A stretch of DNA of 64,000 nucleotides. Origin: Siphonodentalium dalli. Lineage: Eukaryota; Mollusca; Scaphopoda; Gadilida; Siphonodentaliidae. Every line of letters begins with the position of its first letter. The first letter of the stretch is position 1. Where the stretch lies: the NCBI GenBank assembly GCA_032622095.1, contig CP136066.1, positions 93,331,319 through 93,395,318 of the forward strand. The letters are read 5' to 3'. The translations under genes and the position numbers were made by a program. The notes beneath the pieces are model-generated. The model was not told the DNA's origin. It worked only from the letters and a program-made list of their open reading frames with translations, and did not search any database. This document shows positions 1 to 64,000 of the stretch, piece after piece.

Positions 1-55
1 CAATTATTATTTATTTCCGAAATGGTGCAGTGGAAGTTACATTATTCACATCAAG

Positions 56-230
56 CCTGAGTTTAGTGTGCCCGTCATTGGCAGAATGAGGTCCCCATAG
101 GGTAAATTTAGTTCGCTATCTCACATAGTGGGCTAGCATCACCAAATTCACCCTCTGGGGACCTCTTTCTGCATGGACTCATCTGCTGTGGGAGACATAG
201 ACTCAGATTGAAGTTTCCAAATGGTGAATA
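56..230. repeat. Family E partial copy
   Basis: Carries both arms GCAGAATGAGGTCCCC and GGGGACCTC around a CTAGCATCACCAAATTCACC core, the hallmark of family E (full copy at 19184). Confidence 0.75.
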
Positions 231-728
231 TTGAGGCAGTGGGCTGTACGATGCCCATTAAAAGGCCCCTTAAGTGCCAAGTATGGGACTGTTCACAGAG
301 CTTGCCCCATAAAAAAATGCAAATCTTGATGCTATAGTAACATATAAGATGACCTATATCTGAGCTTACATGTATCATTAACAATGCGCTTTAATATGTT
401 GATAGTAAATAAGCTCATGCTGTTTATGGTAGTGCTGGTCATCAATATTGAATGGAACCTGATAGAGTTTGCTTGAGCTTGGTGAACTGATAATCCTCAT
501 GGGAGCCCAATACCTGTCTATAATCTCCAGACTTAAAACAGTTCTGCATACTTTGGGATTCAGGGATATGTGGGTAGGGCTTGAAATGAATCTGATATGT
601 TTATTTAATGCAATTTCATTTGCCTCTCCTGGGAGCTAATTTACCATAGGCAAATGACTTCTGTGTATCAACTGTTCTGAAAGTATAGATCACGATGCTG
701 TTCTAGTCCTTATGAACTATAAAAGGCA

Positions 729-886
729 CAGTAATACCCTAAATAATCGACTCCTTAACCACTGCAGAATTATGGGTAACTGACAGCTTTCCATTGAATG
801 GCAACAAGCCATATTTCTGACTAAATCCTGAAAAATTACCCATAATTCTGCTGCGGTTAAGGAGTCGATTATTTAGGGCATTACTG
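729..886. repeat. Family A MITE, internally deleted
   Basis: Ends CAGTAATACC and GGCATTACTG are present; about 60 bp of the left half are missing. Confidence 0.85.
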
Positions 887-966
887 TACAAGCTGACACT
901 CAAGAGACCAGAAGCTAGTACTAGATGGAATGTAAACAAGGACTTAAATGTGAGATGTAACTGAAT

Positions 967-1293
967 CCTGCATATAGTGTGTCTGTCATTTGCAGAATGA
1001 GGTCCCCAGAGGGTGAATTAGTGACGCTATCCCACACAGTGCTTAGGCCTCACCTGCTATGGGAGACCTAGGATCAGATTGAATTTCCCCAGTTTAAGTT
1101 GGTGATATCCACCCATTAGTCACCTCAATTATACATTTTATCTTCTGCAAATTAGGGGATATAGAAACTTCCCAGAAGGGAAAAAGTAACTAAAAACAAT
1201 GTTAAATTGAGACTATTGATACTTCACAGAAGATGAGGCCTAAGCAGAATGAGGTCATCCAGAGGGTGAATTTGGTGATGCTAGCCCGCTAGG
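967..1293. repeat. Family E copy
   Basis: Starts at ATAGTGTGTCTGTCATTTGC, followed by the GCAGAATGAGGTCCCC arm and the CCCATTAGTCACCTC middle; right arm incomplete. Confidence 0.75.
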
Positions 1294-1651
1294 AAAGAAT
1301 AATCAGTGATAATTTGATAAATATTGTTAACTGATATAAACTTGGAAGATGATGTCTCCTTGATTGCATTGAGACAATGATCGAATTATGAATATGTCAC
1401 CTCTATTCTGTATTATTAAAAAAAATATGTGTTTCGCCATGCATGGGGAAATTGCCAACACGTCATTGAGCTCGGATCTCACAATTTAAATATAACCAAC
1501 CATGAAGCATTGTTTGTAATTGTTATCAGCATTTTATAGAGATTTGATTCTGCCTGGCAATGAGCTGCTTTGTCACTTACCAATGAATTGCACCTGGTCT
1601 GATCCTTAACTAATGGAATGGAGGGAATCCCAGCAATACAGAAATGAAATC

Positions 1652-1841
1652 TTAACCCTTTCAGTGCCAAGTCCGTTTTTTGTATCAACCCATATTTCCT
1701 TGATCATTTTTTCAAATTTATTGATTATAATAATGTGATACATTGATGGAAAGAGCTCTTTCAATAAATTCAATAAATTTGAAATATGATCAAGGAAATA
1801 TGGGTTGATACAAAAAACGGACATGGCACTGAAAGGGTTAA
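1652..1841. repeat. Family D TTAA element, full copy
   Basis: TTAA on both sides, ends CCCTTTCAGTGCCA and TGGCACTGAAAGGG, and long arms (ATATTTCCTTGATCA and its complement). About 190 bp, foldable end to end. Confidence 0.85.
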
Positions 1842-1929
1842 TGCGAGTTACAGATATGTAAATAAAAGAGACTGCATAAAAAGAAATACATAAATTAAAG
1901 TACAGCACTACAACAGGAGTATTGTCCCC

Positions 1930-2170
1930 TTAACCCTTTTCTAAAAACTAAATGGATTCTTCCAACCGGTTATAAATGTATGCATTGCATATATTATTCA
2001 TCTGGACTGATAAGCAGACAATATCATACAACTACAGAAGAAGTCATATTTATTGGAGGGGCATGTTCTGATAATAAGTTCAACAAATGATGGTCGTTTG
2101 TCAAACTTATTATCTGTACATTTCCTAATGGAACTACTCGTCAATAAGTATTTAGTATAGAAAGGGTTAA
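1930..2170. repeat. Family C TTAA element
   Basis: Flanked by TTAA. Left end CCCTTTTCTAAAAACTAAAT, right end ATTTAGTATAGAAAGGG, with an inner inverted pair around AATAAGTTCAACAAA / TTTGTCAAACTTATT. Confidence 0.82.
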
Positions 2171-2340
2171 TTGGTACATGAATGTGTGACATCCATTTTG
2201 TGAATGATTGATTGTCGTCGCACATGGGAGGCCAGAATATGTAATTTTATCATCATTCATCATGCACAAAACTACAGTAAGTCACGGATGTGACATCCTG
2301 CATTTTCACTGTTAGTTTAAACCTTTGAAGGGACAGTCCA

Positions 2341-2434
2341 TGATTTAACCAAGGTTTCTTTACTAAATACTCACTGACAAGCAGTTCGCCCAGGAAATGT
2401 TTAGATAATAAGTTCAACAAATGACCATCATAGA
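2341..2434. repeat. Family C fragment
   Basis: Carries the right-end motifs (TTTACTAAATACTCA, GGAAATGTTTAGATAATAAG) in reverse orientation relative to 1930-2170. Confidence 0.6.
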
Positions 2435-2649
2435 CAAACGCAAACACATTTACATCCAAGGATGTCATTGTTCACATCATGTGTACTGAGAAATTTGAGA
2501 ATGACTATCCAACACTCTCAACAACAAAAGTGATGGGTCAGCGTTGATGCCATAGAAGTGCACACACTCATGCTTTTGTGTCTTGATTACTTGACCCACA
2601 CTGGAAAAGGGATTGATCGACATCCACTCCTCAAATGCTATAATAATAG

Positions 2650-2847
2650 TTTAATCGACTCCTTAACCACAGCAGAATTATGGGTAATTTTTCAGGATTT
2701 AGTCAGAAATATGGCTTGTTGCCATTCTTCAGAAAGCTCTGTGAGAGCTTTCCGATGAATGGCAACAAGCCATATTTCCGACTAAATTCTGAAAAATTAC
2801 CCGTAATTCTTCTGTGGTTAAGGATTCGATTATTTAGGGCATTACTG
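2650..2847. repeat. Family A MITE, left tip lost
   Basis: Arms and hairpin intact; the terminal CAGTAATGCCC is replaced on the left while GGGCATTACTG is present on the right. Confidence 0.85.
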
Positions 2848-2904
2848 TATATAACGCCCCAAAACATATGAGCATATGAATGGAAATAGAATTCTAAATC
2901 AAAT

Positions 2905-3080
2905 TAATAGTAATTAATAAAAGCTTTTCCGGACATGTTTCCTGATTCTTATCTATTATTTTATACCCCGAACGTACATGTATATAAAATTTGTTTGGAA
3001 GAGAAACACTAAACACTATCTTTAATCAATATAATTCTTTGTTAGTTAAGTTATTGATGTTATCTTAAAAATTTAAATTA
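2905..3080. repeat. Family M fragment
   Basis: TTTTCCGGACATGTTTCCTG then TATTATTTTATACCCC and TATATAAAATTTGTTTGGAA match the ends of the family M copies at 10527 and 21868. Confidence 0.6.
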
Positions 3081-3471
3081 CCTATCAAAAAGTACTGGTG
3101 TCCACGATAGGTATAGCATTGTCACTATGTGAGATATTTCTCGCATGAATACTCATGCATGAGCCAATAGTATACCCCGAACATGGAAATAAATAATTAA
3201 AAATACACCTATCAACTCTTGTCAGCCAGTAATTTCTACAGCTGTTGTGTGTGTGTGCATCCTTGTTTGTGTGCCCTAGTACTCATGTCGGTACTCATGG
3301 TGCAACACTTTTTGAAATATTGGTTCTGAAACTAAATCATGGATCTTTTGACTTTGGAAATGGATCGTTGTTTTCACTGAGGATTCCTTGGATTTGGGAT
3401 ATGGATTAGATTTTCTCAGAGCTGTCTTCTGTGATTTTGTCTGTTCTCAGTACTCATGCAGCTTTTGATAC

Positions 3472-3720
3472 TTAACCCTTTCATGGTGGGAGCTGCGCTG
3501 GTTCAGCATTAAATATCCTGTGCCAGTGCATTCTCTTATATATGCAAGTCTCCCATAGATAAGAAAATGCACTGGCTTACAAGGTCATGGTAAATATTGT
3601 TAGGCTAATGTATTCTCTTATATATGCAAGGCTCCCAATGGGAGACTCGCATATATAAGAGAATGCATTGGCACAGGGTATTCGAAAAATACCAGGAAGC
3701 TCCAATCATGGAAGGGTTAA
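3472..3720. repeat. Family B TTAA element
   Basis: TTAA flanks; ends CCCTTTCATG and CATGGAAGGG. Contains two internal hairpins built from TTCTCTTATATATGC and GCATATATAAGAGAA, the family hallmark. Confidence 0.88.
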
Positions 3721-3742
3721 GTGCTTTTGGGTGTTCTTCTGT

Positions 3743-4257
3743 TTAACCTTTTATATTCTAATTGGATTCTCCCGGTCAGTTAAAAATTGTGCATCGGAAT
3801 GGTCTATTATTTATTTGGAGGGATGTTAACCCATTCATGACTGGAGCTGCGCTGGAGCATTATTAAAGATCCTGTGCCAGTGCATTCTCTTATATATGCT
3901 AGTCTACCATAGGGAGCCTCACATATAAAAGATAATGCCCTGGCTTACAAGGTCAAGGTAAATATTGTTAGGCCAATGTATTCTCTTATATATGCGAGGC
4001 TCCCTATGAGAGACTCGCATATATAAGAGAATGCATTGGCACAGGGTTTTTGCAAAGTTCCAGGAAGCTGCAGTCATGAAAAGGTAAAGGTGATAAAAGC
4101 AGACAATAAAATAATGTGCAGAAGGAGCACTATTTATTCAGGGAAATGTTTAGATAATAAGTTCAACAAATGACATATAGTTGTTTGTTGAACTTATTAT
4201 CTGAACATTTCCTACAGGAACTACTCATCGTTGTTGCTTTAGTAAAGAAAGTGTTAA
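3743..4257. repeat. Family C element split by a nested family B element
   Basis: TTAA flanks, left end about 3747-3825, right part 4089-4257 with the AATAAGTTCAACAAA / TTTGTTGAACTTATT pair. The B copy at 3826 lies inside it. Confidence 0.8.
3826..4088. repeat. Family B element nested in family C
   Basis: Starts TTAACCCATTCATGACTGG and ends CAGTCATGAAAAGG; both internal hairpins are present. Its insertion interrupts the family C phrase GGAGGGATGTT...AAAAGCAGAC seen whole elsewhere, so it is the younger element. Confidence 0.85.
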
Positions 4258-4570
4258 AAGACGGTAACAGTAACAGTATTTATTTTCCCTCTATGGACAT
4301 TCAAATATATAATTACAACAGGTACAAATTTAGAAGAAAAATGGGATTTAAGCAACAAGCCATAGGCTTATTTGAAGCCCTCTCCCTTGTGGTGATGGTG
4401 TATCTCTTCCATGAAGTCTCTATAGATTCCGGGGTGTAAAATAATTTTTTGGAGTCTATGAATGAAGTTATTATCGTAAACAACACACAAACAGTAGACA
4501 ACAGTCCCTATCAGTCCATAGAATCTTCATGCTACATACCAAATAATCAACCAGCCATATGACACCTGTA

Positions 4571-4787
4571 CAGTAATGCCCTAAATAATCTGACTCCTTA
4601 ACCACAGCTGAATTATGGGTAATTTTTTTCCGGATTTATTTGGAAATATGGCTTGTTGCTATTCATCGGTAAGCTATTACTGAGAGCTTTCCAATGAATG
4701 GTAAACAAGCCATATTTCCGACTAAATCCTGAAAAATTACCCATAATTATGCTGTGGTTAAGGAGTCAATTATTTAGGGCATTACTG
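4571..4787. repeat. Family A MITE, near full length (reference copy)
   Basis: 217 bp, flanked by TA. Each arm is about 100 nt: CAGTAATGCCCTAAATAATC at the left tip and its complement at the right, then the ATTATGGGTAA block, TTTCCGACTAAATCC and the GGCAACAAGCC block, meeting at AAAGCTCTCAGTGAGAGCTTT in typical copies. TA flanks and no coding capacity suggest a Tc1/mariner-mobilised MITE. Confidence 0.9.
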
Positions 4788-4806
4788 TATTTTGTCAGAT
4801 GCTCCC

Positions 4807-4997
4807 ACAACCCTTTCTATACTAAATGGATGTCACCCAGTTATAAAAGTATATATTGGAATGGTATATATCATTCATTTGGAGGGGTGTCCAGGAAAGT
4901 GAGCAGACAACAGACGTACAAAAATATAATTTATGGGAATTATTCAGATAAATAACGTTTGTTGAATATATTATCTGAAGATTTCCTATGAAGAATA
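4807..4997. repeat. Family C element truncated by a family A MITE
   Basis: Starts CCCTTTCTATACTAAATGG and is cut at 4998 where the A copy begins. Confidence 0.75.
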
Positions 4998-5186
4998 CAG
5001 TAATGCCCTAAATAATCAACTCCTTAACCACAGCAGAATTATGGGTAATTTTTCAGGATTTAGTCGGAAATATGGCTTGTTGCCATTCATCGGAAAGCTC
5101 TCAACAAGCCATATTTCCGACTAAATCCTGAAAAATTACCCATAATTCTGCTGCGGTTAAGGAGTCGATTATTTAGGGCATTACTC
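4998..5186. repeat. Family A MITE
   Basis: Both ends present; lacks one side of the central hairpin (189 bp). Confidence 0.88.
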
Positions 5187-5479
5187 TACCATGCAGTTAA
5201 CAGAGGCGTATGAATCCTATGAACCACATGATAATCACCTGAATCCCGTATACCAAATAAGTGGCTGATTGACACCCTCCAATATTATCAACTGTTATGA
5301 GTCAGAATATACATGTGGCTATTATTATAAATGCTTGCATGTGGACAGACCATTTTTAGCAATCAATTAGTCGGTTGACATTTATGTGTGAATAGAGCTA
5401 ATTATCCCAACAATGTATTTTACCAATTCAGATCCATCCCTTTTTATACTCCTGTTTAAAAAAAATGGACGGATTATGT

Positions 5480-5900
5480 TATTGGTTAATCGAACCATAT
5501 TGTCTGTCCCTCTATCCATCTATTCGCTTTTCATTTCCATATGGTAACATTAGTAAGTCTGAACGGAATGGAATGAAATTTGGTATGTGGGTTTACTAGC
5601 ACAAAATACAGGTTAAGTTAAAATTCGGGTTCCATCCTCAATTTTCACCAGAGTTCTCGATCTTTATATTGGACTTTGCATTCAATTTTCTTTTCCATAT
5701 GATAACTTTAGTAAGTCTGAACTGAGTGTCCAGATTGAAATTTTGGTATGTGAGTTTACTAGCAGAAAATACAGGTCAAGTTCAAATTTGGGTTCAGCCT
5801 GCCAATTTTCACCAGAGTTATGGCCCTTTGTTTGAATTACCACAGGTGTACATGTATTTTGCCATGCCCTACGGATGCTCTTGTTAGAAGCTAATTTCAT
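5480..5900. repeat. Family F repeat with internal tandem duplication
   Basis: A unit of about 160 bp containing TAAGTCTGAAC, GGTATGTG and TTTCACCAGAGTT occurs twice, ending in GTTATGGCCCTTTG and ATGCTCTTGTTA. Closely related to 58670-58895. Confidence 0.7.
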
Positions 5901-6093
5901 ACTCTTTATTCACAGCTTTGCATAAAATATCGAATAAAAATTAGAAAACCAACAGGGAAGTACCATGTGGTAAATTAAAGATCTATTGATTAATGAACTG
6001 TGAAATATATTTAATATGTTTCATTTGTTACATTGTAACATATGTATTGATTTTCACTGATGAAAATGAAACACCTGTTTAAAAATCCATTTC

Positions 6094-6530
6094 TTAAGGG
6101 GGAGGTCAAGTGACCAATTTTGAATGGGGATTTCCATGCAAATCTCCGGAGCTAAAGTTACAGTTGCACATACTTCTGAGTGTGACTGACTTGATGTGGT
6201 ATTGGAAACAACAGGTGTTTATCTGTGGGGGGGGGGGGGGGGGGGGGGTCCGCTTATAACTTGTTACATTATAAAGTTGGTGTATTTATTTTTGAATTTT
6301 ATATTGATTTTTCAAATGTAGGTCAAGTGATGTAATTCCAGAAAAAAATTCTCAACAATATATTTATTGCAGAATTTTATAGTTTACCAAGCGGAAAAAC
6401 CAGATAAATATATGTTGTTTCCAATACCATATCAAGTCACACTCAGAAGTATATGCAACTCTTTAACTTTTGCCCCAGAGATTTGCATGGAAATCCCCAT
6501 TCAAAATTGTTCACTTGACCTCTCCCTTAA
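6094..6530. repeat. Family J TTAA element with poly-G loop
   Basis: TTAA at both ends, then arms of about 120 bp: GGGGGAGGTCAAGTGACC matches the complement of GTTCACTTGACCTCTCCC, and the match continues through TTTGCATGGAAATCCCC and GGTATTGGAAACAACA. A run of about 27 G (6222-6248) lies inside. Confidence 0.85.
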
Positions 6531-6569
6531 TCAACCATGCTGACAGGTAAAAACAGTTTGAGTCAGAAT

Positions 6570-6945
6570 TCAGCATAGCGGGCTAGCATAACCAAATTCA
6601 CCCTCTGGGGACCTCATTCTGCATGGCCTCAACTGCTATGGGAGACATAGACTCAGATTTAAGTTCCCAAATTGTGATTATTTTGATGTACACCCATTGG
6701 GAACCTCGATTATGCAATGTGTTGCTTGCCAATTTGGGGATATATAGAAACTAAAAATAGAAATAGAATCTATGTGAAGAAGTTTCTATAGAAATTTGAA
6801 ACTTTCCAGAGAAGATGAGGCCTAAGCAGAATGAGGCCATCAGTGGATGAATTTAATGATGCTAGCCCACTATGTGGGATTGTGTCACTAAATTCACCCT
6901 CTGGGGACCTCATTCTGCAAATGACAGGCACCTTGTTCTCTGGCC
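6570..6945. repeat. Family E copy
   Basis: Two CACCCTCTGGGGACCTCATT arms and GGCCTAAGCAGAATGAGG; ends GCAAATGACAGGCA. Confidence 0.75.
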
Positions 6946-6969
6946 AGGGAGATTCTAACAGGGTTGTTG

Positions 6970-7301
6970 CTAACCCTTTCTATACTAAATGGATTCTCCC
7001 ACTCAGTTGGAATGGTCTATTATTCATCTGGATGGATGTTCAGGAAAAAAGCAGACAATTTCTGTATAATTTTCCCATTCAGTTATACAAGTATACATTT
7101 GAATGGTCTATTTAATCATTTGGAATTGTGTTCAGGCAATAAAAGTAGACAACAGACAGAAAAACAGATAAAACAAATGATTCAAATTCATTGGTGGGAA
7201 ATGTTCAGATAATAGGTTCCATGGTCGTTTGTTAAACTTATTTTTTGAACATTTCCTAAGGGAACTACTCATCAATGAGTATTTAGTATAAAAAGGGTTA
7301 A
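6970..7301. repeat. Family C TTAA element
   Basis: From TAACCCTTTCTATACTAAAT to ATTTAGTATAAAAAGGGTTAA, with a partly duplicated left end (two ATGGTCTATT segments). Confidence 0.8.
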
Positions 7302-7794
7302 CTACATATACTAGTTAGAATCTTTTTCTCTAGCTTCCTCATATTATTGGATTTCCCCCCATCGCCTATAGGGGTTCCAGTCCCGCAGCCCCTAGCGGAA
7401 ACATGCGGTATGATCAATTCAGAAATTGACAGTTGAACAGGTGTTTATCTTTTCATTAGTGTAAACCATGACATATATTACAATGCAACAATTGAACATA
7501 TTAAATAAATCTCACCACTCCTTAATCAATATTAGGTCTTTATTAACATCCTCACGGAACAGATCCGTGTTGATCTACAGGTTTCTACTACATGACGTGT
7601 CATGTTAAATGGTTGTTATTGGATATTTTATGGAGTTTTGATTTTGATATAGACACAAATTGTATATACGCGGGGAAAATTTTATTGTTGTAAGTGACGC
7701 AGAGCAAAATCAGCTAATAAAAGTAGCCTAAATCATGTAATCTCGAGTTGAGTCCTCCACCTACTGTAAAGCATCTATATACATGTATAATTAA

Positions 7795-8165
7795 AGAGTA
7801 GGATTTGTCTGTCTGTTCGGATTTTTCTCCCAGACCCCTAGACAAATTTCAACCAAATTTGGTGTGGTGACTCAGTGGAGGTTATAATGGTGTTAGTTTT
7901 TCAAAATTTTTATTTTAAAAAATGTACGCTCTTTATATATGTAAATATGTTTTCACTGTAGCTGCGCCATTCAACAGAATAACAGGTATAAGTCCACTGT
8001 GCATGGCTTGGCTTATTTCAGAAGCAAATAAGTCTTGCACACAGGAGCGAAGGCTCCTAACGCACAAAGGAGCTGCATTATGTTTCGATGTTCCTACTAG
8101 AAGGTTCCCAGCGAGAACTTCAAAAAGTTCCTGTGCACATGGTATATGAATGCTATGGGCGTATC
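7795..8165. repeat. Family G repeat
   Basis: Shares TCTGTCTGTTCGGATTTTTC, CCAAATTTGGTGTGGT and a TTATTTCAGAAGCAAATAAG segment with an inverted copy at 10655-11430. Short open frames on both strands here look like chance. Confidence 0.6.
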
Positions 8166-8420
8166 CAGAGTAGATATTCATGGCGTGAAATAGTAATTTA
8201 TATGTTACCATATTTATACCTCCCACTTGAAGGTTGGGGGGTATTATGGATTACGTACATCGGTCTGTCTGGGCATCTGCTCATCCAAGCAAAAATATCA
8301 GCCAATATGCTAGTACCATGCTGACAGTCGCTGTATTCTTCTTGTTTTTGAGATGTTGTACTTTCTTTCCATCACTGTCTTCCCAAATGTTTATCCTTCT
8401 TCTTTTGCTTTTGAAATAAC

Positions 8421-8629
8421 ATTCAGTTTTAAGAATATACATTGGAATGGTCCATTATTCATCTGGAGGGATATTCAGTAAATATAAGCAGATGACAGAT
8501 AGACGAACATATAATATAAGTGCAGAAAGATTCATATTCCAATGGCCTATAATGGAACTTATTACCGGTATCTGAACATTTCCTAAGGGTACTAATTATC
8601 AATGAATATTTAGTTAAAAAAAAGGTTAA
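8421..8629. repeat. Family C degenerate copy
   Basis: ATACATTGGAATGGTCCATT through ATCTGAACATTTCCTAAGGG; the left tip is lost and the right tip is AAAAGGTTAA. Confidence 0.7.
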
Positions 8630-8645
8630 AATGGCAAGTAAACAA

Positions 8646-8974
8646 GTCTGGATATAGTGTGTCAGACATTTGTAGAATGAGGTTCCCAGAGGGTGAATTT
8701 AGTGATGCTTTCCCGCACAGTAGGCTAGCATCACAAAATTCACCCTTTGGGAACTTCATTCTGCTTAGGCCTCAACTGTTATGGGACACCTAGGTTCAGA
8801 ATGAAGTTACCAAGTTGAAGTTGGTGATATGTTCACCCATTAGTCACCTCGATAATGCATTTTATCTTAGGGGATATAGAAACTGAACAGAAGGGAAAAA
8901 GTAACTAAAACAATGTTAGTTAGAGACTATAGATACTTCCCAGAAGATGAGGCCTAAGCTGAATGAGGTCCCCC
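8646..8974. repeat. Family E copy
   Basis: ATATAGTGTGTCAGACATTT start, both AATGAGGTTCCC / GGGAACTTCATT arms, and a third AATGAGGTCCCC at the end. Confidence 0.75.
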
Positions 8975-8984
8975 ACACTTTATC

Positions 8985-9086
8985 ATATTCAGGCTTTCAA
9001 GTACATGGATTCAATCATTTGGAGGGAACTGATATCAAAGCTCAACAAATGGCCATTTTTTAACTTATTACCTAAATATTTCCTAC
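8985..9086. repeat. Family C fragment
   Basis: CAATCATTTGGAGGGA then AGCTCAACAAATGG and ATTTCCTACC; only the middle and right parts are present. Confidence 0.5.
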
Positions 9087-9893
9087 CAGCTGATGTGTCC
9101 AACTTCGTCCGGGCTATTTAGGGATTTCTTTGTGATCGCCTCCGTCTCGGCAGAAAAAAACTATTGTTCGATCGGTCCAGAAACATGCCTATATGAGTGT
9201 ATATGAGCGATGTCGAGGACATGGTCACACGTGAAATTGGACCCACCCATATTGTTCCAGGGATCAAAGTAGGCCTACATACCAAATTTGAGTCGGATCA
9301 GTCAAACATTTTTCGAGTCTATAACACATATACAGATAGACAGAAGTTCCAAAATCTATACTACAGTTCGTCATTTAGTATTTAGTAAATATAGGGTTAA
9401 CTCTAAACATCAGGTTTTGCACTACCTATTCATTATCTCATTAGTTTCCATGCCTGAGTGTACACTGTATTAAATCAGATAGGTTGAACATACAATGTAA
9501 ACCACCATGATTAATAAAATCTTCTGCAAGTGGCCATTTTACATGACATACAAATGATACAATACTAATATCTTCAAATTTCAAAACTGCCAAAATTTTG
9601 GGCTACTCTTTTAAATCACTGTAATCTAAATTTAAGGTAAAATTATCAGCAAGTGAGGTGTGATTTTCACATGAATGTCTTAATTTCCACACAGCATGAA
9701 CAAATGAGAATTCACAATGACCGAGCTCTTATTTCAAAATTGCCTACGCCTCTCTCAGTTCCACATTCTTTGCCCTGAATGAAAATATCATAGTTTAATA
9801 CATTTTATGATGAGATAATGTGTAATGTAAGTACTTTTGAACCTTTCGTTTAATAGTGAAATGTCTGGGTTGAATATTATAAGTTACAGGTTA

Positions 9894-10152
9894 CAGTAAT
9901 GCCCTAAATAATCGACTCCTTAACCACAGCAGAATAATTGGTAATTTTTTCAGGATTTAGTCGGAAATATGGCTTGTTGCCATTCATCGGAAAACTCTCA
10001 CTGAGAGCTTTCCGATGAATGGCAACAAGCCATATTTCCGATTTAGTGAGAGGTTTCCGATGAATGGCAACAAGCCATATTTCCAACTAAATCCTGAAAA
10101 ATTACCCATAATTCTGCTGTGGTTAAGGAGTCGATTATTTAGAGCATTACAG
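9894..10152. repeat. Family A MITE with internal 65-bp duplication
   Basis: At 259 bp it is longer than other copies because the segment TTTCCGATGAATGGCAACAA to CATATTTCC is present twice (about 10010-10043 and 10049-10084). The right tip is CATTACAG. Confidence 0.88.
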
Positions 10153-10169
10153 TAAGTCAGATGGCTGAG

Positions 10170-10432
10170 TTAACCCTTCCATGACTGGAGCTTCCTGAAA
10201 TTTTGCAAATACACCCTGTGCCAATGCATTCTCTTAGATATGCGAGTCTCCCAGGGAGCCTCGCATATATAAGAGAATAAATTGGCCTTAAAATATTTAC
10301 CTTGACCTTGTAAGCCAGTGCATTCTCTTATATATGTGAGGTTCCCTAAGGGAGACTTGCATATATAGGAGAATGCATTGGCACAGGATCTTTAATGCTG
10401 CACCAGCACAACTCCCATCATGAAAGGGTTAA
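10170..10432. repeat. Family B TTAA element, full copy
   Basis: TTAA, CCCTTCCATGACTGGAGCTT, two hairpins, then CTCCCATCATGAAAGGG and TTAA. Inverted relative to the copy at 3472. Confidence 0.9.
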
Positions 10433-10526
10433 CATAATCTTTATGCATTTAATTAGGTCAGATGGTTGAATTATCTAATCTTGATATCACATAGATTGTG
10501 AGTTGAGACCTAGCTAAAGATGTTAT

Positions 10527-11706
10527 ATCCCTTTCTACATGTAAATATGGCTTACATAGTTTCTGGGGCATAAAATAAAAAATATGGATCAAAGACATCT
10601 GTCCGGAAATGGACACTTCTCTTATATATTAGTGACTAGCTGAAACAGGCTCCCTTTGGCCCCTTTGTGCTTTAGGGGCCTCCAGCCCATGTGTGTGCTT
10701 CACGCACATTTGGACCTAAAATATTCACATACAGGTAGGTATAAATTTGACTTATTTGATTCTGAAATAAGCCAAGCCCATAGTGGACTTTTACCCGTTA
10801 TTCTGTTGGATGACACATGCCACATTAAAAACACATATATATGTTGTTGACATAAGTATGCATGTATATATTCTTTATATGTATATTTATATGTACTTTA
10901 CCACTCAACTCTGTATATCATATGGACCATGTATAATAAGCTTACAGCATTTATTCGCACATGCATGCATGCAACATCTCAACAACATTACTATCTGTTG
11001 TTCCTTCTTTCATATGTTATGCTAAATAAGCATATTATAACTATTGTTTATACTTTATGTAACCATCTGTTCTTAGACCATGTTCCAATTGGAGCTTTCT
11101 ATTTGTTCAATAAATCTTGAATCTTGAATCGTATATAAAAATTAAAGAGCATACATCTGGTCTGCAAATAGGTTCATATTGAACCAAAATATTCACATTT
11201 GTTTGATTCTGAAATAGGCCCATAGTGAGCTTATTTTAATTTGTGTGTTTTTAAAAATTTATTTAACTAAATATTTTTAAATCAAAATTTTTAAAAACTA
11301 ACGCAGTTATAACCTCCGCCAGGGTACCCCAAGTTACCACACCAAATTGGTTGAAATCAGACTGGCAGTCTTGGAGAAAAATGCGCACAGACAGACGGAC
11401 GGACAGACAGATCCTACTCATATATATAGATAGTCTATTGGGACATTTTTGTGTTACTATTTTTAGAAGAAGCCATCATTACTGTTCAGTAATTCTCAGA
11501 TTGAGATAGAGCTCTTCTGATTGCTGCACTCCGCAAGGCTGCGAGAGCCATAAAATGTCCCAAATTGATTATATGTATTATACCAGAAAATTAAAAATAA
11601 AATCATTACTAAATGATAAACTAATTTCCGGACAGGGGATTCATATTTATTATTTTATACCCAGGAAACTATATAAAACTTAATATAGGAAGAGATAGAC
11701 CATCTT
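10527..11706. repeat. Family M element with family G insert
   Basis: Left end (10527-10610) and right end (11620-11706) are inverted copies of each other over about 80 bp, sharing TATATAGTTTC, GGTATAAAATAA and CTGTCCGGAAAT. A family G unit (about 10655-11430) fills the middle, followed by GGGACATTTTTGTG...AAATGTCCC, a second inverted pair. Confidence 0.65.
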
Positions 11707-11853
11707 CAGTTCAGTTGGTTCAAAAAATGTAATCTTGTTTTAAACATAGGCATGAATTTAGGGCAGTTAGTTGAACTAATGTAATCTTGACTTCATATAT
11801 AGGTGTGTGAATTTAGGCCAGATGGTTGAATTAAGCTCATCCTGGGTGATAGA

Positions 11854-11994
11854 ATGCTTAAGAAGACTCGTAGTTCTGTGCAGAGTTACGACATCGAGAA
11901 CATTATTCTGTATCTGACTTTGTTCCTTATTATTGTTGTGTGTACATTCTTGGGGACTCAAAGCATCAAAGAAAAAAAGGAAACTCATTTTGTG
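11854..11994 (+). CDS. MAN2A: MAN2A exon 1: cytosolic tail and signal anchor
   Basis: Codes residues 1-47. A basic tail (MLKKTR at the start) is followed by a hydrophobic anchor at about residues 17-34 and then a lysine-rich lumenal segment, the layout of a type II Golgi enzyme. An in-frame TGA at 11827-11829 lies upstream, with no other ATG between it and 11854, which supports this start. The exon ends at a GTGAGT donor (11995) in phase 0. A non-coding 5' exon further upstream cannot be excluded. Confidence 0.85.
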
Positions 11995-14900
11995 GTGAGT
12001 TGTGGTATTTCTATGTATTGCCAATGTTTATTCTACACCTCTCATATTTATTAAACATGCGGTAGAGGGTGTATGCATGTGTTCAATGCTGATGATTCAG
12101 ATGGACACATGGGCTTCACTCTGATAGACCAGACCACAGAGGAGGTAGACCGGACCTCAGAGGAGGGACATATCACTGGAAGGCGATGTTTTTCTTATGC
12201 TATTTCTAAACTTTCTTGGTCAATGTGGGCTCTGTATCTGCTGGTATCCTGCCGTAAGCATTGGGGTATACATGTATATATATTTTTTGGCAAATTTCAG
12301 ATTGTTATCCTTAAAATGCCCTTAAATACAGATTTGCCATAACAAGTCTATATTTTGGATAAAATGAATGAAATTTTATCATTCATCTTACATATGTCGC
12401 ACTGAAACATACTGAAGTACTAAAGTTATGACCAGTAGCCATTTTTTGTTCAGCGCTAACTTTTTTTCCAAAATTTCTCAAAATTCTGTTGTATTTTCAA
12501 AAAATTCCAACAGGAAAATGCTTATTAATTTTTTATTTTAAAACATAACCCCCCCCCCCCCCAAATTTTGTCACAAATTTGCACAGATGTATCCTCTACA
12601 TGATAGAATTTAAAAGACTTGTGTGACTTATTTAGTTTTCAAGATATTAAAAAAAAAAATTAACCCTCCCTCCCTAAACCACACTTTTTTTTTCCAAAAG
12701 TGTGCCAAAATTCATAACATACAATAATGTGACAATGGTATGCAATTGGTATTCTTAAGGTTGACTAATTCGGATTGAACAAAACTTTTTGTTCTCCTTT
12801 GAAAGAGTTAATTTTTACCTTAATACACAATAACTGTTGAGACATTTTCAGAATCACTGTTGGGCTATCACAGCCATTGTCATATTCTTCAACATCATGT
12901 TCAAGAAAAATGGTCTCAACGTCCTCGGGGGAAATTGTTACCACACATCTTGCTTTGATTCTCAATGGTCCACACATGCTTTTTTATGTCTGGTACTTTG
13001 AATTTTGCTGAATGTAATTGCCATAGCGTGGCAATTACATTTGTTCTTTGGTCATGAAATAGTAATGTGTCTCGGCACAGAGGAAGAACAGGGTTCGTAC
13101 GCTGGTCTGGAATCCTGGAAAAGTTATGGAATCCGAAAATTTCGATTCGATACCCTTGAAAAGTCTGGAAAATGGGACCTTTTTCACCCTACTATGGAAA
13201 AAGTCTTGAAAATATTAAAGCTACCCTGAGATTCAAGGTCTTGAAAAGTCATGGAATATCCCAAGGCCGAGTTCTTCGGTAAATAAATGCTGTTACTTTC
13301 CGTTCTTACGATACCATCTCCGTAGTTACAGTTGGAACTACACGTTTTACGGTATGCCGAAACACGAATTGTCTCCCTTACCGGAACTCATTTATATACG
13401 TAATAACATAACTCAAATCGAACGAACCTAAAACAAATATGTCAATGCGTACTCTCACTAAATTCACCGATGTTACTCATGTTACTCAAAATTATTCGAG
13501 AGCACCATTTTATAGTGTGCAAATATAGTTTTAATCGTTGTATTGCCTTGTTCGAAATATATCGTGATCCATAACCGGAAAATAGTAATTTTTTTCCCCC
13601 AATGATTTTAGAAATTATAGACTCTGGGTGTCAAGGCCGATAATTGTTGCAGATGCCAACCATTTATGATTTATTTTTCATATCAGCTTAATTAGTTAAA
13701 TGCATCTTTGCAGATAAAGGGCTCATTTTAACTAACGTATATGTGTGCTCTGTTTTAAACAACCTGGAAATTTATATATTGGTCTTCCTCGTTGTTTAGC
13801 TAGGTACGAGGTATGGAAAAGTTATGGAATTTTTTAACTGAAAAGTCTTTAAAAATTTGTCCGAAAGTCTTGAAAAAGTATGGAAAAGTTATGGAATTTT
13901 ACTCTCAGCTAGGTGTATGAACCCTGAAGAACAGACATATCCACAATTGTGTTTTATTTATCAAACTTTTTCTCAAACATATTCCACCTTGCTTCATCAA
14001 CACACTTTTAATGCTGTCCATACATGGCATAAACAAATTCTTCAATGTCTTGGAACAGATTTTCAGTTAAAACCCATTCATTACCTAATAATAACATACA
14101 TGTAGCTTTCATGAATTTATTTATTTATTCTAATAGTTTCCAACATAATTTCTTTCCCTTCCGAAAAAAAATGCTGAGTTGTAATCATTGCATGTTCAAG
14201 TGCATGTGCACCACTTCAAAACTCATTGCTAAAGACATAGTAAAGACCTTGCGCAAAATCACGATTACGATTATGAATATGGACAATATCCTGCCAGTAT
14301 ACAGCCAAAAATTTTAATTTCTTTATACAAGGGGGTTCTTATGTGAGTCAAAATATACCCCAGTCAGTTTAATGATGTGCAGATGTGTCAAAGCTGTGCC
14401 ACCAGTGCTCATGGGGACACTCTAACATTATCTGTTTGGTGTATAACACACGGATAAGAACATAGGATCTGAAAGAGACACACATTACTTTTTCCATCAA
14501 ATATACATGTATGTGTGACTGAATACAGTGAGGCATATACCGTCCCACCAATTAACGATCGTAGGTAAATTGCCTTACTAGGACAATATATCCTTTCCAT
14601 AATTGTAATAGTAATTTTGTGAAAGGACTCTATTGTTTCACTTGAACAGATTGCTTAAGATATACATGTAATAATACCATCATACACAACTCAATTGACA
14701 ATATGCATTCACACATTGTTTTTGATGCATCTCTGGGCCTATATAGAAGTGTCAGATGTCAATCAACATCCTGTACAAATCTGGAAATAGTGTCTATGAC
14801 ATTTGTAAAATGAGGTCCCCAGAAGGTAAATTTATTGGTGCTATCATGCTATCCAACTGGATGGGATAGTGTCACCAAATTCACCCTCTGGGGAACCTGT

Positions 14901-17900
14901 TCTGCTTAGGACTCAACTGCTTTGGGAGACCTAGGATCAGATTGAAGTTCCCCATTGATACTTGATTACATTCATTGGCGGTTTTAGGTGAGCATCTGGT
15001 CTGGGTGTATTAAAAGGCCATCATAGAGGAGCGTATACACACAGGACTCAAATGTAAAACATCATCTCTCCTATCAATATAACTACAGCCCTCTCAAATA
15101 AGATTTTTTGGCTTCGGCAATCTGCCATGGCAACCATTGCCATGGGTCCAGTTTGCATCAGCTGTAACTAGCTGGTTTACCTACGTGCAGACTTGGACTA
15201 GCGATGTTGTCATTAATCTATGGATCGGGCAGGGAAATACTGCTGCAATGCCCTAAATAATTCACTCCTCAATGAGAGCTTTCCGATGAATGGCAACAAG
15301 CCATATTTCCGACTAAATCCTGAAAAGTTACCCATAATTCTGCTGTGGTTATGGAGTCGATTATTTAAGGCATTACTGCTGTATGTCTGGGGAAATTTGG
15401 GTCAGGGTAAAGGGACCCATATCCCCTCTAGCGGTAACCCTGGATGTATACATTAACTGATTTCATACATCTTCCTTCAACCCTTACATGACTGGAGCTT
15501 CCTGAAATTTTGCGAAAACCATGTGCAAATGCATTAATTCTTTTATATATGTGAGTTGCCCATAGGGCACTTGCATATATAAGAGAATACATTCACCTAA
15601 CAATATTTACCTTGGCCTTGTAAGCCAGTCAAGCCATCTTGGATTTTACTCTTTGCATGACTAAATCCTTTGGCACAGGTCAGACATTGCAATTAGCACC
15701 TTTCCTTTCCTATATACTGTCAACCATTAAATTATTCCCCTACCTAAGTTGAGCTACAGTGTCATTGACACTTTCATTGTTGTGTGTATAGACCGAGACA
15801 GTTTAACCCTTTCATGACGAGAGCTGCGCTGGTGAATCATTAAAAACCCTGTGCCAGTGCATTCTCTTATAGCTGCGAGGCTCCCTATGGCAGACTCGCA
15901 TATATAAGAGAATGCACTGGCTTTACAAGGTGAAAGTAAATATTGTTAGGCCAGTACATTCTCTTATTTATGCCCTACATGGGTGACTCGCATATATTAG
16001 AGAATGCTTGGCACTCGGTTTTCGCTAAATTTCAGGAAGCTCCAGTCATGAAAGGGTTAACCTACCAAATTATCACAAATGTCATTCAAATATAAAAACC
16101 ATATCGAAATGGCAGCCACATGTAGTACAGAAGATGACATTATGTACCAACATAGTATAAATTATAATGGTTCTGGCAGTTGGTTCTGGTTAGATTTGCC
16201 CTTTAATATTCTTCATACTTTATTATAAACACTCTATTAATGTCAGGAATGTGGTGAAAATGGGGGTCATGGGTGATAACATGATAACATTTGTGGGAGG
16301 AGGTGGGGTGAGACATCCCCACCCCCACCGATGTCACCATGTTGCCGCAACGCATACCTGATTTGGCCATTAAACATCATGACTCCATGTTGTGGTTCTT
16401 GTTTTCATTTGATCAAAGATGTCTGAAGCTGAGGAAATTTGAGGGTTTAGTATTATCGTAGAGTCCATATATTGGTCTGCAATATTGCATTATTCCAATA
16501 TCGAACTTAATTATTAACTACAATTGGAAGCTCTGTATTATAACACAATACTCCCAAGTGAGCAGTAAAATACAGAGAACTTAATATAGAATACACCCAT
16601 GGTAGCTGAGAATACCAAATTTTCACCAAAAGTGGAATTGTGGTTTTAATCACAGCCTGTTGGCATTTATTTTATTTATGACATAATTATTATTTTTTAT
16701 TTGTTCTGCGAATTCAACTACCCCGCTGTTTTCTTATCCACACCGAGAGACACAAACATGATGCTATAAGGAATGTGTGCAGTGATGCATACATTTATGT
16801 CATGACGTCAGCCTGTTTCTGAGAGATAAGTCACTTGGAATTACCATTCATACGTTTCCTAGTTCATATAATACTAGCAAGCTACATAAATATGATTGAA
16901 ATGTAAGCAATTTTCCTCATATCTAATTGATATCATGACAACTTCTGAATGTGACATAGGAACTATTTTACTAACTACGATGTAGTTCTACTATTGGTAT
17001 AAACCTTTAACACATGACATTACGTTTGAACATTTACACCACAGTAGAAATTTATACCCACAGTAGGAAGCTGTATACCCACAATAGGGTGTAAAGATGA
17101 AGTTTACAAAATAGGTGTTATACACACAATAGAATAGGCAATTATGGTATTAATTATCACAAAGGGCCAACACATAGTAAGGTTGCAATGCACTCATCTG
17201 GATTTTGCTTAAGTCTCCTTTCCCAATTCCCATAGCTAAAAAATAATTAATATCAATATCTTTGCCCATTTTTTACAGAATTTCCTGAATGGAATTGAAA
17301 TAAAGATAAAAAGAATAGAAGATGATATCAACAAAAATCACGAGACAATCAAAGAGATTCGTGATACGGTTAGGAACCTGTCTAGAGGGAAGCCAATCAA
17401 AGGACTCGAACATCTCAAGGAAATTATAGACAAGGAACCAGTCATTAAATATGTACCCAAGGATCCCGCAGACAAAGCACTGGCACAGGGGTCAGATGGA
17501 AAGGTTATGTTATGGAAGGAAACCAAAGTCCCGCAGGAAATGTGCTTGCTCGCTGATGGACCCGCTGCAAAAACAGAAGTTCAGGTGAGTATCCCTACAC
17601 TAGTGTTCCAAATCAATGCAGTCCCAAATAAACATGCAGAATGGAATAAAATTTTAAGCTTTTATTCCTACATTTTTAGCTCAACTTTACTTTGTAAAGT
17701 TTGAACTATTGCCATGGCACAGATATTAATACCATGGGAACCAGTACACCTGCGATTATGAGATTTGTCTGACTTTTTTGTGGAGTTATCCCCCTTTTTT
17801 AAATAAATTTTTTTTGGTCTCCAAATGCAGAATTTTGTCCGAGCTTGTACTCCTGCATTTTCCGGTAAATGTTTGTAGAAAAAGAGGCCAATTGGGAAAT

Positions 17901-20900
17901 TTGGTTTGGAACTACTCAAATCAGTATGTCAGTCTGTTCATCTATGGGTGCGTTCAACTTACATTTCCAGAGCATAACTTAGGTGCGTAGAACATTCCCG
18001 CCACTGGCTGTCATGGGGGGGGGGGGGGGGGGGGGGGGGGGGTATCCTTAGTCTCATTGGGATAACCCACCTTTAGTTGTCTCCAGTTTGCAAGTCTGTG
18101 TACCCATTTAGTGGGCCCATGCAGGACAATGTGGCATCCCCATTGCTCACAGCTTATGTGACCACCATAAAACAATGGCTAGAGTGTTCAACTTGTAGTC
18201 GCTGTCAACACAGCAACATGAGTTTGATGCCGCTGAGTTTTGCAACCAGTAGCTAGGTTTTGAGTTAACCCTTTACCCAACAGAACGTTTTTTTTTACTC
18301 TGTGCCAATGCATTCTCTTATATATGTGAGTCGACCATAGGTCGCCTCGCATATATAAGAGAATGCATTGGCTTAACACATTAAAAATGATAAAATTGTC
18401 AAAGAATGTAGAAAAATATTAAAAAAATTGTTAAAAAATGTAAGAAAAAATTATAAAATGTTTTTTTTTAGGCCAATGCATTCTCTTATATATGTGAGGC
18501 GACCTATGGTCGACTCGCATATATCAGAGAATGCATTGGCACAGAGCATAACTGTAACCATCACAATGTGGTCAATGAACCGGTTCCAATGATATCCATA
18601 TTTGTATGGTGTTATTGAGACAGACCGAAGATATTTAGGCTGTTGAAGCTTTATTTGGGCGTTTTTGGCCGTTTTGTTGGGTAAAGGGTTAAAGTTTAGT
18701 GTGACTGTAAATTTCCACGCTGTTCAAATCTAGCGCATAGTTGTGACTCTTAGCAAGGTCACTCATACTGTACTCGGTACATTGTACCTAGAAGTGAAAT
18801 AGGCACCTGGATAAACATGTTCATGTTCACAAAATTCAGGAATCTCCAGTCATGGAAGGGTTAACTGCTATCTTGATAGGAATCTTTTTGCCCTATTTTG
18901 ATTTGGACTGAAAACCCATAATCCCTAATGGTGTACATGTACATATCACAGCACTTGATAAATAGGATGCAATTTTATAGTTCATAATCAATATTTGTGA
19001 ACATTGCCCACATCATCGTACCATAATTTGCAGGGAATAAATATTTATACTTTTGTTATTAAAAACAATAGAATTACCTACCGTCATTGTCATCACATTC
19101 AATAGATTGAAAGATGAAAGAAATTTATGCCACTCCCCATAGTGTGAACATTAACCCTGTAGCTTACTAGCCATCAGCAAGCCTGCAAATAGTGTGGCTG
19201 TCATTTGCAGAATGAGGTCCCCAGAGGGTGAATTTAGTGATGCTATCCATCACAGCAGGCTAGCATCATCAAATTCACCCACTGGGGACCTCATTCTGCT
19301 TAGGCATCAACTACTTAGGCAGACCTAGGATCAGGCTGAATTTCCTCAGTTGAAGTTGGTGATTTTCACCCATTAGTGATCTCGATTATACAATTTATCT
19401 TCTGCAAATTATGGGATATAGAAACTGAACAGAAGAGAAAAACTAACTAAAAAACAATGGTAATTTAAGACTATAAGATACCTCCCAGAAGATGAGACCT
19501 AAAGTACAATGAGGTGCCCAGAGGGCGACTTTGGTGATGGTAGCCCACTGTGGGCTACGTCACTACATTCACCCACTGGGGACCTCATTCTGCAAATGAC
19601 AGACACACTATTTTAAGGCTTGTAGCCATCAATGGATGCCATAAATTTACTCCATCAAATATTAGTCAGTCCTGGTCTAATTCAACTGACTGGTTGACAA
19701 CCATCCTATTCTGGGGTTGTGCGATGTTCAAAATGATAATATGTCAGACTACATCATTATATGATGGGTCAGATGATGAGGGTGCAGGTTCTACTTTCCA
19801 GCTGACTTATTTTGTCATGAGTGTGGTGTGTAATCTCAGGGACATAGCTTGACGCTCTCTGTTGGGTGGATGTCCACTTTGGATTTACATCTGCAACCCA
19901 CCCCAAAATTTCTAAGATTCCAACAGGTACATGTACAGTAATGCTCTAATTAATCGACCTCTTAACCAAAGCAGAATTATGGGTAACTTTTCAGGATTTA
20001 GTCGGAAATATGGCTTGTTGCCATTCATCGGAAAGCTCTCCCCGAGAGCTTTCCGATGAATGGCAACAAGGCATATTTCCGACTAAATCCTGAAAAGTTA
20101 CCCATAATTCTGCTTTGGTTAAGAGGTCGATTAATTAGAGCATTACTGTACCTCAAGCTTTCTACTGTTGGACATTTCTAATCTAACACTCCCACAATGA
20201 TTGGAACTTTCCAACTGTAAAATTGTTTACTGAAGGTAGTAAAATATCAAACTATTGGTTTCAAAACAACACACTGGTTGGAATATCAAATTATCAGAAC
20301 AATTTGAACCTACTTTTGGTCTGAAGTATCCAATTAAATGTTGTGTTAGGCATGAAATTTCTAAATGTTGAACCCTTCCATGACTGGAGCTTCCTGAAAT
20401 TTTGCGAAAACCCTGTACCAATGCATTTTCTTATATGTGCGAGTCTCACATAGGAAACATCGCATATATAAGAGAATACATTGGCCTAACAATTTACCTT
20501 GACCTTGTAAGCCGGTGCAATCTCTTATATATGCGAGGCTCCCTATGGGAGACTCGCATATACTGGTATTAAAGAATTCACTGGCACAGGATCTTTAATG
20601 TTGTGCCAACGCAGCTCCCGTCATGAAAGAGTTAACAATTATGGCCAAAGTTGGGGGAGTGTTGAAACAGAATCCCCAACAAAAAAACTATTCCTCCACC
20701 TCTGTCGCTACTTTCTGTTTAAAACTTCAGTATGTATGGAGGGTGTACGTGATGTATTGTTTTGTTTCTCAATGGAATAATTTGTCATATAATGTTCAGT
20801 GGTCCATATCCTAGCACAAAGGTGTGATACAGTCCACTATGGAGTACCTTCATTATTAATTCATCATAGAGCTTGGCAGAAACAATGACCTCAGATAGCG

Positions 20901-23900
20901 CATTTCCCATGATAGAAGAACAAAACGACACCCAAGTTTTTTTCTACCATAATAATAACAGGCATTGTTGACAATTAATGGTTCATGATGTGGGTTCTTA
21001 ATGGTTTGATATACAGTAATGCCCTAAATTATCGACTCCTTAACCACAGCAGAATTATGGGTAATTTTTCAGGATTTAGTCGGAAATATGGCTTGTTGCC
21101 ATTCATAAGAAAGCTCTCACAGAGAGCTTTCCGATGAATGGCAACAAGCCATATTTCCAACTAAATCCTGAAAAAATTATCCATATTTCTGCTGTGGTTA
21201 AGGAGTTGATTATTTAGGGCATTACTGTACATGTTAATCTATAATTTGGCATTTAACGTTTTACTATATAACCCTTGTTATTGAGGGAAAGATTGATTGA
21301 TTGATTTTTATTTTGTATAATAACAAATGAGAAGCAAGACCATGGTGCATCGTCTTCATGCTGCTCCTGAAAGATGATCTATAAACAAAGGATGCCCGAT
21401 AAATTTAAAGAGGCATATTCTGGGTTAGATACCTCTAGTCACAGCAACATTATGTGTCATAAAGTCTTTGACAAAGCCAGTACAGTAATGCCCTAATTAA
21501 TAGACTCCATAACCACAATAGAATTATGGGTAACTTTTCAGGATTTAGTCGGAAATATGGCTTATTGCCATTCATCGGAAAGCTCTCAGTGAGAGCTTTC
21601 CGTTGAATGCAACAAGCTATTTTCCGACTAAATCCTGAAAAATTACCCATAATTCTGCTGTGGTTATGGAGTCGATTAATTAGAGCATTACTGTAGCTTT
21701 GTACTGTTGAACAGTTTTACTATAACCAATATATAGACGATACATTATCACCATGTGACCAGGTACACATGTACAAATCTAAATTATTTCTGTTAATTTA
21801 ATTGTCCCTCATGTGTCCCTTTAACTTTAAATCACATGTTTTCTGGACATGACTGAATATTTTCCCAAGCTTAAAGATTGTCTATCTCTTTCTAAATAAG
21901 TTTTATATTGTTTCAGGTTATAAAATAATAAATATGAGTCAAAGACACCTGTCTGGAAATGCTTCTATGAATTAATATTGTTTTTATATCATTATTTTCT
22001 TATACAATCAGATATAAAGCAATAATCATTTGGGACAATTTTTCTTTACTATTTTTAGAAGCTACGGTCAGAATGAGCACGAGCCATAAAATTGTCCCAA
22101 ATTGATTTGTATGTATATTATACTAGTACCAGAAAATTCAAAATAAAATCAATATTAATTTTTAGAAGCGTGTAATACATTTTATAAAATACAGATAAAA
22201 CTGAAGATTGGGTATATTATTTGTCTATAAAGCAGTGTATAAAGTGGTTCTTATGCAGCTGAGTGTAATTCGTAGTGAATCACCTACTAGTAGTTGAAAT
22301 AAAATTTGCCTAGATTGAGGGTGCTAATAAAATAGAATTCTCCCTCTTGGCACACTCCAGGTACTTTCTGAAATTTCTGTTCTAAAATTAGCTCCTAAAA
22401 CTATCCCGAGCATGTGTTTACAAATTCTAAATAAAACTTTTTTTTAATTAATATAATCTTTTCCGGATGGGTGTCCTCGATTCATATCTATTAATTTATA
22501 CCTCGGATAAAAAACTTGCCATGAATATTTACAATGTACATTCCCATATGCATTCGTACTGTAGAACATTTCAGGATATTGGTTGTTTGAAATTACATCG
22601 CGTCACATTACACACTGACCCCTACTTACTTCTATTCTTGTATAGACGCAATTTACAACGAACTTCGAGAATAATGTTGGAAATGGGTGCTTAATGGTCT
22701 TTTAATCTGCCAGTTGACTCAGTTGAGTGTAAATATAAGTAACGGATGTTGATTTTGTTGCGTTCCATAGAGTATAAATGCCAGTTGGTCTGTCATTTTA
22801 TGTGTAGAACGAGACCAACTTGCATCCATACTCTTTGGGACACAACAATATAAACATCCATTACTTAAAGAGATACACTATCTTTAAAGGTCTGAAAATT
22901 ATAGTCTGCGTTAAAGAAATCTTCCAACTTTGTTCGTCCATGTGTCAACAATTGTTTTTTTCCTGAATTTTGATGAAAAACACGACCGCCAGCAGCCATC
23001 TTGTATTTATTGGAGAATTGGTTTGATAATTTACAGCCATGTTTAGAATCACCTCTAGATTGGAGCTATCAAATTTGAACAATTTCTGATGAAAAACATG
23101 ACCACCAGTGGCCATCTTGGAATTTACACTTTGTATGACTAATTCCTTTGGTGCAGCCTATAGACCACATCCCTCATCCGATCATCACCAAACTTCATGT
23201 GGATCTTAGGGGCGACCTCTAAATGGAAAACTCCTATTTTGACCAAAATTTATTAAAAAACATGGCTGCCAGCAGCCATCTTGGATTTCAAATTTGAATC
23301 CATCAGAACACCCTGCAGCCCACATTTATTGGTGAAATGTTTGACCTTTACATGACCTTTTCTGTAACATTTTGGCTTTCCTTCTTCTTTATTATTCTAT
23401 TCATTGCTCAACAAAAAATAAACTCCTTCCCAAGTTGAGCTACGGTGTCATTGATAATTTCATTAATATTAATTTTAGATGCAAAATGTCTATGACTCCC
23501 TGAAATTTGACAATCCTGATGGTGGAGCATGGAAACAGGGCTGGGACGTTACTTACGATGCTTCCGCTGTTACAAAGAAAAGGCTGAGGATTTTTGTTGT
23601 TCCGCACAGTCACAATGATCCAGGTATGAAGGTTCTTGATTATATCTTTTATACTTCTTTCCATTAGCTCAATGGAAACATAATTAGGATCAATTGTGCT
23701 GTCTGGTGTGATTTTATTTCATTCATCAATTTGTTTTCCAATGGATAAAGCATTTTTTTCTGGTGACACAAGGAGCCTGTAAAACATATTTTTCATCTAA
23801 AAACTTTCCAATAAACCTCCCAAAAATAACACCTGACAACATTTTTATCCCCATTCTAATTCACACATGCAAATCACAAGAATCTGCCTATTAGTGGCTG

Positions 23901-26900
23901 AACTGTATGGCTCAAATTCGGCGCAATTATATTTCAAATTTATTAACCTCATCCACTAAATTCAATTCGAGCCTCGATTTTTAGTGCACTCTGTTAATAA
24001 ATTTCGACTCATTAGAGATCCTCTATTTATGCACACATTTTATTGAAGTGTTGCATTTTCAGCGACCATGCAGTCAGGAGGTTTCAAAACTTCTCCCTAT
24101 CTGCTTATTAGGGAGAGGTAGACTTTTATTATTAGGGGGAAGTCATAAAACTGACGGTCAAGTTACATCCCAACATCACTCTTTGTTGATCCAATAAATA
24201 TTATACAATGCAAGAGTTCATTATAATCCATAGTACATTGTATAATCAATAAATACACCATTATAATTGGCAAATACACATAAAATACACTGTTTGGAGA
24301 TAAAGTAATGCCCTAAATAATTGACTCCTTAACCACAGCAGAATTATGGGTAACTTTTCGGTATTTAGCTGGAAATATGGCTTGTTGCCATTCATCGGAA
24401 AGCTCTCAGTGAGAGCTTTCTAATGAATGGCAACAAGCCATATTTCCGACTAAATCCTGAAGAGTTACCCATAATTCTGCTGTGGTTAAGGAGTCAATTA
24501 TTTAGGGAATTACTGTATACATGATCATATATGAGGAAGGACAAAATAGGGAGGCATGACACATTTCAGAGAGGTTATCTCCCATCTCTCCCTCCAGGCT
24601 GGCCCTGTGCCCTTCGTATTGTCTATTGTCCCTATCATTAGCTAGTTTTTGTATGAGAACATTTATGAGCTAATAATAGCCCTATTGTAGTTACATGGGA
24701 AAATTGTTTGTAAAGAATGATATTAAGTGTCCATGTTTATTGTGTTTTTGACAAGAATATAAGTGAAGATGGCAAATTATATGGGGAAAACTGTCATGGT
24801 ATGAAGAAAACAAAGTAATTTGTACTCTTTGTAGTAAAATTTATCATATGTCTGTCAACCTTTATTATAAAATCTGAAACTGACATATTATTATGTTAAT
24901 TAATGCTACACACGTTGAGTGTTCATGCCTTTGCTATGAAACAAGTTATAGCCTACAAAGCTACTATTTTGTTATGATCTTCAAGATAGAAAATTGTGTA
25001 CTTATCCAAGTTATACAACACATCTGTGGCTAATTATACCCCCCCCCCCCCCCCCCCCCCCGCAACGTGTTGTGGGAGGGGGGGGGGGGTATACTGGAAT
25101 CAGCTTGTCTGTCCATCAGTCCGTGCGTCGACACAATTTTGTCAGAGCTTTTCTTCCTGCATTTTTTTGTAAATTTTTTTAAAACGTGGCACATATATTT
25201 ACTACCATGGGAACCGGTGCACCTGCGATTATTAGGTCTGTCTAACTTTTTTTTGTGTGGAGTTATCCCCCCCCCCCCCCTCCCCTTTTTAGACTTAGAT
25301 AATTTTCTCAAGATACATAATTTTGTCCGAGCTTTCATTCCTACATTTTTCTGTCTATTTTTTTAAAAACTTGTCACAGTTATTTAGTACCAAGGGAACC
25401 TGTGCACCTGCGAGTATGAGGTCCATCTGTCTTTCTTTTATGGAGTTACCCCCCTTTTTCAACTTAGAGAATTTTCTCAAGATGCATAATTTTGTCCGAG
25501 CTTTTATTCTTACATTTTTCTGTCAATTTTTGTTAAACTTGGCAAAGTGATTTTGTCATTGAAAATGAGAACTCATTTACCACATCTAATATCATGTTGA
25601 GACTAGACTTTGAACAGTGATCGACAAAGAAATTGTTTTTATTGCTAATAAAAAGCAAAAATCAAGAAAAACTGTTTTGAGCACTGGGGATGATAGTTTT
25701 CGGAAACACTTATCCATTTATTTTTATCTTATATGAGAAATTTGGTAATAATCAATTACATTGAAAGATACACCAGTTTTCAGTGGAACTATATATGTCT
25801 CCTCATATCTTATGGTGACACTCCACAGTTTCAACAGGTATGGGCCCAGAAATAGGGGGCCCATAGATTCATTGAAATTTATCTGGATTATGATCCCAAA
25901 CCATATAGACAATATATATATGCCTGAAATTAGTACAGAATAGGCATTCAGAATTTGATACATAATTTCCATAATATATGGGCTATCAAGAGTTATGGCC
26001 CTTGATCTTTTGATCGAAAATGTGATTTTTATTAAAAAAATGTCCAAAATATTGCATTTTCATACCCAATAGGCACGAATACCAGATTTATCAAGCATGG
26101 TCACCTATGTTGGTTTAAAGGCCTCTGGCTTCCAACATCAATGTGAAAAAATTTCAAACTTTCGCTGTTAAATTTTCCAGAAAATCAATTTTTAATGCAG
26201 ATGAAAAATTTTGGGTGCTAAAAAATTGACCCAGTATCTAGAGCCACTGTTTCGCAGAAAACGCTACTGCTGTCTATGGGTGGGGTCAAGGTCACTTGCA
26301 CTTAATTTTTTCATCAGTCTAGAACACCTTCTAAAATTACACAAATTCATATCCCACCTTGTCTCAATATACATACCACATGAATGGTGCCAGAAACCAC
26401 TAGCACTTTATATCTATAAAATCACCCCTACTGATCATTCGAAACTGTGGAGTGTCACCTATGGTGATATACATGTGATAATCGTGTCTTCTACAGGCTG
26501 GATAAAGACATTCCGAGAGTACTATGTGCAGCAGACTAAAAAAATATTTGAAAATATGGTGCCAAAATTGGAAGAAGACGCAAATCATAAATTTATCTAT
26601 GCAGAAATGTCTTTTTTCTCTGAATGGTGGAATGAAATAGATGACGCTAAGAAACAGAGGGTGAAGAAGTGAGTAGAAATAATTAACCCTTTCTATTCTC
26701 CAGTTCTTCCCATGAGGAAAATACAGCAAGAGCACTTACAGTAATGCCCTCAATAATTGACTCCTTAACCACAGCAGAATTATGGGTAATTTTTCAGGAT
26801 TTAGTCGGAAATATGGCTTGTTGCCATTCATCGGAAAGCTCTTAGTGAGAGCTAACCCTTATGGCTGGAGCTTACTGAAATTTTGTGAAAACCCTGTGCC

Positions 26901-29900
26901 AATGCATTCTCTTATATATGCGAGTCTCCCATAGGAAGCCTCACATATATATAAGAGAATGCATTGACCTAACAATATATACCTTGACCTTGTAAGCCAG
27001 TGCATTCTCTTATATATGTGAGGCTCCCTATGGGAGACTCGCATATTTAAGAGAATGCACTTGCACATGGTTTTTAATGCTGCACCAGCGCAGCTCCTGT
27101 CATGAAAGTGTTAATGCTTATTTAAATTACCACGAAACGGTCCGCCTTTTGGTTTTATTTCCTTGATTATTTGTCATTTTTATTCACAGATTAATTAACA
27201 AGAAGCAGTTGGAGATAGTGACCGGTGGTTGGGTGATGAACGATGAAGCGAACACACACTACTACGCAATGGTCGATCAGATGATAGAAGGCCACCAATG
27301 GCTCAACGGGACTCTAGGTAATCACCCTAAATTGTTGAATGGATTTTTCCCATTCAATTCGAAAAGTACCCAATGGAATGTTCCATGTTTTCCATTTATA
27401 GGAATATCCAGATACTAGAAACAGATGAAAAGCAGAGAAACACTCTAAAGATTCATTTGTTACATAAACTGTTCTTGTAATAAGTTCAACAAACAACCTA
27501 AGGCTGTTTGTTGAAGTTTTAGGCTGAGCATCCCTCCAAATGAATCAATGGGAATCAAGTTGTTACCGATCTAGTGAGGCTTTTGTATTGGATCTGAGGG
27601 GTAAAAGTTTCAGATACAAGTAAATCTAAAATAGAGTACATGACAAAATATGCAGAAAATATTCTTTTACTTCTTACTGAACATTTTTGCCCCAGTTATG
27701 AAATCAAGGTGCTCGTTTGTTATTTATCCCTTTCATGACGGGAGCTTCCTGAATTATTGTGAAAACCCTGCGCCAATGCATTCTCTTATATATGCGAGTC
27801 GACCATATGTCGCCTCTCATATATAAGAGAATGCATTGGCCTAACAAATTATATATTATTTTTTATAATTGTTAAAAAATGGAAAAAAATGGAAAAAATG
27901 ATTTTTTTTAAAGAATGTAAGAACAAAATGATAAAATTGTTAAAGAATGTAAGAACAAATTATAAAAATTAAATAAAACTGTTAAAGAATGTAAGAAAAA
28001 TTGATAAAAAATGATAAACAATTGTTATGCCAATGCATTATTATGCCCCCGACTTGAAGTCGGCGGGTATATAGTCGACGTATCCGTCCGTCCGTCCGAA
28101 CATTCGTATGTCCGAACAAACATTTTGCATTATTGTTCAGCAACCGCTGAGCAGATTTAGCTGATATTTGGTATGGTGATAGAGCAGCATGGGGGAACAG
28201 CTACATGCATAGCGCGGGTTTCGTCCACCCATTTTCACCAGAGATATGGCTCTTTTTTTTACTTAGAAAATTCAATTTTTCTCTGTTTTTTTTTGGTTTC
28301 CAGATGATAGCGTGAGCTTTGGTGGTACGATTGCAAATTCCGTATTTTTGTTGATCAGTTATATGAAAATACATGTCAAGTACGAAATTGGGTATGATCT
28401 GATGATTTTTGCCAGAGTTATGGCCCTTTTTTCAACTTAGAAAATTTGAATTTTTGCTTGTTTTTGGGTTTCTGGATTGCTTGTTTTTGGGTTTCCGGAA
28501 TTTCTAGTACGAACTTCTTTTGGAATGGTCATATAGACCTCCTCGGATATCCGCAGTTTCGTCCATGCTTAATCCGAATTGCTACGGTCGGGGGCAAATC
28601 TATGGTCGACTTGCATATATAAGTTAATGCATTGGCAGCTCCCGTCATCAAAGGGTTATATTTTTTTCCTTCAGGAATCAAGCCAGAGTCTGGGTGGGCT
28701 ATTGACCCGTTCGGTCATACATCCACGATGGCTTATCTCCTCAAGAAGATGGGTTTTAAAAACATGCTGATACAAAGGGTGCATTACGCAGTGAAGAAGT
28801 ATTTAGCGCGAAACAAAATGCTGGAATTCATGTGGCGACAGCAGTGGGGTAAGAATTCTTTCTTTACTGAATGGATTGTCCTATTGTTACAAAAAGTGTA
28901 CATTGGATAGGTCTATTGTTCATCCAAAGGGATATTCAGGAAAATTGAGCTCCGTTACAGCAATATTCTTTTAATTGGATCCCGAAAGTATTATCTAAAC
29001 ATTTTCCACAGATGAATAGGAATTCTTTTACACTTTTTGTTTATTTGGATCCCGAGAGTAAGTTCAACAAACAGTTGTTTAACTTATTATGTGAAAATTT
29101 GTACAGTAATATAAGGAATATACATATATAGAGGATCTACAAGGAGTTCCCAGTTTTATACAAACGAGTCCAGTAAATTACGCCTGGACGGAGCCTTTGG
29201 CGAGATCTAGGCCTAATTTACTGGACGAGTTTTGTAACTTCTGCTGTAAACTGGGGACAAGTTGTAGATTCTATTTATTACATGATCCAAAAACATCGAC
29301 AAAACATACTGAAATCAACAAATGGGATGCGAAACTAACATCTACTTCTATAAGGCATGCGATGACGTTTCACGTAACTATGCATTGTTTGCCCGCATAA
29401 AGAAATAGTCCCAGATAAATATAGACTCTTTGGCATATTTAATGGCATATATTTAATGACATAACTTTTCAAAATCTTCATTCAATATAGTTTGTTGGAA
29501 AAATATTGGAAGCCATAGTATTTTGAGACGTAGCATACGGAATGTAAACAGACGACAAACCGGAAGTCAAAGGTCGCATGGCACTATTTCTGTTACGGAA
29601 ATTAAACAAATGTTTAATATCACAATTTATAGAATGGGTTTATTGAATGGAATAACATTAGGATCATGTAATAAATAAGGGATATAACATTTGTGCAGAG
29701 TTGGGCGCTTTATAGCTTTTTACACCAACAAGAAATAAATAGAATGTGATAGGGAAGCATATAATTAATACAGTATACCGAGAGTCATCCATTATGATCA
29801 ATAAATTCTCTATAACAGATCAGAGGGGTTCAACGGATATTCTATGTCACATGATGCCGTTCTATTCTTATGACGTCCCACACACATGTGGTCCAGATCC

Positions 29901-32900
29901 GAAAGTATGCTGCCAATTTGACTTTGCCAGACTTCCTGGAGGAAAGATTCATTGTCCATGGAACGTTCCACCAAAAGCTATCACTGACTCAAATGTTGCA
30001 GAAAGGTATGTGGTTGAGGCCTGATGATTCAATCTTGCATTATCTACTCAATTCATTTGTTTTCAAAATGGGAATGAACCCTTTTATAGCTGAGTTCTCA
30101 ACGATTAATAGGATGTTTGATTCCAAGTGATTTACATGAATGCCCTAAATAATCGACTCTTAACCACATCAGAATTATGGGTAACTTTTCAGGATTTAGT
30201 CGGAAATATGGCTTATTGCCATTCATCGGAAAGCTCTCAGTGAGAGCTTTCCGTTGAATGCAACAAGCTATTTTCCGACTAAATCCTGAAAAATTACCCA
30301 TAATTCTGCTGTGGTTAAGCAGTCGATTATTTAGGGCATTACTGTACAAGTTCTACAGATATTCTTAGGCTGTTTATTGAACTTTTTAGTTGAACTTCTC
30401 TACAAAGGAAACCTGAGATTGGTTTTTGGCTTACATTGAACAATTGTTGTATTTCCTAGATCGAAGGCCTAAGCAGAATTAGGTCCCCAGAGGGTTAATT
30501 TAGTGATGCTAGCCCGCTGTGCGTGATAGCGTCAATAAATTCACCCTCGGAGGACCTCATTCTGCAAATGACAGACACGCTATATCAGGCTTGTTATCTA
30601 CCATGCTTGAAATTGCTTAGAATGCCACAAATTTAGGGCTGAAAGCTGGTCTGTTGGTACAGTGCCTTCGCTGAAGTCAACAATAGCTGAAAGAATAGTG
30701 AAGGGCTGGTAATTTAGTTGCATGGTTTACCAACATAGTGATATAGTGGATATGTGAGCTTCCCTAATATGGTTAGATGTCAAAGTAATTTTATCTATGA
30801 ATGTGTCTTGATGTTTAAACGTTGTTCGTTGTAACAATTTAGAGTAAACTTTACTGTTACAGGCCGAAACATTTAATTTATATTTTTGTAGCAGTAAAAG
30901 AAATAAAATAATTCAGTCATCAGCAGCACATATTCCAATTGTTTGTCTGTTGGGAATTTGAGTTTCACTAGCACAAGGTGACATACTTTTTATTTTTATA
31001 TGGTAAATTTTTCCCTATTTTATTTTAGAGCATCAGTGCTTCTTGATCAGTACAGGAAGAAAGCCCAGCTATACAGGAGTAATGTCGTACTTGCTCCACT
31101 TGGAGACGATTTCCGCTATGATAACTCTCAAGAATGGGACAAACAATATCATAATTACCAACAACTGTTCAACTATATGAATGCCAACAAAGATCTTAAT
31201 GTAGAGGTAAGACAATGTTAGAAATATCTTGGTTACCATGTCCCTTTGTTACCATGTTACTAAGCCAGCCATAAAATTTGCGATGAACTGATTTTTTTCT
31301 CGCCTCTCGTTAACCCAAATCAAAAGTGGGGAAACAGTTTCATGATCATCATAGCCATAATAGCTTGAATAGCTCTCATTCATGGAGAGTTGGATCATCT
31401 ATATATATAACAGCCAAGTGTTTTTCTCTGTGCCGGTGTGTGCGTATCTGCATTTATCTGTCAAAAATGTTGGCAGTTACAAAAATATATATTGCGCCCA
31501 AATTTTGACCATGGGTGGACATCACCAACTTCAACTGGGGAACTTCAATCTGATACTAGTTCTCCCATAGCAGTTGAGGCCTCAGCAGAATGAGGTTCTC
31601 AGAGGGTGAATTTGGAAATGCTAGCCCGCCATGTGAGATAGCATTACTACATCAATCTGATCCTAGATCTCCCATAGCAGTTGAGACCTCAGCAGAATGA
31701 GGTTCCCAGAGGGTAAATTTGGTGATACTAGCCCAAATACTAGCATGTGGGGACCTCATTCTGCAAGTGACAGACACACTATTTCAAGGCTTCTTTAACA
31801 ATGTGCACCTTTAACCCTTTCAGTGCCAAGTCCGATTTTTGTATCAACCCATATTTCCTTGATCATTTTTCAAATTTATTGATTATAATAATGTGATACA
31901 TTGATGGAAAGAGCTCTAAGAGTTGGCACTGAAAGGGTTAACAACATGCTTCCCTTTACTACTACAGGCTCAGTTTGGCACTCTGTCTGATTACTTCAAT
32001 GCGATATATGAGGAATTTAAAGTTGAACCTGGATCAAAATTACCTGAATACCCGTCACTTTCTGGTGACTTCTTCACATACGCTGATAGGGAGGATAACT
32101 ACTGGAGCGGTTACTACACAACGAGACCATTCTACAAAAGTCTCGATAGAATAATGGAGTACCATGTCAGGTGAGTTGTGTCTATTAAACGAGATAATTC
32201 TACAAAAGTCTCGACAGAATAATAGAGTACCATGTCAGGTGAGTGGTGTATATTAAACGAGATCATTCTACAAAAGTCTTGATAGAATAATGGAGTACCA
32301 TGTCAGGTGAGTGGTGTATATTAAACGAGATCATTCTACAAAAGTCTTGATAGAATAATGGAGTACCATGTCAGGTGAGTTGTGTCTATTAAACGAGATA
32401 ATTCTACAAAAGTCTCGACAGAATAATAGAGTACCATGTCAGGTGAGTGGTGTATATTAAACGAGATCATTCTACAAAAGTCTTGATAGAATAATGGAGT
32501 ACCATGTCAGGTGAGTGGTGTATATTAAACGAGATCATTCTACAAAAGTCTTGATAGAATAATGGAGTACCATGTCAGGTGAGTGGTGCCTATTAAATGA
32601 GATCATTCTACAAAAGTCTCGATAGAATAATAGAGTACCATGTCAGGTGAGTGGTGCCTATTAAAAATTAATTACACTGCGCCTTTCCGCAAAAGGCTAT
32701 ATATCAGATTAGGTGGAGACAATGGCTCACCATGATGTATTCATTGTTTCATATTTGCATGAACAATTAATAAATTTTTTATCAAATTGGCCATATTATG
32801 ATCAAAAATTTCTGACTGACATGTCCCTCAACTCCGATCAAGTTTGAAAATCGATGTCACTCCACCCCTCACGTCGAGGTGTGAACAGGTGCCAGTAGCC

Positions 32901-35900
32901 CAGACTGTGATGATGGTGTTCACGATCTACCAACCTCAGCTACAGGGACATCCCGAACACTTTCATGACGGGAGCTGCGCTGGTGCAGCATTAAATATCA
33001 TGTGTCAGTGCATTCTCTTATATATGTGAGTCTATCATAGGGAGCCTCGCATATATAAGAGAATGCACTTTGCAAACAAGGTCAAGATAAATATTGTTAG
33101 GCCAATGTATTATATTATATATGTGATGCACCATATGGGAGACTCACATATATAAGAGAATTCATTGGCACATGGTTTTTGCTAAATTTCCGGAAGCTTT
33201 GGTCATGGAAGGGTTAAAAGGGAAACCCTTATATTGAGAGTTGAGTTGCGTAACAGTCTGAAAATGGGTTTGAAATGTTATACAGAATGGATCTACCATT
33301 CCAGAACTGCACAATGCACTTCCTTTGTAATTTGCATTCTGTAACAATATTTTGTTTATGGCACTATCAGAATATGTATCAGAATGGAGTTCCTGATTCA
33401 GTATAATACATTCATTGCTTTGTATGCGCGTGAACAAACTATAATTTTTTATCGAAAATCAAAATGGCCATGTTACAATCAGAATGGTAAATTGAGATGT
33501 CCCTCAACTCAGATCAAGCTTGAAAATCTGTTCCGTTTGTCACCCATGTATGTGTTGATATTTTTCGTGAGCAATATCAAATTTATCAAAATCAAAAGTA
33601 TTGTTTAGACATGGACAGAGCCTGACTTTTTCAGTGGCCTTATGAATAAAGCAAAATACTGAATATTTTTGTTTCAGAGCGGCTGAAGTTATCTTCACTA
33701 TGGCAAGAACATTTGCAGCAAAAAATTATATGAAAAATTACCCTGTGGTGATGTTCATGAAATCTATGATAACCGCTCGGAGGAACCTCGGACTGTTCCA
33801 ACACCATGACGGTATAACAGGTACAGCCAAGGACCAAGTCGTCGTTGACTATGGACAGAGGTAAGAGGTCATATACTGTCTGCTGTCTCTATTTAAGAAA
33901 TCAAAACCTTATATATTCTACCAATCAGCAACTGAGATGGTCGCTGCTGCATCGAGAATTGTTTGTTCACCCCATCTTTGATTTCTTCACATAATTGTGT
34001 TAAAGATGCATAATCCGATTAAGCACACCTCAATTACTATTTATTTGGATTCGGGGGTAAAAAATATTTGAATCGAGTCGAGGAACCCACCTATCAAATC
34101 TCAGAGTTATTAGATATCGATTTTTTAAATCAATTATTTTTCAACATTGAGACATATTAGTAGCCCAGTAAAAAGTTGTCGAGCCGACGGCCTCTGACCA
34201 AATTGGAGATCGATAACTCTAAAATCAAGAGTCTTTGTGTTGCTAATAAGGCAAAATTACGTCAAACAACATGTTGATAGATAACACGTTTCGGGCAATT
34301 TTATACTATAGTTGATAGTGGTTAGCATTATTTTTGGGCAATTAATTGATTCTGATAACTAAAGCGGTATTTCTAAAAATGTTGTTGTTGGAATCTGATT
34401 ATATGGGGACCATCGAATCGGATTGAGTACCTTTAAATTTTTTATTTTCAAACAACTTTTTTGTTGTCAAATGACTCAAATCATAATATACTGAAACTTT
34501 TATTTGTGCAATGATGTTTGAAAAGAATTCATGAGTATAACACTATTTTTCTTTTGCATGACACTTGTCATATTTTTCACAATTAAAGATGAAAAGAATG
34601 TATATTCTCGGATGTACTATGGCATATAGACGGGAACTGTAAAACTAATTAAACTATTTCTGCAGACTTCTTTCTCCTAGCAATCGTAAGCTCCTCCCAA
34701 TAATTAATATGTGTGGAAACCTCCATTATTAGCCATCTATGCACCACCTTATATTAATAGATTTATGAATCTCAATTTCCTTGCTGACATTTCATATTAT
34801 GATGTTTCAGATTGATAGATTCGATGATAGATATGAAGAAACTGATAGCAGAATCTGCGACTTTCCTCGCGATGGATGATAGATCCAAATATGAGCGATC
34901 AGAGAATACACCAATTTTTAACATGGTATGGTATAAGATTCATTCTTTTGAATATCACTTCATATTTGAAAGGCCACATATAGTGAATTTCTCATTTCTC
35001 AGGTCCGATTGCTTGGTCCCGAAACCCCGCTTTAATATGCAACCTTTTTATTTGCCTTTTAAATGCGGAAAATTTTAATGGTATGAAATAATTGCAGTAC
35101 ATATGTTTTGACAAACATGCTTGAAAGTGAGATTGATGGCTGTGAGAAAGGGGATGGCAGAAAGACCATCTTGTTGGACTATTCCAGCACCTCTCCTATC
35201 CTATCCTATCGAACAGAACCGTTCCTTGTTCAGAATACTGTAAGTAACTAACTATGTCCATTCATGTTAAAAACATGAAGAATGAAGACTGCAATATCAG
35301 TCAAAAATGTGTCAGTGATTCTTGATTGGATTATTTGGACAAAATAAATTGCACAGAATCCATCAACAACATTTTTACGGACATATGTTCGGGAAATATT
35401 GGCCACAGGTAACTGAAATTGGACCCGGAGCTAGCCGATGCGGAGGTGGATCGTTTATCGGCATGTGCCATAGAAATAAAAAATGAAATAAAAAATCACG
35501 TTCACACATTCTTTTCAAAATATGTTTGCCTGAGAAACTTGAAAATGACTTTGCATGGCCTAACAGTAATTATATTTGTTATAAACATTGAACAATAGGT
35601 ATATTATCTGGAATATTCATAGCTGTTTTTGGGTGGATACCAAGGACAAAACATATGTTTATATTCGCAAGCAGTTTGCTAATTGTCTGGTTTACAAATG
35701 AAAAAATGTTGTATTCACTCAGAAACACTAGATTTTTTTGATTATATGCATTTCCTATGAAATTCACCATATTCAACAATGAAGTTACTCATTATAATAT
35801 TTAATTGCTGCAAGAAAGGCAACAGCTGCCCGATCACCCAGTGTTATATTACAGGCCACCACAGTGTAATATAGTTCTCCTATGGTGATATTCACATGTT

Positions 35901-38900
35901 ATTATACCCCCACTTTCGAAGAAAATGGGGGGTATACTGGATTGACTGCGTCTGTCCGTCCGTCATGCTTTCTCCGTCCGTGTGTCCGTGTGTCCATCCG
36001 TCCGACCTCATAACTCGAACAACTATGAACCGATTTAAATAATTTTTTGTATGCAATCTCCTTGGGACTACCTCTCCGCATGATGCTAATTGCGGTTCGG
36101 TCCGATTTTTTTTTTTAAGTTACGCCTCATTTTCAACTTATTTTTACTTAGAAAATTCTGTCCGACTTAATAACTTTAACAAATATGAACCGATTTCAAT
36201 AATTTTGGTATACATGCTTCTCACAATACCCTCTCTACATGATGCGGCTAGGGATTGGCTCAGACTGTTTTTCGTAATATTACACTTCATTTTCGACACA
36301 ATAACTTTAACAAATATGAACCAATTTGAATAATTTTTTCTGTACAAGCTTCTTGTGACACCATATCGATATTATTAGTCCGAATTTTTCTTTAAAGTTA
36401 AAAATCTTTTTTGTTGGGTTTACGGATAATGCGGGTTGAATTTGCCACGGTGGGGGTATGCTAGCACTCGAGTGAACACCTCTTGTTATTAATACTCTTA
36501 TTATAACTTAATGAAATGGTAATTAATGCTTCTATAGGTAGCCATATATGGTTTTTGTTGCATACTTTCTACATGGACCAAAATACACCCATTATATGCA
36601 CTGTAACTCCGGTAGCAATTGTTTGACTTGAATGGAAATATTTTGACATGCAGCAGATTTCATCCATCCAATATGACGGAAAGAATACCTCCATAAATTG
36701 CATTTCATCCATTGATTTTCACTAGTGTTTCGGATCTTCTTGGACTTGGAAAATCTCCAGCTGCAATCGATACAATCCGTTTCTGTTTTCTAACAGATTA
36801 AAATTAAGATTTGATTAAAAACATGGCTGCTGGCAACCATCTTGGATTTTACTCTTTGCAAGACTAAATCCTTTGGTACACCATAAAGACCATATACCTC
36901 ATCCGATCGTCACCAAACTTCATATGGATCTTTTGGGTGACCTCTAGATGGGAACCATCAAATTTTTAAAACATGACCACCAGCAGCCATCTTAGATTTT
37001 ACTTTATATATATCTCTTCATGTTGACAACTAGTATTACTTAGACGTTTAAAGGTACTCAATCCGAACAGAGGGTCCCCATCTCAACAGATTCCAACAAC
37101 AACAATCCGATCAGAGGGTCTTATATTACTATTTCTTTGGCTTTGGGGGGAACAAATATTTGATTCGAGTCGAGGAACCCATCAAACAAAGCTCAGAGTT
37201 ATTAGATATTGATTTTTGAAATTTGTTAGTTTCTCGAGATGAATACTAATAATTGCCGTCAGTTTCGTAACCTGCGCGATATGTGTACACCAAAACACAA
37301 TTCAAACAGACAAGGATGGATAACTCTAAAATCAAGAGGTAATAATAACGCAATTTTTACTGAGTTCTTGGCCAGAAAGTATAATGAAAAATAATAGATT
37401 TCTAAAATCGATATCTAACAAATCTGAGCTTTGATGGATGACTTCCTCGACTCGAATCAAATATTTTTGACCCCCAAAGCCATTGAAACAGTAATTGAGA
37501 GGAGTTTTATCTGATTGAGTACCTTTAAACTTTCTGCGTTCCTAATCGCTCTATTGACTGCAACACATGAAATTATCGCCCATCCAAGTTGAGCTACAGC
37601 GCCGTTGACACTTTCATTTTAATTTTCAGTTGGGTACCCAGCTTTTATAAAATTTACATTTGTTACCAGCTTTATGAAAGCAGTCTACAGGACCTATGTC
37701 CTATGCCTACCATTCTTCTCCGCTAATATTTTCGTGCATCATGGTAATATAAACCAGCAAGTATTCACAAATTTAACAGGTTCATTACGGAAACAACTGA
37801 CGGAAAACACTAATTAAATCACGTTCTGTGTGAGATTTCATAAATCGGGATACCCAAATGTAAATTTGATAAAAATTTAAAATTTTAAAAACCTGGGTTC
37901 CCAACTGAACAAAAGGAGGTGACAGTGACATTTCAGCCTCATTTAACATTGCACTTATTGCGTTATACAATAATGCCCTAAATAATTGACTCCTTAACCA
38001 CAGCATAATTATGGGTAATTTTTCAGGATTTAGTCAGAAATATGGCTTGTTGCCATTAATCAGAAAGCTCTCACTGAGAGCTTTCCGATGAATGGCAACA
38101 AGCCATATTTCCGACTAAATCCTGAAAAATTACCCATAATTCTGCTGTGATTAAGGAGTCAATTATTTAGGGCATTATGGTATGTATACTTTTGTAGCTG
38201 AACTGTACAACTTCTTGCAGATATTGCGACTTGTTACAACCAATTTATGGCCAAATCAAGGTGGCAACTACAAGCTTTTTCACTCATTAGTATTAAATTC
38301 ACTGTAGGATATTAATATGATATGAATTAGAATTAATTGTAGTTAATATCTTTTCATTGTGCCTAGGATGAGTTGAGAAACAGTCATGATGCTCTACCAC
38401 AGAAGTCAGTCCTAAAATTGGAGTCTTCCCCAAGGTAAGGAATTACAGTAATGCCACAAATAATCGACTCCTTAACCACAGCATAATTATGGATAACTTT
38501 TCAGGATTTAGTCGGAAATATGGCTTGTTGCCATTCGTCAGAAAGCTCTCAGTGAGAGCTTTCCGTTGAATGGCAACAAGCCATATTTCCAACTAAATCC
38601 TGAAAAGTTACCCCTAATTCTGCTGTGGTTAAGGAGTCGATTACTCAGGGCATTACTGTACATTAGATCAGGCCTCATCTTACAAGCAGTGTTCATGCTA
38701 TCCTTACCAAATTTGTCAAAATACAAAATAATTCACATTTGGCAAAAAATATTTTGATTTGCCAAAAGTTTTGGCAAGCGAGTTATCAATTCTGTAAAAA
38801 AAAGAGTTGTAACTTTGCATGTTCAGTTCAAACGATTGCTATATGTACTAGAATAGACTTAAATAAATATATTTGAAAGTCTATATTTTATAAGAATCTA

Positions 38901-41900
38901 TTGTTTGCTAAATTTGCCAAATGTCTTAGGTCGTTTGTTGAACTTATTATCTGAACATTTGCCTAGAATAAATTTGACTCCTTCTGCACTTTTATTATTA
39001 TAATACTTTTATATCTCGATGGGAGAATTCATATAGTATAGAAAGGGTTATGTATTATGGTGATGTTCACACGGCCAATGCACTATCTCCGTCAAAGTCA
39101 TCTTGCCCACTGAACTATATGGTATATTCCCAAATTAACTAGAAAGGGTTAACAAACCCCTGAGTTGAAAACAGTACGAAAATTCTATGGTATATTTTAT
39201 CATGTTCATGACGTCCTGTAATATCCTGGCCACGTGATCTCCGATCCCATAAAACCAAATTGCCCGGTCAATTCGTTCTCTCTTTTTCTAGTTTGACTAG
39301 CTGGGACATCTCCTGAAAATCGAAGCTAAGTGTTGGCAGTTTTTTGTATTATACAAAAAACATTATGTCCTTTGATTATTATTATTGATATGTATGCAAT
39401 TGACACAAAGACTACGCGAGCAGAATCGCGTTTCTATAGCGTTTTAATATTTTTGTAATCGGCTTCGTCAGTTGCGTATGGAAAAACTTATTTCGTTTAC
39501 AGAAATGTTGTTTTCCATATTTTTAACTCGACGAAAGGCAGAAAAACAGCCGATATATAAAAACAAGGCATCTTAAGAATGTTTGTCGCCGGAAGGCGGA
39601 ATAATAGATGCACATTTGGATATGATAAAAGATGCTCATCGTTGCTTTATAGCAAGAATATTGTATACCTGTGCGCTTAATTCTATGGTCGGAAGAATAC
39701 CATGTGCTAGCAGTTTGTACAATAACGATATCACAAAATTAGGTGACTTACTTTTGGCCGTTTGACGGCTGTGTAGCTGCAATATTTATTTAGACTATGA
39801 CAGTAGTAGTCTGGTGTACAACTGACGGAAGCAGTATTTAACTCTTGTGAAATAGGATTGTAAATCCCGAGTGTAAATTTGCACTTGGTAAAATTTTTTC
39901 AACTTGATAATAATAATATTGTGTTAAAAATTGATTTCGTGCAAACCAAGGTTATTGGACAGACACAATTAATTCACTTATTGCGGGTAGTCGCCACAGC
40001 CAAGGTGCTTATCAACATAACACGAAACAACAGGTGTATTTTTGATTGTTAGCAATTGTCAAACAGACTTGACTGGTGTTGACAGTGCAATCACACTGAT
40101 CTCAGGTGCCTGATGATCGGGATAGCCTAGATTTAGGCTGAGATTAATAATAATGATGGCAATTTCACTCTATGTCTCAATTCCAAAAATAATAGTGATC
40201 GTTGGGAGTTTTCTCCACAATTAATAATCGTGCTGACACTATTATTTGGCACCTGAGAATAAATACGTTCTCAGGACAAGGACTGTTACATGATGTAAGA
40301 CCTGGTACAGAAGATCTCCTTCCATGTAGCACCCCTAGAGATGCTTTTCTCCTCGTTTCGAGGGTCCCGCTGCCTCTGAGACCAGGACACTAGAGAATAT
40401 AGTGGTCCCCTCTTTGGCTTAGCAACTCGGGCGATAGTTACCTCAAACAAGGATCTGGAGGGGCACCCCATCCATCCACCAATAGTGGGCTCCTTGGACT
40501 ATCGTACGGGATGTCAATCTGCTCCCTCGGGTCGACTGTTGGCGGGTTGGCGTGCCCAGGTACGGCCGTGGCTTCTCATCTAACATTTGAACCACACCGT
40601 CTATCGCTACAAGTCACCATCTCGGGGTCAGCACCGCTGGGGGTGAGAACCCCCTGTCCCTATTATAATCCTATATGCCTTCGGTCCCTGCTGGGCTTGG
40701 GCTGGGGCTGAAATTCCCAAGCATGCTTCCTCCTTGTTGGCCAACTCCATGTCCGTGGGCCTGGAATTCCAGTTACTGGCCGCCTTCTGATCAACAGCAG
40801 CCAGTACCTTCGGGTTTGAATCCTAATGCACAAGAATTTGTTCCCCGATGCCGTTGGAGTAGGAGGCATGCTTCCGATACTGCCCCTACTAACAACCCAT
40901 CGCTAGTTCGGACGGATGGAGATCGGGATCGGGACGAGCTGTAGCTCCACCCCAAGGTGAAAAGGCTTTGGACATTCCTTTGGGGTCACCCATACATGTA
41001 CATGTGCTCAATATTACAAAACGAGGGAGCTCAGATAGTTGTTCGGGGTTCTCTGATGCAGACAAGCGTCGCAGTTGCCGAGTGGTTATGCCATCGGATT
41101 GCAAACTTGGCGCCATGGGATCGAACCAGCTGAGAAGTATTCCAAAGTTTTAGGGTTTAGGTTGCAGAGTTCAACTCCTTGCTTTATAGGTTGTTGCTTC
41201 TTTCAATTTGCCATCCAGCTCCTGCGAGGTCATGGTCATTGCAGGATTAGAGTGTCAATAGTCTTCAGGAATAATCGTTGGATGATGGGTCAGGCATATC
41301 ACTAAGGGCGGTAATGATACACAATGATACACGTTAATATTATTGATTTTAAGACCACCTATGGCTGAAAAATACCCATATATAGGTATACAAAATATCT
41401 TGTAAATATGGTACATGTGGGTTATATAGTTTACGAGGGTGCATCCGCATATTTTTATCTGCAGGTTGCATTCAATTCTAACTAAAATTCAGTTTCGTAG
41501 TTCATAATAAATATATGAGTCCATTATACATACTAGACATATGCTCATCTTCAGAACGCAACTGATTTCCACTCATCCCGATTCACATTACTCAGTGGAA
41601 TGTACATTCTCATAATCAGGACCTTATCCGGGATCAGCTTGTTGGGACGACTATTGGATTTGTGACATGGGCTCAGCAGTTGAAGTGAGGTCTATATCAG
41701 CCATTCTGCTCGGGCTTAATGGGCGACACAACGTGTCTGACCTCTGTGATATCGGCCTTTGGTTCTAATATGTAATTCTTCTTATTGGCACTGTTGTCGG
41801 TACACAATAGTTTTGTTTTTAGCTCTCCTGAGACAAAGTCTCCGGTGGAGCTATAGTCATCACTCCTCGTCCTGTATTATTGAAAAAGCCAATTTATCAT

Positions 41901-44900
41901 AGTGTGGTCACCTGATACTCTTGCTGAAGACTGCTTGCTTCAGACCAGTTTACCATCTGTCATTACAAGACATGACATTAGCTAAACAACTATTCTACCA
42001 GAGTCTACAAGAATAAATAGGAATAGTCCATTGTTCATTTCTCCAAGCCTGGACATAGTGTGTCTGACATTTGCAGAATGAAGTCCCCAGATGGTGAATT
42101 TAGTGTTGCTATCCCATACAGCAGGCTAGCATAACCAAATACACCCTCAATTACCTTATTCTGCTTAGGCCTCATCTTTTGGGACAAATTGTTTTTTAAA
42201 CATGTTTTAAAATTTGAAAAAAGTGACACCATTATAACATCTGCAGAGTTATGAAACTTTACTCTTTAATGAAATTATGGAAACATTCCACCCTCCCCCA
42301 CCCACCCCCTCCCACATGGCCCAGACCCAACCTTGCCATCAACCAACATCCCTTCCAAGCCATATCACCTCTCAATTTAATACCTCTTCTCACCACAGAG
42401 GCATATATATCTGTAAAGGTACAGGTCATTAATTATATAAACAGGCCAGATGACATGTATTATTCTAATCTAAACATATCTGTAGCAATTTAACAACAAA
42501 CTGGTGCTCCCATGGTTATGTGATGACCGACATTCAATGATACTGTGAATGGCTTTGATTTCTTCAAGTCTGGAAATAGTGTGTCTGACATTTACATAGT
42601 GAGGTCCCCAGATGGTGAATTTAGTGTTGCTACCCCATACAGCATGCTAGCATCACCAAATACACCCGCCAGGGACCTAATTCTGCTTAGTCCTCATCTT
42701 CTGGGAAGTATCCTAAGTATCAAATTGACAGTTTGATTTAGTCACTTTTTCCACCTGTTCAGTTTCAATGTCCCCCTAATTTGCAGAAGATAAAATGCAT
42801 AATTGAGGTGCTTAATGGGTGTGTATCACCAACTTCAACTGTAGGACTTCATTGATTTAGTCACTTTTTTCCACCTGTTCAGTTTCAATGTCCCCCTAAT
42901 TTGCAGAAGATAAAATGCATAATTGAGGTGCTCAATGGGTATGTACCACCAACTTCAACTGTAGGAGTTCAATCTGTTCCTTGGTTTTATTGGCCATTGA
43001 GGCCTAATCAGATTGAGGATGAATTTGGTGATGCTAGCCTGCCTTACAGAATATTGTCATTAAATCCACATTTTTGGGACCTAATTCTGCAAATGTCAGA
43101 CATACTAAATTCAGGTTTGGCCATTTCATATTATTGTTTTAATCACCACTTATCCATACGACTAATATTCAAAGAGAAATGGGGGGGGGGCGGTATATAT
43201 TGGATTAAATTTGTCTTCTATCTGTCAGGCTTCCATCCGTCTGCCTGTTGAGATGTCTATCCATCCATCTATCAACAATTGATTTCTTCTCCATATTAAA
43301 GACGGAATGTGTTTATATAGTTCAGTGTGCATGTTCCCTAGGTGTCTCAAAATAAGATTTGTTCAATTAAGTTCTTCACATCAAATACATGTAGGTGCCA
43401 AGTCAGGGCCATAACTCTTTCCCTCCATAGTAAGTCTTAAAACAGTTTTTTCTAAAGAACCATTAGGCCTATATAGCTTATAGCTTGGTATGGAGGGGCC
43501 TTGGGTGACTGGGGTTCAGATTTGTTCATGGGGTCATTTTTAGGAAATGAGGTCCCCAGAGGGTGAATTCGGTGATGTTAGTCCACCTTGCGGAATATTG
43601 TCATTAAATTCACCTGCAAAGGTCAGACACTAAATACAGACTCGGCTGTTCCAATATTAGTTTCTTAACCAGCACTTATCCAGGTGAAATCATACCCTGA
43701 TTTTTCAAAGAAAATTGGGGGGTATATTGATATTACTAGATGAATGGATCTCATAGATGAGGATTCACATTTGTTCTAATAGGGGCAGAGATAAGAGATT
43801 TAACTCTCCTCTATGCTGTGTGGTACTGGTATAATAATATTGATTTCTAGACAGCCTGGGTGGGGGCAATGTTTGAGGCAATGGGGAGGGAGCGCTCAAT
43901 TTAACCAAACAAAATAAAATATATATATTTTTTATTTTTAATAAATATTTTTTTTTATTAAATAAAATATTTTTTATTTAAATAAAATAAAAAACATTTA
44001 ATTAAAATTTTGAAGAACTTATGACATTACATCTTTGGGGGGGGGGGGGGGGTAGGTACCTCTAGTCTCCCCACTAAATTTGGTTGAAATCAGGGGTTTG
44101 GGAGAAAAGATGAACAGACAGATGTACAGAAATGTTCAGTAAATTCCTTTTAATACCAGTATCTGTGCATTCCCATTACAAGTCAACTCTGCTCTGAACT
44201 GACAGACATGACACATGTTGTTTATAATCAGGGCCAGATAGAAAGATAAGAGAACTTCTGTAGCTATAGGCAGAGTCCCCAGGGAGTGTATTCATGTCAT
44301 TCATAATTTAAATGAGATTAATGGTGTTGTACATTTGTTTTCTGAAGTTGTCAGTAGCACCATCATTGTTTACAATACAATGGTCATTAATATCAGATTA
44401 AATTCATTTTCTCAGAGCTTTAAGTGTGTCTGGCATTTGTAGAATCATGAGGTTCCCAGAGGCTAGCATCGCCAAATACATCCTATGAGGACCTCATTCT
44501 GCTTATGCTTCATCTTCTGGGAAGTATCTAGAGTCTCAAATTGACATTTTTAGCAGCTCTTTTCCCTTCTGTTCAGATTTTAAAATGCATAATTGAGGTG
44601 TTAAATGGGTGAGCATACTGTCATATGTCAGTAATTTCACCAACTTCAGCTGGAGAACTTCTGTCTGTCCCTAGGTCTCCCATAGCAGTTGAGGACTAAG
44701 TAAAATTGGGTTCCCAGATGGTGAATTTGGTGATGCTAGCCTACCTTACAGAATAGCATCACTACATTCACCCTTTTGGGACCTCAGACACACTAAATTC
44801 ACGCTTGGCTGTTCCAATATTATTTTCTTAACCACTTAGCTATGTGACCTCATTATACCTTATTATGGACAAAAAAGTGTGGGGGTATATTGGATTAAAT

Positions 44901-47900
44901 CTGTTGGTCTGTTGGAGTGTCCTTCCATCCATTGTTCTTTCCATCCATCCATCAACAATTGTTTTCTTCTCGAGATCTATATGAATTCCCTACCTGTATG
45001 TGACTCACATTCAGATTTGTTCAAATAAGTTCACCAGGTCAAATAGGAGGGGTGCCAGGGCCATAACGTTTTCCCTCCATAGTAATTCTAACAACTATTA
45101 CTACTCAAGAACCATCAAGTCTATTTAGCTTATATTTGTGTATGCAGGGTCCTTGGGTGGCATGTTTAGATCTGTTCCAATGGGGGCCTTTTTGGAAAAT
45201 CAATTAACTTCAACTCTTAAAAGCGAATGTTTATAATTATAAGATGAATAGATATCAGAGATGGGGATTCATGTTTGTTCAAATAGGGGCAGAGACCCCA
45301 CCCACACTACCTGTATCTATGCTGTACGCTACTGGTATAATAAGATAATGTCATATTCTTGCAGGGATGTCCCCACAGTGTTGGGGAAGTGATTTACAGA
45401 TTTGTTCAATGAAATGTAATATTTGAGCTCACCTGAGACGAAGCTATATTCATCACTTCTCATCTGTCACCTGTTCATCTTTCTCTCCGTCCATCAATCT
45501 GTCAACAATTCTGTGAACATCTTCTCTAGATCATAAGACTGAATGGGTTCATATTTGGTGTGGATTTTCCCTAGGTGATTCATATTCAGATTTGTTCAAA
45601 TGAGGTCACTCTTTCAAATGGTTGTGAAGCCAGGGCCATAACTCTTGCCCTCCATGGTAATTCTTAAAAACGACTTCTTCTCATCTACCATCAGATATAG
45701 GGTGGGACCCGAGACATAACTGTATGCCTCTATAGTAATACTTAAAATGTCTTCTCAAGAGAGGTTTGACTATTTAGCTTACATATAGTATGGAGGATCC
45801 TTTAGTGACTGAGATTCAGATTTGTTAACATAAGGCAACCTGCTAAGAAATGACGGGGCTATGGGGACTTAAAGGGGAACTGTACCCCAATTTCAATAAA
45901 TTCCCGGTGACAATAATGATCTAATATCAATATTATATTTTAAAATAACTAATTTGAGTCGACGATGTCTACTGAAAACGTTCCGGTTAACAGGCTATCA
46001 CAAAAGTAAAATTGAATTATTTAATATAAATTCATTTATGGCTGGAGTCATAAAATGGAGAATTATGCCAATACGAGTTACCGTTCTTGAAATAGTATCT
46101 GTTGCGTGTCTTTTATCGACGGCCGTTCGCGAACATTATTGAGTTGCACACATAACATGTTACCTGCAAAAGAAAGGCCCTCTATAACCGATTCGGAAAA
46201 AGGAGAAAGAAACAAGAGTCATGAAGCGTCAAGTATTTTTATACGGAGTGAGATTGTTCGATGGAAGAGATTGGATGCATCAATTGAAGCTGTGAACAAT
46301 GAACTTCCGGTTCTTCCTGCGACCTGAGTCTTCTCCGGTGAAGGTCAAAAACATGGCGCGTAGTTTGAAATCGTAATATTTTTGTTTCCAAGATCAATAT
46401 TTTCTTCGCTAAATTAGGTTTATACGAAACTCATATAACACGAACACAATCTAACTTGAAAGTTATTTCAATGGGAGTAAATAAAAAAAATTGTCTATCC
46501 CTGTGTACAGTACCCCTTTAACACTTTTGTGACTAATAAAATCATTAAAATACAAAATTCATTAAAACATCTACCTTGGAACTACTTGACTGATTAATCT
46601 GACATACATATATGCTGTTTTTGGGTCCATGGTTAATTGGGCTTCAAACATGTCTAAATAGTTTTATAAAAAGGTGCCTGTGAGATTGGAAATTTCCAAC
46701 AATAGAGAAAGTTTGAGATGACAGTTGCCAATCTAAGACTTGGGAGTCTGGAGCCTGGTCGGGAAGGGACATGAGATGGAGGAGGGGGAGGGGTGATCAG
46801 TAGCGTATAGTTGATACATGAAGCCTCTCTATCTACATATCCTGTTTAGATCTACTTTTTTAAAGTGATTATGAAAAGTTCTAACTGTTATGGTATCCAA
46901 AGTCCCAGTCTTATCAGTCTTTGCAGTCTGGTGAGCAACCCCTCAGTCTTTGACTGTCTTGTTCCTGATAGTGCTTGGTTCGCATAGTGGACTCATTCAA
47001 TATACAAAGTAAGGTCCATTGCTGACCTCTGAGATCGCCACTGACAGGATTATGTTGCGTATATGGGGCAACATATTAATAACGTTGTGCACACTTCATA
47101 CAGACTGAAGAAGATCCTTGCCAGATGCTTCCCCTCTTGCGAGATATTCACTAGCATTGGGTGTAGGATGCCTGATCTTATGATCCGCCCACTAGATTCG
47201 CGCTTCGGGCGATGGTTATCTCAAGAACAAGGTGCAATCGGAGGGGCAGCCCATCCATCCCAGAAGGGGTACCTTGAACCATCGACCTGTCGGTGGGTCA
47301 GCCAGAAGAGCACGAATGGTTGGGGGGCGCACTGCGCCTGGGTCTCTGTATATTACTAATCCAACCTTCCATCTGTTTCTGCTGGTTTTGGACTGGTGCC
47401 ACCATCACGGTGCATGTTTCCTATGATTTCTCAGTTGGGTTTCACTTTGGAGCTGGCCAGTATTTCAACATTGAATATCGTCATGTGGGGAATGGAAAGC
47501 CTTATTGAAACCGCGAAAGATATCAACGCCAGGCTCCAAATGCATTTACTTTTGTGAGAATCGAATGCTGAATCAAGTTAATCATACAGCACTGAACTTT
47601 GAAAAGTTCCGCGAGAATCATTACGAGAATAGTTTATGGTGATTCTCACTGAATCTCAAGGCTTGCAACCACTTGTTGAATACTTTCGTGGACAGTTGAT
47701 TAGAAGTAGTCTTTCTCTGATTTCTTCTCGTCCCATTCTCTTATCTTCTTATCAATGACATGAGACACATTGACAGCGACGGTTGTATTTTGGGGCTTCA
47801 TTTAGATCAATAAATTGTGAATGACTGCTCATGGTCCATAATGTTCAATGATTCATCAGGATTCTCTTGTTCGCGTATTCAATGGTTCATTACAAATGTT

Positions 47901-50900
47901 CCGTAATTGTTTGTATGCGCGAGCTAATGGCCACGCGTTGGGGTCTCCATTGGTAATCGCGGCAGTAATCCGGACTCCGTAAGCCTGTAATTCGCTCAAT
48001 GTTGGGGCAAACTCAGGAAGGCAGGAACTTAATCGACCGGACACATGCCAATGAGGTCATTCCACGAAAAGATTATTCCTTTACTTCCTGGTTATACGGT
48101 AAACACAACGTTTTCTTTCTCTCATTTTAAATGTGATTTCACGTTCTCTTTTTCAAAAGAAAAATAGTTTTCAATAACATCCGTATATCGCAATGTTATT
48201 TGGGCAAAATTAACATTTTCTTTTTAGTAAACGCTAATACTACACGACCCTATTTGAAACTCCAGTAGTGGGTCATCTTGGCACATTTGATCTTCTGGTG
48301 ATTTCCGACAACAGCATTGTAGTGTGCTCTGTCATCAAAGGGACTCTAGGTTTCCTACAAATTTTCCTTTTGTTCCTAATTACATGTTTGGTTCACTATA
48401 TGTAGAATTCTATCCATTCGACTTCTTCCGGCTATCTTACAGGGTTGGTGCAACTATTTCGGCGAGAATCTCTTCCCGGTCATTAGTAAAGATTATCGGT
48501 CCATGATATTTCAATCATACCATGGATTAATGGGTGTCTGAGCCCTTTTTAGCTCACCTGAGACGAAGTCTCCGGTGGAGCTATAGTCATCACTCCTCGT
48601 CCGTCATCCGTCCGTCCGTCCATCCGTCCGTCAACAATTCTTTGAACATCTTCTCCTCTGAAACCGGAAGACCGAATTGGTTCATATTTGGTGTGGATGT
48701 TCCCTAGGTGACTCTCATTCAGATTTGTTCAAATGAGGTCATTGCGAAGCCAGGGCCATAACTCTATCCCTCCATAGTAATTCTTACAACGACTTCTTGT
48801 TCAGAACCATTTGGCCGATTTAGCTAATATTTGGTATGGAGGGTCCTTGGGTGACTGGTGTTCAGATTTGTTCAAATGAGGTCACCCGGTCAATTAGTTG
48901 AGAAACCAGGGCCATAACTCATAGTAATTCTTACAATGACTTCTTCTAAAAAAATATTTGGCCGATTTAGCTTATATTTGGTACAGAGATACCTTGGGTG
49001 ACTGGGGTTCAGATTTGTTCAAATGGGGTCACTGGGTCAAATAGGGGCAGAGCCAGGGACATAACTTTAAAAATAAAAAAATAATTTTTTGCATTTTGAC
49101 CTTTCATTTTTGTTTAGGACACATCACAGCCTCATATTTCTTACCTAGATTTTTCTTAGCATGTTCTTCATCTGTATGGATTTTGGTATTGGTATTGTTT
49201 ATTTAACCCCTTCCACTCTTGTTTTGATATATAATTCATCCAAGACAGGATTACTCAAACATTTTTCATCTGATCAACACCAAATTTGGTATATGAATTT
49301 TTGACACTTATATACAGATCAAGTTAAAATATGGGTTTGATCCGATATATTTTAACAGAGTTATGGCCCTTTATAATTCACACCTCTTTGCTATGCACTA
49401 TTAATTTTTAAGAGAACACTGAAGCCTGTATTATTGAAAAAGCCAATTTATCATAGTGTGGTCACCCGATACTCTTGCTGAAGACTGCTTGCTTCAGACC
49501 AGTTTACCATCTGTCATTACAAGACATGACATTAGCTAAACAACTATTCTACCATAGTCTACAAGGAATAGTTCATTGTTCATTTCTCCAAGCCTGGACA
49601 TAGTGTGTCTGACATTTGCAGAATGAAATGAGCATTTCCTATCTTTCCTATCAGGTTTTGGTCTTTTCATGCGTTCAGTTTCTATGGCCAGTCTATGAGC
49701 ACTCAGCCTCATAGAGTTAACAAACGACGGTTATTCGTTACAGAAACAGTGTTTCCACTTTACAAGGGAATGAAGTCCCCAGATGGTGAATTTAGTGTTG
49801 CTACCCCATACAACAGGCTAGCATCACCAAATACACCCTCAATTACCTTATTCTGCTTAGGCCTCATCTTCTGGGACAATTTTTTTTTAAACATGTTTAA
49901 AAATTTGAAAAAAGTGACACCATTATATATAACATCTGCAGAGTTATGAAACTTTACTCTTTAATGAAATTATGGAAACATTCCACCCTCCCCCACCCAC
50001 CCCTCCCACATGGCCCAGGCCCAACCCTGCCATCAACCAACATCCCTTCCAAGCCATATCACCTCTCAATTTAATACCTCTTCTCACCACAGAGGCATAT
50101 ATATCTGTAAAGGTACAGGTCATTAATTATATAAACTGGCCAGATGACATGTATTATTCTAATCTAAACATATCTGTAGCAATTTAACAACAAACTGGTG
50201 CTTCCATTGTTAGGTGATGACTGACATTCAATGATACTGTGAATGGCTTTGATTTCTTCAAGTCCGGAAATAGTGTGTCTGACATTTACATAGTGAGGTC
50301 CCCAGATGGTGAATTTAGTGTTGCTACCCCATACAGCATGCTAGCATCACCAAATACACACGCCAGGGACCTAATTCTGCTTAGTCCTCATCTTCTTGGA
50401 AGTATCCTAAGTATCAAATTGACAGTTTGATTTAGTCACTTTTTCCGCCTGTTCAGTTTCAATGTCCCCCTAATTTGCAGAAGATAAAATGCATAATTGA
50501 GGTGCTCAATGGGTGTGTATCACCAACTTCAACTGTCAGACATACTAAATTCAGGTTTGGCCATTTCATATTATTGTTTTAATCACCACTTATCCAGATG
50601 AAATCATACGACTAATATTCAAAGAAAAATGGGGGGGGGCTATATATTGGATTAAATTTGTCTTCTATCTGGCATTTGCAGAATGAGGTCCCCAGAGGGT
50701 GAATTTAGTTATGCTACCCTGCACAGCAGTCTAGCATCACCAAATACACTAGCCAGGGTCCTCATTCTGCTTAGGCCTCATCTTCTGGGAAGTATATAGG
50801 CACTTAAATTGACATTTTTACTTACTTTAGCCCTTCTGTTTAGTTTCTATATCCCCTAATTTGTGAATATAAAATGCATAATTGAGGTGCCCAATGGGTG

Positions 50901-53900
50901 CACATCACCAACTTTAACTGGAGAACTTCAATCTAATGCTATGTCTCCCATAGCAGTTGAGGCCTACACAGAATGAGGTCCCCAGAGGGTGAATTTGGTG
51001 ATGCTAGCCCGCATTGCAGGATTGTGTCATTAAATTCACCCTTTGGGGACCTCATTCTGCAAATGTCAGACACTATGTTCAGGCTTGTCTGTTCGAATAT
51101 TATGTTCTTAACCACCAGTATCCAGTTGAACTCATTATACCCTGATTTTGCAAAGAAAACTTGGGGGGTATATTGGATTGAATTTGTCAGTCTCTATGTC
51201 AGACTGTTCTCCCATCCATCCATCTGTCATTATGTCTCTATCCGTCCATCAATTGTTTTCTTCTCCAGATACATATTAAAGACCAAATGGGTTTATATAT
51301 TTAGGTGTGGATGTCCCCCAGGTGACTCACATTCAGATTTGTTCAAATGAGGTCAAATACTAGTAGGTGAGAAGTCAGTGCCATAACTCTTTCCTTCCAT
51401 AGTAATTCTTAAAACAATTTCTTCTCAAGAACCATCTGGACTATTTATATTATGTTTGGTATGGAGGGTCCTTCGGTGACTGGGGTTTAGATTTTTTCAG
51501 ATTTGGGGTCATTTTAGGAAAATCAGTTCAGTTCAACTCTTAAAATCTAATGTCTGAAATTACCAAATGAATGGATCTCATAGATGGGGATTCACGTTTG
51601 TTCAAATAGGGGCGGAGATAAGAGATTTAATTATCAACCAGCCACCCTACCTGTGCTCCGGCGGAGCTATAGTCATCACTCCTCGTCCGTCATTTGAACA
51701 TCTTCTCCTCTGGAACCATAAGACCAAATGGGTTCATATTTGGTGTGGATGTTCCCTAGGTGATTCTCATTCAGATTTGTTCAAATGCGGTCACTGGGTC
51801 AAATAGTTGCGAAGCCAGGGCCATAACTCTTTCCCACCATAGTAATTCTTTTAAACATCTTCAGAACAATAAGACTGAATGGTTTCATATTTGGTGTGGA
51901 TGTTCCCTAGGTGACTCACATTCAGATTTGTTCAAATGAGTTCACTTGAAATAGTTGCGAAGCCAGGGCCATAACTCTTTCCCTCCATAGTATTCTTAAA
52001 GTGACTTCTCAAATACCATCAGGCTATATGGGTTCATATTTGGTATGAAGGATCCTTGGGTGACTGGGGTTCAGATTTGTTCAAATCAGGTCACTGGGTC
52101 AAATGTGGGCGGGGCCAGGGACATAACTCCAAATTTTTTGTTTTAGATTTAACTCTTTAGATATCTACTTCTTTTAAAGTGATTATGAAAAGTTCTGACT
52201 GTTGTGGTCTCCAGAGTCCCAGTCTTATCAGTCTTTGCAGTCTGGTGAGCGACCCCACAGTCATTGACTGTCTTGTTGAGCTTGCAGCCGTTTTTTCATC
52301 AGGCTAGATCGCGTACTAGGACACTGCCCCCCTCAAGAATTGACTTTGCGAGTGGTTCTATTGTTTTTCATGTCCCTTAAAGGCTGTTTTTTCCTTATTG
52401 TCTTTGTTTGCGCATGGGTTAGCCTGTTAAATGCATTATTGCGAAATCCCCCTCAGTTTTCATTTTCTATTCCATCAGGAAATAGATATTTCTTCCCTTT
52501 TGGGGGGGGGGGGGGGGGGGTTACACATTCCTTGTCCAGCAAGTAATCAACTGATACATTGCTCGCTGTAAGCTCCGAAGGGGAGGTCATCTCCGTCTCC
52601 ATGTCGTTCTGAAACTATATACTTTATTTCCAGGGCCTTCAATCCTAGTCACCACTATTTGGTTAGTTTAGGCCCTCTGATAGCTGGCCAACATGTATTA
52701 GTCTTATGGTGTAATTTCATACATTGGCTTTTGGTGATATTGTATTTATTGTAGGTTATCGGGTCAATCCAGTTCTTTGATTGAGGTGCATAGAGGTGTT
52801 TTATTTTTCCTCGTGGCCTCCACCTGCCAGAAAATTCTATATTATACCATATAGTTCAGTGGGCAAGATGACTTTGACAGAGATACAATATTTTTCAAAA
52901 TAAGTAAAATATATATCTCCTAGAAGTATCTTGCCCACTGAACTCTGAGCTCCCTCCCAGGGCTTCGCACCCACCCCGCTCACGAGGAATGTCCTAATGG
53001 GGAAAAAGAGAGAATGAATTGACCGGGCAATTTCGTTTTATGGGATCGGAGATCACGTGGCCAGGATATTACAGGACGTCATAAACATGATAAAATGTAC
53101 CATAGAATTTTCGTACCGTTTTCAACTCAGGGGTTTGTTAACCCTTTCTAGTTAATTTGGGAATATACCATATAGTTCAGTGGGCAAGATACTTCTCGGA
53201 GATATATTTTTTACTTAATATTTTGAAAAATATTGTTTCTTCAGGAGTGTACTTGAATTTATTCAGCCCTTATATCTGTGTGTGACTGGTTTAATGTTTT
53301 ATGATAATCCATTTGAGGAACAATAATTATTAAGAACTATCTGCTGTGGGATTGTTTCATTTGTTCTTTGATGTCATAAGAATGACAACCAATTGGTCTG
53401 TGGCATCATGTGATCATCAAATTTATGCCGATTTCTCCCATTTTTATGTGTACCCATACCATAGTATGGTACACATAGTGTCGATGTCCGGATTGACCAC
53501 TCGTCGTTTGTCCGTCTGTCTGTCTGTCTGTCCATAGACACTTTATGCATAATGCAATAACTCAAATATTTTCTATCTGATCGGAACCAAATTTTGTATT
53601 GGGGTTTCTCAGCCCAAAATACAATTCGAGTTTGAATATGGGTTTGATCCGAATTTTTTTTGCAGAGTTATGGCACTTTTTCGAATTAGAATTCATGCAT
53701 GCTGCCATAACTCAAACAGAAAGAAAGAAAATTTGAAAACCAAATTTTTAGATTTTTTTTTTTAACTTTTAGGCGACACCAATTTTTAAGTCTGGTTTAT
53801 GAACATGTGGGGAGAAAAAAAGTAGATGCAGGAGGGAAAAAAATAAAAATAACAAAAATTGTCCCCCCAATTTATATCAAGTAAATTGTGGAATTTTACA

Positions 53901-56900
53901 TAAATTTTACAAAAATTGTGAAAAAATGTTTTTGAATGAAATTCTGAACCAAACAAGACATTTCTTGTCATGAAATACATGAAAATATGGATCTGTAAAT
54001 GATCATAAGCAGAACCGGATGCGACAGCACATGAAAATCAGTACGTGTGTAAAAAAAATTGGGAGAAAAAAGTTTTATTTTTTTTCATGAAATGGAAAAA
54101 AAGTTGTAGGAGGTGTTCGTAAACCAGACTTAAAAATTGGTGTCGCCTTATAATAACAAAAAAATTTGATTAAAAAAAAAATGTCATTGACGCTTTTATT
54201 TGTTTCAGTTTTGTACCATTAATTAGGTGTGATGTCCTGTTTTGAAAATATGAAGATTTTATTGCAATAATTGCATGCAATATAATGATATCAATAATTT
54301 ACCATTATGAACATCCAATATCCAGAGTATATGAGAGTACATTTTATAGATGTTGCATTCCAAGTGAAATATTGTTATTAATTGAGTGATGACATATTGT
54401 ACAGAGCTATGGCCTTTGGTTAGATGAAGTCAAAGATGAACAACACTGCTGGCATCTGTCAAATTTTGGCAGCATAAAACTCTTGTTTCTCCTATTCTTG
54501 AAATTTCATTACAGGTTGTGATAAGGGGTCCCTCACATATATATAAAGTGTCTTCTATATCCCATTGATCTGCTCAGAAAATAATGAACCCTTTCCAAGG
54601 TTCCTATAGACATATGCTAGAATGTACAATGACTCTTCCTCATATCTCTTATATATGGTTATCTTTGCACACTAGTCACTTCTATTGATTTTGGTATTGA
54701 TGATTAATTGACTTTTGAAAAATATATTAACCCTTCAGGCACATGCTTCAATGTGAAATTAAAAAAATGGCTGATAGCCAATTTAATTTATCTATGCAAT
54801 AGGTAACAGGCCGATAAATCTACATGATTTTTGTAAGTGATGCCTTGTTTTGAAAATTAAGATGGTAGATGTTGTTAATATTTCCAGGAACCTTATTTTC
54901 CCATTTGTTCATATTGTCATGGTTGATTGAATTTTAGGGGCCACAGAGCGCTTAAAAGATTAACATTGAAGGCTATGGATTTTAGTGTCCAAGCCACTTG
55001 TAAAACATTGTAATGTGTCAAACCATTTGATTGAGGGCTACTTACTTTCTTTTACCGGTATATGAACTATGGTAATCTGTTTCGATTTAGGGGTCATAGG
55101 GGCCAGCATCCTCCTCATATTATGTCTGTATAACATTTATATAGATAACACTTTTGTATTGTATAAACTACATATATTTTTTAAAACCATACACCCTGTT
55201 ATGAAACACTTAATCTTGCATGTACCTAACACCATAAGAATTCATTATTACACAGGTCAGATCTGATCATATCTGTCTGACATGTTTGATAAACAAATAA
55301 CAACTGGGAGAATGGGGGGGGGGGGGTAATTAAAGTACAATTTAAATATTAGATAGAAGCCCATGCATGTATGTTGTTCTAAGCAGTCTGGCTTGTCAAC
55401 AAATTATAATTTCTCTTTAGAAGTGAATGAATTTTAAATATCTGGCAGGTCAAAAGTGGCGGAGATAAGGCTTTATCACTTTTGCTTCCAATGAGTTAAC
55501 TTAAACTCCTAAACATGTCCTCCGAAATCACTAAACTGTTGGATCTCACAGTGAGAGGTCCTTGGGTGAACAGGGAGTTATGAGATTTAAAACTACTCCT
55601 CCCCACCCCAAATATATTAACCCATCTTAAGACAAATTATATGAGTTTTTGATTTCAAGTTGTGTACTGTTATATGGATTCCTGTGATATATGGATTCCT
55701 GTGACAAATTATCAGTTATAGCTAATCGCTATAGCCAAGGTATGGGTTAAACATCTGCCAATCGTGATCGGCCGATCATTCACATCTGTTTTATCTTAAC
55801 CCTTTCTTTACTAAATACTCATTGACGACTAATTCCCTTAGGAAATGTTCACATAATAAGTTCAACAAACGACTACAGTTTGTTGAACTTGTTATCTGAA
55901 CATTTCCCTCCATTGTATAAGAATCGTTCTGCATTTGTATTATGTTTTCATATGTCTGTCATCTGCTCAATTTTCCTGGATACCCTTCCAAATGAATGAT
56001 AGACCATTCTAGATCCAATAGATGCTTTTATAACTGGGTCGGTGAATCCATTTAGTTTAGAAAGGGATAAAAAACAGGAGTCAAAACATCATCAGATGTG
56101 CAATCAGGGCAGAATTTACGTTAATTCTCCATACTTTTTCAGATTTGTTTAACTTTAACACTTTCTATACTAAATCAGTTATAAAAGTATACACGGGAAT
56201 GTTCTATTATTAATTTCGATAGGATGTTCAGGATACGACAGACAGAAAAAACATTGAATTTAAAGGGAAGAAGAACCCATATTCATTGGTGGTAAATGTT
56301 CAGATAAAAAGTTCAACTTGGTCATTTGTTGGAACTTATTATCTGAAGAAACTACTCATCAATGAGTATTTAGTACAGAAAGGTTTAAAATCCATCTGAC
56401 TCAGGTGTATCATCACATAGTTTAATGCCGATCTTCCCACTTTTTCAGGCCTGTTTTATTTTACAACCCACTTGCTCAGGAACGTCACCAAGTGGTCAAG
56501 GTGTATGTTGATTCTCCCCACATAGAGGTGAAAAATGCTCACGGTCAAACAGTTTTATCCCAAGTTGAACCATTCTGGACTGGATTCGAGACCTCATCTC
56601 CAGACCTGTTTAAGGTATGTTGAATGTCATCAGGCCTGAGAATATGGTGCCTGTCATTTGCAGAATGAGGTCCCCAGAGGGTGAGTTTAGTGACCCTATC
56701 CCGCATAGCAGGCTATCATCACTAAAATCACCCACTGAGGACCTTGTTCTGCTAAGGCCTCATCTTCTCTGGAAAGTTTCTTTATTATAAAATTTCTATA
56801 GAAACTTCTTTCCATAGATTCTATTTCTTTTTTTGTTTAGTTTTTTAGTTATATCCGCAAATTGGCAGACGACACATTGCCTAATCGAGGTGCCCAATGG

Positions 56901-59900
56901 ATGTACGTCACAATATTCACCATTTGGGAACTTCAATCTGAGTCTATGTCTCCCATAGCAGAATGAGGTCCCCAGTGGGTGAATTTGGTGATGCTAGCAT
57001 GCTATGCAGGATAGCATCACTAAATTCACCCTCTGGGGACCTCATTCAGCACACCCTACAGACTACATCATTCATTTGATCATAACCAAACTTCATATGG
57101 ATCTTCCGGGTGACCTCTAGATGGGAGCCAATTTTTTGTGAATTTCATTGAAAAACATGCCTCCAGCAGCCATCTTGGACTTAACTATTTGCATGACTAA
57201 ATCCTTTGGCACACCCTACAGACGATATCCCTCATCTGATCATCACCAGACTTCATATTGAACTTCGGGTGGCCACTAGATTGGATCCATCAAATTAAAA
57301 ATTACTTGAGGTGGCCATCTTGGATTTCAATTTATATATCATCTCTTCATGTTCACATTTAGCATTACTTAGACATTTAACTGTCTGCATTCCTAATCGC
57401 TCCATTGACTGTGTAAAATATGAAATTATCCCCTCTCCAAGTTGAGCTTTAGTGTCATTGATTTTTTCGTTTTCTATTTTGTCATATAACCTTGACAGAC
57501 CTATGTCTTTGAGGTTTTCTTTCCAAATGGTGTATAATTTGTATATAATTTGATATAGACTTGAATGTTGATCTTAAATATTTTGCAGGTCTCAATATTG
57601 GTGGATGTACCTGCATTAGGCATTTCTACATATACCATAAAAAGGGTTTCATTTGGAAGCAATCGCATGAACAAGTATGCAAATATAACCATCTACAACC
57701 CAGTCACGCCCAACAAAATTATAAAGTAAGTATTATGTGTCCGAGTGTAAGACTCATTATTGGCAGCATTGCAGCAGGAATGTTCAACTTAACAGTTCAA
57801 CAAAGAGACTTTTATTATATGCTTCCCTATAAAATGGCGGGAAATTATGAAACGTAGATCATTGTATTTATCTCTTTGGAGCTACAGTAATGCTCTAATT
57901 AATCGACCTCTTAACCAAAGCAGAATTATGGGTAACTTTTCAGGATTTAGTCGGAAATATGGCTTGTTGCCATTCATCGTAAAGCTCTCCCCGAGAGCTT
58001 TCCGATGAATGGCAACAAGCCATATTTCCGACTAAATCCTGAAAAGTTACCCATAATTCTGCTTTGGTTAAGAGGTCGATTAATTAGAGCATTACTGTAC
58101 AGTGAAATCCTGTTTAGTTATTTCACTCTAGGTTCCTTTATTTCACTGTAGCATGAAATTTAACAACTCCCCTGAACACACGAGCTGCGAAGGTTGGTTC
58201 GTGATCAGTGCTGGCAAACTGTCCGCTATCCAAAAGTGACGCTATCCAAAAATTTATGATGCCACATGCACTTGATCAATCAATAATTCTATGTTTAAGC
58301 GAAAGCGTACATGTTAATTTCAACTGCACATTAGACCAAGGCTCTTTCCTGCTTGTAAACACTGACACGTGATCTCTTGAATTAAGTAGAGTTAATAATT
58401 TTTATTAAGTAAGAATTAATTTAGCAACTTTAAGCATTAATATATAAAGCGCATATAATAAAAAGAATACCTACAGCTTTTTGTTTGAATACATGTAACA
58501 TCTCATGAGCGTCTGGAAAGAAATATTGAATTTTCATTCACGCTCGTGAAAATTTGATATTTCTTTCCAGACACTCATGAGATAAACAAAAACTGGTAGT
58601 TATTCACTATGTTCTTTCAAGCAAATTTTTATAATTTGCTGAAAGTGTAAAAAATTGAGTATTATTTTATTGTCAGGGCATCCGTCTGTCTGTCCATTTG
58701 CTTTTTCCTTTCTGGATGATAACTTTAGTCTGTCTGAACTGAATGGAATTAAATTTGGTATGTGAGTTTACTAGCTCAAAATGCAGGTCAATTTCAAATT
58801 TGGGTTCAGCCCACCAATTTTCACCAGACTTATGGCCCTTTGTTGGAATTACCACAGGCGTATTTTGCCACGCCCTAGTGATGCTCTTGTTAAATTATAA
58901 CTTACTGTACTTTTGATCTAAATGTGTTCGGCACAGTGTATAAGTCAGTCAGATATTAATTTATTACAAAATATGACAAAAACGAGAAATTATTCATAAA
59001 TCGCAGCCACGTTTTACTTTCAGAATTCCATTCACAATAACAAAGATGAAGCCAGATAAAATTGACTTTAGCATAGAGAACTCACATATGATTGCAGATT
59101 TCTCATCTGAAACTGGCCTTCTCAAGGTGAGCAAACTATTCACATTGAACATTGTTTCTATTCTAAATGGATTATGCCACCAAATTATAATAGCATATAT
59201 TGGAATAGTATATTGTTAATTTGGAGGGTGTGTTCAGGATATATGAGCAGAGGACAGAAAAAAAGATAATACAAGAGAAGAAGGATTCATATTCATTGTA
59301 GGTCTGATTCCCCAAGTGAATTATGTTACATAATCATCAAAGCCAATTGATATTTCTGTGTATTACATACTTTCCATCATTATATGGTAATTTGTTAATT
59401 TTTTAGATAATATGTGACCAAATAGTCCCTTATCAGCTGATAATCACATGCTGAACCCAAACTTTCCGTTTCTTAAAATTCAAATCAAACATAAACCTAA
59501 TCTTGCACTATTCAAAGATGCATAATCCGAACTAACGCTCACAAATTACTATTTCCTTGGCTTCAGGGGTAAAAAATATTTGATTTGAGTCAGGGAAACC
59601 CACCCATCAAAGCTCTGAGTGATCAGATATCAGATATCAATTTTTTAAATCTATTATTTTTCACCACTGATACTTTTTAGTGGGCCACTAAAAGTCAATG
59701 ACAAGACGGACCAAATTGCAGATGAAGATGGATAACTTTAAAACCAAGTGGCTTTTTTGTGTCAGATATTTGACAAACCGGCAAAATTTGTTGGTGATTA
59801 GCATTATTCTTGGGCAATTAATTGATTCTGATAACTGAAGCAGCATTTCAAAAAAAATGTTGTTGTTGTTGGAATCTGATGATATGGGGACCATCGAATC

Positions 59901-60657
59901 GGATTGAGTATCTTTAAGTAACCTAGCTTGTTAAGGAATCTATTATTTGAAGATGATAGCTGGAACATATATATTTTTTTAAATTGCTCAATGCCACCTT
60001 ATAATTAATTGTAATTTGTAGAAAGTAACCATGAAGGAAGATGGTACCTCACACACAGTAAACCTACAGTTTGCTGCTTACGGTGCCAGAAATGGCAAAG
60101 ATAAAAGTGGTGCTTACCTATTCTTGCCAGATGGCCCAGCTAAGGTAAGGACAACCTTCAATTCTTTCCAACCCTGATTATAAACAGTCTTGCAAGCAGG
60201 GTTCACATTGTCTGCTGCCAGATTGGCATATTTACATGATCCGAACCTTATTCCATTCATTAAGCCCATTCTGTAATAATGATATACAACGGTCATTGTA
60301 TACCAGGAAATAGTGCCAGGTGTGCCCAAATTTATTATTATTGTGCAAATGTGACCTTTGACTTCCAGCTTGTCATTTATTTGCATTTTGTATGCTACGT
60401 ACGCTAAATCGAAGTTTGTGACTATTGTTGATTCAGTTTGCCCACACTTGGCATTGCCCTTGTTAAATGTCTACAGCCTACAAAAGTGAATCCGAGTTCT
60501 TTAGAGTAACAAGGGATCCGATACTGATTTATTATATGTTTACAGCCTATAAAAGTGAATCCAGCATTCATTCGAGTAACTAGAGGTGCGATAGCGTCTG
60601 AAGTCCAGGTGTTCATTAATCAAGTGGAGCACACAATCCGACTGTTCAACTCTCCAG
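11854..60657 (+). CDS. MAN2A: Golgi alpha-mannosidase II (GH38), 19 exons, 3' end outside window
   Basis: The enzyme is a type II membrane protein of the medial Golgi that removes the alpha-1,3 and alpha-1,6 mannoses from GlcNAcMan5GlcNAc2, committing N-glycans to complex forms. Joined exons: 11854-11994, 17279-17584, 23479-23623, 26497-26668, 27190-27317, 28675-28848, 29819-30005, 31029-31206, 31968-32170, 33678-33860, 34811-34930, 35098-35239, 38367-38434, 56449-56614, 57499-57531, 57589-57725, 59024-59126, 60022-60144, 60546-60657. They total 2821 nt with no internal stop; every intron is GT-AG. Seen residues: H194 and D196 (HNDPGW), D308 (WAIDPFGH), D445 (LGDDFRY), H588 and D589 (QHHDGITGT). 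Spacing 194-308-445 equals that of Drosophila GMII H90-D204-D341, so zinc ligands, nucleophile and acid/base are all present. Family members are about 1,100-1,150 aa, so about 200 residues are missing beyond the window. Whether it is orthologous to MAN2A1 or MAN2A2 cannot be decided; invertebrates usually have one. Confidence 0.96.
13091..13925. mobile_element. Non-autonomous hAT-like transposon
   Basis: Ends GGGTTCGTACGC and GTGTATGAACCCT are imperfect inverted repeats. The 8-bp sequence GAAGAACA occurs directly on both sides (13083-13090 and 13926-13933), the target-duplication length of hAT elements. Subterminal repeats of the type TGGAAAAGTTATGGAAT occur several times near both ends. No transposase frame is seen in the 835 bp. 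Confidence 0.85.
14778..14955. repeat. Family E copy
   Basis: GGAAATAGTGTCTATGACAT start; both arms around CACCAAATTCACCCTCTGGG. Confidence 0.7.
15245..15378. repeat. Family A MITE, left half largely deleted
   Basis: Left tip joins directly to the central TGAGAGCTTTCCGATGAATG; right half complete. Confidence 0.85.
15477..15629. repeat. Family B element, right half missing
   Basis: Left end CCCTTACATGACTGGAGC and the first hairpin; breaks off at GTAAGCCAGT, where a family L fragment starts. Confidence 0.75.
15630..15790. repeat. Family L fragment
   Basis: AGCCATCTTGGATTTTACTC ... GACTAAATCCTTTGG at the left and AGTTGAGCTACAGTGTCATT at the right, the two ends of family L with most of the middle lost. 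Confidence 0.65.
15803..16060. repeat. Family B TTAA element, full copy
   Basis: TTAACCCTTTCATGACGAGA to CCAGTCATGAAAGGGTTAA with both hairpins. Confidence 0.9.
16830..17155. repeat. Family K repeat
   Basis: Inverted relative to 61830-62165. Shared blocks include AGTCACTTGGAATTACCATT, CTAGTTCATA, GTAGTTCTACTAT and TAGAATAGGCAATTATGGTA. Confidence 0.7.
17279..17584 (+). CDS. MAN2A: MAN2A exon 2: stem region
   Basis: Codes residues 48-149, phase 0 at both ends, with acceptor TTTTTTACAG and donor GTGAGT. The first part is rich in K, E, I and N and looks able to form a helical stem (about residues 54-83). The rest ([16 protein letters not shown]) is the variable lumenal stem that joins anchor and catalytic domain in this family. 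Its placement rests on frame continuity and its position between exons 1 and 3 more than on conserved motifs. Confidence 0.85.
17700..17890. repeat. Family F fragment
   Basis: ATGGGAACCAGTACACCTGC, GGAGTTATCCCCCTTTTT and AATTTTGTCCGAGCTT match the tandem units at 25180-25540. Confidence 0.65.
18265..18692. repeat. Family B variant with different tips
   Basis: Has the two TTCTCTTATATATG hairpins of family B, but its TTAA-flanked tips are CCCTTTACCCAACA and TGTTGGGTAAAGGG rather than CCCTTTCATGAC. At 428 bp it is longer, with an AT-rich middle. Confidence 0.85.
19184..19625. repeat. Family E, complete copy (reference)
   Basis: About 440 bp with inverted ends AAGCCTGCAAATAGTGTG and CACACTATTTTAAGGCTT, each followed by TGTCATTTGCAGAATGAGG or its complement. 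Inside lie two further arms around GCTAGCATCATCAAATTCACC. No coding capacity. Confidence 0.85.
19936..20148. repeat. Family A MITE, second subfamily
   Basis: Both tips read CAGTAATGCTCTAATTAATC and its complement, and both arms have GACCTCTTAACCAAAG. The same paired changes occur at 57885, so this is a real subfamily. TA flanks. Confidence 0.92.
20367..20635. repeat. Family B TTAA element
   Basis: CCCTTCCATGACTGGAGCTT to CCCGTCATGAAAGAGTTAA; hairpins present, the second interrupted by a few bases (ATACTGGTATTAAAGAAT). Confidence 0.85.
21014..21227. repeat. Family A MITE
   Basis: 214 bp, TA flanks, both arms and central hairpin intact. Confidence 0.92.
21483..21693. repeat. Family A MITE with paired arm changes
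   Basis: TA flanks. Both arms carry CTCCATAACC in place of CTCCTTAACC and TAATTAAT in place of TAAATAAT, a co-varying pair. Confidence 0.92.
21868..22520. repeat. Family M element
   Basis: Left end AAGATTGTCTATCTCTTTCT, TTATAAAATAATAAATATGA and CTGTCTGGAAAT; right end TCTTTTCCGGATGGGTGTCC and TTAATTTATACC. The inner inverted pair TTGGGACAATTTTTC / AAATTGTCCCAAATTG matches the copy at 10527. Confidence 0.65.
22733..22868. repeat. 136-bp palindromic element
   Basis: TAAGTAACGGATGTTGATTT and AACATCCATTACTTA are complementary, and GAGTATAAATGCCAGTTGGTC pairs with GACCAACTTGCATCCATACTC near the centre. A single copy was noticed in the window. Confidence 0.75.
22970..23478. repeat. Family L repeat ending at exon 3
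   Basis: Several CAGCAGCCATCTTGGATTT units, then CCAAGTTGAGCTACGGTGTC and TTTCATTAATATTAATTTTAG, which is the exon 3 acceptor. Shares its end with 36820-37627 and 57053-57498. Confidence 0.7.
23479..23623 (+). CDS. MAN2A: MAN2A exon 3: start of GH38 domain, zinc motif
   Basis: Codes residues 150-197 and one base of 198. It has the family segment [17 protein letters not shown] and then [12 protein letters not shown], containing zinc ligands H194 and D196. Acceptor AATTTTAG, donor GTATGA. The exon happens to begin with ATG, but exons 1 and 2 join to it in frame, so this is an internal Met. A family L repeat runs into the acceptor. Confidence 0.95.
24303..24515. repeat. Family A MITE
   Basis: Arms and hairpin intact; left tip AAGTAATGCCC, right tip GGGAATTACTG. 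Confidence 0.9.
25037..25560. repeat. Family F repeat with poly-C and poly-G
   Basis: Begins with a run of about 23 C (25039-25061), then GCAACGTGTTGTGGGA and a G-run, so it can fold as a hairpin. Then three diverged tandem units with AATTTTGTCCGAGCTT and ATTTTTCTGT. Open frames here come from the homopolymers. Confidence 0.75.
26497..26668 (+). CDS. MAN2A: MAN2A exon 4
   Basis: Codes residues 198-254 and two bases of 255, completing HNDPGW (W199 aligns with the substrate-stacking Trp95 of fly GMII). It continues with WIKTFREYY and [14 protein letters not shown], both family-typical. Acceptor TTCTACAG, donor GTGAGT. A TTAACCCTTTCTATTC fragment of family C starts 12-16 bp beyond the donor. 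Confidence 0.95.
26683..26722. repeat. Family C left-end fragment beside exon 4
   Basis: TTAACCCTTTCTATTC continues as family C for about 35 bp and stops. It begins 15 bp beyond the exon 4 junction. Confidence 0.6.
26739..26852. repeat. Half of a family A MITE
   Basis: Left arm and centre present (CAGTAATGCCCTCAATAATT ... GCTCTTAGTGAGAGCT), then broken at 26852 where a family B copy starts. Confidence 0.88.
26853..27114. repeat. Family B element joined to the broken MITE
   Basis: Starts AACCCTTATGGCTGGAGC and ends CCTGTCATGAAAGTGTTAA; both hairpins present. It ends 76 bp before exon 5. Confidence 0.85.
27190..27317 (+). CDS. MAN2A: MAN2A exon 5
   Basis: Codes residues 255-297 and one base of 298. 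It contains [14 protein letters not shown] and [10 protein letters not shown], among the most conserved blocks of GH38. N294-G-T is a possible N-glycosylation site. Acceptor TTCACAG, donor GTAATC. Confidence 0.95.
27324..27540. repeat. Family C-like degenerate copy after exon 5
   Basis: CACCCTAAATTGTTGAATGG, ACCCAATGGAATGTTCCAT, AATAAGTTCAACAAAC and GGCTGTTTGTTGAA follow family C order. It starts within about 6 bp of the exon 5 junction. Diverged, so moderate confidence. Confidence 0.5.
27724..28659. repeat. Family B element split by a family F insert
   Basis: TCCCTTTCATGACGGGAGCT at the left and CAGCTCCCGTCATCAAAGGG at the right are inverted ends. The first hairpin uses GAGTCGACCATATGTCGCCTC as its loop. 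The second hairpin is interrupted at 28041 by family F. The element ends 15 bp before exon 6. Confidence 0.82.
28041..28598. repeat. Family F element nested in family B
   Basis: TTATGCCCCCGACTTGAAGT, then GTCCGTCCGTCCGAAC, two units with GTTATGGCCCTTTTT, and closing GCTACGGTCGGGGGCA. The ends ATGCCCCCGAC and GTCGGGGGCA are complementary. Confidence 0.8.
28675..28848 (+). CDS. MAN2A: MAN2A exon 6: catalytic nucleophile
   Basis: Codes residues 298-355 and one base of 356. [18 protein letters not shown] carries D308, the nucleophile and zinc ligand, and [11 protein letters not shown] follows. Acceptor TCCTTCAG, donor GTAAGA. Repeats touch both sides: a family B copy ends about 15 bp before the exon and a family C copy begins about 6 bp after it. 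Confidence 0.96.
28855..29105. repeat. Family C degenerate copy beside exon 6
   Basis: TTTCTTTACTGAATGGATTG, GTACATTGGATAGGTCTATT and the AGTTCAACAAACAG / TGTTTAACTTATTATG pair. It begins about 6 bp after the exon 6 junction. Confidence 0.65.
29138..29268. repeat. Short palindromic element in intron 6
   Basis: TCCCAGTTTTATACAAACGA and TAAACTGGGG, together with TCCAGTAAATTA and TAATTTACTGGA, form an imperfect hairpin. 29270-29800 holds nothing further that I recognise. Confidence 0.6.
29819..30005 (+). CDS. MAN2A: MAN2A exon 7
   Basis: Codes residues 356-417 and two bases of 418. It reads through [20 protein letters not shown], then [14 protein letters not shown] and CPWNVPP, with the conserved cysteines of animal Golgi mannosidases. 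Acceptor ATAACAG, donor GTATGT. Confidence 0.96.
30135..30344. repeat. Family A MITE
   Basis: Intact arms; left tip CATGAATGCCC, right tip GGGCATTACTG. Its centre (GCTTTCCGTTGAATGCAACA) matches the copy at 21483. Confidence 0.9.
30466..30597. repeat. Family E fragment
   Basis: GGCCTAAGCAGAATTAGGTC and AGGACCTCATTCTGCAAATG arms only. 30600-31000 shows nothing. Confidence 0.7.
31029..31206 (+). CDS. MAN2A: MAN2A exon 8: acid/base residue
   Basis: Codes residues 418-477. [18 protein letters not shown] leads into [11 protein letters not shown], where D445 matches the general acid/base Asp341 of fly [13 protein letters not shown] follows. Acceptor ATTTTAG, donor GTAAGA, ending in phase 0. Confidence 0.96.
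31508..31792. repeat. Family E copy in intron 8
   Basis: TTCAACTGGGGAACTTCAAT, two GCAGAATGAGGTT arms and ACAGACACACTATTTCAAGG end. Confidence 0.72.
31811..31941. repeat. Family D TTAA element 26 bp before exon 9
   Basis: TTAACCCTTTCAGTGCCAAG and GTTGGCACTGAAAGGGTTAA, with most of the right arm lost compared with 1652-1841. The next 26 bp contain the polypyrimidine tract and AG of exon 9. Confidence 0.88.
31968..32170 (+). CDS. MAN2A: MAN2A exon 9
   Basis: Codes residues 478-544 and two bases of 545. It includes [27 protein letters not shown] and [14 protein letters not shown], all family-conserved. Acceptor ACTACAG, donor GTGAGT at 32171. The next in-frame codon after the junction is TGA, so failure to use this donor truncates the protein at once. 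The last 42 nt of the exon plus the donor are the first unit of a 68-bp tandem array. Confidence 0.96.
32129..32664 (+). repeat. 68-bp minisatellite of the exon 9 5' splice site, eight copies
   Basis: Units start at 32129, 32197, 32265, 32333, 32401, 32469, 32537 and 32605 (last one incomplete). Each carries the last 42 nt of exon 9, the junction GTCAG/GTGAGT and the first intron bases. Donor GTs fall at 32171, 32239, 32307, 32375, 32443, 32511, 32579 and 32647. Variant bases show a 204-bp higher-order block: units 2-4 are nearly repeated as units 5-7. Confidence 0.97.
32956..33217. repeat. Family B TTAA element in intron 9
   Basis: ACTTTCATGACGGGAGCTGC to GGTCATGGAAGGGTTAA; both hairpins. 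The flanking 32665-32955 and 33220-33660 hold nothing recognisable. Confidence 0.85.
33678..33860 (+). CDS. MAN2A: MAN2A exon 10: second zinc-binding motif
   Basis: Codes residues 545-605 and two bases of 606. [20 protein letters not shown] contains H588 (zinc ligand) and D589 (substrate contact), with G where vertebrate Golgi enzymes commonly have A. VVVDYGQR follows. Acceptor GTTTCAG, donor GTAAGA. Confidence 0.96.
34000..34436. repeat. Family I TTAA element in intron 10
   Basis: TTAAAGATGCATAATCCGAT to CGGATTGAGTACCTTTAA, with inner blocks GAGTCGAGGAACCCA and AGAGTTATTAGATATCGATT shared with 37048 and 59511. 34440-34800 shows nothing. Confidence 0.8.
34811..34930 (+). CDS. MAN2A: MAN2A exon 11
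   Basis: Codes residues 606-645 and two bases of 646 ([20 protein letters not shown] and onward). Two donors overlap: GTATGG at 34926 and GTATAAG at 34931. Only the second keeps exon 12 open, because the first would bring a TGA nine codons into exon 12; the exon is therefore ended at 34930. Confidence 0.88.
35098..35239 (+). CDS. MAN2A: MAN2A exon 12
   Basis: Codes residues 646-693 ([28 protein letters not shown]). This is a weakly conserved part of the family, supported by frame continuity with exons 11 and 13 and by good sites (acceptor ATTGCAG, donor GTAAGT). Intron 11 before it is only 167 nt. Confidence 0.85.
35905..36488. repeat. Family F element
   Basis: TATACCCCCACTTTCGAAGA, GGGGTATACTGGATTGACTG, a CCGTCCGTC microsatellite, three units with TATGAACCGATTT, and GTGGGGGTATGCTAGCACTC at the end. 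Confidence 0.8.
36820..37627. repeat. Family L repeat split by a family I element
   Basis: Starts GATTAAAAACATGGCTGCTG, ends AGTTGAGCTACAGCGCCGTT. The I element at 37048 lies inside; the same site is empty in the L copy at 57053. Confidence 0.82.
37048..37528. repeat. Family I TTAA element inserted in family L
   Basis: TTAAAGGTACTCAATCCGAA and TTGAGTACCTTTAA ends. Outside it the L phrase TTACTTAGACGT|TTAA|ACTTTCTGCG matches TTACTTAGACATTTAACTGT at 57367-57386, where no insert is present. Confidence 0.9.
37628..37910. repeat. Inverted-repeat element in intron 12
   Basis: CAGTTGGGTACCCAGCTTTT and AACCTGGGTTCCCAACTG face each other, with further arms AAATTTACATTTG / CAAATGTAAATTT. Directly follows the L repeat. 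Confidence 0.75.
37968..38180. repeat. Family A MITE
   Basis: Complete arms; left tip CAATAATGCCC, right tip GGGCATTATGG. Confidence 0.9.
38367..38434 (+). CDS. MAN2A: MAN2A exon 13
   Basis: Codes residues 694-715 and two bases of 716 in 68 nt. [14 protein letters not shown] matches the family pattern of a short linker before the beta-rich domains. Acceptor TGCCTAG, donor GTAAGG. A palindromic family A element starts 11 bp beyond the exon. Confidence 0.9.
38446..38658. repeat. Family A MITE next to the exon 13 donor
   Basis: 213 bp with TA flanks. It begins 11 bp after the last exon 13 base, directly behind GTAAGGAATTA. Confidence 0.93.
38930..39051. repeat. Family C right-end fragment
   Basis: TCGTTTGTTGAACTTATTAT, ATCTGAACATTTGCC and TATAGTATAGAAAGGGTTA. 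Confidence 0.6.
39085..39288. repeat. Left arm of a 14-kb-spaced inverted repeat
   Basis: Near-identical complement of 53001-53205. Shared blocks include CATCTTGCCCACTGAACTAT, ATGACGTCCTGTAATATCC, GGCCACGTGATCTCCGATCC and GCCCGGTCAATTC. Confidence 0.9.
40280..41330. other. GC-richer island, possible retroelement remains
   Basis: Base composition differs clearly from the surroundings. CGGGCGATAGTTACCTCAAA and GAGGGGCACCCCATCCATCC recur diverged at 47208-47265, so it is repeat-derived. The open frames overlap on both strands with no family resemblance and are not called. Confidence 0.5.
41069..41135 (+). repeat. tRNA-derived sequence (SINE head or pseudo-tRNA)
   Basis: TTGCCGAGTGGTTATG (41075-41090) resembles the A box of Leu/Ser-type tRNAs and GGGATCGAACC (41117-41127) resembles the B box, at a distance normal for tRNAs. 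The acceptor stem does not pair well, so a working tRNA is unlikely. Confidence 0.5.
41871..43224. repeat. Direct duplication in intron 13, copy 1
   Basis: Matches 49425-50671 closely, from CCTGTATTATTGAAAAAGCC through the CCCTCCCCCACCCACCCC block and CAGAGGCATATATATCTGT to GGATTAAATTTGTCTTCTAT. Contains family E arms. A further 110-bp tandem doubling (42740-42850 and 42853-42965) is present only here. Confidence 0.9.
43170..43540. repeat. Family F-type repeat
   Basis: GGTATATATTGGATTAAATT, CATCCGTCTGCC, AGGGCCATAACTCTTTCCCT and CCTTGGGTGACTGGGGTTCA. A short family E remnant with GAATGAGGTCCCC-like arms follows to 43640, then an AT-rich and G-run stretch to 44100. Confidence 0.65.
44425..44810. 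repeat. Family E copy
   Basis: TAAGTGTGTCTGGCATTTGT, CCTCATTCTGCTTATGC and ACTTCTGTCTGTCCCTAGGT are in family order. Confidence 0.65.
44850..45860. repeat. Family F-type repeats, two or more units
   Basis: Repeated GTTCAAATAAGTTCACC, GCCAGGGCCATAACTCTT and ATTCAGATTTGTTCAAATGA phrases, including GCTCACCTGAGACGAAG at 45427. Confidence 0.65.
45869..46521. mobile_element. TTAA element with AGGGG..CCCCT ends
   Basis: TTAAAGGGGAACTGTACCCC at the left and GTACAGTACCCCTTTAA at the right are TTAA-flanked inverted ends, as in piggyBac-type elements. It holds an open frame (46157-46327, 56 codons) and a second one (45954-46142). No transposase domain is recognisable. Confidence 0.78.
46157..46327 (+). 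CDS. Short ORF inside the TTAA element, function unknown
   Basis: 56 codons from ATG, with a polar start ([18 protein letters not shown]) and then [20 protein letters not shown]. The second part has the look of the hydrophobic-aromatic helix (F-R-S-x-x-x-RWK-x-L) found in some transposon-borne or captured host segments. I do not recognise a family. It may be a captured exon or chance; the element context makes a host gene unlikely. Confidence 0.3.
   Translation: MLPAKERPSITDSEKGERNKSHEASSIFIRSEIVRWKRLDASIEAVNNELPVLPAT
48549..49400. repeat. Family F-type repeats (GCTCACCTGAGACGAAG class)
   Basis: TTTTAGCTCACCTGAGACGA, CCGTCCGTCC microsatellite, then three units with GGGCCATAACTC and TTCAGATTTGTTCAAATG. 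A related unit with GTTATGGCCCTTTATAA ends it. Confidence 0.75.
49425..50671. repeat. Direct duplication in intron 13, copy 2
   Basis: Homologous to 41871-43224. It has an extra 140-bp segment (about 49626-49766) and lacks the 110-bp tandem doubling of copy 1. Confidence 0.9.
50672..51085. repeat. Family E copy
   Basis: GGCATTTGCAGAATGAGGTC, a CCATAGCAGTTGAGGCC middle, and CACCCTTTGGGGACCTCATT with GCAAATGTCAGACACTATG at the end. Confidence 0.75.
51130..52145. repeat. Family F-type repeats
   Basis: GGGGTATATTGGATTGAATT, CCATCCATCC, and several TTTGGTGTGGATGTTCCCTA / GCCAGGGCCATAACTCTTTC units. The following 52145-52280 repeats 46855-46970 (CCAGTCTTATCAGTCTTTGC). Confidence 0.72.
53001..53205. 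repeat. Right arm of a 14-kb-spaced inverted repeat
   Basis: Complement of 39085-39288 with only a few mismatches. Parts of the tip (AGTTCAGTGGGCAAGAT) also occur at 52867 and, inverted, at about 52929. Confidence 0.9.
53480..53720. repeat. Family F-type repeat with CTGT microsatellite
   Basis: GTCCGTCTGTCTGTCTGTCTG followed by a CTGATCGGAACCAAATTTTG unit and GAGTTATGGCAC. Confidence 0.7.
53771..54149. repeat. Inverted-repeat element (family H)
   Basis: GGCGACACCAATTTTTAAGT... and ...ACTTAAAAATTGGTGTCGCC are perfect inverted ends of about 30 bp. The middle is A-rich and has no coding sequence. Confidence 0.85.
55796..56070. repeat. Family C TTAA element
   Basis: TTAACCCTTTCTTTACTAAA, the AAGTTCAACAAACG / GTTTGTTGAACTTG pair, and ATTTAGTTTAGAAAGGG. 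Opposite orientation to the next copy. Confidence 0.8.
56155..56388. repeat. Family C TTAA element, 60 bp before exon 14
   Basis: TTAACACTTTCTATACTAAA to ATTTAGTACAGAAAGGTTTAA. Confidence 0.78.
56449..56614 (+). CDS. MAN2A: MAN2A exon 14
   Basis: Codes residues 716-771. [19 protein letters not shown] is the family's VYNPL-type strand after the catalytic domain. Together with exon 13 it restores the split Arg codon, although 18.0 kb separate them. Acceptor TTTTTCAG, donor GTATGT. Confidence 0.95.
56632..57052. repeat. Family E copy in intron 14
   Basis: Begins 18 bp after exon 14 at AGGCCTGAGAATATGGTGCC, with both AATGAGGTCCCCAGAGGG and CTCTGGGGACCTCATT arms. Confidence 0.78.
57053..57498. 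repeat. Family L repeat ending at exon 15
   Basis: CACACCCTACAGACTACATC, two CAGCCATCTTGGA-type units, then TCCAAGTTGAGCTTTAGTGT about 70 bp before the exon 15 acceptor. Contains the empty TTAA site at 57377. Confidence 0.75.
57499..57531 (+). CDS. MAN2A: MAN2A microexon 15 (33 nt)
   Basis: Codes 11 residues ([11 protein letters not shown], 772-782), phase 0 both sides, between acceptor TTGACAG and donor GTATAA. Joined to exon 16 it gives a strand followed by VPALGIS, as expected for the family. An overlapping donor GTGTAT two bases upstream (57530) would shift the frame; it is rejected because the resulting reading of exon 16 has no family resemblance. Confidence 0.82.
57589..57725 (+). CDS. 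MAN2A: MAN2A exon 16
   Basis: Codes residues 783-827 and two bases of 828. [18 protein letters not shown] is the conserved proline-leucine-glycine turn and strand of Golgi mannosidase II. NIT in KYANITIYN is a possible N-glycosylation site. Intron 15 before it is only 57 nt. Donor GTAAGT. Confidence 0.93.
57885..58097. repeat. Family A MITE, second subfamily
   Basis: Almost identical to 19936-20148, including the paired GACCTCTTAACCAAAG changes in both arms. TA flanks. 58100-58660 contains an inverted pair (CATCTCATGAGCGTCTGG / CCAGACACTCATGAGAT) and nothing else of note. Confidence 0.92.
58670..58895. repeat. Family F repeat
   Basis: GCATCCGTCTGTCTGTCC, GGTATGTGAGTTTACTAGC, TTATGGCCCTTTGTTGG and GATGCTCTTGTTA, the same order as 5680-5890. 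Confidence 0.75.
59024..59126 (+). CDS. MAN2A: MAN2A exon 17
   Basis: Codes residues 828-862. [20 protein letters not shown] matches the family strand pair (IEN..., ...F...TGL.K). Acceptor CTTTCAG, donor GTGAGC, phase 0 at the end. Confidence 0.94.
59147..59300. repeat. Family C fragment after exon 17
   Basis: TTTCTATTCTAAATGGATTA, ATATATTGGAATAGTATATT and GGAGGGTGTGTTCAGG; right half missing. It begins about 20 bp after the junction. Confidence 0.65.
59511..59917. repeat. Family I element in intron 17
   Basis: CAAAGATGCATAATCCGAAC to ATCGGATTGAGTATCTTTAA; left TTAA eroded. Confidence 0.78.
60022..60144 (+). CDS. MAN2A: MAN2A exon 18
   Basis: Codes residues 863-903. [20 protein letters not shown] then LPDGPAK is a very conserved block of GH38 Golgi and lysosomal enzymes. 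Acceptor ATTTGTAG, donor GTAAGG, phase 0. Confidence 0.96.
60469..60527 (+). pseudogene. Decayed duplicate of exon 19 start with its own 3' splice site
   Basis: Bases from TCTACAG at 60470-60476 onward match the true acceptor and first about 50 nt of exon 19, which lie 69 bp downstream. The copy keeps the AG (60475-60476) and reads PTKVNP before an in-frame TAA at about residue 11, so splicing to it would truncate the protein. It is best explained as an old local tandem duplication. Confidence 0.8.
60546..60657 (+). CDS. MAN2A: MAN2A exon 19 (last exon in window)
   Basis: Codes residues 904-940 and one base of 941. [20 protein letters not shown] and TIRLFNSP follow the family pattern in which a Gly-Ile/Glu-Gly motif begins the next exon. 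Donor GTAAGT at 60658. No continuation was found between 60658 and 64000, so the gene runs off the window. Confidence 0.93.
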
Positions 60658-60935
60658 GTAAGTGTTTTCATTCGTGTATCTGAAAGGTTACCCAGGGACC
60701 AGCCTGGTGGTTTCAAATTGGGAGAAGTCACTTCTCCCTGTTAGGTTATTATTACTATGAATACCGATATCGATACCGAGGTATGGGCCCCATAAATTAC
60801 TGATACCGAAACCCAAATTTCAATACCGCCCATCTCCAGTGCCAGCATGGAGGGATAGAACAAGTTATATCCTTCCATGATGGCACACAAGTGCCATATC
60901 GACAAACCCATTTACACACGTTTTTAAAGGCCACC

Positions 60936-61085
60936 CATTCTGTCATTTGCTGAATGAGGTTTCCAGAGGGTGAATTTTGTGATCCTATTCCGCAGTGGGC
61001 TAGCGTAACTAAATTTACCCTCTGAGGACCTCCGTTCTGCTTAGGCCTCATCTTCTTCGAAGTATCTATAGTCTCAAATTAACAT
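60936..61085. repeat. Family E fragment
   Basis: CTGTCATTTGCTGAATGAGG and CCCTCTGAGGACCTCCGTTC arms followed by GCTTAGGCCTCATCTTCTT. Confidence 0.7.
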
Positions 61086-61095
61086 TGTTTTTTGG

Positions 61096-61242
61096 AAGAG
61101 AATGCACTGGCTTACAAGGTCAAGATAAATAATGTTAGGCCAATGTATTCTGTTATATATGGGAGACTCACATATATAAGAGAATGCATTGGCACAGGGT
61201 TTCTGCAACATTTAAGGAAGCTGCATTCATTGAAGGGTTATA
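61096..61242. repeat. Family B element, left part missing
   Basis: Starts inside the first hairpin (AGAGAATGCACTGGCTTACA) and ends TGCATTCATTGAAGGGTTA. Confidence 0.78.
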
Positions 61243-61422
61243 ATTCCGGTTTCATTGTTGATGACAAGTATGTCATGTGATGTCGATGTCGTCATTGTCT
61301 GACTACACATGTATGTGGAATATCCTGAAAGGCAATGACATTACCTAAGACGATGGTACAGCCATGTAATAAAGTTTGAATACCATAAACAGAACTTTTC
61401 TTGTGTGTTACTGGCTGTCAGT

Positions 61423-61621
61423 TTAACCATGGAAGGATGTTCAGGTAATAAAAGCAGACACCAAATAGATGAAAAGATAATAAAATGCAGAAGGATTCAT
61501 ATTCATTGGATGGAATTGTTCAGATAATAAGTTCAACAAATGACTTGTTTGTTGAACTTATTATCTGAACATTTCCTAAGGGAACTACTCTTTAATTACT
61601 ATTTGGTGTAGAAAGGGTTAA
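61423..61621. repeat. Family C TTAA element, left tip eroded
   Basis: GGATGTTCAGGTAATAAAAG, the AAGTTCAACAAATG / TTTGTTGAACTTATT pair, and TGTAGAAAGGGTTAA. Confidence 0.78.
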
Positions 61622-61829
61622 CATTACTGTTAAATTGCCAGTAATTTTATCAACAAACCAGCTGAACAAATCTCACCAATTGAAATTGCAAGTCAAATGT
61701 TTTAGTTGAAAATCTGGTTTTGTGGAATAATTTTTCATTGCTTTGACCTTTTGTATTATAAATATCATTTTATCAACTGTTTGTTGATAAAATGGCTTTG
61801 CACTGTAACAGTGTTGTTTACATAATAGA

Positions 61830-62165
61830 GGTTTTTATACCATAATTGCCTATTCTTGTGTGTATAACATCTATTTTTGTAAACTTCATCTTTACACCCT
61901 ACTGCTGGTATAAATTTCTACTGCGGGTGTAAATGTTCAAACCTAATTTCATGTGTTAAACGTTTATACCCATAGTAGAACTACATTGTAGTTAGCAAAA
62001 TAGTTCCTATACCACATTCATTTAAAATGGGAAGTTGTCATGATATAAATTAGATAAGAGGAAAATTGCGTGCTTTTGAATGAAATATGGAATTGTAGCT
62101 TGCTAGTATCATATGAACTAGGATATATTTGAATGGTAATTCCAAGTGACTGATCGCTCAGAAAT
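61830..62165. repeat. Family K repeat, inverted copy
   Basis: Complement of 16830-17155: ATACCATAATTGCCTATTCT, TGTAAACTTCATCTTTACAC, GTAGAACTACATTGTAGTTA and AATGGTAATTCCAAGTGACT. Confidence 0.75.
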
Positions 62166-62331
62166 GTATGACTGCAGCTTCCTGAAATTAAAAAAAAACC
62201 CTGTGCCAATGCATTCTCTTAAATATGTGAGTCTCCCATAGGCAGCCTCGCATATATAAGAGAATACATTGGCCTAACAATAATTACCTTGACTTAGTAA
62301 ACCAGTGCATTCTCTTATATATGTGTGGCTC

Positions 62332-63980
62332 CGTATTCTCGCGGGTATAAGCCCACTTTCGGGCATAAGACCACCCCAGTATTTTCACTAGAAGTAAGTT
62401 TCCGGTGTATAAGACCACCCCCTCCCTGGCCCTAACCATAACCCCTCCAAAACGTGTTTATATACCAGTATTTGAGAAAAATTACTCCCCAACACCTGTC
62501 AAAAATGTCAACGAATTTCAAATTTTCGCGAAGTTCAAAGGTCACAGTTCCGGTAGCTATGACATATTATAATTTCCGGATGTCTTATTCGATACCGGGG
62601 ACCGGAACGAAGTGCGATCGCGGGGCGGCCGGGGAATAATTAACTATTATTCTAATAATATATAAATAAAGATGATTTATGTTACACTGTACGCGTCTTG
62701 TTTCTTGTGTTCAATTAATAACTGGCCGGTAGGCCTATATTATTGACGTTCACCGATGGTGACAGGTGTCGTACTGAGTGTATGGAAAAGATGAATACAA
62801 GAAACTATATTCAAGGTTAGATTACTTTTGAAATTTGAAAACAATAAAGAAGATTTATGTTACACTGTGTCTTGTTTCTTGTGTTCAATTAATAACTGGC
62901 CGGTAGGTCTGTTTTACTGACGTTCAATCACGGAAAAGATCAATGGAAAGAAACTAATGAAGGTAATTAAGACTGTGTCCTGTGTAATTTTGTGCTGACA
63001 ATGTGATCGGTATAAATACTGAGAAACTAACCCAAGATCTTTGTTTACAATGCCTCTACAACGTAAATCTTACACAATTACTGTGAAAGTGACTGTGATC
63101 GAGTGGTTTCGCGACATCGGCAGGAATTTCTCCAAAACCGAACGTGAATGGGGAATTTCGCAGAAGCAGATTCGATCTTGGGAGCGCGATTATGATAAAC
63201 TCAAACCCCTATCCAAGGGTAAAACGGCCCAAATTAAGAAACAACCCGCCATTAAAATTTGTTTTAATTGTTCCCCTAATTAATTATTCAATGTCATAAA
63301 TTTACCATGAGTAAGGCCTACCATAAATCAATATAACACCTTTCATGCATTGATGTATACAATGTAAGTTATGTAACCGCATAAGCTGTATTGTTTTCTC
63401 ATTCTGAATAGCGATTGGATTTCTCAGTTAAATTTAACGCCCACTTTCCATTGATTGACATATGAAGCACAACATTCTTGTTTTAATGTCAACAGAAACC
63501 ATATATTTTACGGAATGCAGGACTCCGTTTACGAAACGATTATCGGAATATAAATCCCCATTGTAATTCCCAAATAATTTATCTAGACAAAGATTTACAT
63601 ACGTTTCTAGGCCTATATATATTCTTATACTGTGTTATGTATCACATGTGTTATTTTTGTCTGTTCGTTTCTGTGCATATTTTCTGTGTAAGATTTCCAA
63701 TTCAACGTTAATTCTGTATCGACCACGTGCGAAACCGAAACTAAATGTGGGGAAAACCCAGCTTTCTGGTAAAGTTACGTATACCTCGAAATGCAGAAAT
63801 GAGATATGTTCGATATACTTACGCTAAATATACTTACTCATCCATCGTTCAACGCCATATTTTCGTGAGTCCAGGTGATGACATCCGAAATACTAACTTT
63901 TTTCCGGGGTATAAGTCCACCCATGCCTTTTCAAGCTATTTATTCCCTAGGCCCCCTGGTCTTATACCCGCGAGAATACG
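62332..63980. mobile_element. 1.65-kb DNA transposon with HTH ORF
   Basis: Ends CGTATTCTCGCGGGTATAAG and CTTATACCCGCGAGAATACG are perfect 20-bp inverted repeats, and subterminal GGCATAAGACCACCCC / GGTATAAGTCCACCC continue the symmetry. A segment of about 95 bp (AACTGGCCGGTAGG inside) is directly repeated at about 62665 and 62843. Sits in a family B hairpin arm. One short ORF; no DDE catalytic domain, so it is non-autonomous or internally deleted. Confidence 0.88.
63050..63283 (+). CDS. Brinker/CENP-B-type HTH protein fragment of a transposon
   Basis: 77 codons from ATG. RKSYTITVKVTVIEWF, then NFSKTEREWGISQKQIRSW and ERDYDKL, is the pattern of the psq/CENP-B-like or Brinker-type helix-turn-helix that opens pogo/Tigger-class transposases: a basic start, a VIEW helix, and a G-I-S-x-K-x-I-R-x-W recognition helix. 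A stop follows in a lysine-rich tail, so the catalytic part is missing. It may still bind the element's ends. The family assignment is from motif pattern only. Confidence 0.6.
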   Translation: MPLQRKSYTITVKVTVIEWFRDIGRNFSKTEREWGISQKQIRSWERDYDKLKPLSKGKTAQIKKQPAIKICFNCSPN

Positions 63981-64000
63981 GTAAGAGAATGCACTGGCAC

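Follow-up and report, generated by a model that had tools for sequence, protein, structure and literature searches.

Within the 64,000-nt stretch of Siphonodentalium dalli contig CP136066.1 analysed here (hereafter the window), ten exons on the forward strand, from 17279 to 34925, join through the splice site that we call donor 1 in one open frame of 597 residues. All ten are preceded by AG and followed by GT, and the nine introns among them measure 521-5894 nt. The protein of this partial model matches two Pfam domains, GH38 N-terminal (PF01074, residues 140-468, 3.4e-88) and alpha-mannosidase middle (PF09261, residues 474-577, 2.6e-21), and its best solved relatives are chains of Golgi alpha-mannosidase II (top E 2.7e-175). 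The alignment to the solved alpha-mannosidase II runs without a gap over the junction that concerns us here (EYHVR/AAE vs. MHYVRAAE, the slash marking the exon end). With the N-terminal and middle domains and a continuous match to a solved enzyme in place, the gene is, judged by its predicted protein, a Golgi alpha-mannosidase II (GH38). The exon at this junction is the eighth coding exon that we found, and the label "exon 9" which it bore in a preliminary description of this DNA holds only if one more coding exon lies upstream of 17279.

Using tblastn with a human MAN2A1 probe, we found three further exons at ~56447, 60022 and 60549, all with open frames and splice signals, so that the mannosidase gene looks alive and appears to extend toward the window end; its remaining C-terminal part, if present, would lie beyond the window. 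The N-terminal half of the same probe, run as a control, recovered 8 of the 9 modelled exons that it covers, missing the one at 34811, and C-terminal matches with E of at least 0.64 (at 43054, 41162, 26306 and 14881) were set aside. A search for the later exons with motifs returned no match on the forward strand and one on the reverse strand (34430), a false negative when set against the tblastn result. The intron from 34926 to ~56447 is apparently ~21.5 kb long, far longer than any of the preceding nine, unless an exon within it was missed.

Table 1 The repeat array, its candidate splice donors and the surrounding exons of the mannosidase gene (window coordinates)
Feature	Position	Strand	Basis
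Minisatellite of eight 68-bp units, each with 51 nt of exon and 17 nt of intron	32120-32665	+	TRF, unit alignment
Donor 1, CAG/GTGAGT, sole frame-keeping donor of eight	32168-32176	+	motif, isoform reading
Donor 2, same 9-mer, gives HVR-stop	32236-32244	+	motif, isoform reading
Donor 3, gives HVR-stop	32304-32312	+	motif, isoform reading
Donor 4, gives HVR-stop	32372-32380	+	motif, isoform reading
Donor 5, gives HVR-stop	32440-32448	+	motif, isoform reading
Donor 6, gives HVR-stop	32508-32516	+	motif, isoform reading
Donor 7, gives HVR-stop	32576-32584	+	motif, isoform reading
Donor 8, closest to acceptor, gives HVR-stop	32644-32652	+	motif, isoform reading
Exact 204-bp-step duplication, 236 bp (32145-32380 = 32349-32584)	32145-32584	+	repeat comparison
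Host exon (exon 9 of the preliminary description), 203 nt, ends in unit 1	31968-32170	+	open frame, gapless alignment
Following intron, 1507 nt via donor 1, contains units 2-8	32171-33677	+	GT...AG ends, frame
Next exon, bears HHDGITG	33678-33860	+	frame, alignment

The end of the host exon lies in a tandem array (Table 1) for which TRF reports a period of 68, 8.0 copies, 94% matches and 0% indels, with a score (945) that is the highest of the 22 TRF rows in the window. A minisatellite is defined by units of ~10-100 bp repeated head to tail in several copies, and this is what we find. Each unit joins the final 51 nt of the exon to 17 nt from the start of its intron; the preliminary description had recognized the repeated exon end but put its length at 42 nt, and of the nine exon columns that the longer unit adds, three (3, 8 and 9) are variable. 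Overall, 9 of the 68 columns vary among units (6 in the exon, 3 in the intron), and as many as 6 of the 65 positions compared differ between units. None of the nine columns of the donor 9-mer varies, and the unit alignment places CAG/GTGAGT at the exon end in all eight units, just as had been claimed. The description of all eight donors as "functional" survives for copy 1, on the evidence of its reading frame, while copies 2-8 have no such support.

The sequence CAGGTGAGT occurs nine times on the forward strand of the window and not once on the reverse strand. Eight of these sites have their GT at 32171, 32239, 32307, 32375, 32443, 32511, 32579 and 32647, and the ninth, at 17585, closes a different exon of the mannosidase gene. 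The donor there has a single copy of CAG/GTGAGT and the strongest predicted U1 pairing among the ten modelled exons (-14.1). Compared against the rest of the window, the array gave no match at E 1e-3. We rejected a chance origin of the donors in view of the TRF array itself, the presence of the donor in eight of eight units, and single-base shuffling of the array, which produced a mean of 0.0165 consensus donors (MAGGTRAGT) per shuffled array (2000 shuffles).

Conceptual splicing of each donor to the exon at 33678 leaves one of the eight isoforms open and seven with a stop, each of donors 2-8 giving the same ending (...DRIMEYHVR, then the stop codon). This bears out the preliminary observation that the first donor alone keeps the frame and that the later ones add an immediate TGA. 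The TGA arises because the junction is in phase 2 and the donor letters read G/TGA; any phase-2 GTGA donor reads TGA, and we therefore rejected the idea of a designed or special stop. The stop follows residue 498 of the 597 in the partial model, after the GH38 N-terminal domain and within the mannosidase middle domain. Downstream of this position, at 540, lies the motif HHDGITG, which we take to contain a metal ligand in alpha-mannosidase II, and a protein truncated ahead of it through use of any of donors 2-8 should be inactive.

Which donor should win was considered from pairing, accessibility and exon length. Six of the eight copies have a predicted U1 pairing of -13.3 kcal/mol, and copies 1 and 4 have one of -12.2, with the nine other modelled donors of the gene ranging from -6.1 to -14.1; by this model all eight donors would be strong, and the authentic donor 1 is if anything slightly weaker. 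The predicted probability that the donor 9-mer is unpaired is low in every copy; for copy 1 it is 0.0098 at a 70-nt span (other copies 0.0032-0.0349), 0.0034 at 120 nt (other copies 0.0005-0.0079) and 0.0005, tied lowest, at 200 nt (other copies 0.0005-0.0024). Copy 1 thus does not stand outside the values of the other copies at any of the three spans, and we accordingly rejected an arrangement in which donor 1 is open while donors 2-8 are hidden. Seven of eight donor 9-mers at 70 nt, and all eight at both 120 and 200 nt, are predicted to be less open than the regional median 9-mer. The RNA fold of the array as a whole is not striking (z = -1.60, with 5 of 100 shuffles folding at least as well).

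Exon length and position point in different directions. Donor 1 gives an exon of 203 nt, and donors 2-8 give exons of 271-679 nt. Long introns accompany exon definition and exons under ~300 nt, and the intron lengths of this gene (521-5894 nt) suggest exon definition, under which a normal exon length would be favoured; this argument, which comes from general knowledge of splicing, suggests a preference for donor 1 and perhaps donor 2. On the other hand, duplicated-donor experiments attributed to Reed and Maniatis in 1986 and to Hodson in 2012 reportedly tend to select the donor that lies closest to the acceptor, a preference that would favour copy 8. Wild-type DOK7 prefers the downstream donor, closer to the acceptor and also the stronger of the two, and in minigenes where a copy of this donor, 11 nt away, took the place of the upstream one, suppression of the upstream site is relieved.

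Collectively, we consider that the array is probably a nearly neutral minisatellite that expanded recently over an exon-intron border; the enzyme would come from donor 1, and any transcripts leaking to later copies would be degraded. A segment spanning this border of the Golgi alpha-mannosidase II gene would first have been duplicated in tandem, and slippage or unequal exchange would have carried it to eight copies, the one visible later step being that of three units together. Donor 1 would supply most of the mRNA, because it yields the normal-size 203-nt exon and is located after native exon sequence, while some transcripts may leak to later donors and be lost by nonsense-mediated decay. The array would thus be a passenger, either nearly neutral or of slight cost, and not a selected switch. 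We rejected selection keeping the donors, given that zero variable columns in the donor has P = 0.25 when 9 of 68 columns vary—a rough test, as the copies of an array are related and not independent—and it is this lack of excess conservation in the donor columns that leads us to read the array as a passenger. The proposal that extra donors form a dosage switch varying with copy number between individuals finds no support.

Were the identical donors instead to compete for the one acceptor, such that a substantial fraction of transcripts ended in HVR-stop and decayed, enzyme output would fall with added copies. We think such a copy-number-dependent poison isoform rather unlikely, even with donors 2-8 equal to or slightly better than donor 1 in predicted U1 pairing and with an identical stop from all seven of them. 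U1 occupancy of several donors affects site choice according to a 2016 paper, and the length of an intronic VNTR in ABCA7 tracks both splicing and expression (PMC5954066). The ABCA7 case is a parallel in that the length of a tandem repeat is tied to splicing of the host gene, but that repeat is intronic and the correlation is with exon skipping and not with use of copied donors. Intact exons in a conserved enzyme gene speak against heavy loss, and the DOK7 minigenes show that the upstream of two like donors is usable, although a spacing of 11 nt is far closer than one of 68 nt.

The expansion that we envisage for a nearly neutral passenger has left traces among the units. Unit 2 is identical to unit 5 and unit 3 to unit 6, whereas two intron positions distinguish unit 4 from unit 7, so that the earlier statement that units 2-4 recur as units 5-7 applies to the first two pairs and not to the third. 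Later growth by a 204-bp step, which had also been proposed, does appear in another register, as an exact repeat of 236 bp (Table 1), the longest at that step, which extends into the coding exon. An exact internal repeat of this length indicates recent growth and, as far as comparison of the copies can tell, shows that a late duplication added three units' length at once and reached the coding exon. Column 8 is T in all of units 2-8 but C in the coding copy, unit 1, which suggests that units 2-8 descend from a single early extra copy, and intron letters common to units 1 and 4 may reflect later exchange between copies. Only about two bases (AA) are possibly common to both junction ends, and the first duplication was thus probably not driven by long homology.

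The same exact 236-bp repeat would fit a false join in the assembly as well as it fits a recent duplication: a shorter true array (e.g., of five units) might have been lengthened by the joining of two alleles or of overlapping reads, giving the exact 204-bp step. With units that differ at up to 6 of 65 positions, however, a real multi-unit array is very probable and it is mainly the exact step that is doubtful, and we regard assembly error as distinctly improbable.

The GT...AG geometry of the units raises a further reading, to which we attach very little likelihood. Since an AG stands immediately before every donor, splicing at donor k leaves an extension of 68(k-1) nt bounded by GT and AG. 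A second splice, from donor 1 to the AG of copy k, would then give back exactly the normal message, as a nested and self-repairing intron; read by letters, each extension has GT at its start and CAG at its end, and the normal junction results when it is removed. Intron gain by tandem AGGT duplication (the Rogers model, with ATP2A1, fission yeast and potato RdRp as cases; PMC4974935) provides a parallel, as tandem copies with AG/GT there likewise bound GT...AG stretches, and fission yeast introns are described across tandem 24-bp AGGT copies. The mannosidase array differs in that its AGGT is an existing exon-intron border and its AG is without a good polypyrimidine tract. The pyrimidine fraction (17 nt) before the unit AG is 0.41 in all eight units, compared with 0.53-0.88 in all ten modelled acceptors, and a second AG begins 13 nt upstream in all eight units, whereas the preceding AG begins 23-53 nt upstream in nine of the ten modelled acceptors and is absent from the searched stretch for the tenth. 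The tandem AG/GT unit of such introns is present, but a good acceptor context, by this simple measure, is not. If this reading were true, with U1 on many copies and any donor used first, copy number could drift freely and leave the enzyme unharmed. Finally, a U1 sponge that titrates U1 or guards the pre-mRNA from early polyadenylation has next to no likelihood and titration was rejected, for although 32171-32647 holds 8 of the window's 11 forward-strand GT sites whose predicted U1 pairing is -12.2 or stronger, U1 is very abundant, eight sites in a single gene should make no difference to its pool, and the donors show no sign of selection (P = 0.25).

Returning to the nearly neutral minisatellite, a repeat that provides multiple splice donors is already known from human IFI6 (Turri 1995), where, according to a citing paper, two downstream repeat units serve as splice donor sites and three mRNA species result; the likeness lies in minisatellite units that offer splice donors. 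In the mannosidase array, a consensus donor stands at the exon end in all eight units. The IFI6 unit is reportedly ~12 nt long and keeps the frame, whereas the mannosidase unit is 68 nt long and each downstream donor means an immediate stop; this stop, together with how many equal donors there are, makes the array useful as a natural experiment. In human duplicated genes, too, internal tandem repeats at exon-intron boundaries are reported to change splicing (PMC2812944), likewise with minisatellite variation at such a border, but the cases there concern novel introns, some via cryptic sites, in primate-specific paralogs, whereas in the mannosidase gene one authentic donor was multiplied. Queries of the open literature that did not include the word mannosidase, and are weak to that extent, found no comparable array in a mannosidase gene. 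With eight identical strong donors, near-identical neighbours and one acceptor, the array resembles the classical duplicated-donor experiments as nature might have set them up, in a conserved gene where the first donor alone would yield a working enzyme. It thereby bears on the weight of exon length and native exon sequence vs. nearness to the acceptor, and on the tolerance of mis-splicing as copies accumulate.

Several other repeats were observed in the window. The intron that contains units 2-8 also holds a ~262-bp element with inverted-repeat parts (32956-33217), whose relatives (~79-85% over ~260 bp) start at 3474, 3828, 10170, 15805, 20368 and 26853, with shorter relatives elsewhere in the window; it looks like a MITE-type repeat. 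A direct repeat (42076-42842 and 49768-50536), with 96.9% identity over 771 aligned positions, is by its appearance a recent duplication or a young mobile element. TRF additionally reported tandem duplications at 42733-42971 (120 bp x 2, 95% matches) and 48773-49066 (147 bp x 2, 83% matches), as well as a run of 28 G at 18015-18042.
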